In this document: piece after piece, positions 1 to 43,828 of the stretch
Position numbering within the stretch: position 1 is the first letter of the stretch
How the letters are laid out: each line of letters opens with the position of its first letter
DNA from: Kiritimatiellia bacterium
Lineage (GTDB): Bacteria; Verrucomicrobiota; Kiritimatiellia; JAAZAB01
Direction of reading: 5' to 3'
Length of the DNA: 43,828 nucleotides
Assembly (NCBI GenBank): GCA_028715905.1
Contig: JAQUQV010000015.1
Coordinates: 1 to 43,828, forward strand
Position numbers and translations under genes: made by a program
Notes under the pieces: model-generated
Database searches by the model: none
Told to the model about the DNA's origin: nothing
What the model saw: the letters and a program-made list of their open reading frames with translations, nothing else

Positions 1-2
1 TG

Positions 3-126
3 CATACTGCTTCCAAGTGTTTGTATTCATGCCGGAAAGCAATAGCAGACAGATTCCGGATTGTCCAGTTTTATTTTCTATCTTCTTGATTCAGCCTGTG
101 TTACCACCACGGGTAACACAGCCCTG
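3..126. repeat. 124-bp terminal inverted repeat, left copy
   Basis: The reverse complement of the last 124 bases of the window (43705..43828) matches positions 3..126 without a mismatch as read by eye; identity ends at position 127. The copy contains the last nine residues and the stop codon of the leftward rsmB gene and an internal 9-bp inverted repeat (98..106 with 113..121). It may be a small repeated element or a repeat at which assembly stopped. The length is close to assembly k-mer sizes, so the ends being inside a longer repeat is a real possibility. Confidence 0.9.
98..121. repeat. Perfect 9-bp hairpin inside the terminal repeat
   Basis: Arms TGTGTTACC (98..106) and GGTAACACA (113..121) are exact reverse complements around a 6-nt loop. 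The TAA stop of rsmB lies within one arm. The same hairpin is present in the right copy at 43710..43733. There is no T-tract next to it, so it is not a classic intrinsic terminator; it could be a protein-binding or element-end structure. Confidence 0.75.
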
Positions 127-1387
127 CTCTCCGCATCACGGCCAGAAAAAATCCATTACAGTTGCCTTCCCACGGCCAGATCCAGATCAAACCGCCGGCG
201 GGCGCGCGGGTCAACGGGTTTGCGGTTGTTTCCATATAAAACCCTTTCTCCCGTTGCAGGAATGCATTAACGGCTCCTGTATTTTCCGCTTCGGTCAGGC
301 TGCAGGTTGCATAAACCAGCCGGCCGCCCGGCTTGACTTTTTGCGCGGCAATTTGCAGGAGATTTTGCTGAATGACGGCATAATCCGCGATTTGCCCGGC
401 GGACATCCGCCAACGGGCGTCGGGATTGCGGGCCCAGGTCCCAAGCCCCGAGCAAGGCGCATCAATCAGAACGCCGTCAAAACAAGTTCCCGGGGCGGGA
501 TCAGCAGAGCCATCCCAGGACAAAGGCCGGATGGAGGGATGCCTGTCACGCCGCAAGCGTCTTGAGAGTTGTTCCAGGATGGCCGGCCGGACATCAGTTG
601 CCAGGATTTGTCCGCAGTCCCGCATGAGGTCCGCCAAGTGAAGGCTTTTGCCGCCGGAACCGGCGCAGACATCCCACCATTTTTCCCCCGGTTGCGGGCT
701 GCAGCACAATCCCGCGCACTGCGACGCCAGGTCCTGCACCTGGATTTCCGGAAAAAGGGCCGCGTCAAATTGTTTTCCGCCTTTGATAAAGACCGCCTGC
801 GAAAGCAGGGGGTGGCATTCTGTTACATAGCCGGCTTTAACGAGCCGGCTCAAAGCGCTGTCTTCTCCGCCCCGCCGCAGTCTTATCCATACCGGCGGCC
901 TGGACTGAAAAGCTTCCAAGCATCGCCGCAGCCAGGATTCCTTGTCGCGGTCAGGAGGAATAAACAGAAAATCCGCCAGCCAGTCCGGCGCCAGCTGTTC
1001 AATCCGCCGCGGACCGCTTTCTAACAGCGCCTGCAAGCCGGCGGCTTTTTCCTCAAGACTCAGCGCGCCGAGGGCTTTCAGCCCGGCGCCGGCCCGGCCG
1101 GAACTTGCCGCCATATATTCCGCCTGCGGCGGAATTTCCGCCGCGTCCAAAAGCAGGGCGGCGGCAACGCGCCTGTCGTCCGGCGTTTCCAGCCAGCCGC
1201 GCCAGCGGAACCAGGAAAAGACGGCGTTTGAAAAAAACCTCCGGTCGCGCGCGCCGTATTCCCGGTGCCGCCGGTAGACGCGGGCAAGTACCTGGTCGGC
1301 GCTCTGGCGATCCGCAATAACGGCGCGGTCCGTTTCCCGCACCAACGCCAGGCAGACTGCGGCCTGGCTTCTGATAATTTTATTCAT
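101..1387 (-). CDS. rsmB: 16S rRNA (cytosine-C5) methyltransferase RsmB-like
   Basis: SAM-dependent RNA m5C methyltransferase of the RsmB/NOL1-NOP2-Sun family, expected to methylate C967 of 16S rRNA. The protein is 428 residues from the chosen start. It has an N-terminal NusB-like helical region, a SAM-binding loop DVCAGSGGKSLHLA near residues 239-252, the DAPCSGLGTW motif with Cys about 312, and YATCSLTEAEN with Cys about 362. These are the two cysteines used for catalysis and product release in this family. I chose the ATG at 1387 rather than 1444, because the upstream 19 residues look like read-through of a GC hairpin. The family normally ends near FFLAVMRR; here nine more residues and the stop come from the terminal repeat. 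It is divergent from the NDK gene. Confidence 0.88.
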   Translation of the reverse strand: MNKIIRSQAAVCLALVRETDRAVIADRQSADQVLARVYRRHREYGARDRRFFSNAVFSWFRWRGWLETPDDRRVAAALLLDAAEIPPQAEYMAASSGRAGAGLKALGALSLEEKAAGLQALLESGPRRIEQLAPDWLADFLFIPPDRDKESWLRRCLEAFQSRPPVWIRLRRGGEDSALSRLVKAGYVTECHPLLSQAVFIKGGKQFDAALFPEIQVQDLASQCAGLCCSPQPGEKWWDVCAGSGGKSLHLADLMRDCGQILATDVRPAILEQLSRRLRRDRHPSIRPLSWDGSADPAPGTCFDGVLIDAPCSGLGTWARNPDARWRMSAGQIADYAVIQQNLLQIAAQKVKPGGRLVYATCSLTEAENTGAVNAFLQREKGFYMETTANPLTRAPAGGLIWIWPWEGNCNGFFLAVMRRAGLCYPWW

Positions 1388-1416
1388 ACCTGCCTTGCTC
1401 CCGCCCCCATGTTCCA

Positions 1417-1431
1417 CCCGCCGCGGGCGGG
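1417..1431. repeat. GC-rich hairpin in the rsmB/NDK divergent spacer
   Basis: CCCGCC (1417..1422) pairs with GGCGGG (1426..1431) around a 3-nt loop. It lies about 30 bases upstream of the rsmB start, in its likely 5' leader. No T-tract follows. The function is unknown. Confidence 0.4.
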
Positions 1432-1461
1432 ATGTAAAAAACACGACGCCAATAATTTTAC

Positions 1462-1490
1462 TTGTCTATTTGCCGGCAGGATAATACTAT
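1462..1490 (+). promoter_or_regulatory. Candidate sigma-70-type promoter for the NDK gene
   Basis: TTGTCT (1462..1467) and TACTAT (1485..1490) are separated by exactly 17 bases, each matching four of six consensus positions. They lie 33 bases upstream of the ATG at 1523 in a locally AT-rich stretch. Assigned by eye only. Confidence 0.35.
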
Positions 1491-1522
1491 TGTCTCAAAT
1501 TAATCAATTAATTTCCGTAAAT

Positions 1523-2686
1523 ATGACTAATGAACTGGCATTTGTCCTGATCAATCCCTACACGATCGCCAAGTCAAGAACGGGCGGGGTGCTCGGCCGT
1601 TTCATGAGCCGCACCGGTCTAGATCTGGTCGGCGCGCGCATGTTTGCCCCCAGCGCCCGGCTCGTTGAGGAATACGCCGGCCTCATCAGCAGCAGCCGCA
1701 ACCTGGCGCCCGAAATACGCTCTCTCCTGGCAGACTATGTCCGGAAAAATTACGCCCCCGACCATAAAACCGGCCGGCCGCGGCGGGTCATGATGATTCT
1801 GCTGGAGGGCGAAAACGCCGTTCAAAAGGTCATCAACACGGCCGGCCCCGTAATCATAGGCAGCGGGGAAACCATCCGCGACACCTTCGGCGACTACGTG
1901 GTTGACGATGACAAGAAGGTAAAATATTTTGAGCCGGCGGTTTTGATCGGGTCGGGACATGAGGACGCGGCGGCAACCTTGAAATTATGGAACCGCTACA
2001 ATTTCACCGACGGCGGTCTGCTCAAGGCGGCCGTTGATGTTAACGCCGGCAGCGGCCAATGGCAGCGGACCTTGGTGCTGATCAAGCCCGATAATTTCAT
2101 GTTCCCCAGTTCGCGGCCCGGCAATATCATTGACATGCTTTCGCGTTCGGGATTGAGAATCATCGCCGCCAAGGTCCACCAAATGAGCGTATTGCAGGCG
2201 GAGGAATTTTATCGGCCGGTGCGGCCCGTTCTGCGCGAAAAGATGAAAAGCCGGGTGGGCGAGAAAACCGTAAAAATGCTTGAACAAGAGTTCCATATAG
2301 AGGTTTCTCCGGATATCCGGAAGATGATAGAAGACAACATCGGCCCGCTGGTGGGCGACGAGCAGTTTAACCAGATCATCAAATTCATGACCGGCTGTTA
2401 TCCGCCGGCCTGCACCCGCGAGGAAAAAGCCAGGGATGGCCGCAGCAGGTGCCTCGCCCTGGTCTATGCCGGACCGGACGCGGTGGAAAAAATACGCCGC
2501 CTGCTCGGCCCCACCGACCCAAGCAAGGCGCAGCCCGGATCCGTCCGGCGCGAATTCGGCCACGACATCATGGTGAATGCGGCACACGCCTCTGATTCCG
2601 TTGAAAACGCCGAACGGGAAATCGCGATAGTCAAGATTGAAGAAGACCTGTTTTCGCCCCTGGTCAAAAAATATTATGGAGAGTGA
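1523..2686 (+). CDS. Duplicated nucleoside-diphosphate-kinase-like protein
   Basis: A 387-residue protein with two NDK-like halves. The N-terminal half begins AFVLINPYTIAKSRTGG (residues 6-22) and the second begins TLVLIKPDNF (183-192). NDK transfers the gamma phosphate between NTPs and NDPs through a phosphohistidine. Only the C-terminal half has the catalytic signature, NAAHASDSVENAEREI, with His about 355. The equivalent stretch of the first half (GETIRDTFGDY, residues 115-125, onward to FEPAVLIGSG) lacks the active-site HxSDS, so that half is probably structural or regulatory. The second half also carries an insertion of roughly 70 residues compared with a 140-residue NDK. The ATG at 1523 was chosen because homology begins there; no good Shine-Dalgarno is visible. 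The classic single-domain enzyme is not seen in this window. Confidence 0.75.
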   Translation: MTNELAFVLINPYTIAKSRTGGVLGRFMSRTGLDLVGARMFAPSARLVEEYAGLISSSRNLAPEIRSLLADYVRKNYAPDHKTGRPRRVMMILLEGENAVQKVINTAGPVIIGSGETIRDTFGDYVVDDDKKVKYFEPAVLIGSGHEDAAATLKLWNRYNFTDGGLLKAAVDVNAGSGQWQRTLVLIKPDNFMFPSSRPGNIIDMLSRSGLRIIAAKVHQMSVLQAEEFYRPVRPVLREKMKSRVGEKTVKMLEQEFHIEVSPDIRKMIEDNIGPLVGDEQFNQIIKFMTGCYPPACTREEKARDGRSRCLALVYAGPDAVEKIRRLLGPTDPSKAQPGSVRREFGHDIMVNAAHASDSVENAEREIAIVKIEEDLFSPLVKKYYGE

Positions 2687-2728
2687 AAACAGACCCGCGG
2701 AAATCCGGCCGCCGGACCGGCAAAAGCA

Positions 2729-2810
2729 TGGGCGAGGCGGGATTTGAACCCGCAAGCCTTGCGGCACAAGATCCTAAGTCTTGCGTGTCTGCCGGTTTCA
2801 CCACTCGCCC
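2729..2810 (-). tRNA. tRNA-Leu (anticodon UAG)
   Basis: On the minus strand the acceptor GGGCGAG (2810 side) pairs with CTCGCCC (2730 side). The D arm, a 5-bp anticodon stem CAAGA/TCTTG with loop CTTAGGA (anticodon TAG), a long class II variable arm and the T arm GCGGG-TTCAAAT-CCCGC are all visible. The discriminator base is A (2729), as expected for tRNA-Leu. The next bases are not CCA, so CCA must be added by enzyme. Confidence 0.95.
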
Positions 2811-2816
2811 TGTTAT

Positions 2817-2845
2817 TTTTTAACACTGTAAACCGTTGTTGTAAA
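2817..2845 (-). promoter_or_regulatory. Candidate promoter of tRNA-Leu
   Basis: On the minus strand TTTACA (2845..2840) and TAAAAA (2822..2817) are 17 bases apart, ending 7 bases before the mature tRNA 5' end at 2810. The near absence of a leader makes this tentative. Confidence 0.3.
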
Positions 2846-2847
2846 TC

Positions 2848-4185
2848 ATGATTTTGCGAGCGCATAGCTGCAGAATACAGACCGCCCTGCTGGGCTTGTA
2901 TATGATCACGCTCGGCGCGGCCGGCGGCAGCGAGCCGGCGGCGCGGAATAATGATGTCATCCTGCTAATCCCCGCTCAACCGGCGGTTGTGCAGCCGGCC
3001 ATTGAAATCGCCGCCATCCGCCCCATCCGCCTGGTCGCCTTCCGGGACAGGCCCGGCGATAAGCCCCGGCTGCACATCTGGACGGGAACAAAATGGCACC
3101 CCCTGGATTTTGACGACTTTTGCTCGCTCCGTTTCGTTGACCAGCTGCCCAAAACGGCAATCATCATCGGCGACGATTCTATCGTGCCCAGGGTCATCCG
3201 GCAAGACCTGGCCTGGCCGTGCAGAATTGAAAGGCTGCCGACCCTGGCCGTCCTGTCGGAATATTTCCATTTCAACCCAAGCGAACGCAAGGAACTGGCC
3301 GCCGCCCGCGGTCTGGAAATGGATGATGCCGCGGCGGCGCAAACTCAGCAGGAAAATCCCGCCGGGCAGGCGGACAAATCCGGCCGGGGCGGGACGGACG
3401 GCAAAACCGCGGCGGAAATCTTCAATCTGCGGATCGGTGAAAAAGAATATATTTCATTTATCTGGATCGCTCCCCTGGCCATGTGGGTCGGACGCGATGA
3501 AGTGACCAACGCGCAGTACAGCCGTTTTAACCGCGCGCATGATCCGAAAAGATATTACAACAACATTCTGGATATGCCGGACCAGCCGGCGGCGATGGTT
3601 TCGTGGGAGGACGCCAACAACTACTGCGGCTGGCTGAACCGCAACTTTCAAGACCGGCTCCCGCCGGGGTTCGCTTGCCGTCTGCCGACCGAACAGGAAT
3701 GGCTCGTTTTCGCCGACTGCGGTCTGGAATTGAAATATCCGTGGGGCAATCAATGGCCGCCGCCGGACTCGTTCAATTACAAGGGCGTGGAAGGCGCCGG
3801 AATGTTTTACGGCATATTTCACGACGAAAAATTCATCGCGGGCCATAACGACGGATTCATTGTGTCCGCCCCGGTGGACAAAAGCGGAACGAACGCATGG
3901 GGCCTCTACGGAGTGGGCGGCAATGTCTGGGAATGGTGCCAGAACTGGTTTGATGAAACCAAAACAGCGCGGGCTCTGCGGGGGGCCGCCTGGAACAACC
4001 ACGACCCGGAAATCCTGGCCGTCAACTACCGAAGCAGCGCGTCGCCGGACAAAAACAACGCCATGATCGGCTTTCGCGTTGTCATGGCGCCTTATCCCTT
4101 TCGGGCCGCGCCGCGCGGCCCAGCAATGAGGCCACCGCCGACGACGGGTTCTTTCCCCGGTAAACCAACGCCTGCACCTCGTTGA
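2848..4185 (+). CDS. Exported protein: novel N-terminal domain plus SUMF1/FGE-like domain
   Basis: A 445-residue protein with an N-terminal hydrophobic segment (LLGLYMITLGAAGG) suggesting export. Residues about 37-140 form a domain also found alone in the gene at 5872. They share LHIWTG versus LHVWTG, DDF, FGDD or IGDD, VPR or VPK, and WPCRIERLPTL versus WPCRVERLPTL. A low-complexity linker follows, then a formylglycine-generating-enzyme-like (SUMF1) domain from about 195, with EVTNAQY, AMVSWEDANNYCGWLN, CRLPTEQEW, GNVWEWCQNW and GFRVV. The region where true FGE has its catalytic cysteine pair reads LRGAAWNNHDPEILAVNYRS and contains no Cys, so sulfatase-activating catalysis is unlikely. A binding or scaffold role is more probable. 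The last 30 or so residues are encoded opposite the 3' end of gpsA. The function of the N-terminal domain is unknown to me. Confidence 0.75.
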   Translation: MILRAHSCRIQTALLGLYMITLGAAGGSEPAARNNDVILLIPAQPAVVQPAIEIAAIRPIRLVAFRDRPGDKPRLHIWTGTKWHPLDFDDFCSLRFVDQLPKTAIIIGDDSIVPRVIRQDLAWPCRIERLPTLAVLSEYFHFNPSERKELAAARGLEMDDAAAAQTQQENPAGQADKSGRGGTDGKTAAEIFNLRIGEKEYISFIWIAPLAMWVGRDEVTNAQYSRFNRAHDPKRYYNNILDMPDQPAAMVSWEDANNYCGWLNRNFQDRLPPGFACRLPTEQEWLVFADCGLELKYPWGNQWPPPDSFNYKGVEGAGMFYGIFHDEKFIAGHNDGFIVSAPVDKSGTNAWGLYGVGGNVWEWCQNWFDETKTARALRGAAWNNHDPEILAVNYRSSASPDKNNAMIGFRVVMAPYPFRAAPRGPAMRPPPTTGSFPGKPTPAPR

Positions 4186-5086
4186 TGATCGGGGCGGAAA
4201 CGCCGTATTTCCGCGCAAGGCCGCCCGCAACCGCGCAGGTAGTAATCCCCTCGGCAATCTGTTTCATTGAGGCCGCGATTGCGTCCATCGTTTCGCCCTT
4301 GCCAAGCCTTTCCCCGACGGACCGGTTCCTGCTCAAGCGGCTGGTGCAGGTTACAATCAAATCGCCCATGCCGCTCAAGCCCGCAAATGTCTCCGGGTGG
4401 CCGCCGAGTCGGCAGCCGATCCTTGTCATTTCCGCCAGGCCGCGCGTGATCAGCGCCGCCCGCGTATTATCCCCAAAACCAAGACCGTCGCTGACGCCGA
4501 CCGCGACGGCCACAATATTTTTCAACGCCCCGCCCAGCTCCACCCCGACCACGTCTTCCGAAGTATAAATCCTGAACTTCGGCGACATAATCGCCTTTTG
4601 CAGGCGGACCGCGAACGCATGTTCGCGGGCCGCCAGCACGACCGCCGTCGGTATGCCCCGCGCCACTTCCTCCGCGTGGCTCGGACCGGAAAGAACGGCG
4701 ATTGGAAGACGGCCGAAATATTCCTCCGCAACCCCGGAAATGCGTTTCCCGGTGGCCGGGTCAAACCCCTTGCTAACGCTCAAAATGGCGCATTTATTGC
4801 CGAACAAACCGGCAAACCGCTGGAAAACGGCGCGGCAATATTTGCTGGGAACGGCCAGCACCGCCAGATCGGCGCCGTCCGCCGCTTCGCCGCAATCGGC
4901 CGTCCAGCCAATGCCGGAAGGCAGAGAAATGCCGGGCAGATAAAACCTGTTTTTGCGCGCCTTTCGCACCGAGGCCAGGTAGCCCGCATCCGGCCCCCAG
5001 ACTCTGACCCGGAAATTACCGGAGACAAAATGCAGCGCCAGCGCCGTGCCCCATCCTCCATCGCCGATGATTGCAATGTTTTTCAT
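4082..5086 (-). CDS. gpsA: NAD(P)H-dependent glycerol-3-phosphate dehydrogenase
   Basis: Reduces dihydroxyacetone phosphate to sn-glycerol-3-phosphate for phospholipid synthesis in the cytoplasm. The 334 residues fit the family length. The N terminus has the dinucleotide-binding loop IIGDGGWGTALAL. LSGPSHAEEVA lies mid-protein, and the GALKNIVAVAVGVSDGL stretch carries the catalytic Lys, followed by GDNTRAALITRGLAEM of the substrate site. The start overlaps the stop of plsY in an ATGA (5083..5086), so the two are translationally coupled and supply substrate and acyltransferase of one pathway. The 3' end overlaps the converging SUMF1-like gene by 104 bp. Confidence 0.95.
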   Translation of the reverse strand: MKNIAIIGDGGWGTALALHFVSGNFRVRVWGPDAGYLASVRKARKNRFYLPGISLPSGIGWTADCGEAADGADLAVLAVPSKYCRAVFQRFAGLFGNKCAILSVSKGFDPATGKRISGVAEEYFGRLPIAVLSGPSHAEEVARGIPTAVVLAAREHAFAVRLQKAIMSPKFRIYTSEDVVGVELGGALKNIVAVAVGVSDGLGFGDNTRAALITRGLAEMTRIGCRLGGHPETFAGLSGMGDLIVTCTSRLSRNRSVGERLGKGETMDAIAASMKQIAEGITTCAVAGGLARKYGVSAPIINEVQALVYRGKNPSSAVASLLGRAARPERDKAP

Positions 5087-5751
5087 GATCCAACCCCCGT
5101 TCCTTTATCCTTTCGCGCCCCGCCGCCAAAATTAAAACGGTATTCGGTGCCGGCGAGCAGCCGCCGCAGATTGGTCTTATGGCGCCAGATAATGATTATG
5201 CCCATGAGGGAAAGCGCCGCCGGAATCAATATCTGCCCGCGATAAATGCACCACGAACAGGCGGCCGTCAGAACGGCCGCCAGCATGGAGGCCAAAGAAA
5301 CATACCTTGTCGCCAGAAAAAACATCACCCAGCCAAGCGCGCCGGCCAGCAGAACCAGCGGCGCGATCCCCAGCAGGGCGCCGGCGCCGGTCGCCATTCC
5401 CTTGCCGCCCCGGAAACGCAAATAGACCGGCCAATTATGACCGACAACGGCCAGGCACCCATAAAGCAACGCCAGGTGCGCGCCGGAAATTTCAGCGCCC
5501 AGTTTCCGGCACAGGACGGGCAAAAACGCGGCGGGCAGATAACCCTTCAGCAAGTCAATCGCAAAAGTCAACCCACCCCAGCCGCGGCCAACACACCGGT
5601 AGACATTGGTCGCGCCGATATTGCCGCTGCCGACCCGCCTGATGTCAACGCCCTTCACGCGCGCCAGTAGTAGACCGGTCGGAAACGCGCCGACCAGATA
5701 AGCCAGAACGGACGCCCCCGTTATCAGCATTGTGGTTTGAAGCGCGCCCAT
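5083..5751 (-). CDS. plsY: Glycerol-3-phosphate acyltransferase PlsY
   Basis: Integral membrane acyltransferase that moves the acyl group from acyl-phosphate (made by PlsX at 12629) to glycerol-3-phosphate. The 222 residues have several hydrophobic segments and the three family motifs: VGSGNIGATNVYR in the first cytoplasmic loop, VVGHNWPVYLRFRGGKGMAT in the second, and the C-terminal TNLRRLLAGTEYRF. Co-translated with gpsA. The start at 5751 gives a few residues ahead of the first membrane helix; an internal Met eight residues on is an alternative. Confidence 0.95.
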   Translation of the reverse strand: MGALQTTMLITGASVLAYLVGAFPTGLLLARVKGVDIRRVGSGNIGATNVYRCVGRGWGGLTFAIDLLKGYLPAAFLPVLCRKLGAEISGAHLALLYGCLAVVGHNWPVYLRFRGGKGMATGAGALLGIAPLVLLAGALGWVMFFLATRYVSLASMLAAVLTAACSWCIYRGQILIPAALSLMGIIIIWRHKTNLRRLLAGTEYRFNFGGGARKDKGTGVGS

Positions 5752-5805
5752 ATGAATGAAACCGCGATTACCGCGCAGTTGTTTTCGCGGCCCGGCAATT
5801 TTTTC

Positions 5806-5834
5806 TTGATTTACAAAACAATATGTTATTTAAT
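5806..5834 (+). promoter_or_regulatory. Strong candidate promoter of the 226-aa exported protein gene
   Basis: TTGATT (5806..5811) and TTTAAT (5829..5834) have a 17-base spacer and match four and five of six consensus positions. A very good Shine-Dalgarno GAGGGAGG (5858..5865) follows, six bases before the ATG at 5872. Confidence 0.6.
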
Positions 5835-5871
5835 GGACCGAAACGATATCATTATCTGAGGGAGGCGGCAA

Positions 5872-6552
5872 ATGAAAAGATTTTCTGTTTTCGCGGTTGC
5901 AGGGATCGCCGGCATATCTTTTTTACTGTCGGGCGCGGAGGGACGGGCCCTGAATCCGCCGTTCAAGCGCGGCGCGGATGCCCTGCTGATCGTTCCCGCG
6001 CGGCCGGCCGTTTTGCAACTGGCCTTTGACTTTGTAAAGATGCGCGCGGTAACTCTGGTCTCATTCCGGGGCAAGCCCGGCTCTGACAACCCCCTGTTGC
6101 ATGTCTGGACGGGCAGCGCCTGGCAATACGTCAGCCTTGATGATTTCCGCGCGTTGCGTTTTATCGCCCCTCCCCCGAAACCCGCGTTTATTTTCGGCGA
6201 CGATCAAACCGTGCCGAAAATTCTCCTGCAGGACATGGGCTGGCCGTGCCGGGTTGAAAGACTGCCGACCCTGAACCCCGCCGATCTGATCAACGGGATG
6301 GACAAATATTTCCAGTTCAGCTCCCGCGAGTGGAAAAGGCTGGCCGATTCCTACGGCCTGCGCCTGGAAGACGTCAACGCGCCCAAACGTTCTTTCAATC
6401 CCTACGACGTTCCGCGCTCCAAACTGCCCCTGGAAACGCGCGAGTTCAAACAAGGCAGGGACGATCCTCCCCCGGCCGTCATGATTGAAAAATCCGGCGA
6501 TCAAACCAAAAGCAAGGACAATAAGCCGACGGAAAAACCCTGGATCAAGTGA
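5872..6552 (+). CDS. Exported protein, paralogue of the N-terminal domain of the SUMF1-like protein
   Basis: A 226-residue protein of unknown function. It starts with a typical signal peptide (MKRFSVFAVAGIAGISFLLS, then GAEG). Residues about 35-150 match the N-terminal domain of the protein at 2848: LLIVPARPAV, VTLVSFRGKPG, LLHVWTGSAW, LDDFRALRF, FIFGDDQTVPK and WPCRVERLPTL. The C-terminal 70 residues are proline- and charge-rich and look disordered; no SUMF1 domain is present. The promoter and Shine-Dalgarno are well formed, so the gene is probably expressed on its own. The two paralogues flank plsY-gpsA, which suggests duplication around that operon or two linked surface components. The conserved WPC cysteine and Asp pairs hint at a folded periplasmic domain. 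Confidence 0.75.
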   Translation: MKRFSVFAVAGIAGISFLLSGAEGRALNPPFKRGADALLIVPARPAVLQLAFDFVKMRAVTLVSFRGKPGSDNPLLHVWTGSAWQYVSLDDFRALRFIAPPPKPAFIFGDDQTVPKILLQDMGWPCRVERLPTLNPADLINGMDKYFQFSSREWKRLADSYGLRLEDVNAPKRSFNPYDVPRSKLPLETREFKQGRDDPPPAVMIEKSGDQTKSKDNKPTEKPWIK

Positions 6553-6559
6553 TTGTGTC

Positions 6560-6589
6560 GGATTTTCCAGACGGTGCCTGGAAAATTCC
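6560..6589. terminator. Hairpin after the 226-aa gene, possible terminator
   Basis: Eight bases after the stop, GGATTTTCCAG (6560..6570) pairs with CTGGAAAATTCC (6578..6589) around a 7-nt loop, with one bulged base. No clear T-run follows, so termination strength is uncertain. It also marks the boundary with the hsdR remnant. Confidence 0.4.
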
Positions 6590-6590
6590 T

Positions 6591-7110
6591 CCGTGGGCAA
6601 GATAGATGATGCCTCAAGCATATCCAGAAGATTTTTACCTTCGGTAATATTGAATTTCAGCCGCACCTTGATTTCGTCATTGAGAATCTTCTTCAAGAGT
6701 TCAATGCCAAGGTTCTTGTGCTTCATCTCCTTTACATCTTGCAGGAATTCTTCAGAGAGCAATGAAATATCCGGCTTCTTAATACCAGCCGCATCAAAAA
6801 TATCCACAACTTCGGTTGATTCAACCGCCTGATTCACGATCTGCCGGATAGTGGATTCATAATTCTTTTTATCGCCGTTATCACCTTCGCCTTCAAATTT
6901 GAGCAACCGTGCCCGGACGGATTGGAAGAAGGCGATTTCATTGGTCAAAGCAAGTGCGTCTTCATGCGGAACGGCCAGCGCAAAAAGCTTTGAAAGCGCG
7001 GTTGACTCTTTGACAAACCGGTCTTTGCCTTGTTCTCTTGAAAGTATGAATTCCTCGGCCTGAAGGATGATAGAAAGGCGATCAGAAGTGCCGACACTGA
7101 AAAAGCGCAT
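6591..7110 (-). pseudogene. Remnant of type I restriction endonuclease subunit HsdR (C-terminal part)
   Basis: The minus-strand reading matches only the C-terminal helical region of HsdR. It runs from FFSVGTSDRLSIILQAEEFI through RFVKESTALSKLFALA, DALALTNEIAFFQSVRARLL and KHKNLGIELLKKILNDEIK to a KFN...LLDMLE end. The helicase and nuclease parts, normally some 700 residues upstream, are absent, and an in-frame TAA lies six codons above the first Met. At the other end homology stops near 6613, and the frame then runs on antisense to the exported protein gene. There is no hsdM or hsdS nearby. This is the scar of a lost restriction-modification locus; it cannot be functional as HsdR. Confidence 0.8.
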
Positions 7111-7130
7111 ATAATCAAGTCGAGATTATA
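7110..7130. repeat. 7-bp inverted repeat at the edge of the hsdR remnant
   Basis: TATAATC (7110..7116) and GATTATA (7124..7130) are perfect reverse complements around 7 bases, exactly where hsdR homology begins. It may be a recombination junction or an operator; short AT-rich palindromes also occur by chance. Confidence 0.35.
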
Positions 7131-7164
7131 TAATCCCATCGCCATCAATTAGAACAAGGCTCCA

Positions 7165-7842
7165 TCATTCGTTATTGCTAGGATTGTTGATTGGAGAGAC
7201 TTGTGTCTGTTTATTGGTTTCGGACCCCGACAATTCTCCCCGATACATATCCTCAATATTCTGACCTAACTGCTTTGAATCTACTATGATAGGAATACGT
7301 GGTAACGTTAGGCGTAGACTTTGAAATTTAGGAGATTTTGGAATTGACTTTTCTTCTTTGTCTTGTATAAAGTAAGAGGTAGTAACAAGAATCTCTGCCA
7401 TATATTTACCATCCGGAGTCGGCTTAAGATTGTTTTCATTGGGCTTCACTAGGTCAATACGGACTTGGCTCGGAACAGGAATAAAACAAAAACAATTACT
7501 TCCAGGCAATATTATCTCGTGCTTATTCTTCAAAGGGGGATAAGGCCCCCATCTACCAGATGATACTGGTGATCTCAAAGGAGAGATGTCCAATCCATTT
7601 TCATTTATTAATTGGATATGAAATAAACTAGACATGCTGTCGCGTACAACAAGCACGAGGTTTTTATCCTGGCTAGGATTCATAACCTCAACACGAAAAC
7701 CTACTGTTACTCCCGCACTGACATTTATGCATTCCGCGCGAACAACAGCATCTTTATTTTTCCCCGTCGTATTAGCTTCTGCACTGGCCCGCTGTGTTGA
7801 ACCGGTTAATAATAGCGCAATAATTATAACAACATGTTTCAT
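7165..7842 (-). CDS. Exported hypothetical protein
   Basis: A 225-residue protein from the ATG at 7842, with a signal peptide (MKHVVIIIALLLTGSTQRASA). I do not recognise the family. The mature part looks beta-rich (RAECINVSAGVTVGFRVEVM, LVLVVRDSMSSLFHIQL, GKYMAEILVTTSYF), compatible with an Ig-like fold, and ends in a polar Asn/Ser-rich tail. A longer reading to 7905 overlaps the upstream gene and hides the signal peptide, so I prefer 7842, although no clear Shine-Dalgarno precedes it. It is the last gene of a visibly AT-richer three-gene leftward cluster, suggesting acquisition from elsewhere. Confidence 0.6.
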   Translation of the reverse strand: MKHVVIIIALLLTGSTQRASAEANTTGKNKDAVVRAECINVSAGVTVGFRVEVMNPSQDKNLVLVVRDSMSSLFHIQLINENGLDISPLRSPVSSGRWGPYPPLKNKHEIILPGSNCFCFIPVPSQVRIDLVKPNENNLKPTPDGKYMAEILVTTSYFIQDKEEKSIPKSPKFQSLRLTLPRIPIIVDSKQLGQNIEDMYRGELSGSETNKQTQVSPINNPSNNE

Positions 7843-7849
7843 GTAGCGT

Positions 7850-8623
7850 TCATTGCGCCGTGGTATTGGTAGCCGAGACAGCCTCCGTTTTTCCTGAATC
7901 GCCAACTTTTAAATTTAGATTTGTCTCAGCGATATATTCAATTGGCTCAACGCTGACATCTGTTCTATTTGTGGAAACTTTAATGTTTACGTCTTTCAAT
8001 AATTGAGCAATATTAATCTTTTTGCCGGATTTTTCATCCCATGCCTTGCCGTCATAAGGACGATATTTCTCCAATAATTCCATGGCCATCCTCTTCCGGT
8101 AACTATTGCTTGTTGTAAGCCCTTCGCGCAACACAGGATAAGCAAATAGCTTCCCTTTCTTTACGAGCCTTTTGCTCATACTTAATTTGGCTTCCAAGTT
8201 TGCCTGCGGGTCGTTAATTATCTTCTTTGCCATCTCAACACCCTTTTCTTCATCAAGATCAAGAAGCATCTCCGAGCATTTAACATGAATAAGCCAATCT
8301 GAATTATTATTATAGCATTTAATAATTTCGGGAACTAACGTCCTGTCCTTCTCCTTTTCCATTTCCAGCAGATTAAACGCCATGACTATTTCAGTTGATT
8401 TTAGTCCGTCTGCATTCTTGATCTTGAGACTATTGATTAGGTTTTCACGGGTCGGCTTTTTTCCTGAAACTTTGATGTAAAACTCTCTTTTCTCTTGTAA
8501 TTCAGCTTGAAAAGCCATTTCTTTATTCGGAGCATCAGTCGCAAAAGCCATGTTAATTCCTCCGCTTATTAAGTTTATGGCTATAAAAACCAACGTGAAC
8601 AATAATTGCGTTACTTTATTCAT
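7850..8623 (-). CDS. Exported helical (HEAT-like) hypothetical protein
   Basis: A 257-residue protein with a good signal peptide (MNKVTQLLFTLVFIAINLIS ending near AFA) and a Shine-Dalgarno AAAGGA upstream of the ATG at 8623. The body is alpha-helical with repeated short helices (TEIVMAFNLLEMEKEKDRTL, WLIHVKCSEMLLDLDEEKGV, EAKLSMSKRLVKKGKLFAYP), resembling HEAT/armadillo-type repeats in which local damage or order is counted. The exact family is not recognised. The C terminus is a Thr/Ser/Ala-rich tail. It sits 13 bases after the truncated metalloprotease-like gene and just ahead of the gene starting at 7842. Confidence 0.6.
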   Translation of the reverse strand: MNKVTQLLFTLVFIAINLISGGINMAFATDAPNKEMAFQAELQEKREFYIKVSGKKPTRENLINSLKIKNADGLKSTEIVMAFNLLEMEKEKDRTLVPEIIKCYNNNSDWLIHVKCSEMLLDLDEEKGVEMAKKIINDPQANLEAKLSMSKRLVKKGKLFAYPVLREGLTTSNSYRKRMAMELLEKYRPYDGKAWDEKSGKKINIAQLLKDVNIKVSTNRTDVSVEPIEYIAETNLNLKVGDSGKTEAVSATNTTAQ

Positions 8624-8636
8624 TTTATTTATTCCT

Positions 8637-9596
8637 TTATGGGATTATTGAATCAGCCAAACTTTGATAGCTTGCTTTTCCATCTCCGTACGCCCTAGTT
8701 TCTTTTTCGGGGTCATATTCATCATTTGCGTCTTTGGTAACCGGAATTAATTTATTATAAAATGACGACTTTCTTGTATTCAAAACATCATTCGGAACAA
8801 GGTTTGACAAAGTCACTTCATCTTCTTGCGCTTCTATCCAACTCTCCGCCTCATAAACTTTTGGCGTATAATAATTATTCAGCCAGTCACTGACATGGAA
8901 TAATTCATGCTGTTGACTCAACGCTGACGCCCAATAACAATCCCTTGTCGGCCATCCAATATCATTAGGAGTCAAATCATCTTTTGCTTGAGTCTTCTTT
9001 TCATATTCCGTGCTGTTGGTGCTCATGCCCATTCCAAGAGGAAAAGGATTAGCCGCTGGGTTCGGAACATCCGCGCGGCCACCGTTATTTACACCCCATT
9101 TTATCTCATAATATACTTCGTCAAAAACAAATTTCCATTTTTTGCTCTCATAATAAATTAAGTACTTATCATCAGGATACCAGATTTCCGCCCTGTCAGT
9201 GAGACCAAAGGGAGTAGCAATAGAATCATTCCTTGTAACCGGAACATGGATATACACAGACGCAGGATTTGGTGCGCCATTGAAAACATAGACACGGCCA
9301 TTAAACACAGTTTCAGAATTCGCACTGGCCGTGATTGCCTCTCCGGCTTCTATAAGAGATGCTTTTGAGAGAATCCGCTGGAGTTGATCGCTTCCTGCAG
9401 ACCCTCCGTTCCATGAAACAAATCCGCTTGGCAACGTAACTCCAGAGGGAGTAACCTTAAGCTGAACTACAACATTTCCAGAACCTTTGCTCGTTGCATA
9501 GACTTTAACGCCACTAGACTCACCAATGAAGTCCGCTGACGATACTGAGTCAAACTCCACAATCCAAAGCGGTCTCTGCCCGCAACCCAATATGTT
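8637..9596 (-). pseudogene. 5'-truncated gene for an HExxH (zincin-like) protein
   Basis: About 318 codons are open on the minus strand, ending GDGKASYQSLADSIIP. The sequence SALSQQHELFHVSDWLNNYY contains HELFH, the HExxH zinc-peptidase signature, followed by AESWIEAQEDE with acidic residues that could be the third ligand. Upstream is a beta-rich segment (VKVYATSKGSGNVVVQLKV, NGRVYVFNGAPNPASVYIHV). No plausible ATG or signal peptide precedes this; coding sense is lost close to 9596, where the transposase-like gene begins on the other strand. The reading frame continues to 9860, but only as its antisense. The native 5' end was probably removed by that insertion. A non-ATG start (TTG near 9588) cannot be excluded. 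Confidence 0.5.
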
Positions 9597-9632
9597 ATGG
9601 GTGAACAAACAACCATCACAGGAGGACGGCGC

Positions 9633-10466
9633 ATGAACTCGTTTACACAAAGATTCAGCAATAAAATCAAGGGCGTTATCAGCGGCTTCGACCGCAGCGT
9701 TTTCAAAGGCTGCCTCCGCCCCATCGCCTATGCCGACGGCGCCATGGCCTTCCTCCGCTGGCGCGGCGTCCTCAACAAAAACTACAAGCCCCGGATGATG
9801 GCCCAATCGAAATTGATCGTGGAACATGCCGACCGCTATGCGCGCAAAACCTGTGGACAAGGCGTTTCAATTAGGCCGCCAAAAGCGGCAACTGTATTTG
9901 AGCGGCGTAGGAGCCGCATCCCCATGCGGCGATTCCGGACGAACCGCATCCCCATGCGGCGATTCCAAACACCAGATGCATCGCCGAACAGGGGTTCGGC
10001 TCCTACCCCCGATTTTGCGCTCTTTTGCGGCAAGTTTGAAATTCTTATGCATGAACCTATTGCTTCCTCCAATGAACGCAAGGAAGCCATTGCCCATCAA
10101 CGACAACGCGACTTGGGCATCAAACACGGTCTCATCGGCGTCTGGTACTGCGTCGAAGTCTGTTCCTCTTTCCGCGCCCACTATGACGCCCAGGCCGGTT
10201 TCCCTCAACTGCGGCATCTCTTTTCCCGCTGCAAACATCTTTACTTTTATTACGACCATCCCCTCTTCGGCTTTATGAGTGTCCGCCTCCAAACCTGGTT
10301 CCCCTGCGGCATTCAGATCGCATTCAACAACCGCTTCATGGATCAAATGGCTGCCGTTAAAGACACGCGACCCTTCCGCCAAATCCTTGATGCTCTCTTA
10401 AAACCACGCCTTGCGGGGCAGGAATGCGGATGCGCCGCCCGAAACGCTATACTCGTGTATGCGTGA
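9633..10466 (+). pseudogene. Transposase-like multicopy-family protein, interrupted and truncated
   Basis: It starts at an ATG preceded by a strong AGGAGG. The N terminus (FSNKIKGVISGFDRSVFKGC, RPIAYADGAMAFLRWRGVLN) and a later block (GLIGVWYCVEVCSSFRAHYD, CKHLYFYYDHPLFGFMSVRL, QTWFPCGIQIAFNNR) match a family that I recall as uncharacterised and multicopy in PVC bacteria, behaving like a mobile element. Between residues about 78 and 140 the normal dozen linker residues are replaced by an in-frame insert carrying hairpin repeats (9875..10035). The C-terminal half expected after the NNR block is missing; the frame ends in unrelated residues. The family assignment is from memory, and catalytic residues are not known to me. 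Confidence 0.55.
9875..10035. repeat. Hairpin-rich inserted repeat element with a three-hairpin core
   Basis: The core spans 9907..10006: GTAGGA (9907..9912) pairs with TCCTAC (10001..10006) and encloses three perfect hairpins, each with a 4-nt loop. These are 9913..9930 (7-bp stem), 9944..9959 (6-bp) and 9983..10000 (7-bp). A 23-bp unit beginning CCGCATCCCC is repeated exactly at 9914..9936 and 9944..9966. Outside the core, GCCGC/GCGGC at 9875..9889 forms a further 5-bp hairpin, and the right flank (about 10020..10035) has a loosely matching GCGCTCTTTTGCGGCAA. It interrupts the transposase-like gene without breaking its frame. The outer limits are approximate. It looks like a REP/MITE-type non-autonomous element. 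Confidence 0.7.
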
Positions 10467-10588
10467 GGGCGGGAAATCCGCAGATGCGCCGGAATCGCCG
10501 GAGATTTTCCGAACGAAATGCACCGCGCATATGCTTCATCCCACATCATCCTTACCCAGCATTATTTTCTTGCTTTTCATCACGGCTT

Positions 10589-10617
10589 TTGACATTTCAG
10601 GTGCTAATGGGTATATC
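10589..10617 (+). promoter_or_regulatory. Candidate promoter for rsmD-coaD
   Basis: A consensus TTGACA (10589..10594), a 17-base spacer and TATATC (10612..10617) lie 72 bases upstream of the rsmD ATG. This is the best -35 match I noticed in the window. Confidence 0.6.
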
Positions 10618-10688
10618 AGCCGCCTATAAATAAAGGGGATTTTGGTCGGGGAATCAAGTGCCAAAAATAATTGAAAGGTTGCGGGATA

Positions 10689-11306
10689 ATGTCAATTCGC
10701 ATTACAGGCGGAATTTTCAGGGGACGTCTGCTTGATGTGCCCCCGCAAGGGGTGCGGCCCACGCAGGACCGCGTGCGCGCGGCCATATTCTCGTCCCTGC
10801 AAAACGTTATCCGGGGGGCAAAAGTGCTGGATCTTTTTGCCGGCACGGGCGCTTTCGGACTGGAAGCATTGAGCCGCGGCGCGGCTTTTGCGTGTTTTAT
10901 TGAGAACGATCGTTTCGTTATGCCGTATTTAAGGAAAAATGTCCGCCGGCTGACAGGCGGAAAGGCGGATGAAAAGGACAAAGCCGCTGAAACAAACAGA
11001 CTTCTCATAGTCCGGTCGGATGCCGTAAGTTTTCTGACGCGTGATCCGGTTCCTTGTATTGCCGATATTATCTTTGCCGATCCGCCTTATGACGCCGAAG
11101 GGGAATGGTCAAAAAAAATCTTGTTTCATCTTTCGCGGCGGTCTATTCTCTCGCCAGACGGACGTGTAATCATTGAATCCGGCGCAAAATCGCCTTTAAT
11201 TGAGGCGCAAGGGTGGGATGTTTGCCGGGAAAAGCTGTACGGCGAAACACGGGTTTGCATTTATCGGATTCACGGTTCGCGCGTGCCGGCGCAGGATGTA
11301 AAATGA
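10689..11306 (+). CDS. rsmD: 16S rRNA (guanine-N2) methyltransferase RsmD
   Basis: SAM-dependent methyltransferase expected to make m2G966 of 16S rRNA. The 205 residues open with MSIRITGGIFRGRLLDVP, have the family motif VRPTQDRVRAAIFSSL, the SAM loop VLDLFAGTGAFGLEALSRGA and the catalytic DPPY in IIFADPPYDAEG. About 20 residues after VRRLTGG (KADEKDKAAETN) look like a charged insertion. The ATG at 10689 fits homology better than a TTG six codons earlier. The stop overlaps the coaD start in ATGA (11303..11306), and rsmD-coaD pairing is widespread in bacteria. Confidence 0.93.
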   Translation: MSIRITGGIFRGRLLDVPPQGVRPTQDRVRAAIFSSLQNVIRGAKVLDLFAGTGAFGLEALSRGAAFACFIENDRFVMPYLRKNVRRLTGGKADEKDKAAETNRLLIVRSDAVSFLTRDPVPCIADIIFADPPYDAEGEWSKKILFHLSRRSILSPDGRVIIESGAKSPLIEAQGWDVCREKLYGETRVCIYRIHGSRVPAQDVK

Positions 11307-11827
11307 AAGACTTGGCCATTTATCCCGGAACTTTTGATCCGCTGACGCTCGGGCACGTTGATTTGATCAGGCGGGCCGCGCGCATATTCGGACATATTGT
11401 GATTGCCGTTTCGGCCAAGCCGCGCAAAACCACCCTCTTTGCGGCGGACGAGCGTCTCGTCATGGCCCGCCGGCTTTGCCGCCGGATTCCCGGCGCAGAA
11501 GCGGAAATATTTGACGGTCTTCTCGTGAATTATGTCCGTCAAAAAGGGGCGCACGTGATCATTCGCGGCTTGCGCGCTTTTTCCGATTTTGAATATGAAT
11601 TTCAAATGGCGCTGACCAACCGCCACATGGCGCCGGATATTGAGACGTTTTTCATGATGACGAAAGAATCCTACAGTTTTTTAAGCTCCAGCGCGGTGCG
11701 CGAAGTGGCCGCCCTGGGCGGGGACACCGGCAAGTTTGTGCCGGATTTTGTGCAGCAGGCGCTGAAAAAGAAGATCAAGCAGTCAGGAGCCAGTAGTCAG
11801 CAGTCAGAGTTTGAAAAAAAGCCATGA
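11303..11827 (+). CDS. coaD: Phosphopantetheine adenylyltransferase
   Basis: Catalyses ATP + 4'-phosphopantetheine to dephospho-CoA, the penultimate step of CoA synthesis. The 174 residues contain the nucleotidyltransferase signature YPGTFDPLTLGHVDLI at the N terminus, RGLRAFSDFEYEFQMALTNR in the middle, and YSFLSSSAVREVA as the second ATP-binding motif. The start is fixed by the ATGA overlap with rsmD. The conserved protein ends near FVQQALKKKIK (about residue 160). The last 14 residues (SGASSQQSEFEKKP) are encoded by a low-complexity AGTCAG-type repeat that seems to have been added at the 3' end. Confidence 0.95.
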   Translation: MKDLAIYPGTFDPLTLGHVDLIRRAARIFGHIVIAVSAKPRKTTLFAADERLVMARRLCRRIPGAEAEIFDGLLVNYVRQKGAHVIIRGLRAFSDFEYEFQMALTNRHMAPDIETFFMMTKESYSFLSSSAVREVAALGGDTGKFVPDFVQQALKKKIKQSGASSQQSEFEKKP

Positions 11828-11882
11828 AATTCCCCGAATCATATTCCGCCTCTCGCCTGCTGGCCACTGAATTCTGACTACG
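11780..11882. repeat. AGTCAG-type repeat with imperfect terminal inverted copies
   Basis: Positions 11780..11812 hold several AGTCAG/AGTAGTCAG copies. Near 11857..11882 the reverse complement reads GTAGTCAGAATTCAGTGGCC, a related sequence in inverted orientation. The segment encodes the tail of coaD and fills the gap before the DUF177 gene. Similar AGTCAG-rich intergenic repeats are familiar to me from environmental genomes, so I read it as a small dispersed element; the boundaries are approximate. Confidence 0.5.
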
Positions 11883-11890
11883 GTTTTGCC

Positions 11891-12379
11891 ATGTCCTTAA
11901 TTATTGAACCCCGGCGCTTGCGCGCCAAGCCCGAAAGAATCCGCGGCCGCGCGCCGGCGGAAACGCTGGAAATTGAGACCGGCGGCCTGGCGCGGCCGGA
12001 AGGGTCTCTGGCGTACGACCTGACCGCGCAGTTGTTATCCGGCGAATTGATCGTGCGCGGCGCGCTGGAAATCGGTTTTGCATGCCGCTGCGCCCGTTGC
12101 GGCGACAGTTTTTCCAGGAAAGTTCTTATCACGGATTTTTACCGCAATTTCGCCCTGACCTCAAAAAGTGAATTAATCAACTTGACCGCCGATGTGCGGG
12201 AGGATATTCTCCTTGCCTTGCCAATGGTGGCGGTTTGTTCTGAAACCTGCCGCGGGCTGTGCCGCGTATGCGGCGCCAATCTGAACCGGGAAAGCTGTAA
12301 ATGCAAGCCGGCCGCCGAGCCGGATGTCTGGCAGAAATTGGGCGATCTGCGCCTGCCCCGCAAGAAGCGAGATTCATAA
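11891..12379 (+). CDS. DUF177/YceD-family protein
   Basis: A 162-residue protein of the DUF177 (YceD) family, typically encoded directly upstream of rpmF as here; in other organisms the family is linked to 23S rRNA accumulation or ribosome biogenesis. The central CRCARCGDSFSRKV and the C-terminal CRGLCRVCGANLNRESCKC give conserved Cys pairs suitable for zinc binding. LVREG-like signatures are weak, but the position and the cysteine pattern are diagnostic. It is followed 49 bases later by rpmF, which has its own strong Shine-Dalgarno. Start ATG at 11891. Confidence 0.85.
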   Translation: MSLIIEPRRLRAKPERIRGRAPAETLEIETGGLARPEGSLAYDLTAQLLSGELIVRGALEIGFACRCARCGDSFSRKVLITDFYRNFALTSKSELINLTADVREDILLALPMVAVCSETCRGLCRVCGANLNRESCKCKPAAEPDVWQKLGDLRLPRKKRDS

Positions 12380-12428
12380 CGGCATGCCGCGTTGAATTTC
12401 GGTTGTCGGCAAATAAGGAGAAAATCGT

Positions 12429-12614
12429 ATGGCGGTTCCAAAAAGAAAAGTATCCAAGAGCAAAACAAGGATGCGGAAACGATCGCATAAGCTGTTTTTG
12501 ACCTCAACCAGGCCGTGTCCCAACTGCGGCGAGCTGCAGCCTCCCCACCGGGTTTGTCCCTCCTGCGGATATTACCGGGGGCGGCAGGTTCTTTCCGTTA
12601 CCGTGAAAAGCTGA
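12429..12614 (+). CDS. rpmF: 50S ribosomal protein L32
   Basis: A 61-residue L32 with the basic N terminus MAVPKRKVSKSKTRMRKRSH and the zinc-ribbon pattern CPNCGE...CPSCGYYRGR near residues 30-50. The Shine-Dalgarno AAGGAG lies 10 bases upstream of the ATG. It stands in the conserved DUF177-rpmF-plsX-fabH order. Confidence 0.97.
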   Translation: MAVPKRKVSKSKTRMRKRSHKLFLTSTRPCPNCGELQPPHRVCPSCGYYRGRQVLSVTVKS

Positions 12615-12628
12615 AAGTCTCATCCCCT

Positions 12629-13627
12629 ATGCAGATTGCCATTGATGCCATGGGCGGCGACTTTGCCCCGCGCGCGATCATTGCCGGAACATTACAGGCG
12701 GTTGACTCTCTGAAGGATATTGAGCGCATCATCCTGGTCGGCGATGAGGCCGTTATCGTCCGCGAATTGCGCGTTTTCGGGCAGACGCCGGACCGCATTG
12801 AAATTTTCCACGCCGCGGAATCCATCGGCATGGAAGAAAGTCCGGTTAACGCCGTCCGCCACAAGAAGGATTCTTCCATCAACCGGGCCGTTGATCTTGT
12901 CAAAAGCGGCCGGGCCCAGGCGATGATCTCGGCGGGCAACACCGGCGCGGTGATGGCCGCCGCCGCCTTGAAACTGCGCACCCTGCGGGGGGTTGAACGT
13001 CCGGCCATCGCAACCATGATGCCGACGCCTTCCAAGCCGTTCGTTTTGATTGACGCCGGCGCAAACACTGACTGTTCGCCCGGCCTGCTGCTGCAGTTTG
13101 CCGTCATGGGCCATGTCTACGCCAAGAAGATCCTTTCCAATCCGCAGCCGGTCGTCGGGCTGATGAGCGTCGGCACGGAAGATTCCAAGGGCAACGAGAC
13201 CACCAGAGAAGCCTTCCGCCTTTTGTCGGCCTCGCAGCTGAACTTCAAGGGCAACATTGAAGGCCATGATTTGTTCAAGGGAAATATTGATGTTGCGGTC
13301 TGCGACGGCTTCGTCGGCAACGTCATTTTAAAGTCAAGCGAAAGCGTGGCGCATGCCGTGGGAACATGGATCAAACGCGAGTTTACCAGCAATCCATGGA
13401 GAAAGCTCGGAGCTTTCTGCCTGAGAAGCGCGCTGAACAAGATGAAGCGGACCATGGACCCGGAAATGTACGGCGGCGCGCCCCTGCTCGGCGTCAACGG
13501 CATTTGCATCATATGCCATGGCGCGTCGTCGGGCCGCGCCATTTTTAACGCCATCCGGGTCGCGCGCGATTCGGTCCATCAGGAGATTAATGAGATGATC
13601 ATCAAAACCATAGAGGATTTGCCATGA
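12629..13627 (+). CDS. plsX: Phosphate acyltransferase PlsX
   Basis: Converts acyl-ACP and phosphate to acyl-phosphate, the donor used by PlsY at 5083. The 332 residues begin MQIAIDAMGGDFAPRAI, typical of PlsX, with KKDSSINRAVDLVKSGRAQA, MISAGNTGAVMAAA and LIDAGANTDCSP in order, and CDGFVGNVILKSSES in the C-terminal half. The start lies 14 bases after the rpmF stop. The stop overlaps fabH by 4 bp (ATGA), so fatty-acid and phospholipid initiation are coupled. Confidence 0.97.
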   Translation: MQIAIDAMGGDFAPRAIIAGTLQAVDSLKDIERIILVGDEAVIVRELRVFGQTPDRIEIFHAAESIGMEESPVNAVRHKKDSSINRAVDLVKSGRAQAMISAGNTGAVMAAAALKLRTLRGVERPAIATMMPTPSKPFVLIDAGANTDCSPGLLLQFAVMGHVYAKKILSNPQPVVGLMSVGTEDSKGNETTREAFRLLSASQLNFKGNIEGHDLFKGNIDVAVCDGFVGNVILKSSESVAHAVGTWIKREFTSNPWRKLGAFCLRSALNKMKRTMDPEMYGGAPLLGVNGICIICHGASSGRAIFNAIRVARDSVHQEINEMIIKTIEDLP

Positions 13628-14649
13628 CGCCCCATGCGATTAAAAAAGCCGCCGCCGCCAGCGAGCCGCTGCGCTCCGTTTCGGTGATTGCCGCCGGCTC
13701 GTATGTCCCCGAAAAAGTGCTGACCAACGCCGAACTGGCGCAGATGGTTGACACTTCCGACGAATGGATCACCACGCGCACCGGTATCAGCGAGCGGCGG
13801 ATTGCCGCGAGCAACGAGGTAACATCCGACCTTGCGCAAAAAGCCGCCCAGCGCGCCATGCAGAAAGCCGGCGTCACGGCCGATGAAATTGATTTGATTA
13901 TCGTCGCCAGCATTACTCCGGACATGCCCTTCCCGAGCACGGCCTGCTTTGTCCAGGAAAAATTAAAGGCATTCCGCGCGGTCTGCTTTGATATTCAGGC
14001 CGCCTGTTCGGGGTTTATCTACGGGCTTGAAATCGCCCGCCAGTTCCTGGCCAACGGGACGGCCGGGACCGCCCTCGTGATCGGAAGCGAAAAATTGAGC
14101 TGTATCACCGACTGGCAGGACCGCGCCACCTGCGTCCTTTTCGGCGACGGCGCCGGGGCGGCTGTTCTCCGGCATCGGCCGGGGACGCGCGGTATTTTGG
14201 CAACCTCCATTGCTTCCGATGGCCGCCTGACCGGTCTTCTGAATCTTCCGGGCGGCGGCAGTCTGCATCCGGCCTCGCAACAGACAGTCAATGACCGCCT
14301 GCACTACCTTAAAATGGCGGGACGGGAAGTGTTCAAGCACGCCGTCAATTCCATGGTGGACGCCGCCAATCAGGCGCTGAAAAAGGCGGCGGTGAAAATA
14401 GACCAGGTCAACCTGATCATTCCCCATCAGGCCAATATGCGCATTATCAAGGCTATCGGCGAAAGGCTGGGCGCGCCCGCGGAAAAATATTTTGTCAATC
14501 TGAACCGCTACGGCAACATGTCGGCCGCTTCCATACCAGTGGCGCTGGACGAGGCCGAGCAACAGGGGCGGATAAAAAGCGGCGACATTATCCTGCTCGT
14601 GGCCTTTGGCGGGGGATTCACCTGGGGGGCGACTTTGCTGGAATGGTGA
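13624..14649 (+). CDS. fabH: 3-oxoacyl-ACP synthase III
   Basis: Condenses acetyl-CoA with malonyl-ACP to start type II fatty-acid synthesis. The 341 residues carry the catalytic triad in standard contexts: Cys128 in DIQAACSGF, His268 in IPHQANMR and Asn298 in NRYGNMSAAS. TSDEWITTRTGISERRIA and LFGDGAGAAVL are family signatures. About 16 residues at the N terminus precede the conserved SVIAAGSYVPE start, a small extension forced by the ATGA overlap with plsX. Confidence 0.97.
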   Translation: MTPHAIKKAAAASEPLRSVSVIAAGSYVPEKVLTNAELAQMVDTSDEWITTRTGISERRIAASNEVTSDLAQKAAQRAMQKAGVTADEIDLIIVASITPDMPFPSTACFVQEKLKAFRAVCFDIQAACSGFIYGLEIARQFLANGTAGTALVIGSEKLSCITDWQDRATCVLFGDGAGAAVLRHRPGTRGILATSIASDGRLTGLLNLPGGGSLHPASQQTVNDRLHYLKMAGREVFKHAVNSMVDAANQALKKAAVKIDQVNLIIPHQANMRIIKAIGERLGAPAEKYFVNLNRYGNMSAASIPVALDEAEQQGRIKSGDIILLVAFGGGFTWGATLLEW

Positions 14650-14680
14650 CCGTGCGTCTCTAGCGTGGCGCGCGGGCGAT

Positions 14681-14709
14681 TGACCGCAGAGACGCAGAGA
14701 ACGCAGCGC
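14681..14709. repeat. GCAGAGACGCAGAGAACGCAG-type intergenic repeat
   Basis: The fabH-fabD spacer carries an ACCGCAGAGACGCAG- then AGAACGCAG-type sequence. I recognise this as a low-complexity intergenic repeat recurrent in many environmental genomes. A GCGGC/GCCGC hairpin (14726..14740) follows just before fabD. The role is unknown. Confidence 0.5.
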
Positions 14710-14752
14710 AACCAAAGATTTGTTTGCGGCTATCTGCCGCCTTTGAAATGCC

Positions 14753-15718
14753 ATGAAATATCAACTCGCCATTCTCTGCGCGGGACAGGGCGCCCAGACC
14801 GTCGGCATGGGGCGCGAACTCGCCGCTTCTTTTCCCGGATGCCGCGCCCTCTTTGCAAAGGCCGATGAAATCCTCGGGTATGAACTGCAAAAGATAATTT
14901 TTGAGGGGCCGGAAAACGAGCTGGTGAAATCAAATCACTGTCAGCCGGCCATTTTCACCGTTACGATCGCCTGCTTCCAGGCTTTGCAGTTTGAAATATC
15001 AAATCTTTCATTTCAGGCGGCGGCGGGTTTAAGTCTCGGGGAATGGTCGGCGCTGTGTCTGGCCGGCGCAATATCCTTTGAGGACGGCCTGCGCGCGCTG
15101 GAAGCGCGCGGCCGTTACATGCAGGAGGCCTGCGAAGAGCAGGAAGGCGCCATGTTGAGCGTGATCGGCCTGAAGCATGAAACGCTTTTGAAAGCCGCGG
15201 CGGACAGCGGGGTTGAAATTGCCAATTATAATTCGTCCGAGCAGACCGTCCTTTCCGGCCGAAGACCGAATATAGCGGAAGCCGAAAAAATGATGGGGGC
15301 GGCGGGGGCCAGGCGCGTCATGTTATTGAACGTGGCCGGGGCTTACCATTCGTCCCTGATGAAATCGGCCGCCGAAAAAATGCGCGTGTTTTTGGAAAAG
15401 GTTCGGATTAATCCCCCGAAATGCACGGTGATGTCCAACGTGAGCGGCCGCGCCCACGGTTCGCCGGAGGAAATAAAACGCGCCATGGTCGCGCAGATAA
15501 TTTCCCCCGTGAAATGGATTGACTGCATTCGGGAAATGGAAAAAGCGGGCGTTAATTGCTATGTTGAATGCGGTCCTGGCCGCGTTCTTTCCGGGCTTGT
15601 CAAACGCATCCAGCCGCCGGCCCGGCTCGGCAACGTCCAGGACAACCGGTCGCTTCAGGCGGCTCGGGAATTGCTCGGATCAAATTCCGGAGGCGATGAA
15701 ATATCATGCAAAACTTGA
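14753..15718 (+). CDS. fabD: Malonyl-CoA:ACP transacylase
   Basis: Loads malonyl onto ACP for fatty-acid elongation. The 321 residues start LAILCAGQGAQTVGMGREL. The nucleophile is Ser94 in GLSLGEW (a Leu replaces the more common His before Ser), and the catalytic His199 is in AGAYHSSLM. VECGPGRVLSGLVKRI lies near the C terminus. No obvious Shine-Dalgarno precedes the ATG at 14753. The 3' end overlaps pdxJ by 13 bp. Confidence 0.95.
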   Translation: MKYQLAILCAGQGAQTVGMGRELAASFPGCRALFAKADEILGYELQKIIFEGPENELVKSNHCQPAIFTVTIACFQALQFEISNLSFQAAAGLSLGEWSALCLAGAISFEDGLRALEARGRYMQEACEEQEGAMLSVIGLKHETLLKAAADSGVEIANYNSSEQTVLSGRRPNIAEAEKMMGAAGARRVMLLNVAGAYHSSLMKSAAEKMRVFLEKVRINPPKCTVMSNVSGRAHGSPEEIKRAMVAQIISPVKWIDCIREMEKAGVNCYVECGPGRVLSGLVKRIQPPARLGNVQDNRSLQAARELLGSNSGGDEISCKT

Positions 15719-16437
15719 AACTTGGCGTGAATATTGATCATGTGGCCACCCTGCGCCAGGCGCGCGGGGTAAATTACCCGAGCGTAACTGACGCGGCCCG
15801 GATATGCGTGGCGGCCGGGGCTTACGGCATCACCATTCATCTGCGCGAGGACCGCCGGCATATTCAGGATCATGACCTGTTTGCCCTGCGCCGTTTGCTG
15901 AAAAAGGCCGCGCTCAACCTTGAAATGGCCAATGCGCCGGAAATCGCGGACATTGCCTTGAAGGCAAAACCGGATGAGGTCTGTATCGTGCCCGAAAAAC
16001 GCCGGGAATTGACCACAGAAGGCGGACTTGACGCCGCCGGCCAGCAAAGAAGTCTGAAGGCAACCTGCCGGCGGTTGTCCGCGGCCGGAATCATGGTAAG
16101 TCTTTTTGTTGATCCGGAGAAAAAACAACTGGATGCGGCCGCCGCCATCGGCGCGCCCTGCGTGGAACTGCATACGGGCGCCTTCTGTAATGCCCGCGGC
16201 GCCGGCGCCCGAAAAGAACAGAAACGCCTTATTGAAGGCGCGCGTTATGCGCATGCCGTCGGCTTGAAAGTCAATGCCGGACACGGGATCACCCTCGGCA
16301 ATATCAAAAGCATACTGAAAATGCCTTTTCTGGACACATTGAATATCGGCCACAGCATCGTGGCGCGCGCCGTGTTTGTCGGCCTGCAGGCCGCCGTCCG
16401 CGAAATGCTTGAGAAAATGGCAAAATATCGCGGCTGA
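15706..16437 (+). CDS. pdxJ: Pyridoxine 5'-phosphate synthase
   Basis: Condenses 1-deoxyxylulose-5-phosphate with 3-amino-2-oxopropyl phosphate to form pyridoxine 5'-phosphate. The 243 residues have the family hallmarks: LGVNIDHVATLRQARG at the N terminus, GITIHLREDRRHIQD, EVCIVPEKRRELTTEGGLD, and VNAGHGITLGNI. PdxA, which makes the substrate of this step, is encoded at 35639. It is co-transcribed with fabD and probably acpS; a PdxJ-AcpS pairing is common. Confidence 0.97.
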   Translation: MQNLKLGVNIDHVATLRQARGVNYPSVTDAARICVAAGAYGITIHLREDRRHIQDHDLFALRRLLKKAALNLEMANAPEIADIALKAKPDEVCIVPEKRRELTTEGGLDAAGQQRSLKATCRRLSAAGIMVSLFVDPEKKQLDAAAAIGAPCVELHTGAFCNARGAGARKEQKRLIEGARYAHAVGLKVNAGHGITLGNIKSILKMPFLDTLNIGHSIVARAVFVGLQAAVREMLEKMAKYRG

Positions 16438-16509
16438 ACGGAATTTTGGTAAAAGGGCGGGGTTCTGGCAAAGCCCTCCGGTGATGACGGACGGAGAGCC
16501 CGCTTACGA

Positions 16510-16524
16510 TATACAGCCTGTATA
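16510..16524. promoter_or_regulatory. 15-bp palindrome at the acpS ribosome-binding position
   Basis: TATACAG (16510..16516) and CTGTATA (16518..16524) are perfect reverse complements around one base and end three bases before the acpS ATG, where a Shine-Dalgarno would lie. It may be an operator or a translation-masking hairpin; no regulator is identified. Confidence 0.4.
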
Positions 16525-16527
16525 CAA

Positions 16528-16938
16528 ATGAAACGCGGGACAAAAACGAACAATTTCAACGGCCCTGTCGCCGGCATGGGCATTGATATCGTGGATATTC
16601 CCCGTTTCCGCAAAATCCTTGCCAGCCGCGGTAAAAGGTTTATTGACCGTATTTTCCTGCCGGGCGAGAAAAAATACTGCCGCGCAAAAGCAAGACCCTG
16701 GATTCATTACGCCGGCCGTTTTGCCGCCAAGGAAGCCGTTGCCAAAGCCTTCGGCACCGGCATCGGCGGAAAAATATCCTGGCGGGATATTGAAATCATA
16801 TCCGCGGATTTAAAAGCTCCCGTTGTGAAGCTGAGCCTCCGGGCCCAAAAACTGGCCCGACAGCGGCGCATCCGCCGGGTTTTCATCAGCATTTCCCACA
16901 CCCGCGCTTACACAACCGCCGCGGCCCTGTTGGCATAA
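16528..16938 (+). CDS. acpS: Holo-[acyl-carrier-protein] synthase
   Basis: Transfers 4'-phosphopantetheine from CoA to apo-ACP. The 136 residues contain GMGIDIVDIPRFRKIL with the metal-binding Asp, FAAKEAVAKAFGTGIGGKIS with the catalytic Glu/Lys, and ISHTRAYTTAAAL at the C terminus. The conserved VxGMGID strand begins about residue 14, so the 13-residue leader (MKRGTKTNNFNGP) is an extension, but no start inside the core would keep the strand. Convergent with ppdK. Confidence 0.93.
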   Translation: MKRGTKTNNFNGPVAGMGIDIVDIPRFRKILASRGKRFIDRIFLPGEKKYCRAKARPWIHYAGRFAAKEAVAKAFGTGIGGKISWRDIEIISADLKAPVVKLSLRAQKLARQRRIRRVFISISHTRAYTTAAALLA

Positions 16939-16977
16939 TCCGCCGGACGGCCAAAACGGGTAAAGAACCCTCTTCTG

Positions 16978-17004
16978 CCGCCGGGCCGTAAAAAAATACG
17001 GCGG
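16978..17004. terminator. Possible bidirectional terminator between acpS and ppdK
   Basis: CCGCCG (16978..16983) pairs with CGGCGG (16999..17004), with an inner alternative CCGTA/TACGG around AAAAA. It is followed by a short T-containing stretch. The position between converging genes supports termination; the fold is not ideal. Confidence 0.4.
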
Positions 17005-17012
17005 TTTCGGAA

Positions 17013-19781
17013 TTATTTGCTTTTCCCTTTTTTACCGGCGCTGATGGCGGCCTGGGCCGCCGCCAGGCGGGCGATCGGCACGCGGAACGGACTGCAACTT
17101 ACGTAATTCAACCCGGTTTTGAAGCAGAATTCAACCGAAGCCGGGTCGCCGCCCTGCTCGCCGCAGATTCCGATTTTAAGGTCATTGCGAACGGCGCGCC
17201 CTTTCTTCACCGCCATTTCAATCAGCTGGCCGACGCCTTCCTGATCAATGGTTTGGAACGGGTCGGCGGCGATGATTTTTTTGTCAAGGTAGTCCTGCAT
17301 GAACGCGCCGGTATCGTCGCGGCTGAAGCCGAATCCCATCTGGGACAGATCGTTTGTGCCGAACGAGAAGAATCCCGCCTCCGCCGCCATTTTATCGGCG
17401 GTCAGGCAGGCGCGCGGGATTTCAATCATCGTGCCGTACAAATGCGGAATGGAGCGCATGTTCATTTTGCCGAGCGTTTCATCATAAACCCGGCAGGCAA
17501 TCGCTTTCTGATCCTTTAATTCGTTCGCGTCGCAAGTTACCGGAATCATGATTTCGGGTTGGCATTTCTTGCCGGCTTTGATGATCTCGGCCGCGGCCTC
17601 AAAAATGGCGCGCAACTGCATCTCGGCGATTTCCGGATAGGTAATGCCGAGGCGGACGCCGCGGTGGCCCATCATCGGGTTGGATTCGGAAAGCAGCTCG
17701 CCCCGTTTGCGCACGTCGGCGGCCGAGATGCCGAGGCTCTGCGCCAGATCCTTCTGCTTTTCCGCATCCTGCGGAACGAATTCATGCAGGGGCGGGTCCA
17801 GCAGGCGGATCGTAACCGGCAAACCTTCCATCGCCTCCAGGGTGGCCTTGATGGAAGCCTTCACAAACGGGAACAATTCATCCAAAGCCTTGCGGCGCTC
17901 TTCCGTGGTCCGGCTGAGGATCATTTTGCGCAGGATGAAGAGCGGCTGGTCGCTGCCCTTGCCGTAAAACATGTGTTCGGTGCGGAAGAGCCCGATGCCC
18001 TCGGCGCCGAAGTCGCGCGCGTTTTTCGCGTCGGCGGGCGTGTCGGCATTGGCGCGGACGCCGAGGCGGCGGTATTTGTCAACGATCGCCATGAATTTTT
18101 TGAAGCGCGGATTCTCGCTGGCGCTGATCATCGGCAGTTCGCCTTCGTAAACATAACCTTTCGTGCCATTCAGCGTAACGCGTTCGCCCTCGTTGAAATC
18201 CCGGCCGTTGATCGTCATTTTCTTGTAAACGGCGTCAACGTGAATACTGCCGGCGCCGACGATGCAGCATTTACCCCAGCCGCGCGCCACGAGGGCGGCG
18301 TGACTGGTCATGCCGCCGCGGGCGGTCAGAATGCCTTCGGCGGCGCGCATGCCTTCAATATCCTCGGGGTTGGTTTCCTCGCGCACGAGAATGACTTTCT
18401 TGCCGTTTTTGGCCCATTCCACCGCGGCTGCGGCTGAAAACACGATTTGTCCGCCGGCGCCGCCCGGTCCGGCCGGCAAGCCTTTGGCAAGAATATGGGT
18501 ATGTTTTTCCGCGGCCGGATCAACGATCGGGTGCAGGAGTTCGTCCAGTTGCGCCGGCGTGAGGCGCATGACCGCCTCCGTTTCGCGGATAAGTTTTTCC
18601 GCAACCATGTCCATGGCCATGTTAAGGGCGGCGGTGCCGGTGCGTTTGCCCACGCGGCATTGCAGCATGTAAAGCTTGCCTTCCTGAATGGTAAACTCAA
18701 TGTCCTGCATGTCCTTGTAGTGCTTTTCCAGTTTTTTCTGGATCTTATCCAGTTCGGTGTAGACGGACGGCATGCCCTTTTCAAGGGAAAGGAGCGCGGC
18801 GTTGTGCTCCGACTTGGTCGCCTCGTTCAGCGGGTTGGGCGTGCGGATGCCGGCCACAACGTCCTCGCCCTGGGCGTTGGAGAGCCATTCGCCGTAAAAT
18901 TTATGCTCGCCGGTGGCGGGGTTGCGGCTGAAGGCGACGCCGGTGGCCGAAGATTCGCCCATGTTGCCGAAAACCATTGACTGGACGTTGACCGCGGTGC
19001 CCCAGTCGTCGGGAATGCCTTCTATTTTCCGGTAGGCGATGGCGCGTTTGCCGTTCCAGCTTTTAAAGACCGCGCCGATGCCGCCCCAGAGTTGGGCCAT
19101 GGGGGCGTCGGGAAATTCACGGCCGAGCACGACGCGCACGCGCGTTTTGAAATCTTCGCAGAGTTTCTTGAGGTCTTCGGCGGACAAGTCGGTGTCTTTC
19201 TGGTACCCCTTGTGTTTTTTCATTTCCTGCAGGAGTCTGTCCAGTTGGACGCGGATCCCCTTGCCTTCCTCCGGCTCAATGCCCTCGGCTTTTTCCATGA
19301 CCACGTCGGAATACATCATGATGAGGCGGCGGTAGGAATCATAAACGAATCTTTCGTTGCGGGTCTTGGCAATCAGGCCGGGAATAGTGGCCGTGCAGAG
19401 TCCGACGTTCAGGACGGTTTCCATCATGCCGGGCATTGATTTCCTGGCGCCCGAGCGGCAGGAAACCAGAAGCGGATTTTTGGGGTCGCCGAAAATCATC
19501 CCCATTTGTTTTTCGGTTTTAGCCAGGGCCGCTTCAACCTGCGCTTTCAGCGCGGCGGGAAAACCCATTCTGTTCCTGAAATAATCAACGCAGCACTCGG
19601 TGGTGATGGTGAACCCGGCCGGCACGGGCAACCCCAGCCGGCACATCTCCGCCAGATTGGCGCCCTTGCCGCCGAGGAGGTTTTTCATGTCAGCCCTGCC
19701 CTCCGTGCATTTGCCGCTCCCAAAGAGGTAGACGTATTTTTTGTTTTTACCGCGCGCCGCCATTTTCTTTTTTGATGCCAT
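17013..19781 (-). CDS. ppdK: Pyruvate, phosphate dikinase
   Basis: Interconverts pyruvate + ATP + Pi and PEP + AMP + PPi. The 922 residues are full length for the PPi-dependent enzyme. They run from the N-terminal nucleotide-binding domain (LLGGKGANLAEMCRLGLPVP, VSCRSGARKSMPGMMETVLN), through the phosphohistidine domain (LTARGGMTSHAALVARGWGK, His about 494), to the PEP/pyruvate TIM barrel (LFRTEHMFYG, SFGTNDLSQMGFGFSRDD, GICGEQGGDPASVEF). The lysine-rich N terminus and C terminus are slight extensions. Shine-Dalgarno AAGGAG lies 8 bases before the ATG, and a perfect GC hairpin lies in the 5' leader. It stands alone between convergent acpS and a divergent cluster. Confidence 0.97.
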   Translation of the reverse strand: MASKKKMAARGKNKKYVYLFGSGKCTEGRADMKNLLGGKGANLAEMCRLGLPVPAGFTITTECCVDYFRNRMGFPAALKAQVEAALAKTEKQMGMIFGDPKNPLLVSCRSGARKSMPGMMETVLNVGLCTATIPGLIAKTRNERFVYDSYRRLIMMYSDVVMEKAEGIEPEEGKGIRVQLDRLLQEMKKHKGYQKDTDLSAEDLKKLCEDFKTRVRVVLGREFPDAPMAQLWGGIGAVFKSWNGKRAIAYRKIEGIPDDWGTAVNVQSMVFGNMGESSATGVAFSRNPATGEHKFYGEWLSNAQGEDVVAGIRTPNPLNEATKSEHNAALLSLEKGMPSVYTELDKIQKKLEKHYKDMQDIEFTIQEGKLYMLQCRVGKRTGTAALNMAMDMVAEKLIRETEAVMRLTPAQLDELLHPIVDPAAEKHTHILAKGLPAGPGGAGGQIVFSAAAAVEWAKNGKKVILVREETNPEDIEGMRAAEGILTARGGMTSHAALVARGWGKCCIVGAGSIHVDAVYKKMTINGRDFNEGERVTLNGTKGYVYEGELPMISASENPRFKKFMAIVDKYRRLGVRANADTPADAKNARDFGAEGIGLFRTEHMFYGKGSDQPLFILRKMILSRTTEERRKALDELFPFVKASIKATLEAMEGLPVTIRLLDPPLHEFVPQDAEKQKDLAQSLGISAADVRKRGELLSESNPMMGHRGVRLGITYPEIAEMQLRAIFEAAAEIIKAGKKCQPEIMIPVTCDANELKDQKAIACRVYDETLGKMNMRSIPHLYGTMIEIPRACLTADKMAAEAGFFSFGTNDLSQMGFGFSRDDTGAFMQDYLDKKIIAADPFQTIDQEGVGQLIEMAVKKGRAVRNDLKIGICGEQGGDPASVEFCFKTGLNYVSCSPFRVPIARLAAAQAAISAGKKGKSK

Positions 19782-19800
19782 CTTAATGCTCCTTTTTCCT

Positions 19801-19822
19801 CCGCGGGCGGATTTGCCCGCGG
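19801..19822 (-). promoter_or_regulatory. Perfect 8-bp GC hairpin in the ppdK 5' leader
   Basis: CCGCGGGC (19801..19808) and GCCCGCGG (19815..19822) are perfect complements around 6 bases, about 20 bases upstream of the ppdK start and close to its Shine-Dalgarno. It could affect mRNA stability or translation, or be a dispersed palindrome. Confidence 0.45.
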
Positions 19823-20054
19823 CATGAAACCAATGAATTAACGTGAGAAAAACCGTTGCAGATTAACACAATGCCGGAAAATGTCAACGGAAGAAACTGA
19901 AGAAAAGACATGAAAACTTCGTCTTGTCCCGCATTACGGAAAATCACGGAAACAAACCGCTTGACAAGGGAGGAGAATTTGGTAAAAGTTTCCTAAAGTC
20001 AACGGCGTGTAGCCGCGTTGCGTCCTACGTTGCTCACGCGGGGTTAACCACGTT

Positions 20055-20091
20055 AGTTTTTGAAATAGCCAAATGGGTTATTTCAAAAACT
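20055..20091. repeat. Long perfect hairpin (13-bp stem)
   Basis: AGTTTTTGAAATA (20055..20067) and TATTTCAAAAACT (20079..20091) are exact complements around 11 bases, and GCC/GGT inside can add three more pairs with one G-U. It lies 53 bases before the GTG of the small exported protein. It may be a transcription terminator read in either direction or part of a dispersed element; there is an A/T tract within the stem rather than after it. Confidence 0.6.
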
Positions 20092-20143
20092 TCACGGGTA
20101 TTATACCGCAGGATTGCAAGCCGTTTCCGCGCGGAGAGCGGGC

Positions 20144-20458
20144 GTGAAAAGCAAAAAACATATAAAACATGGAAGAAGCAAAGCGCTCAGTGCGGCGTTA
20201 ATTGCGACATTTTGCGCCGGAACTCTGCTGGCCGGCGACGGAACCGGGGAAAAAGGTTTTGTGCCCCCGCCGCGCGACCGTAAAGCGCCGCCGGCCCCGC
20301 CCAGAACAACTTCCTCTTCTGAAACACTGCTCGCGTGCTGTTGCTGCCCGGTAACCCCGATGGCGCGCACGGAGGCCAAGAAACCGCCGACCCCGCCGGT
20401 TCTGGTGACAAAGATCATGGATGAACGCGTGCCCGGAGCAGGCGGCGGCAACAAGTAA
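20144..20458 (+). CDS. Small exported proline- and cysteine-rich protein
   Basis: A 104-residue protein from a GTG at 20144 with GGAG seven bases upstream. The basic N terminus and hydrophobic run (SKALSAALIATFCAGTLLAG) look like a signal peptide. The mature part is Pro-rich (KGFVPPPRDRKAPPAPPRTT) with four consecutive cysteines (LLACCCCPV) and a second Pro stretch (KKPPTPPVLV). No family is recognised. A cell-envelope or metal-binding role is possible but only inferred. It precedes the 834-residue exported protein gene by about 106 bases and is probably co-transcribed. Confidence 0.5.
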   Translation: MKSKKHIKHGRSKALSAALIATFCAGTLLAGDGTGEKGFVPPPRDRKAPPAPPRTTSSSETLLACCCCPVTPMARTEAKKPPTPPVLVTKIMDERVPGAGGGNK

Positions 20459-20564
20459 TCCCTTCCGGCCGGCGGCCCTGGCGCCGGCGGCCCGGCAATC
20501 CGGGACGGCGTGTTGTCTGCGCTTTTGCGCCGGTCGGGCGGAGAGTTCATCGCGACGGCCGAAA

Positions 20565-23069
20565 ATGAAAACTTTTATGGCAATGTTTCCCAGGGCGGCC
20601 GGACCGCAATCCGAAAAGCGCCGGCGGCGGCCCTTGGACAGCACAAAGCTCCCTGAAAAATTGTTGCATGTTTTGGCGGAACGCTTTAAGCAATCCGCGC
20701 GCCGTGTTTTCCCGGCGGTTTTTCTTTTTACCGTTTCGGCATCGTGTTTTCCGGCGCCGGCCGGCGCGGCCGACTGGCATGTAGCCGATGCCCCGCTGCG
20801 CTGCGAACTGACCCTTGCGGACCATCCCACCCATTCCAGCGCGGGCTATTTCCTCTGCCTGCCGGACGGTGGAATTCTGCCGGGACCCGCGCCGGTTTCG
20901 CGGGTCGTAACCGAGCGCGGCCGCGCGGTTGAAAGTTACCTGCTCTGGCACAATCCCAAAAGTTTCGCCGGCCTGGTGTTTGCCGATCCCGGCGCCAAGG
21001 ATGAGCGCGTGTTTATGTATTTCACGGGTAAAAAAGATTACCGGCTCTGGCAGCCGTCCGCCGGCCTGACGCCCAGTTCCATTTTGATAACCGAACCCGG
21101 CAAAAGCAAACTGGCCGATGCCCAGGCGCTCGGCGCGTTTGGACGCGTCGGGCAGAACGTGCGATTCTGGAACGCCATCGGGCCGTCGCGCGCGCCGCTG
21201 AGCATCGGGGGGGATTTATCGGGCCGGCCGCGGCCCGGAGTCTTTTATCTGCTGGCTTATCTCTCCACATGGGATCCGGGACGCACCTGGGTTGCCCCGT
21301 TCACCCTCAGCGGCGAAACCGAGGTGCGCGTCAACGGTGAAACCATTGTGCCGCGCCAGCGCATTGACAAATGGGGCGGAACGGGGCAATGGGTGGATAT
21401 CAAGGACGGTTCCCAGCGGCTGGAGGTGTTTCAGACCGCGCCCGGAGCGGGAGATTATTTCACAAAACAGACGGGCGGATTGATGTTTCTCACGTGGCGC
21501 ACGCCCAATGCCGACGCCCAGGAACTGGGCGGCATCCGCTCGGACAATGTTCCCATGGCGGGCACACCGCGGATGGAGACGCGCGTCCTGCGCGGGAATG
21601 AAATTGTCCGTTCCGGCGGGGCGGTCGTGGCGGCGGTTCGGTCGCGGGACGGCGGGCCCGTCGCCTTTATCAGCGCGGCCCCGGCCAACGTCTTCTGGTT
21701 TGACAAGGAAACGCCGTTGCTGTTGTATAAGCTGGACGCCGTGTGCGCCGGAAACTCTCCGGACACGCGTTACACCTGGCTCTTTGAGGACGGCGCGCAA
21801 ACGGAAGGCGCGAACATTCTCTGGTTGCTGCCTGGTTTGCGAGAACACAAAATAACGCTTTCCGCCGCGGCGGGCGCCAGGAAATCAAAAACGGCGCTTC
21901 CCGTCTATGCCTTTGCCCATGCCGCCACCAGCCTGAACAATCCCGAGCACCGCCAGGCCTACAGGCAGGCGATTACGCAAATGCTCCGCGCCTATGAAAA
22001 AACGCCGGAGAAAATCGCCCAATGGGACGCCGCTTACTGGAACAATCTTCTGAGAAGCCTGGAATTCGGCAGCGGCTATGCCCTCCTGCGCGAACTCTTC
22101 AGCAATTACGCCGAGGGCATGCGCGCGCGGCTGTCCGGGGAACAGGTCGTTGCCTTGCAGGAGCTGTTTCTGGACGCCGCGGCCGGCTCCGACCAGCGCG
22201 CCGCGCTGGAATGGGTTCAAAAGTTTCATGATGAAACAACGGACGATACCCGCCGGAAACAGCTCGTCATACGCCAGGCCGAAATATATGCGTATTATCG
22301 GAACGACCTGAAAACCGCGCGGAAACTGCTTGCCCCGCTGGCGCAGAGCTCCGATGCCATCGGCCAGCTGGCCCAGGTGCGCCTGGGCGACATTGCCTTC
22401 CTCGGCGGGGACATAAACCTTGCAACCCGCCGCTACGCCAATATTCAGAACCTCGCGCGCCATAAACGCGCCATGTTTGCGGGCGTCTACGACGCCCTCG
22501 CCAAGGGCGTCGCCGATAAGCCCAGGGAGACGCGTTCCGGCGGTTCCATGGCCGACAAGCTGCGCGCCGGACTGGTAAAAATCACCGATGCCGTGCAACA
22601 GCAACGGCAGAAATCCGAACCTGCCGCGCGGGCGGGCGGGGGTGAAACCAACGCCCCGCCTCCTCCTTCCGCGAGAGGCAAGATCGGCGCGCTGCTGGAT
22701 GCCTCGGCATCCGAAAACGTCCGGCGGCTGACAGAAGACGGCTACCTGCTTGAAGCGCGCCAGGCTCTCAACGCGTGGGAAATGGAACTTCCGCTGAGCA
22801 AAATCAGCGGCGATTACATCCTGCTGGAATCGCGTTTTTACCGCCAGGCGGGCGACCCGCGGCGCGCCTACGGCATGCTGCGCGCTTACTGCGACCAGGT
22901 GGACGCCTCCAGTTACCTGCCGGAGGCCGCGAAGGTTTTGCTTGAATGCATGGTGGACCTGAAAATGCCGCCCGGAGAAATCCGCGCCTACGGCAGGAAA
23001 TTATGCGACCGGCTTGAATTTCATCCGGCGGCGCGGGAGCTTAAATTCATGATGGAATACGGCGAATGA
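20565..23069 (+). CDS. Large exported protein with PKD-like and TPR-like regions
   Basis: An 834-residue protein of unknown function. After a basic N terminus of about 50 residues comes a signal-like segment (VFPAVFLFTVSASCFPAPAG ending AGA-ADW). The first 400 mature residues are beta-rich (LRCELTLADHPTHSSAGYFL, FTLSGETEVRVNGETIV). A PKD-like stretch follows (DTRYTWLFEDGAQTEGANIL then LREHKITLSAAAG), and then helical TPR-like repeats from about residue 450 to the end (RQAYRQAITQMLRAYEKTPE, AQVRLGDIAFLGGDINLATR). A Pro-rich linker (NAPPPPSARG) lies near 710. The long pre-signal region suggests that a later non-ATG start is possible. The stop overlaps the next gene by 4 bp. The layout suggests an outer-envelope binding or assembly protein. 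Confidence 0.6.
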   Translation: MKTFMAMFPRAAGPQSEKRRRRPLDSTKLPEKLLHVLAERFKQSARRVFPAVFLFTVSASCFPAPAGAADWHVADAPLRCELTLADHPTHSSAGYFLCLPDGGILPGPAPVSRVVTERGRAVESYLLWHNPKSFAGLVFADPGAKDERVFMYFTGKKDYRLWQPSAGLTPSSILITEPGKSKLADAQALGAFGRVGQNVRFWNAIGPSRAPLSIGGDLSGRPRPGVFYLLAYLSTWDPGRTWVAPFTLSGETEVRVNGETIVPRQRIDKWGGTGQWVDIKDGSQRLEVFQTAPGAGDYFTKQTGGLMFLTWRTPNADAQELGGIRSDNVPMAGTPRMETRVLRGNEIVRSGGAVVAAVRSRDGGPVAFISAAPANVFWFDKETPLLLYKLDAVCAGNSPDTRYTWLFEDGAQTEGANILWLLPGLREHKITLSAAAGARKSKTALPVYAFAHAATSLNNPEHRQAYRQAITQMLRAYEKTPEKIAQWDAAYWNNLLRSLEFGSGYALLRELFSNYAEGMRARLSGEQVVALQELFLDAAAGSDQRAALEWVQKFHDETTDDTRRKQLVIRQAEIYAYYRNDLKTARKLLAPLAQSSDAIGQLAQVRLGDIAFLGGDINLATRRYANIQNLARHKRAMFAGVYDALAKGVADKPRETRSGGSMADKLRAGLVKITDAVQQQRQKSEPAARAGGGETNAPPPPSARGKIGALLDASASENVRRLTEDGYLLEARQALNAWEMELPLSKISGDYILLESRFYRQAGDPRRAYGMLRAYCDQVDASSYLPEAAKVLLECMVDLKMPPGEIRAYGRKLCDRLEFHPAARELKFMMEYGE

Positions 23070-23785
23070 AAAAACATGTTCTGTTGATAATCGGCCTCCT
23101 GTGCGTCTGCGGTTGGAATCCATCCGTCCCTGCGCAAGGGGAAAAAAAAGGCGGCCGCGACCGTCTTTACACCGTCCCCGATGCGAACGCGGGGGGCGGC
23201 ATAAGCGGCCGCATTGAACTGCCGGCGCGCGCGCCGGAAAATGTGCTGGCAATCCCCCCGGATGATCCGGCAAAGGTTTATCAAGCCAGGCTCGGTCCCG
23301 ACCGTTCCTTCAGCTTCACCGGTTTGCCCATGGGTCGCTACGACCTGCTGGTTATTTACGACGATGCCTTTTATGAAGGACTCCGGCTGCACCGGGGCGC
23401 AAACGACTTGACCGCCGCGGACGTGAAAAACATCCATGAAATCATCCGGAAATCCGAGCCGTTTTTCAGCCACAAGATCATTCACCGCCTGGAAGGTTCC
23501 AGCGGGCGGGGGCAAAACGCCCGCGCTATCTGCACTTTTTACAGAGATACCCCGGCGGAAACATACATGTTTGAGGTTAGAACGGGATACCGCCGCACTT
23601 TCAAGCTGGTCATGTTGGCCAATGTCGGACCGGGCTGGCAGATCGCGCGCGCGCGCGACCTGCATCCGGTCTGGACCGAGCCGGAGAAACAATCCGTCCG
23701 GCACCGCTACCATGAGGAGCTTTCCAACATCAGGGTGACGGATTCCGTGCGGGACCTCGGCGGCTTGAAGCTGACGGGCAAATGA
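23066..23785 (+). CDS. Exported protein with a carboxypeptidase-regulatory-like fold
   Basis: A 239-residue protein, co-translated with the 834-residue protein through an ATGA overlap. A signal peptide (MKKHVLLIIGLLCVCGW, cleavage near VPAQG) precedes a beta-sandwich-like region (GGGISGRIELPARAPENVLA, DRSFSFTGLPMGRYDLLVIY) that resembles transthyretin-like/CarboxypepD regulatory domains. The C-terminal half (MFEVRTGYRRTFKLVMLANV then GPGWQIARARDLHPV) is unrecognised. It probably works with its upstream partner in the envelope; the exact role is not known. Confidence 0.6.
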   Translation: MKKHVLLIIGLLCVCGWNPSVPAQGEKKGGRDRLYTVPDANAGGGISGRIELPARAPENVLAIPPDDPAKVYQARLGPDRSFSFTGLPMGRYDLLVIYDDAFYEGLRLHRGANDLTAADVKNIHEIIRKSEPFFSHKIIHRLEGSSGRGQNARAICTFYRDTPAETYMFEVRTGYRRTFKLVMLANVGPGWQIARARDLHPVWTEPEKQSVRHRYHEELSNIRVTDSVRDLGGLKLTGK

Positions 23786-23950
23786 CGGCCGAAAGCAAAC
23801 CGGCCCGGAACATCGGCAAGGACCGGACGCCCGGCCGGTTCCGGATCGGGCAAAGAAAGTTCTGGCAAGCGGCGCGGTTTGTGATATACATTAATTTTAA
23901 TTAAGTTCATGTCGCTTTGGATACAATTAAATTGATCCGGAGTTAATGCC

Positions 23951-25318
23951 ATGGCAAAGATAAGCATCCATATTGAGGGGGAACCCGTCCGGGAAATGGA
24001 ATTAAACGGCGGCGAACTGATTGTCGGCCGGCGCGGCGACTGCCGTCTTGTGCTTGAAGACGAACTTGCTTCCGGCCACCATGCCCGCATCAGCCGCGAG
24101 GACGCGGAATGGGTGCTGACCGACCTCAATAGCACCAACGGGACGCTGCTGAACGATAAACCCCTGACGACCGCCGCGCTGAAGGACGGCGATGTTATTG
24201 CCATCGGCAAGGTAAAAATTATTTTCAGCGGGGACGGCGGGGCGGAATCCCCGGCCGGAGAGCCGGTTTCGGCCGGCGCGGGGAGCCGCGCCGGACAGAA
24301 GACCGCAGCCAGCGAGGCGGACCTTGATCTGGTGAAACAAATGAGCCGCAATACCGAGGCCATCCGGCGCGAGGTGGCGAAGGTTATCGTGGGGCAGCGC
24401 GAAGTCCTTGACCAGGTCCTGATGTGCATGATAGCCGGCGGACACGCCCTCCTGATCGGACTGCCCGGCATGGCCAAAACCACCATGGTCAGCACCATCG
24501 CCAAGGTTTTGGACATGCATTTCAAGCGCATCCAGTTCACGCCCGACCTGATGCCGACCGATATCACCGGCACGGACATCCTGGATACCAACAGGGAAAC
24601 GAACGAAAAGGAGTTCCGTTTTGTGCGCGGCCCGATTTTCTGCAACCTTCTCCTGGCCGATGAAATCAACCGCACGCCGCCGAAGACCCAGGCCGCCCTG
24701 CTTGAAGCCATGCAGGAAAAGCGGGTAACGGTGGGCAACACGACTTATGGCCTGGACGCCCCCTTCTTCGTGCTGGCGACGCAAAACCCCATTGAACAGG
24801 AAGGCACCTACCCCCTGCCGGAGGCGCAGATGGACCGGTTCATGTTCAACATCTGGGTGGACTATCCCCATGAGCACGAAGAGGAGCGGGTGGTCGCCAA
24901 CACGACCGTTTCCGCGGTTGAACAACCGGGCAAGGTGCTTAGCAAGGAACAGGTGATTCAACTGCAGGAAGCGGTGCGGAAAATCCCGGTTTCGGAACAC
25001 GTCATCAAATACGCCATTCATCTCGTCCGCGCCAGCCGGCCGCGCAATGAGGTGGTCCCGCCCTTCGTCAAGGAGTACGTGCAAATCGGCGCCGGGCCGC
25101 GCGCCGGCCAGTACCTGATCCTTGCGGCCAAGGCCAAGGCCGTGCTGGAAGGAAGGATTCACGTCAGCTGCAATGACATCAGGAGCGCGGCCATTCCCGT
25201 CATGCGCCACCGCATTTTCACCAACTTTGCCGCCGATTCGGAAGGCCTGACCTCCATTGACATCATCAACAAACTGCTTGAAGCCGTTGAAGAGCCCGGC
25301 GAAAAAGATTATTCCTGA
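23951..25318 (+). CDS. FHA-domain MoxR-type AAA ATPase
   Basis: A 455-residue fusion. Residues about 22-92 are an FHA domain (VGRRGDCRLVLED, SGHHARISRE, LTDLNSTNGTLLNDKPL), which binds phosphothreonine. Then comes a MoxR AAA+ core with Walker A GLPGMAKT (170-177), Walker B LLLADEIN (about 233-240), VRGPIFCN, and sensor VLATQNPIEQEGTYPLPEAQ. MoxR proteins act as chaperones that mature or activate partner proteins, usually with VWA/DUF58 proteins encoded next door; none is here. ATG at 23951 with GGAG upstream. The stop overlaps an M50 protease start (TGATG). The FHA suggests phosphorylation-dependent control. Confidence 0.9.
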   Translation: MAKISIHIEGEPVREMELNGGELIVGRRGDCRLVLEDELASGHHARISREDAEWVLTDLNSTNGTLLNDKPLTTAALKDGDVIAIGKVKIIFSGDGGAESPAGEPVSAGAGSRAGQKTAASEADLDLVKQMSRNTEAIRREVAKVIVGQREVLDQVLMCMIAGGHALLIGLPGMAKTTMVSTIAKVLDMHFKRIQFTPDLMPTDITGTDILDTNRETNEKEFRFVRGPIFCNLLLADEINRTPPKTQAALLEAMQEKRVTVGNTTYGLDAPFFVLATQNPIEQEGTYPLPEAQMDRFMFNIWVDYPHEHEEERVVANTTVSAVEQPGKVLSKEQVIQLQEAVRKIPVSEHVIKYAIHLVRASRPRNEVVPPFVKEYVQIGAGPRAGQYLILAAKAKAVLEGRIHVSCNDIRSAAIPVMRHRIFTNFAADSEGLTSIDIINKLLEAVEEPGEKDYS

Positions 25319-25926
25319 TGGATTTGATTCTCAAAATTATTGCGCTTGTCTTTGCGGTGGTTATCCATGAAGTTGCGCACGGCTACGCGGCTTATTTGCT
25401 TGGCGATCCGACCGCCAAGCGCGCGCGCCGGCTGACCCTGAATCCGCTCGCCCACCTTGACCTGTTCGGCTCCATCATCCTCCCGCTGCTCCTGGTGTTT
25501 GCCCGGAGCCCGGTTTTGCTCGGCTGGGCCAAGCCGGTGCCTTTCAACCCGGCTTACTTCCGGGACCCGCGCCGGGGGATCATGATCGTGGGCGCGGCCG
25601 GGCCGCTGACCAATTTTCTGGCCGCCCTGGCCAGCGCGGCGCTGCTGCGTCTGATCGGTCCGGCCATGCCCCTGCTGGCTTATTTCCTCGTCTTCTTCTG
25701 CGCCACGAACCTGATTCTGGGCCTTTTCAATCTTATCCCCATTCCGCCCCTGGACGGCTCCAGGATAGCGCTGGGATTGCTGTCGCACGAACAGGCAAAC
25801 CGCTATCTGCGCCTGGAACCATTCGGTTTCATCATAATTTTCGCCCTGCTCTGGCTGGGCGTCCTGGACCACGTCATTTTCCCCATCTTCCATTTCCTGC
25901 TCGGCTGGCTGCTTGGATCCGGATAA
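25318..25926 (+). CDS. Membrane zinc metalloprotease, M50 (site-2) family
   Basis: A 202-residue, all-membrane protein. HEVAHG (His17, Glu18, His21) lies in the first helix and is the zinc motif. NLIPIPPLDGSRIA (about 138-151, Asp146) is the family's third-ligand motif; LTLNPLAHLDLFGSI and NFLAALASAALL are typical of the minimal M50B group. Such proteases cut transmembrane segments, often to release regulators. Co-translated with FHA-MoxR, which hints at a common pathway. Predicted active. Confidence 0.92.
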   Translation: MDLILKIIALVFAVVIHEVAHGYAAYLLGDPTAKRARRLTLNPLAHLDLFGSIILPLLLVFARSPVLLGWAKPVPFNPAYFRDPRRGIMIVGAAGPLTNFLAALASAALLRLIGPAMPLLAYFLVFFCATNLILGLFNLIPIPPLDGSRIALGLLSHEQANRYLRLEPFGFIIIFALLWLGVLDHVIFPIFHFLLGWLLGSG

Positions 25927-25951
25927 CAACCGGAAAAACCCGGGCTGAAAA

Positions 25952-27115
25952 TCAGGACTGCGTGATTTTTCCGAATTCCCTGGCGGCGGAAAAATAGGCT
26001 TTGATGTTTTCCAGGGGAGTGCCGTCGCGGATACTGTCGCTTGTGCCCAGAATAAATCCGCCGCCCGGTGCTCCCAGCCGGATTGTTTCCGCCACCGCTT
26101 CGCGGATTTTGGCTGGCGTTCCCAGCCGCATAACGTGCACGGTTTCTATATAGCCTTTGAAACAAAGTCGTTTTCCCCATTTTTCCTTGGCTTCTTTCAG
26201 GACAAAATCACCGACCGGCGGCGGGGTGCAGGTTTCCACGATATCCGCGCCGATTTCAGCCAGATACGGCAGAATTTTCATCATTTTGCCGTCGTCATAA
26301 TAAAAATAAAGCGCGTTGAAAGAATGGGCCAGATCGCACATTGCTTTAACCTTGGGATAAAACAGTTCCCGCCAGGCTTCCGGCGACCAGCCCGTGGAAA
26401 GCGACATGTTGTATCCGCTGTCAAAAATCACGTTTGCGCCGGCCTCCAGGCATTTTTTGGCAACCGCATGGTTGTATTCGTGAAAAATATCAAAGGCCGA
26501 AGTTATGAATTTGCGGTTTGCCATATAATTGATCATGGCGTTTTCAACACCCATGGCCAGCAATAACATGCCGTCGCTGCCGACGGTTGGGCGCGCCGCC
26601 GCCAGGGCCCGGCCCTTGATTTCATCAATCGTCCGGAACATGGCGCGGTAATCGCCCAGCGCGGGGTCCGGCAGGAGACATTTTATTTTTTCAAGGTCCT
26701 CCTCGGTTTTCAGCAGCCATTCCGTGTTTTCGGGGTTGGGTGCAATGCCGAAGTCGCCGCCGGCCGGCGGCACGCGCATTTCATCGGTCAATTCGCCGGC
26801 CGGAGTGATAAACCGTCTCCGGACAATTTTGAATTCTTTGTCGCGGCGAACGCTTTTTTCAAACTTTACATTTTTCAGTTTTGCGCATCCATCGTTTATT
26901 TCCGGCCAGCCGATGTAAGAAGGCAGACCGGGGCCGATATCAAACACCGGGTCAAAATCAAATTCTTCTGCGGCCCGCAGGTATGTTTGCCAGCCGCATT
27001 TGCCGTAATATTCCAGGAACCAGGCCCATATTCGCGGAGCCACCGGCACATAGTCGATCTCTTGATGTTTAACCGCCGCCAGAATTCTCTCTTTTGAACT
27101 CATTTTTGAACGCAT
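25952..27115 (-). CDS. Uroporphyrinogen decarboxylase (URO-D)-like methyltransferase
   Basis: A 387-residue URO-D-fold protein. The start is the ATG at 27115, set by GGAGG about eight bases upstream; an earlier TTG would place the Shine-Dalgarno inside the gene. It has the N-terminal SSKERILAAVKHQEIDYVPV pattern, AMGVENAMINYMANR, and a C-terminal GGFILGTSDSIRDGTPLENI motif characteristic of the MtbA/CmuA-like side of the family. Such proteins often move methyl groups from corrinoid proteins or demethylate small substrates rather than make heme; there is no heme operon here. It lies downstream of a toroid carbohydrate enzyme and probably forms an operon with it under the divergent AraC-type regulator. 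Confidence 0.8.
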   Translation of the reverse strand: MRSKMSSKERILAAVKHQEIDYVPVAPRIWAWFLEYYGKCGWQTYLRAAEEFDFDPVFDIGPGLPSYIGWPEINDGCAKLKNVKFEKSVRRDKEFKIVRRRFITPAGELTDEMRVPPAGGDFGIAPNPENTEWLLKTEEDLEKIKCLLPDPALGDYRAMFRTIDEIKGRALAAARPTVGSDGMLLLAMGVENAMINYMANRKFITSAFDIFHEYNHAVAKKCLEAGANVIFDSGYNMSLSTGWSPEAWRELFYPKVKAMCDLAHSFNALYFYYDDGKMMKILPYLAEIGADIVETCTPPPVGDFVLKEAKEKWGKRLCFKGYIETVHVMRLGTPAKIREAVAETIRLGAPGGGFILGTSDSIRDGTPLENIKAYFSAAREFGKITQS

Positions 27116-27174
27116 GGGGTCCTCCAATAATATTTTTTTTAAGACGAAATAATTTTTAGAACTCTAAATTTGAT

Positions 27175-29046
27175 TTAGCGGATGTCAGATTTTTTATCTG
27201 TAAGCGTTGCGATGACACAATTATCATCAAACCGGCCCGTCCGATAGAGCGCGTTGCGATTGGGCATGGCCGCATCCGGCAATATTTCGGTCCGGCCGCC
27301 GCGGCCGGTCGCAATTTCGTACCGCGCTCCGCGATAAACAAGGCTGATCCGGCCGCTCTTCTTATCCAGGCGCGCGGCTTCCATGCCGTCCGTTTGAATC
27401 AAAGGAACCAGGATATAGGGTTTTATTGACACGGGATCCAGAGCCACCCCGTATTGGATGCCGGTCGCCGAAATTTGATAATGTTCAACTATTCTTGAGC
27501 ATCCCCCCAGATCGCCGAAATATTCCACCTCAAAAGCGACTTCCCGTTCATCAGCGTGAAGCAACCGCATTTTGACGTCTTTAATTTCCCGGTCAAAATC
27601 GGCCAATCGCCTTTCCGTGCCTGCGGCGTCGCGCCAGGCCGGACCAAACGCCAGGTTCTTCACCGTTTCTCTGGCAAACGATTTGATATCCGCCTCGCAG
27701 GAACGGCTGCCGGCGAATGTTTTTAACAGCGGATTTGCGTTCTTATAATCGTCTTTTGTATGGGTTATATAATTGCAATCCCTTGTAAGACTGCCGGAGA
27801 GCGCCGTTTCCGGCCAAACGCCGATTTTTTGGATTCGTCCCAAGCCGGTTGAGTCGTAATGATGATCAGCTTTTGTGTCTATTTCCAGATGATAGCCGCC
27901 GCAGGATGCAAAGATCTTGTGAAAAGCCGGCCACAAATCAAAGGCATATCCGCCGATTTCAGCCGGTGTGACTCTTTCCTCTATCGTCTCATCGGCAAGA
28001 TGATAAGCGGTCCCGAACAAACTTGCCGCAAGAAGCCCGTAGACGCCGATATTTCCGTAACTATCTATGCCATGCATCAATTTCGGATGAAACCCCTGCT
28101 TGAGATGCCGGTATGGCTCCATTTTCAGCGTCCAGGCTTTTGTTGAGAGGGCCGCCCGCCGGGCCGCGCGCTTGAATGCGCCCGCCAATAATGTTTTCCC
28201 CTGGCTTTTGTAATAGCGCGCCTGGCTTTCGCACATACAGCTAAAGTGTCCTTCCGCCCAGTGATATTGATTGCTGCGTCCGCCGAATGGCGTCTGGCCG
28301 GTTACGGATTGATATAATAATGAGGTCAAACCTCCGCGCCGGCAGATTTCCCGTATTAATGCTGCCTGCCGGCCTTGATAACCGCGGCTTAACATCAAGT
28401 CCATCTGTTGTCTTACCACCAAATCGTAGGCCATGGGATCGTTCGGGTCGCGGTACATGCCGTATTCCGTAAAATCTCCCATGAGAATTTCCAGGCATTC
28501 ATCCGCCATTTCCATATCGCCGCCCAAACCTGAAAGCGATTTGAGAAATTCCCCAATTGCTGCGAATACAAGAAAATTATTTTTCTGTTTGCGGACAATG
28601 CCGCCATAGCATTTGCGCGGCTGGTGTGCGCGCCAGATTTGGTTCCAGCGATCCAGCCGGTCCGGCTCAATATGATTCTTCAAGCCTTCGTAGGCATACA
28701 TGAGTTCCTTGGTCCAGAATTCAGGAGAAGTCCGCGCTTCATCCAGGCGCGAAAGACAATGTTCGTAACTTCTGACGCATATCTCAATCATGTCCAGGCA
28801 TCTTCCGGCCCGAATGAGCTGCCCCAGGCCGCCGACGAATCTGGCGCTGCCCGAATTGGCCTCGGCTTTCATGCAGGGGTCTATAATCATACCTTCTTCA
28901 TTCTGCCATTTCGCCGCGGTCCGGATAATTTTTTCGGCCAGATCAAGGTATAATTCGCGATGAGCGCCGCTCGGGTTCGCCCGGCTCTTTTTCAGGCGAT
29001 TTTCCATTCCCTGCCACAATTCCCGCAACGGATATTGTTTTTCCAT
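27175..29046 (-). CDS. Putative (alpha/alpha) toroid carbohydrate-active enzyme
   Basis: A 623-residue cytoplasmic protein (no signal peptide seen). Helical repeats dominate the first two thirds. TGQTPFGGRSNQYHWAEGHF around residues 268-287 resembles the motif of heparinase II/III-like or six-hairpin glycosidases. The C-terminal 150 residues are beta-rich. I cannot assign a CAZy family or substrate. It is the first gene of a leftward pair with the URO-D-like gene, separated by 59 bases, and is divergent from an AraC regulator whose job is probably to sense the sugar. The Shine-Dalgarno AAGG is weak and distant. Confidence 0.6.
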   Translation of the reverse strand: MEKQYPLRELWQGMENRLKKSRANPSGAHRELYLDLAEKIIRTAAKWQNEEGMIIDPCMKAEANSGSARFVGGLGQLIRAGRCLDMIEICVRSYEHCLSRLDEARTSPEFWTKELMYAYEGLKNHIEPDRLDRWNQIWRAHQPRKCYGGIVRKQKNNFLVFAAIGEFLKSLSGLGGDMEMADECLEILMGDFTEYGMYRDPNDPMAYDLVVRQQMDLMLSRGYQGRQAALIREICRRGGLTSLLYQSVTGQTPFGGRSNQYHWAEGHFSCMCESQARYYKSQGKTLLAGAFKRAARRAALSTKAWTLKMEPYRHLKQGFHPKLMHGIDSYGNIGVYGLLAASLFGTAYHLADETIEERVTPAEIGGYAFDLWPAFHKIFASCGGYHLEIDTKADHHYDSTGLGRIQKIGVWPETALSGSLTRDCNYITHTKDDYKNANPLLKTFAGSRSCEADIKSFARETVKNLAFGPAWRDAAGTERRLADFDREIKDVKMRLLHADEREVAFEVEYFGDLGGCSRIVEHYQISATGIQYGVALDPVSIKPYILVPLIQTDGMEAARLDKKSGRISLVYRGARYEIATGRGGRTEILPDAAMPNRNALYRTGRFDDNCVIATLTDKKSDIR

Positions 29047-29157
29047 CTTTTACAAGCCTTTTTCTTTTTAACTTTGAGCATAAGCATAAACGCAAAAGCC
29101 GCCCCCGCCAAGTTTTTAAGCTTGCACAAAACCGCAAAAGTTTTAAACAATTCCGTC

Positions 29158-30054
29158 ATGGGCAACCGGCATATGCTCTTACCTCAAAGACCCAGCGCCT
29201 TCAGGCCCTGGCGCAAACTCGCGATTATTCCCGGAACTTCTGCCGGTTTTTTTGAACTGCAGCCCGGCCAGAAATGCGGCAGCGAATGTTTCCGCGATTT
29301 TGACGTCTGGATCGGCCTGGCAGGGCAGGCCGTTGCCCATCTGCTGGGGCACAAAATTGAACTACAGAAGGACCGGATGATTTTCATTCCGCCGGGCGTG
29401 ACTATCTGCCTGCGTGGGAAGGCCGACCAGCGGCTGAGGATGATATACTCGCATTTTGACTGTCTTGTATCCGGCCGGCCGGTGCGGGACGCGCGTTCCG
29501 CGGTCAATGCCGCTGATCTTACCCTGGCATTGCGCGGTCTGCCCGCCGTCGCCTTGGTGGCGGATATTGATTCTGAGTCCGTCAGCCGCAAATTGACGCA
29601 GGCCAGAACATCCTATTCGGCCGACCTCGCCGAGTTGACTCTGACGCTGATATATCTGGAAATATGGCGGCGACTGCGCGAAACTTATTTAAGCCCGCGG
29701 GATACGTTGTCCGCCCGGCGTCTTGAGAAGACGGTCAATTATTTTGAAAGCCGGCTGGAAAAGGGAATTACTCTGGAAGAGGTTGCCCGGCATGTGTCGG
29801 TTTCATCCGAAACGCTGGAGCGGCTGTTCCGCGTTCACTATAGGACAACTCCCATGCATTATTTATCGCGCCTGCGCCTGCTCAAGGCGCGCGATTTACT
29901 CTATTCCGGCCGATATCAGATAAGCGAGGCGGCTTACGCGGCCGGATTCAAATCTCCGCAATATTTCAGCCGCGTTTTTAAGCGCGTTTACGGAATGGCT
30001 CCGGTTGATTTCGTTAAACAACGAACTGATTTCAAGCGCGGCGAAGGTAAATAA
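29158..30054 (+). CDS. AraC-family transcriptional regulator
   Basis: A 298-residue protein: an N-terminal cupin-like ligand-binding part (QPGQKCGSECFRDFDVWIGL, DRMIFIPPGVTICLRG) and a C-terminal AraC HTH pair from about residue 202. Helix-turn-helix 1 is ITLEEVARHVSVSSETLERL and helix-turn-helix 2 is ISEAAYAAGFKSPQYFSRVF. It ends in the usual PVDFV segment. ATG at 29158; no good Shine-Dalgarno. Divergent from the toroid-enzyme/URO-D operon, which it likely regulates in response to a sugar or related compound. Confidence 0.88.
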   Translation: MGNRHMLLPQRPSAFRPWRKLAIIPGTSAGFFELQPGQKCGSECFRDFDVWIGLAGQAVAHLLGHKIELQKDRMIFIPPGVTICLRGKADQRLRMIYSHFDCLVSGRPVRDARSAVNAADLTLALRGLPAVALVADIDSESVSRKLTQARTSYSADLAELTLTLIYLEIWRRLRETYLSPRDTLSARRLEKTVNYFESRLEKGITLEEVARHVSVSSETLERLFRVHYRTTPMHYLSRLRLLKARDLLYSGRYQISEAAYAAGFKSPQYFSRVFKRVYGMAPVDFVKQRTDFKRGEGK

Positions 30055-30110
30055 ACTCTTCCCGCCCATACCCCCGGCCGGCTCATTGCCGTCGCGGATA
30101 CTGCCGCGGG

Positions 30111-31082
<972 letters not shown>

Positions 31083-31192
31083 CACCGCGGCAATATAATG
31101 GAAAGAGGCTTGATTGGCCAGTTTTTTTTGTCTTTTCGCCATTGACCCGCCGCCCGCTTTTCATTAGATTGTTCCGGCAGGACATATCCGCC

Positions 31193-32899
31193 ATGATGTT
31201 TATTTCAAAATTCAACAAACTGATCCGCAACAAAATCCTCTGGGGCGGGTTTGCCGGCATTGTCGTGCTTTCTTTCGTGGTCTGGGGGACGCAGACCGGC
31301 GGATCGGGGGCGGAGGAAGAAACGGTCGGCAAGCTTTACGGCAAGCAGGTGCCGCCGGCCCAGTTTCGCAAGGCATATTTCAACACCTACCTTTCCATGT
31401 CCCTGATGCTTGGCCGTCCGTTGCAAATTACGGACAAACTCAACGACTTGATGCGGAAACTGGCCTGGCGGCGGATGGTTGTGCTCCGCGCCGCGGATGA
31501 GCTGGGTCTGGCCGCGCCCGCCGATGAGGTTGCCGGAACAATAGCGCAACAGCCTTTTTTCAACGACAACGGCCGGTTCAGCCCGGAAAAGTATCAGGCT
31601 TTCGCGCAGACTTTCCTGGCCAGGCTCGGCGCGAGCCAGGCCCAGTTTGAGGGGCAGGTGCGCGAGGAACTGCTGATTAACAAGGCCCGGATGCTTCTGG
31701 CGCAGACCGTGTGGGTGGCGCCGCTTGAAATCGCCCAGGCCTTTTCGCAGGTTTATGATATTTTCCAGGTCAGTTATGCCGTTATCAACGCCGATGATCT
31801 GCGCCACAGGATAAAAATCAGCGATGCGGACGCCCGGGAATATTTTGCCGCCCGCCGGGAAGAATTCAAACTGCCGGAAATGGCGCGCGTAAAATACGCG
31901 GAGTTTTCTTTCAGCCGGTTTGTTGATGAAAAAAGCCTGACCGAGGAAACCCTGCGGGGATATTATGATGAAAACATTGAAAAATTTTCGGTAAAGACCA
32001 CCAACGGCTGGTCGGATCCCGTCCCGTTTGCCGAGGCGGAAGGCCAAATCCGCGCCCTCCTGGCGCAGGAAAACGCCGTGGAAACCGCCGGCGACAAGGC
32101 GCTTGATTTTGAAGTGGCGCTCGCTCCGGACCGCGCCGGCAACGCCCCGTCCTTTGAGGAGGCGGCCAAAGCGGCGGGGGTTACAGTCCGTACCTCAACT
32201 TTCTTTTCAGCGGAAAGCGTTGTGCCCGGTCTGGAGGCGGGGATTGACTTCAACCAGGCGGCCTTCAATCTCCGGCCCACCCCGGACGAGTATTTCAGCC
32301 ACCCGATCAAGGGTTCCAACGCTTATTACATAGTTGCCTTTGACCAGAGGTCCGACCCCAGGATACCCGAGTACCGGGAGGTCAAGGAGGCGGTGTTTCA
32401 GGCGGCCCTGGAGGAAGCGGCGCGGAACATGCTCAACGAGACGGCGCGTTACCTTCGCGACGCGGCCGGGCAGGCGCTGAAAGAAGGCAAAACATTCACC
32501 GCCGCGCTCGCGCCTTTCGGCGCGGAAGTGATAAGACCCGAGCCTTTCTCCGCCCGGTCGGGGTTCCCGGTTGACGATGATGACGAAGACCTGGCCTATG
32601 CCCTGACAAAAAACATATTGCCGCTCAGCGCCGGGGAGCTTTCGGAAGTTATTCCGTTGACGAACGGCGCGGCCATTGTTTATGTGGAATCGCGCCGGCC
32701 GGAAAGCCACGCCGTTTTTCAGTCCATCCGCAACGATTTGGGCCTGTTCATCCAGCGCCGGAGGGTTGAAACCGCCTTTTACGAGTGGCAGGAATACCTC
32801 CTGAAAGAGGCCGGATTTGAGGATTATGCCGCGCGAAAACGCACGGAATCTCCGCCGGAAGACGAGCAGGAGCCGGACGAAGACGATGTGGCGCCTTGA
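31193..32899 (+). CDS. SurA_N/PpiD-like membrane-anchored foldase
   Basis: A 568-residue protein. Starting MMFISKFNKLIRNKILWGGF, it has one N-terminal membrane anchor (AGIVVLSFVVWG), then a SurA_N-type segment (KLYGKQVPPAQFRKAYFNTY, LAWRRMVVLRAADELGL, FSPEKYQAFAQTFLARL) and a large periplasmic region. The order matches PpiD, which assists outer-membrane protein folding. A canonical parvulin (PpiC) active-site signature is not obvious, so peptidyl-prolyl isomerase activity is doubtful. The tail is acidic (PPEDEQEPDEDDVAP). Divergent from galE and followed 29 bases later by nnr. Confidence 0.75.
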   Translation: MMFISKFNKLIRNKILWGGFAGIVVLSFVVWGTQTGGSGAEEETVGKLYGKQVPPAQFRKAYFNTYLSMSLMLGRPLQITDKLNDLMRKLAWRRMVVLRAADELGLAAPADEVAGTIAQQPFFNDNGRFSPEKYQAFAQTFLARLGASQAQFEGQVREELLINKARMLLAQTVWVAPLEIAQAFSQVYDIFQVSYAVINADDLRHRIKISDADAREYFAARREEFKLPEMARVKYAEFSFSRFVDEKSLTEETLRGYYDENIEKFSVKTTNGWSDPVPFAEAEGQIRALLAQENAVETAGDKALDFEVALAPDRAGNAPSFEEAAKAAGVTVRTSTFFSAESVVPGLEAGIDFNQAAFNLRPTPDEYFSHPIKGSNAYYIVAFDQRSDPRIPEYREVKEAVFQAALEEAARNMLNETARYLRDAAGQALKEGKTFTAALAPFGAEVIRPEPFSARSGFPVDDDDEDLAYALTKNILPLSAGELSEVIPLTNGAAIVYVESRRPESHAVFQSIRNDLGLFIQRRRVETAFYEWQEYLLKEAGFEDYAARKRTESPPEDEQEPDEDDVAP

Positions 32900-32928
32900 G
32901 GAACGGATAAAATGGAGACGGCTGCCGA

Positions 32929-34506
32929 ATGAAAATCGTCGCCACCCGCCAAATCCGCGAGCTTGACCGCCTTGCGATCAACCGATTCAATATTCCCGGT
33001 CGTACGCTTATGGAGCGGGCCGGCCGGGGTGTGGCCCAGGCCGTGATGCGCCTCTGCGGCGAACACTGTCTTGCGCGAAACGTTCTGCTCGCGGCCGGGA
33101 AAGGCAATAACGGCGGCGATGTTTTTGTCGCCGCCAGGCGACTCAAGGAGCGCGGCTTTGATGTCCAGGTGCTGCTGGCCGGCGAAAGATCGCAACTGCG
33201 CGGCGATGCGCTTTGCCACTTTAAAAAAATGCTCAGGCGCGGCGTCGCCATCCGGGAAATAAAAACCGAAGCCGAATGGCGGAAGTTCGCCGCCGCCGGC
33301 CCGCACGGCGAATTGACCGGATATCCGGTTGCCGTTGACGGCATTCTCGGCACGGGACTGGAAGGGAAAGCCCGCGGAATAGCGGCCGGGGCTATTCGTT
33401 TTATAAACACGCTCGCGGAAAAAAGCCTGGTGGTTGCCGTTGATATTCCCTCCGGCCTCAATTCGGACACGGGCCGGGCGGAAGGAGAAGTTGTCCGCGC
33501 CGACCTGACTGTTACCATGGGCCTGCCGAAGCGGGGCCTGGCGGAACCCGCCGCGCTGGAATATGTCGGCCGGTTGGAAACACTTGACATTGGTTTTCCG
33601 CCCGCTTTGACCGGGAAAATCAAGGCGGAGATGGAATTGATAACGGCATCCGATCTGGCGCCGCTGTTCCGCCGCCGGGCGCGCCAGGCGCACAAGGGCA
33701 GTTACGGTCATCTTCTGATCATGGGCGGGGCCGCAGGTTACAGCGGCGCCATAACGCTGGCGGCCTTGGCCGCGGTCCGTTCGGGAGCGGGATTGGTTAC
33801 GGCGGTGGTCCCGGAGCGGCTCGCGCCCCTGGTAGCCGTTAATGTCCCCGAGGCAATGGTATATGGCGCGCCGGAAACCGGCTGCGGGTCGCTGGATTCA
33901 GCCTGCTGGACAAAATGGAAAAAACAACTTAATGGATTCAGCGCCGTCCTTGCCGGGCCTGGCATGACGCGCCACGCGGCCACCGCCCGCCTGGTGAAGC
34001 TGATACTGCGCGACAGCAAAATACCGGCGGCATTGGATGCCGACGCCCTCAACGTTTTCGCGGGCCGGGCGGCGCTGCTCGCGAAAAGGAAATGTCCGCT
34101 GGTCATTACGCCCCATCCCGGTGAAATGGCGCGCCTGCTGGGCGTCAACGCCGCCCGTGTCCAGGCAAACCGTCTTGAGATCGTCCGGAAGGCGGCGTTG
34201 GCAACGCAGGCCGCGGTTGTTTTGAAAGGCGCGGGCACTCTGGTGGCGGCGCGCGGAGAAACAACGCAAATCAACCTGACCGGCAATCCCGGCATGGCCT
34301 GCGGCGGCATGGGAGATGTGCTGGCGGGCTTGCTGGGGGGACTGCTGGCCCAGCGGATGAAACCGTTTGACGCAGCGCGGGCCGCGGTTTTTCTTCATGG
34401 CCGCGCCGGCGACGCGGCGGCGGCGAAAACAACCGAGCGTGCGCTTATCGCCCGGGACCTGATCGCATGCCTGCCCCGGGCGTTCCGGGAAATCGGCGGA
34501 CGTTAG
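32929..34506 (+). CDS. nnr: Bifunctional NAD(P)H-hydrate epimerase/dehydratase
   Basis: Repairs damaged NAD(P)H hydrates. The 525 residues hold an N-terminal YjeF_N epimerase domain (RTLMERAGRGVAQAV, GKGNNGGDVFVAARRL, VDIPSGLNSDTG) and a C-terminal ADP-dependent dehydratase (CARKD) domain (HKGSYGHLLIMGGAAGYSGA, LAGPGMT, VITPHPGEMARLLG, GNPGMACGGMGDVLAGLLGG). The length is right for the fused form. Many bacteria have nnr next to acpS; here they are 16 kb apart. Confidence 0.95.
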   Translation: MKIVATRQIRELDRLAINRFNIPGRTLMERAGRGVAQAVMRLCGEHCLARNVLLAAGKGNNGGDVFVAARRLKERGFDVQVLLAGERSQLRGDALCHFKKMLRRGVAIREIKTEAEWRKFAAAGPHGELTGYPVAVDGILGTGLEGKARGIAAGAIRFINTLAEKSLVVAVDIPSGLNSDTGRAEGEVVRADLTVTMGLPKRGLAEPAALEYVGRLETLDIGFPPALTGKIKAEMELITASDLAPLFRRRARQAHKGSYGHLLIMGGAAGYSGAITLAALAAVRSGAGLVTAVVPERLAPLVAVNVPEAMVYGAPETGCGSLDSACWTKWKKQLNGFSAVLAGPGMTRHAATARLVKLILRDSKIPAALDADALNVFAGRAALLAKRKCPLVITPHPGEMARLLGVNAARVQANRLEIVRKAALATQAAVVLKGAGTLVAARGETTQINLTGNPGMACGGMGDVLAGLLGGLLAQRMKPFDAARAAVFLHGRAGDAAAAKTTERALIARDLIACLPRAFREIGGR

Positions 34507-34509
34507 TCG

Positions 34510-34529
34510 CCGGATATTGCGCAATCCGG
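34510..34529. terminator. Hairpin after nnr, possible terminator
   Basis: CCGGAT (34510..34515) pairs with ATCCGG (34524..34529), enclosing ATTGC/GCAAT; it lies just after the nnr stop in the gap before converging rsmA. No strong T-run. Confidence 0.3.
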
Positions 34530-34593
34530 GATAAAAACGCTCAGAAACCGGGGCATACTTTTAATCAGGCACGCCATGGTCTTAAACCGTTCC

Positions 34594-34630
34594 ATTTAAA
34601 CATGATACACTTTTGCGTGGAAGTTTAAAT
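34594..34630. repeat. ATTTAAAC/GTTTAAAT inverted repeat
   Basis: ATTTAAAC (34594..34601) and GTTTAAAT (34623..34630) are exact complements around 21 bases, in the nnr-rsmA spacer. A GGCGGCA/TGCCGCC near-palindrome follows at about 34666..34680. The role is unknown; it could mark rsmA-side termination or a small repeat. Confidence 0.4.
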
Positions 34631-34681
34631 AAGACCGGCAGATCGCCAGCCGGGAAAGTTTTGGATGGCGGCACTGCCGCC

Positions 34682-35581
34682 TTAGGGGGCTGGCCGGGCA
34701 ACCTTTCCCCCGCCGGCGGCGAGCAAACCGGAGAGCATAATCCAGCGGTCAATTCCCAGCGTTTCCGGCCGCGCGCGCGGGTCAATCTCCGCTTTCTGGA
34801 AAATCTTCAGCAGTTCCGTACCCGCGCGGCGGAATTGCGGGGGAGCGTTGGCCAGAATCTTCTGCAGTTGTTTCCGCCTTTGCCCGAAAGCGTGTTTTGT
34901 CAGGCCGAAGAAAAAATCGCGGTGGATAATTTCCCCGGCCGGCCGGGGGCGCTCTTTCATGCGGAGAATAGCCGACTGCACTTCCGGTTTCGGGAAAAAG
35001 CAATTCGGGCTGATCAGCCTGCAGATTTCGGTTTCATAGTGCAATTGCCCCCAGATGCTTAACAGGCCGTAATCATCCGTATCGGGGCGGGCCGCCAGCC
35101 TTCTGGCAACCTCGGTCTGAAGTGTTACCACGATTGTTCCGGGACGGGAATCGCCCTTGAATATTCCGGCCAGCGCGGCCGAGCCAATGGAATAGGGCAG
35201 GTTGGCGACCAGTTTGTTGATTCCGGCGGCCCAGAATTGCGCAAGGTTTAACTGCATGACGTCCGCGACAATAAGTTCCACATTGGCAAAAGGCTGAAGC
35301 CTCTCCTGCAGAAAATCGGCCAGACGGTAATCCTTTTCCACCGCCGCAACCCGCCGGGCGGTTCCGGCGAGAGCTTCCGTAAGCGTGCCCAATCCCGCGC
35401 CGATTTCCAGTACCGCGTCGCCGGCGGATAAATCCGCTGTTTTCAGGATGATGCCGAGAATATTGGCGTCTATCAGGAAATTCTGTCCCAGGGATTTTGA
35501 GGGATTGACCTGTAATAAATCAAGAGCCCGGGCGACGTCAGCCGGGCTCGTCAGCTTGAGACTGCGGATAAGTTCGCGCAT
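34682..35581 (-). CDS. rsmA: 16S rRNA dimethyladenosine transferase
   Basis: Dimethylates A1518 and A1519 of 16S rRNA. The 299 residues have NPSKSLGQNFLIDANIL, the SAM-binding VLEIGAGLGTLTEALAG and the catalytic NLPYSIGS. SPNCFFPKPEVQSAI and KHAFGQRRKQLQKIL are C-terminal landmarks. The ATG at 35581 is preferred to one 17 codons upstream since the family starts with MRELI-like residues. It is the second gene after pdxA with a 57-base gap, a known operon pairing (pdxA-rsmA). Confidence 0.96.
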   Translation of the reverse strand: MRELIRSLKLTSPADVARALDLLQVNPSKSLGQNFLIDANILGIILKTADLSAGDAVLEIGAGLGTLTEALAGTARRVAAVEKDYRLADFLQERLQPFANVELIVADVMQLNLAQFWAAGINKLVANLPYSIGSAALAGIFKGDSRPGTIVVTLQTEVARRLAARPDTDDYGLLSIWGQLHYETEICRLISPNCFFPKPEVQSAILRMKERPRPAGEIIHRDFFFGLTKHAFGQRRKQLQKILANAPPQFRRAGTELLKIFQKAEIDPRARPETLGIDRWIMLSGLLAAGGGKVARPAP

Positions 35582-35638
35582 ATGGTTTTTCCGACGGCGT
35601 AGAATTTTAACGCAAGCAAAATAAATCCGCACCGTTGA

Positions 35639-36670
35639 TTATCTTTTCCATGGATTAGGGCGTTGCGCAAGCCTCACGGCCAGCTTGATTGCCGCAATCA
35701 TGCTGGTGGGGGAAGCTTTTTTCCGGCCGGCGATGTCAAAGGCCGTGCCGTGATCGGGCGAAGTGCGCACAAAGGGCAGGCCGAGCGTCAGGTTGACCCC
35801 CCGCTCAAATGCGATCATTTTAAGCGGACCGAGGCCCTGGTCATGGTACATGGCCACAATTGCCCCGAATTTATTTCGCATAGCCTGGTAAAAAATCGCG
35901 TCGGCCGGCACCGGACCTTCCGCGGCCATGCCCCGGCGCCGCAATTGCCTGATGGCGGGCGCTATCATTGTGCGCTCTTCGTTTCCCAGTAATCCGTTCT
36001 CGCCGGCATGGGGATTCAACGCGCAAATACCGATGTTTTTCGGCCGCAGATTCAACCATTTTACGCCGAGGACCGCCATGTCAGCCGTCTCAATTATGTT
36101 GCGGCGGGTGAGCGCCCCGGGCACTGCGGCAAGCGGCAGGTGCGTGGTAACAAGCACAACCCGCAGTGGTCCGCCGATAAGCATCATGGCCGTCCTTCTG
36201 CACCCCGCCAGATGCGCCAGGTATTCGGTATGCCCCGGAAAAGGACATCCGGCCGCCTGAATACTGCGTTTGCAGATGGGGCCCGTTGTCATTCCGCTAA
36301 AAGTACGGTCAAGGCATCCGGCCGCCGCGGCGCGAATCCATAAAAGCGAGAAAAAACCCTCTGACTTTCCGGTTTTGCCGGCCCGCCATTCCGTTTGCTT
36401 CGCGCCCGCGCCCGGCGGAAGGGGAATTGCGTCCGGCGGCGGGTCCCAGATGGAAATCATGTTTTTCCCGGTTTCCTTGATGTCTTGACACACAGCGGGC
36501 CGGGGAAGGCGGAGCCGGCGGGCGTATTTCAGCCAGACCTGTTTCTTGCCGATGAGGATAAAACGGATAGAACCGGGCCATTTTGAATGGCAAACGGCTT
36601 TTAACGCCGTTTCCGGCCCGATCCCGCCCGGGTCTCCCATGGTAACCGCAATTTTAATCAATCCGGTCAA
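35639..36670 (-). CDS. pdxA: 4-hydroxythreonine-4-phosphate dehydrogenase
   Basis: Oxidises 4-phosphohydroxy-L-threonine to make the partner substrate for PdxJ at 15706. The 343 residues begin IAVTMGDPGGIGPE, then FPGHTEYLA, LNPHAGENGLLG, AMYHDQGLGPLKMIAFERGV and TSPDHGTAFDIAG, which carry the metal-binding His/Asp. The start is TTG (36668..36670): no ATG lies ahead of the conserved IAVTMGDPGG, and an AGGCGAAGAG Shine-Dalgarno-like stretch precedes it. Upstream of rsmA. Confidence 0.96.
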   Translation of the reverse strand: MTGLIKIAVTMGDPGGIGPETALKAVCHSKWPGSIRFILIGKKQVWLKYARRLRLPRPAVCQDIKETGKNMISIWDPPPDAIPLPPGAGAKQTEWRAGKTGKSEGFFSLLWIRAAAAGCLDRTFSGMTTGPICKRSIQAAGCPFPGHTEYLAHLAGCRRTAMMLIGGPLRVVLVTTHLPLAAVPGALTRRNIIETADMAVLGVKWLNLRPKNIGICALNPHAGENGLLGNEERTMIAPAIRQLRRRGMAAEGPVPADAIFYQAMRNKFGAIVAMYHDQGLGPLKMIAFERGVNLTLGLPFVRTSPDHGTAFDIAGRKKASPTSMIAAIKLAVRLAQRPNPWKR

Positions 36671-36820
36671 TGCTCTTCGCCTGTTTTAATGCTTGCAATC
36701 AGCTGTCAAAGAAAATAACCTTTAAAAAAAATATTTCAAGCAGAGATGCCGCCGGAGGCGGATGGACCGGCCTTATCCAAAGGAAAACCGCGGCCCGGCC
36801 CCCTGATTTTTTTTCCCGCG

Positions 36821-37354
36821 ATGAATAACAATTTTACAGACAGGATTGAAATTATCCAGGGTGACATTGCCGGGCAGAAGACGGAAGCAATCGTGAATGC
36901 CGCCAATACTTCCCTTTTGGGCGGCGGCGGCGTTGACGGCGCCATTCACCGCGCCGCCGGTCCAGAATTGCTGGAAGAGTGCCGGAAATTGAACGGCTGT
37001 GAAACGGGCGGCGCCAAAGTCACCAAGGGATATAATCTTCCGGCAAAGTGGGTGATTCATACTGTGGGTCCGGTCTGGCACGGCGGCAATAAAAACGAGC
37101 AGGAATTACTGGCGAACTGCTACCGGAATAGTCTTTCCCTGGCAAAAAAGAATGGTATCAAAACGATAGCCTTCCCTGCCATCAGCACCGGCGTGTATCA
37201 TTATCCCAAAGATCAAGCCTGTAGAGTTGCGCTCAGGGAAACCATGAGATTTCTTGAGACTGACACTACCATGAAAAAAATCATTTTCGTATGTTTTTCA
37301 AAAGGTGATTTGAATGATTATGCTATCGGGTTTGCAGAGGTTCTGCGAAAGTAG
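36821..37354 (+). CDS. Macro-domain ADP-ribose hydrolase
   Basis: A 177-residue single macro domain of the MacroD/YmdB type. It contains [34 protein letters not shown] (ribose-phosphate loop), [19 protein letters not shown], and [13 protein letters not shown] (catalytic loop). Such enzymes remove ADP-ribose from O-acetyl-ADP-ribose or from ADP-ribosylated proteins or nucleic acids. The ATG at 36821 is used; a longer start at 36746 adds 25 unconserved residues, and neither has a clear Shine-Dalgarno. It opens the AT-richer accessory stretch. The role may be housekeeping or an antidote to an ADP-ribosyl toxin; none is seen here. Confidence 0.88.
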
Positions 37355-37385
37355 CATTGACCAAGACGTTGTAGGTGACAGATTT

Positions 37386-37523
37386 ATGATATGGAACCTC
37401 TTTTTTCAAGACATAGGCATCCGCTTTACCGGTGTCCTAGATAACGCCATATCTGGTCTTCTTGTGTCCGCTGTGTGGGCAGGACTTCTGTATTTATACT
37501 TCACGGTGAAGGACCTGATTTAA
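37386..37523 (+). CDS. Possible small membrane protein
   Basis: A 45-residue open frame with a strongly hydrophobic C-terminal helix (LLVSAVWAGLLYLYF) after a short polar start (MIWNLFFQDIGIRFTGVLDN). It overlaps the converging dinD by 23 bp. No homologue is recognised and the Shine-Dalgarno is poor, so it may be chance, but the hydropathy pattern is typical of small single-span proteins. Confidence 0.25.
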   Translation: MIWNLFFQDIGIRFTGVLDNAISGLLVSAVWAGLLYLYFTVKDLI

Positions 37524-38322
37524 GAGCTTTTCTTTGCATAGAGGCTAATTTTTTAAGCGATGGTTCTGCGGGTAATTCTTCTGGGAATTTACCGGTTTCG
37601 TTATGAACAGTATTTCGAACAACCTTTGACATTCTTTTATGTTCATCTTCTAACGCATACTGCCCCTTGATATTCTTGTTTTTGATAGATTCACGCGTAA
37701 GATGAGACTTGAATTCATGGGCCGACAATTCTAGACTTCCAATGCAATCCAGCAACTCATCAGTGCGAGAAATTCCTTTCCGTGCCTTAACATCATCCAA
37801 TTTCATTCTATAAAATCCAACATGTCCGGCATGATGAAATAAAGCATAGTTTTGTACGCCAGCTACTTTAGCCGTCGAAGTTAAATCTTTATTGGCAATT
37901 TTTACACGATCTCTGAGTTTGAAACGGCTTTCTTTTGCTGTTAGTAAGAAACTGTCAGACATTTCTTGTCGTCGCGTTTGAATGGCAAAATATGTTTGGG
38001 CAAAATCAACCTCTTTCTTTGATGTATCGCTATTCATAGCCACTAAATAACAGGCATATCTGGTAAGAAACCAATCTTCCACTATTCTCCTTCCTCCTTT
38101 TCCGATTTCCATCATTTTCGTTGTCCGGCGAAAATGATGGATTGCATCTTGTCCACTCCCTTCACATGCCTTTATTGCTTTTTCAATAACTCCCGGAAAA
38201 GGTTCCCATGTTGAGTATCCTAAATCTTTATATAAATCGCGAGCCATCCAATATTGAATACCACGACTGGAAACCTTCATTATGGCGTCAAATGGCGAAA
38301 TTACAGGGGATTGTTGCTGCAT
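37501..38322 (-). CDS. dinD: DNA damage-inducible protein D-like
   Basis: A 273-residue protein matching the DinD family: GIQYWMARDLYKDLGYSTWE, then FPGVIEKAIKAC, KMMEIGKGGRRIVEDWFLTR, YACYLVAMNSDTSKKEVDFA and QTYFAIQTRRQE. E. coli DinD is SOS-induced and affects RecA-dependent recombination. In many environmental genomes DinD-like genes sit inside type I restriction-modification loci. A good Shine-Dalgarno (AAGGAG) precedes the ATG at 38322. No LexA box of either common type is visible upstream. AT-rich compared with flanking housekeeping genes, and divergent from the winged-helix gene at 38476. Confidence 0.88.
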   Translation of the reverse strand: MQQQSPVISPFDAIMKVSSRGIQYWMARDLYKDLGYSTWEPFPGVIEKAIKACEGSGQDAIHHFRRTTKMMEIGKGGRRIVEDWFLTRYACYLVAMNSDTSKKEVDFAQTYFAIQTRRQEMSDSFLLTAKESRFKLRDRVKIANKDLTSTAKVAGVQNYALFHHAGHVGFYRMKLDDVKARKGISRTDELLDCIGSLELSAHEFKSHLTRESIKNKNIKGQYALEDEHKRMSKVVRNTVHNETGKFPEELPAEPSLKKLASMQRKALKSGPSP

Positions 38323-38358
38323 TATAGCTCCTTTTTGTCCTTTCTATGTTTATTGGTG

Positions 38359-38372
38359 TTATCGAATGATAA
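38359..38372. promoter_or_regulatory. TTATC-N4-GATAA palindrome upstream of dinD
   Basis: A 14-bp imperfect palindrome (38359..38372) lies in the dinD/winged-helix divergent spacer, about 40 bases upstream of the dinD ATG; a TTGACT (-35-like) lies farther upstream on the minus strand. It could be an operator for the neighbouring DNA-binding protein. Confidence 0.3.
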
Positions 38373-38475
38373 AAGAAAAGCATAAGTAGCAATAAAAGTC
38401 AATGTTTTTTATTTCATATTTTCCTTGATTTCTTTCTTTGTTTGTTGCACATTTTAGGCATTGAAAGGAGATTTT

Positions 38476-38910
38476 ATGAATACTCGTGCTGAAATAGAGA
38501 AGCGCATAGAGAAAAAACAAGTGGAAATAAGGAGTTTTGAAACCAGTATTGGAGAAGCAAAAGCCTATATTCAGGCTCTTCAAGATACCTTGAAATTATT
38601 GCCAAAAGATGCAGATTTGAGGTTGTCAACCTCTCGTTCGCTACGCAAAGGAAGCGAAATGGAAAAAGTTAGGCTGTTTTTATTGAAGATTGGAAAACCT
38701 CAATATATCGAGGACATACTAAAAGGGATTGGAAAGGAAATAACAAAAGAGAATAGGAACGCAATCGCTGGTTCTTTAAGTGCATATACAAGGCGTAATG
38801 AGATATTTACAAGACCAGAACCTGGAACATTTGGCTTGATTGAATTCGAGGCCAAAGAGCCGCCGCCTGATTTTGGCGAACAACCAGATATAACACAAGA
38901 AAGGCGGTGA
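38476..38910 (+). CDS. Coiled-coil plus winged-helix (HARE-HTH-like) protein
   Basis: A 144-residue protein from an ATG with AAAGGAG eight bases upstream. Residues 1-48 form a coiled coil (EIEKRIEKKQVEIRSFETSI and following). Residues about 58-130 read EKVRLFLLKIGKPQYIEDIL, then an ITKENRNAIAGSLSAYTRR helix and TFGLIEF, matching the HARE-HTH/winged-helix fold found with restriction enzymes and chromatin proteins. The C terminus is acidic and Pro-rich. Probably DNA-binding, maybe a regulator or specificity adaptor for the neighbouring defence genes. AT-rich and followed directly by a DUF2188 gene. Confidence 0.6.
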   Translation: MNTRAEIEKRIEKKQVEIRSFETSIGEAKAYIQALQDTLKLLPKDADLRLSTSRSLRKGSEMEKVRLFLLKIGKPQYIEDILKGIGKEITKENRNAIAGSLSAYTRRNEIFTRPEPGTFGLIEFEAKEPPPDFGEQPDITQERR

Positions 38911-38915
38911 TCAAA

Positions 38916-39089
38916 ATGAGTAAAAATCAACATATTGTTCCTGTTGGTAGCCAGTGGGGTATCCGTGGAGAAGGTAATTCCCGGCTCACTGGTTTGTTCG
39001 ATAAGCAGTCTGATGCAATTGGCACTGGACGCGAAATCGCGCAAAATCAACATGGAATAATCCTTTTGAGCCGCAACTTTACCTGTTAA
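38916..39089 (+). pseudogene. DUF2188-family protein, probably truncated
   Basis: The first 45 residues (MSKNQHIVPVGSQWGIRGEG, then NSRLTGLFDKQSDAIGTGRE and IAQNQHGIILL) are typical of DUF2188. The family normally continues with a charged RDGKIRERDSYG-like tail, whereas here it becomes SRNFTC and stops, compatible with a frameshift or early stop. AAGGCGG lies upstream of the ATG at 38916, and a GTG start at 38907 overlapping the previous stop is an alternative. It may be a short functional variant; the function of DUF2188 is unknown. Confidence 0.5.
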
Positions 39090-39096
39090 ATCACCT

Positions 39097-39210
39097 ATTA
39101 CCATTACCTATTATGTATTACATAATACCCCCACCGATACCCTTGCGTAGGCGTACTACACTCAAGCTGAATTACCTACTTTATTACCCATATAATTGGA
39201 TATTACCTAC
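39097..39210. repeat. ATTACC direct repeats and a TATTATGTA palindrome
   Basis: Five ATTACC copies lie at 39097, 39103, 39171, 39183 and 39202; two share ATTACCTACTT. TATTATGTA (39109..39117) and TACATAATA (39119..39127) form a 19-bp palindrome centred on 39118. The AT-rich block fills the gap between the DUF2188 remnant and the fic stop. It has the look of an iteron or operator cluster; the function is unknown. Confidence 0.5.
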
Positions 39211-40247
39211 TTCTTTTTCCAGCGAGCATTGCGCCCCATACCCAGGCACTCGACACGGCCATCGGCCTTAAGGCCTTTAAGAATGCGTCGAATCATATCC
39301 ACGCTCACACCCGGACATGCGTTCTGAATATCGCTTATCGCAAATAGACAGGGAGACTGCTCGATGGCTCTGAGAATCGCGGCCGTTTTCTCGCCTTTGG
39401 GCACGCCGAGCTCTCCTGCGCGTTGTTCGAATTCATCATAGGCTTTCCTGATGATGAACAACAAATACCCGACATAGGGCCAAGGATCGTGTTTGCCGTC
39501 ATGCCAGCCTTGCGAGCTTTGCTGAAGCGTTTCGTAATACCGTTCCTTATTCTCCTCAATCAATCGCTCAAGACTGATGTATCGGCCTACCTCAATGCCA
39601 AGGTGATAGGCGGTCAACAGCAGAAGAAGTCTTGAAACACGCCCGTTCCCGTCGCGAAACGGGTGGATACACAGGAAGTCGAGGTTGAACGCCGCCATGA
39701 CGATCAGCGGGGATATGTCATGGTCACGACTCTGATCACGCCACAGAGAGATCAATTTGCGGGTAAAGTCGGGAGTCTCCACGGGGGCAACGCTTCGGAA
39801 GCGAATGCGCTCTCCGCCTCCCGGGAATTTCTCAATGATATCAACCGGCTTGTCCTTGTATTGACCCGCGTCCCATACATTGCCGCGAGAGAGTTTATGG
39901 AGCTTAAGGATTGTTTCTTCGGATATCGGCAAAGCATATCCGCTCGTATGAATCAAGTTAAGCGCATCGCGGTAGCCGGCAACTTCCTCTTCGTCGCGGT
40001 TCTTCAGGGTCGGGTGGCCAAACACCACGGTGCCGACGCGGGACCGGTCAATTTCCACGCCTTCAATGCGATTCGAGGATATAGCGCTCTGCGCGATGGC
40101 ATGCTCCTTGAGCGCTTTCAGGCGCTGGGGCGATTGCCGTGCAAAAAGCTCCTGGAGTCCCTGTGCTTTGCCAATGTCCGACAAATACCACGACACGGAC
40201 ATGGGGATTTGGAGACGGCGGTCCTGAATGAGTTCAAGGGTCTTCAT
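39207..40247 (-). CDS. Fic-domain AMP transferase, class II-like
   Basis: A 346-residue Fic protein. The catalytic motif HPFRDGNGRVSR (195-206) is intact, so AMP transfer to a target is expected. The inhibitory motif SNRIEG (Ser58, Glu62, Gly63; pattern SxxxEG) lies N-terminal to the Fic core, the class II arrangement in which the Glu blocks ATP until relieved. A C-terminal winged helix (AISDIQNACPGVSVDMIRRI) suggests DNA or partner binding. The start is set by an ATGA overlap with the helicase stop (40244..40247). A longer start five codons earlier is possible. The arrangement suggests that Fic and helicase act together, perhaps as toxin and sensor. Confidence 0.9.
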   Translation of the reverse strand: MKTLELIQDRRLQIPMSVSWYLSDIGKAQGLQELFARQSPQRLKALKEHAIAQSAISSNRIEGVEIDRSRVGTVVFGHPTLKNRDEEEVAGYRDALNLIHTSGYALPISEETILKLHKLSRGNVWDAGQYKDKPVDIIEKFPGGGERIRFRSVAPVETPDFTRKLISLWRDQSRDHDISPLIVMAAFNLDFLCIHPFRDGNGRVSRLLLLLTAYHLGIEVGRYISLERLIEENKERYYETLQQSSQGWHDGKHDPWPYVGYLLFIIRKAYDEFEQRAGELGVPKGEKTAAILRAIEQSPCLFAISDIQNACPGVSVDMIRRILKGLKADGRVECLGMGRNARWKKK

Positions 40248-43200
40248 TTTATCACCAGCCATGTCGCCAGCTTAAAATCATCAACATCCGATACCTGCTG
40301 TTTCTTGTCCGGGATGACAAAATCACGGCCCGATTGAATTCCCGCCGCGGTCCGTTTTTGGAATGTATGAACGATTGAATGAACGGCTTTTTTGAGAAGT
40401 TCATTATATTTGGACATATCCGCGCCGTTTTTTGTTTCAGAATCAAATAATTCGCACAATGTTTTTATAGGCTCGGTCTCACCACGGCATAAAGCCTGAT
40501 ACATGGTAAGCGCCTGCTTGGCGTGCACAAAGGTGAAGCGGACTTCCCCATCATTGCGCACATAGAGGAGGTAGTATGGATTTAGCGGGTTAACGCTCTT
40601 TTGTTTTCCTTCTTCCAAAACAATATCATGTTTCAGGCAAAAGATTACTCCCGGGCGGATGATATCCTGCATGGACTTGTTAAAGAGATCACAGTTTTTT
40701 GTTTCATTCAAAGGGGGTACCACGGCATATAGCCCCATTGGCGCATTTTTCAGGTTTTCTCTGTTTGCCTGGAGGTAGTTCATTAATTCAACCCGGAAAT
40801 CATCAAGTGTGAACTCGCTCAATGAAACCGCATCATCCATCTCTTCCAGATCAAGCACTTCATCCTTGAGCCTCAGCAACTGCCGTTGCCGATAGCGCAG
40901 ATCATCACGCAGGAGGTCTTTAATTTGATCGGTGTTGAGCAGGTCGTCCTCGCCCGTGGCGGCCAGGTCAACGAGCGCCATGCGCGCTTCAACCCGGTCT
41001 TTGAGGTTAATGTACTTGTTTAAATCCTGGGTGGGCCAGAAATTGACAAGCTGGATTTGTTTATTGGATGAGCCGATCCGGTCAATCCGGCCGAAGCGCT
41101 GGATGATTCGCACCGGGTTCCAGTGAATATCATAGTTGATGAGATAATCGCAGTCTTGCAGGTTCTGGCCTTCTGAAATGCAGTCCGAGGCAATCAGGAT
41201 GTCTATCTCGCCTTCTTGCGGCATGCTGCTCATCTTTGCCCTGGATTTTGAACGGGGAGAGAAGTTGGTCAATATGGCATTGAAATCGGTCTGGGCGCGG
41301 AATTCCCTGGGCTTGAAAGTGGTCTTATTGTCTCCACTGCCGGTTACGAGGGCGATATGGAGGCCGAGTTCCCGGCTTACCCAGTCTTCTAACGCCTTAT
41401 AAAGATACATTGCCGTATCTGAAAATGCAGTGAATACGAGAATCTTTTTATTCCCGGGATTGACCGGAGACTGAATCTTCCGGCGGATGAGACGCTTAAG
41501 TTCCTGGAGCTTCTGGTCGCGGTCCACGTCAACGGCGGCGGCCGCTTCGTGGATTTTGATAAGCTGTTTCTTGTCAGCCTGGAGGTCTTTCAGCCAACGC
41601 TTGATATCAAGGTGTTCGAGCTTGTAGGTCAGTTTCTTGCCGACCATGAGGCGTTCTTTCAAGTCTTCAAGCTCATCGTCATCCTCCGTTTCAAACAACT
41701 CCGGATTCACGTATTCGTGCCGGTTCCGATCAAAGTGGTTTATTTTTTCTTCCAGATCGCTGATTTTTTTAATGGTGCGCTCAATCGTGATTTCAAAGGA
41801 TTCAATGGAACTTTCCAGCCGTTTCAGAAAATTCACGCGCATCATGCCGATCAGGTAATATTCGCGTGTCTTCTGATCGTTGAAGAGCTGTATTTGTTCC
41901 CCTTCCCTGGCATATTGCGCCACATATTCAGGAAGAACATAGGCGGAGGGATTAAACACGGAGAGCTTGTATTGTGATATTTGCTCATTGAGTTCGTCAT
42001 AAGTTGGAAAGAATCTTTTCGTGTCAATATCCGGGGCAAGCGATATGGGTTTCAGCCTTTCCGGAAATTTTCCGATCTTATTGATATCATAATAGCCTTC
42101 AATATGCTTTCTGGACCGGGCAATCGTCAACTCGTCCAGTAAAGTAAAAAACGCGGAATCCAGAGACTCCAACAACCGGACAACTTTTCTGTCAGCGTTT
42201 TTTTTGGGATCGGCCCAGCGGGTGAAATGCGTCTGGGCGGTCTGCATGGTCTGGGCAATACTGAAAATCTTCAGTTTTTCCTCAAAGACGCGATCATCAC
42301 CGGCGGTGATGAGATAAATCTGGTTTCTAAGGTCCCTCAAATTGGTGTTCACGGGCGTGGCCGAGAGTAAAAGCACCCTGGTCTTTACTCCGGATTGGAT
42401 AATTTCCTTCATTAACCGTTCATATCTACTGCGGCTGTGCCGGCCGTCGTCCTTTTGTTTCCCGCCGGCGTTGTTTCTGAAATTGTGCGATTCATCAATG
42501 ACCACGAGGTCATAGTTGCCCCAGCTATGGGTTGCGAGATCAACATCGCCTGATTTTCCGCTCTCCCGGCTGAGATCGGTATGCGAGAGGACCGTGTATG
42601 CAAACCGGTCGGCCTTCAAAGGATTTCTCTCGTCATTCTCCCGGCACACCGTCCAGTTATCGCGTAGTTTCTTGGGACATAAAACAAGGACGCGGGCATT
42701 CAACAGTTCAAAATATTTGATGACGGCAAGCGCCTCAAATGTTTTTCCCAGCCCCACGCTGTCGGCAAGAACACAGCCATTATGTTTCAAAATCTTGTTA
42801 ATGGCGCCCTTGACGCCGTCGCGCTGGAAGTCAAAGAGCATATCCCATATCTGGGTCTCGTAGAAACCCGTTTTCTCGTTAAGCAAGCCGCCACGCTCTG
42901 ATTCTGAAAGATACTTTTCAAAGATATGATAAAGCGTCTTAAAGTAGACAAACTCAGGCGCTTGATTTTGGTACAGTTCAGAGAGATAAGCCAGGACTTG
43001 GGGCTTTACGTTGTTCACGAGGCGTTTATCGTTCCAGACCTCGTCAAACCAGTTTTTTAAATCGTCGCGATCCCGGTTGTCATTGACTTCCAGATTTAAT
43101 TCAATGTTGTTGCCGGAGACGCCAAGTCCCAAACCCCGCACTGTGAAGTTCGAGCTTCCGATGATTGCCTGTGAAACGCCCTTGTTGTTGATGTAATACA

Positions 43201-43573
43201 TTTTACCATGGAGGAAACCGGACTTGGTGATGGACTTGATCTCGGTCTTATTCTTCAACCATTCGGCACAATCGCGGGCAACATGTTTTTGCTCAAGATG
43301 ATTGCTTAAGGCAAGCGCGTCGTTCTCAATGCGAAATGCCTTTGTCTCTGTTTTGTCAGGGTCAACGGACTTAATGAACTGTGGCTCGCCAAACAAGAAG
43401 CGAAGGTGGCTGATATCGTTTAGTTGAGATTTTAACGCCTCGTAGGCATAGATCGTGAAATAAGCGGAAACAAACGACAGGTCAGCGTCCGGTTTTATCC
43501 TGTCCCCCAGGAACTGCCCCATAGCGCCCCGTTTATGGTTGTCCCAAATGCCTGAAATTGTTTGCTTAATCAT
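40244..43573 (-). CDS. PLD-like plus SNF2-type helicase protein
   Basis: A 1109-residue protein of a defence-associated helicase type. The N-terminal 200 residues are a phospholipase-D-like nuclease domain: FLHGKMYYINNKG, then AIIGSSNFT. It has His122 and Lys124 but Asn in place of the Asp of HxKx4D, so activity is uncertain. The SNF2/superfamily 2 core follows, with Walker A DSVGLGKT (271-278), DESHNFRN (360-367) and LLLSATPVNT. The second RecA lobe has KILVFTAFSDTAMYLYKAL, LIASDCISEGQNLQDCDYLI and QRFGRIDRIGSS, and a C-terminal region of about 200 residues ends at Fic. Such PLD-helicases are often partners of methyltransferases in antiphage systems; none is found before the contig end. The start ATG at 43573 has AAGG nearby. 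Confidence 0.85.
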   Translation of the reverse strand: MIKQTISGIWDNHKRGAMGQFLGDRIKPDADLSFVSAYFTIYAYEALKSQLNDISHLRFLFGEPQFIKSVDPDKTETKAFRIENDALALSNHLEQKHVARDCAEWLKNKTEIKSITKSGFLHGKMYYINNKGVSQAIIGSSNFTVRGLGLGVSGNNIELNLEVNDNRDRDDLKNWFDEVWNDKRLVNNVKPQVLAYLSELYQNQAPEFVYFKTLYHIFEKYLSESERGGLLNEKTGFYETQIWDMLFDFQRDGVKGAINKILKHNGCVLADSVGLGKTFEALAVIKYFELLNARVLVLCPKKLRDNWTVCRENDERNPLKADRFAYTVLSHTDLSRESGKSGDVDLATHSWGNYDLVVIDESHNFRNNAGGKQKDDGRHSRSRYERLMKEIIQSGVKTRVLLLSATPVNTNLRDLRNQIYLITAGDDRVFEEKLKIFSIAQTMQTAQTHFTRWADPKKNADRKVVRLLESLDSAFFTLLDELTIARSRKHIEGYYDINKIGKFPERLKPISLAPDIDTKRFFPTYDELNEQISQYKLSVFNPSAYVLPEYVAQYAREGEQIQLFNDQKTREYYLIGMMRVNFLKRLESSIESFEITIERTIKKISDLEEKINHFDRNRHEYVNPELFETEDDDELEDLKERLMVGKKLTYKLEHLDIKRWLKDLQADKKQLIKIHEAAAAVDVDRDQKLQELKRLIRRKIQSPVNPGNKKILVFTAFSDTAMYLYKALEDWVSRELGLHIALVTGSGDNKTTFKPREFRAQTDFNAILTNFSPRSKSRAKMSSMPQEGEIDILIASDCISEGQNLQDCDYLINYDIHWNPVRIIQRFGRIDRIGSSNKQIQLVNFWPTQDLNKYINLKDRVEARMALVDLAATGEDDLLNTDQIKDLLRDDLRYRQRQLLRLKDEVLDLEEMDDAVSLSEFTLDDFRVELMNYLQANRENLKNAPMGLYAVVPPLNETKNCDLFNKSMQDIIRPGVIFCLKHDIVLEEGKQKSVNPLNPYYLLYVRNDGEVRFTFVHAKQALTMYQALCRGETEPIKTLCELFDSETKNGADMSKYNELLKKAVHSIVHTFQKRTAAGIQSGRDFVIPDKKQQVSDVDDFKLATWLVIK

Positions 43574-43704
43574 CCATCAACCTTTATTTATGATCAGACG
43601 CATTGTTTTACTTTTGACGCAACAATCCGCCATTTTATACCGCTTCATTCATAGCACATTAACAAAGAAAAACAAACGGAAAACACCAAGAAGCGGGAGA
43701 AGAA

Positions 43705-43828
43705 CAGGGCTGTGTTACCCGTGGTGGTAACACAGGCTGAATCAAGAAGATAGAAAATAAAACTGGACAATCCGGAATCTGTCTGCTATTGCTTTCCGGC
43801 ATGAATACAAACACTTGGAAGCAGTATG
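43705..43828. repeat. 124-bp terminal inverted repeat, right copy
   Basis: Exact inverted copy of 3..126, starting about 130 bases upstream of the helicase gene. It carries the same 9-bp hairpin. At this end no known gene enters it; at the left end rsmB ends inside it. The 131-bp gap 43574..43704 contains no gene that I can support. Confidence 0.9.

Follow-up and report, generated by a model that had tools for sequence, protein, structure and literature searches.

The three-hairpin repeat lies inside a larger 182-bp unit, which we interpret (with a probability of about 0.8, judging from its sequence features) as a miniature, non-autonomous IS91/ISCR-type rolling-circle transposon with a REPIN-like palindrome array as its cargo. 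The window (i.e., the whole 43,828-nucleotide stretch of DNA that was analyzed; contig C15) belongs to a genome that was searched as 2.67 Mb in 141 contigs (96% complete), and copy counts were taken over the retrieved loci. The coordinates of the element, its parts, and the interrupted gene are compiled in Table 1.

Table 1. Positions in the window of the putative IS91-type element, its components, its flanks, and the host gene
Feature	Position	Strand	Basis
Interrupted, C-terminally truncated multi-copy host gene, no family match	9633..10466	+	Copy alignment, profile searches
Left flank TTCAA (consensus TTNAA)	9866..9870	+	Position frequencies in 89 left ends
Whole element, putative non-autonomous IS91-type unit, 182 bp	9871..10052	+	Identity high inside, ~0.25 outside
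Left end, terIS-like: TTAG, hairpin (9875-9879 / 9885-9889), and AAC	9871..9892	+	Pattern searches, 17 stems
REPIN-like cargo, GTAG...CTAC, three hairpins	9907..10006	+	Sequence, genome matches, folding
Forward REP unit 1, headed by GTAG	9907..9935	+	Pattern seen 29 times in the genome
Second forward unit, without GTAG head	9936..9965	+	Missing from shorter copies
Inverted REP unit	9980..10006	-	Sequence and alignment of copies
Subterminal stretch TTGCGCTCTTTTGCGGCAAG, conserved in this subfamily	10015..10034	+	33 genome matches, 0 to reversed control
Right end, oriIS-like: TTGAAATTCTTATGCAT	10036..10052	+	Pattern frequencies; resembles ISCR27 oriIS
GAAC adjoining the right end; among the tetranucleotides known to be targeted by IS801 (IS91 family)	10053..10056	+	Window sequence; PMC3189936

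A first-pass annotation of the window had described a 100-bp core with a 6-bp outer stem, three hairpins, and exact 23-bp repeats, and all of these were recovered. The stem pairs GTAGGA with TCCTAC (9907-9912 / 10001-10006), the hairpins occupy 9913-9930, 9944-9959, and 9983-10000, and the 23-bp repeats lie within a 30-bp tandem unit. Folding of the core was far more stable than that of shuffled sequences both as DNA (-27.3 kcal/mol; z = -5.2) and as RNA (-47.1; z = -5.3), and no shuffle matched it in either case. The three-hairpin, cruciform-like form that had been proposed (-18.4 as DNA, -37.4 as RNA) is nevertheless not the fold of lowest energy; a single long hairpin, in which unit 1 pairs with unit 3, is more stable (by about 9 kcal/mol as DNA). 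The core had no match in Rfam up to an E value of 1, and a known structured RNA was rejected as its identity on that ground. With GTAG-headed palindromic units, one or two of them forward, and an inverted unit that closes the series, the core looks like a REPIN.

There were 41 matches to the core in the genome (8 of them identical over 100 bp) and 48 matches to the longer unit; a search of the genome contigs collection, which possibly does not include this or very near genomes, gave no exact match to the core. When aligned, the dispersed copies consist of either one or two forward units plus the inverted unit. The expectations that further copies exist and that they vary in the number of the 30-bp unit were therefore correct, and the view that the repeat is more than a simple REP was right as well.

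The genome contains at least four families of GTAG...CTAC arrays (A, the window type; B, about 13 copies; C, about 7 copies; and D, 1 copy). The identity among dispersed copies is mostly 0.9 to 1.0 from the left hairpin to the right end and about 0.25 beyond, and subfamilies A and B have sharp boundaries on either side. Both ends were present at 29 of the 49 core loci that were examined, and one end was flagged at 18; the remaining 2 loci, flagged as lacking ends, show the left end by eye, and a core free of the ends was found at none of the 49. The position of these boundaries indicates that the core itself is not the mobile unit and that the conserved, bounded unit takes in the outer ends. 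The proposal that the repeat is mobile thus holds in that a multi-copy, very probably mobile element is present, but it had been attached to the wrong unit, since conservation spans the whole element rather than the core. One locus is chimeric (C61, L024): an A element runs straight into a B element (GATTTTGCGC/AACTGTTATTTTTCGCATGTAGGGGG), with the right end of A and the left end of B lost.

The right end of the element (TTGAAATTCCTATGCAT) resembles the oriIS of ISCR27, which has been published as TTGAACTTCCTATAC (PMC8894482). The segment TTGAAATTCCTATGC is identical to this oriIS at 13 of 15 positions, and the full string is identical at 14 of 20, a score that was equalled by 11 of 20,000 shuffles; the identity to ISCR oriIS, for which the references were the sequences printed in two papers, is moderate (14 to 15 of 20). 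At the left end, IS91-family elements bear a GC-rich stem-loop (PMC3189936). The left ends of the family described here include 17 distinct, perfectly paired stem-loops at the same position, i.e., their sequences vary and the pairing is kept. The targets reported for IS801 are GAAC, GGAC, CAAG, or CGAC (PMC3189936), and a target of the GAAC type adjoins the window copy and some others. Across 113 right ends (those of genome G009 being among the matches listed), GAAC or CAAG borders the element in a minority of cases; the flank seen most often is (T)NAATTA.

A different explanation is that the element is a MITE of a DDE transposase that makes a short target duplication. Many copies are flanked by TTNAA left and right, with exact identity in some of these pairs. 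However, its variable base agreed between the two sides in 13 of 38 pairs versus 9.5 expected (p = 0.12), which is no more than chance and gives no support to a target duplication. Nor are the ends inverted repeats of each other, and the transposase with matching ends is a member of the IS91 (HUH) family rather than a DDE enzyme, all of which makes a DDE-type MITE extremely unlikely.

Two copies of the right end in the genome stand 3' of a gene rather than of a palindrome. Contig C16 contains a complete element composed of a left end with its hairpin, a 400-aa open reading frame, and a right end, and both ends match those of the 182-bp element. Profile searches identified the encoded protein as an IS91-family transposase (NF033538, E = 3.3e-87; PF04986; PF14319). 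Contig C56 contains a 3' remnant of an IS91 transposase gene with the same right end. The gene on C16 was the only complete IS91 transposase gene found in the genome, and a sequence search for a solved structure of its product yielded none. We infer that this protein could mobilize the 182-bp element. Close homologues are missing from most of the relatives that bear the ends, so the copies in those relatives must be fossils unless a different enzyme serves them. The relative G006 encodes, on contig C94 (L297), another and more distant IS91-like transposase, with about 26% identity. Downstream of it lies CTTTAAATTTCCTATAC, which matches oriIS weakly, and it has no recognizable left end; it was rejected on these grounds as the autonomous partner in G006.

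A TnpA-REP-like enzyme had been suggested as a possible companion of the repeat, and this suggestion was not supported. Two Y1_Tnp (IS200-like) genes are present in the genome (C84, L058; C51, L059), and neither is flanked by the repeat, the ends of which match an IS91-family transposon instead. No GTAGGAG repeat was found directly beside either gene; the nearest A elements lie about 0.7 kb (C51) and 2 kb (C84) away. The two genes scored 46 and 43 bits against the RAYT model, for which the cut-off is 80. We did not find a RAYT flanked by the same REP (i.e., GTAGGAGCCG units) in the genome, the 96% completeness of which leaves room for a missing gene. Both Y1_Tnp genes encode a DnaA-like C-terminal helix-turn-helix and have repeated GGGGAC-type sequences in their immediate flanks (ATCGGGGACGCGTCTC, inverted on both sides of one; TTGGGGACAGCCC, in tandem duplicate upstream of the other). 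Tyrosine transposases flanked by TIRs have been described (PMC3733652), and the two genes look like members of that type rather than RAYTs. If the element were a classical REPIN moved by TnpA-REP (RAYT), the GTAG-headed core would be the mobile unit and the conservation around it would be incidental. The GTAG head, the paired inverted units, and the high copy number are indeed traits of REPs and REPINs (PMC3116915, PMC3733652), the genome does contain Y1_Tnp genes, and G006 has REP copies outside any frame. Nevertheless, we consider such an origin unlikely, given that the copy boundaries fall at the outer ends and not at GTAG/CTAC, that the core does not occur without those ends in this genome, and that the Y1_Tnp genes have neither an adjacent repeat nor scores above the RAYT cut-off.

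In relatives (Lentisphaerae, Kiritimatiellae, and Verrucomicrobia MAGs of other species), about a dozen palindromic cargoes, or none, are found within the shared ends. Among 10 genomes of this family, the left end (TTAG, hairpin, and AAC) is present in 8 and the right end (ATTGAAATTCCTATGCATT) in 9 (the hits in G009 being among the matches listed), and the interiors differ; reversed control patterns of the ends gave at most 1 hit in any genome. Exact left ends are also present in public MAGs labelled Lentisphaerae, Verrucomicrobia, and Kiritimatiellae. The palindrome types found between the ends in relatives include GTAGCCGCGG, GTAGGGCGG, GTAGAGCC, GGATTCCCG...CGGGAATCC, and CTCTCC...GGAGAGG, and G005 has a 37-nt version that consists of the ends without cargo. 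The GTAGCCGCGG-type half-palindrome had 73 hits in G006 versus 18 left ends, and several of these hits lie outside any IS91-type frame; REP families therefore exist independently in relatives. Some of the 73 hits, which comprise CCACGCCCTCACGGGCGCGGCTAC and its variants, are tandemly clustered (L266, L262, L253, and L247). Such families have probably come to lie between the ends on more than one occasion, via the insertion of REPINs or via rolling-circle capture.

A further alternative is that the ends serve as a fixed landing site, in which case many REPIN families would have become inserted, independently of each other, into old copies of some small element, and the composite would no longer move. 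This would agree with the differing palindromes that occupy one position within the ends in different genera and with the cargo-free version in G005, and REP dimers within other palindromes are on record (PMC3733652). However, near-identical composites of cargo and ends sit in unrelated flanks in the genome studied here, which means that cargo and ends spread together there. A fixed landing site is thus very unlikely; it fails as a full account of the A and B copies, although it can explain the first entry of a cargo. Head-to-tail tandem arrays of elements were observed on contigs C22, C4, C41, and C84. Some arrays join different subfamilies (B-C, or B-C-A on C22), which abut at TTNAATTAGG (L210 on C22, L209 on C4, and L211 on C66), and this arrangement suggests that new elements may land beside existing ones.

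Under the interpretation as a miniature IS91-type transposon, an HUH transposase would nick the right end (oriIS), and a single strand would be transferred leftwards through the hairpin cargo until the transfer halts at the left hairpin (terIS). The strand would then be joined beside a GAAC/CAAG-like or an AT-rich NAAT target without duplication of the target. The core would be derived from REPIN-type families like those living independently in relatives, and it may have come between the ends via the insertion of a REPIN or via capture in a faulty rolling-circle transfer.

The element in the window interrupts a gene that had been described as transposase-like and as keeping its reading frame. 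The interruption stands, but the label was not confirmed, as the gene family had no match in Pfam, NCBIfam, or PHROGs. The genome has three copies of this gene (C15, i.e., the window copy; C42; and C9). The C42 copy bears the same insertion as the window copy, so the gene was probably duplicated after the insertion, and, compared with C9, both of these copies are truncated. The frame is indeed open in the window, where the left junction reads TCA, but C42 has TGA there. The open frame through the window gene is thus incidental and no evidence of function, and we rejected it as a sign of selection. The host gene family has a winged-helix-looking C-terminus and was repeatedly found with these elements; it is possibly an undescribed transposase.

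Precedents exist for IS91-type elements, REPINs, IS801 fragments without a gene, and REP dimers nested in other palindromes (PMC3189936, PMC3733652). In the open-licence papers that were searched, we did not find a case of one IS91-type end pair carrying many REP families across genera. We tentatively propose that the IS91-type ends in this lineage may be a shared vehicle that has repeatedly acquired and spread unrelated REP/REPIN families, like Helitrons that carry cargo. The spread of REPs is debated and is usually attributed to TnpA-REP. If the proposal is true, REPs would be disseminated without a TnpA-REP enzyme of their own. With another enzyme class, ends that can be recognized, and a candidate full-length transposase encoded by the same genome, this would be a testable second route of REP spread, and the same ends with many cargoes and with an empty 37-nt version would provide bacterial material for work on how cargo is acquired by rolling-circle transposons.

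Among known systems, the IS91/ISCR elements (i.e., IS91, IS801, ISCR1, and ISCR27) share with the present element an oriIS-like right end, a GC-rich stem-loop at the left, and, at the window copy, a GAAC-type target, and an IS91-family transposase with the same ends is present in the genome. Unlike them, the element is gene-less, is 182 bp long, has a palindrome array between its ends, and usually has an AT-rich (T)NAATTA flank rather than strictly GAAC/CAAG. The GTAG head, the palindromic units with a closing inverted pair, the many copies, and the variable unit number are shared with REPINs and BIMEs of the GTAG class of REPs, whereas the core in this genome is never outside the IS91-type ends, is not accompanied by a REP-flanked RAYT, and has its copy boundaries beyond the REPs. 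The miniature IS801 fragments of Pseudomonas syringae (PMC3189936) are likewise derived from a rolling-circle element, have no gene, and retain the right end, which is essential; they differ in being parts of the IS and in having no left end. By analogy, non-autonomous Helitrons are also gene-less rolling-circle elements with varied captured interiors, although Helitrons are eukaryotic. The GTAG-15 dimers of Anabaena variabilis, which are nested in palindromes (PMC3733652), are similar in that REP dimers regularly occur inside another repeat; there, one REP family is combined with one palindrome, while here many REP families are combined with one IS91-type end pair across genera.
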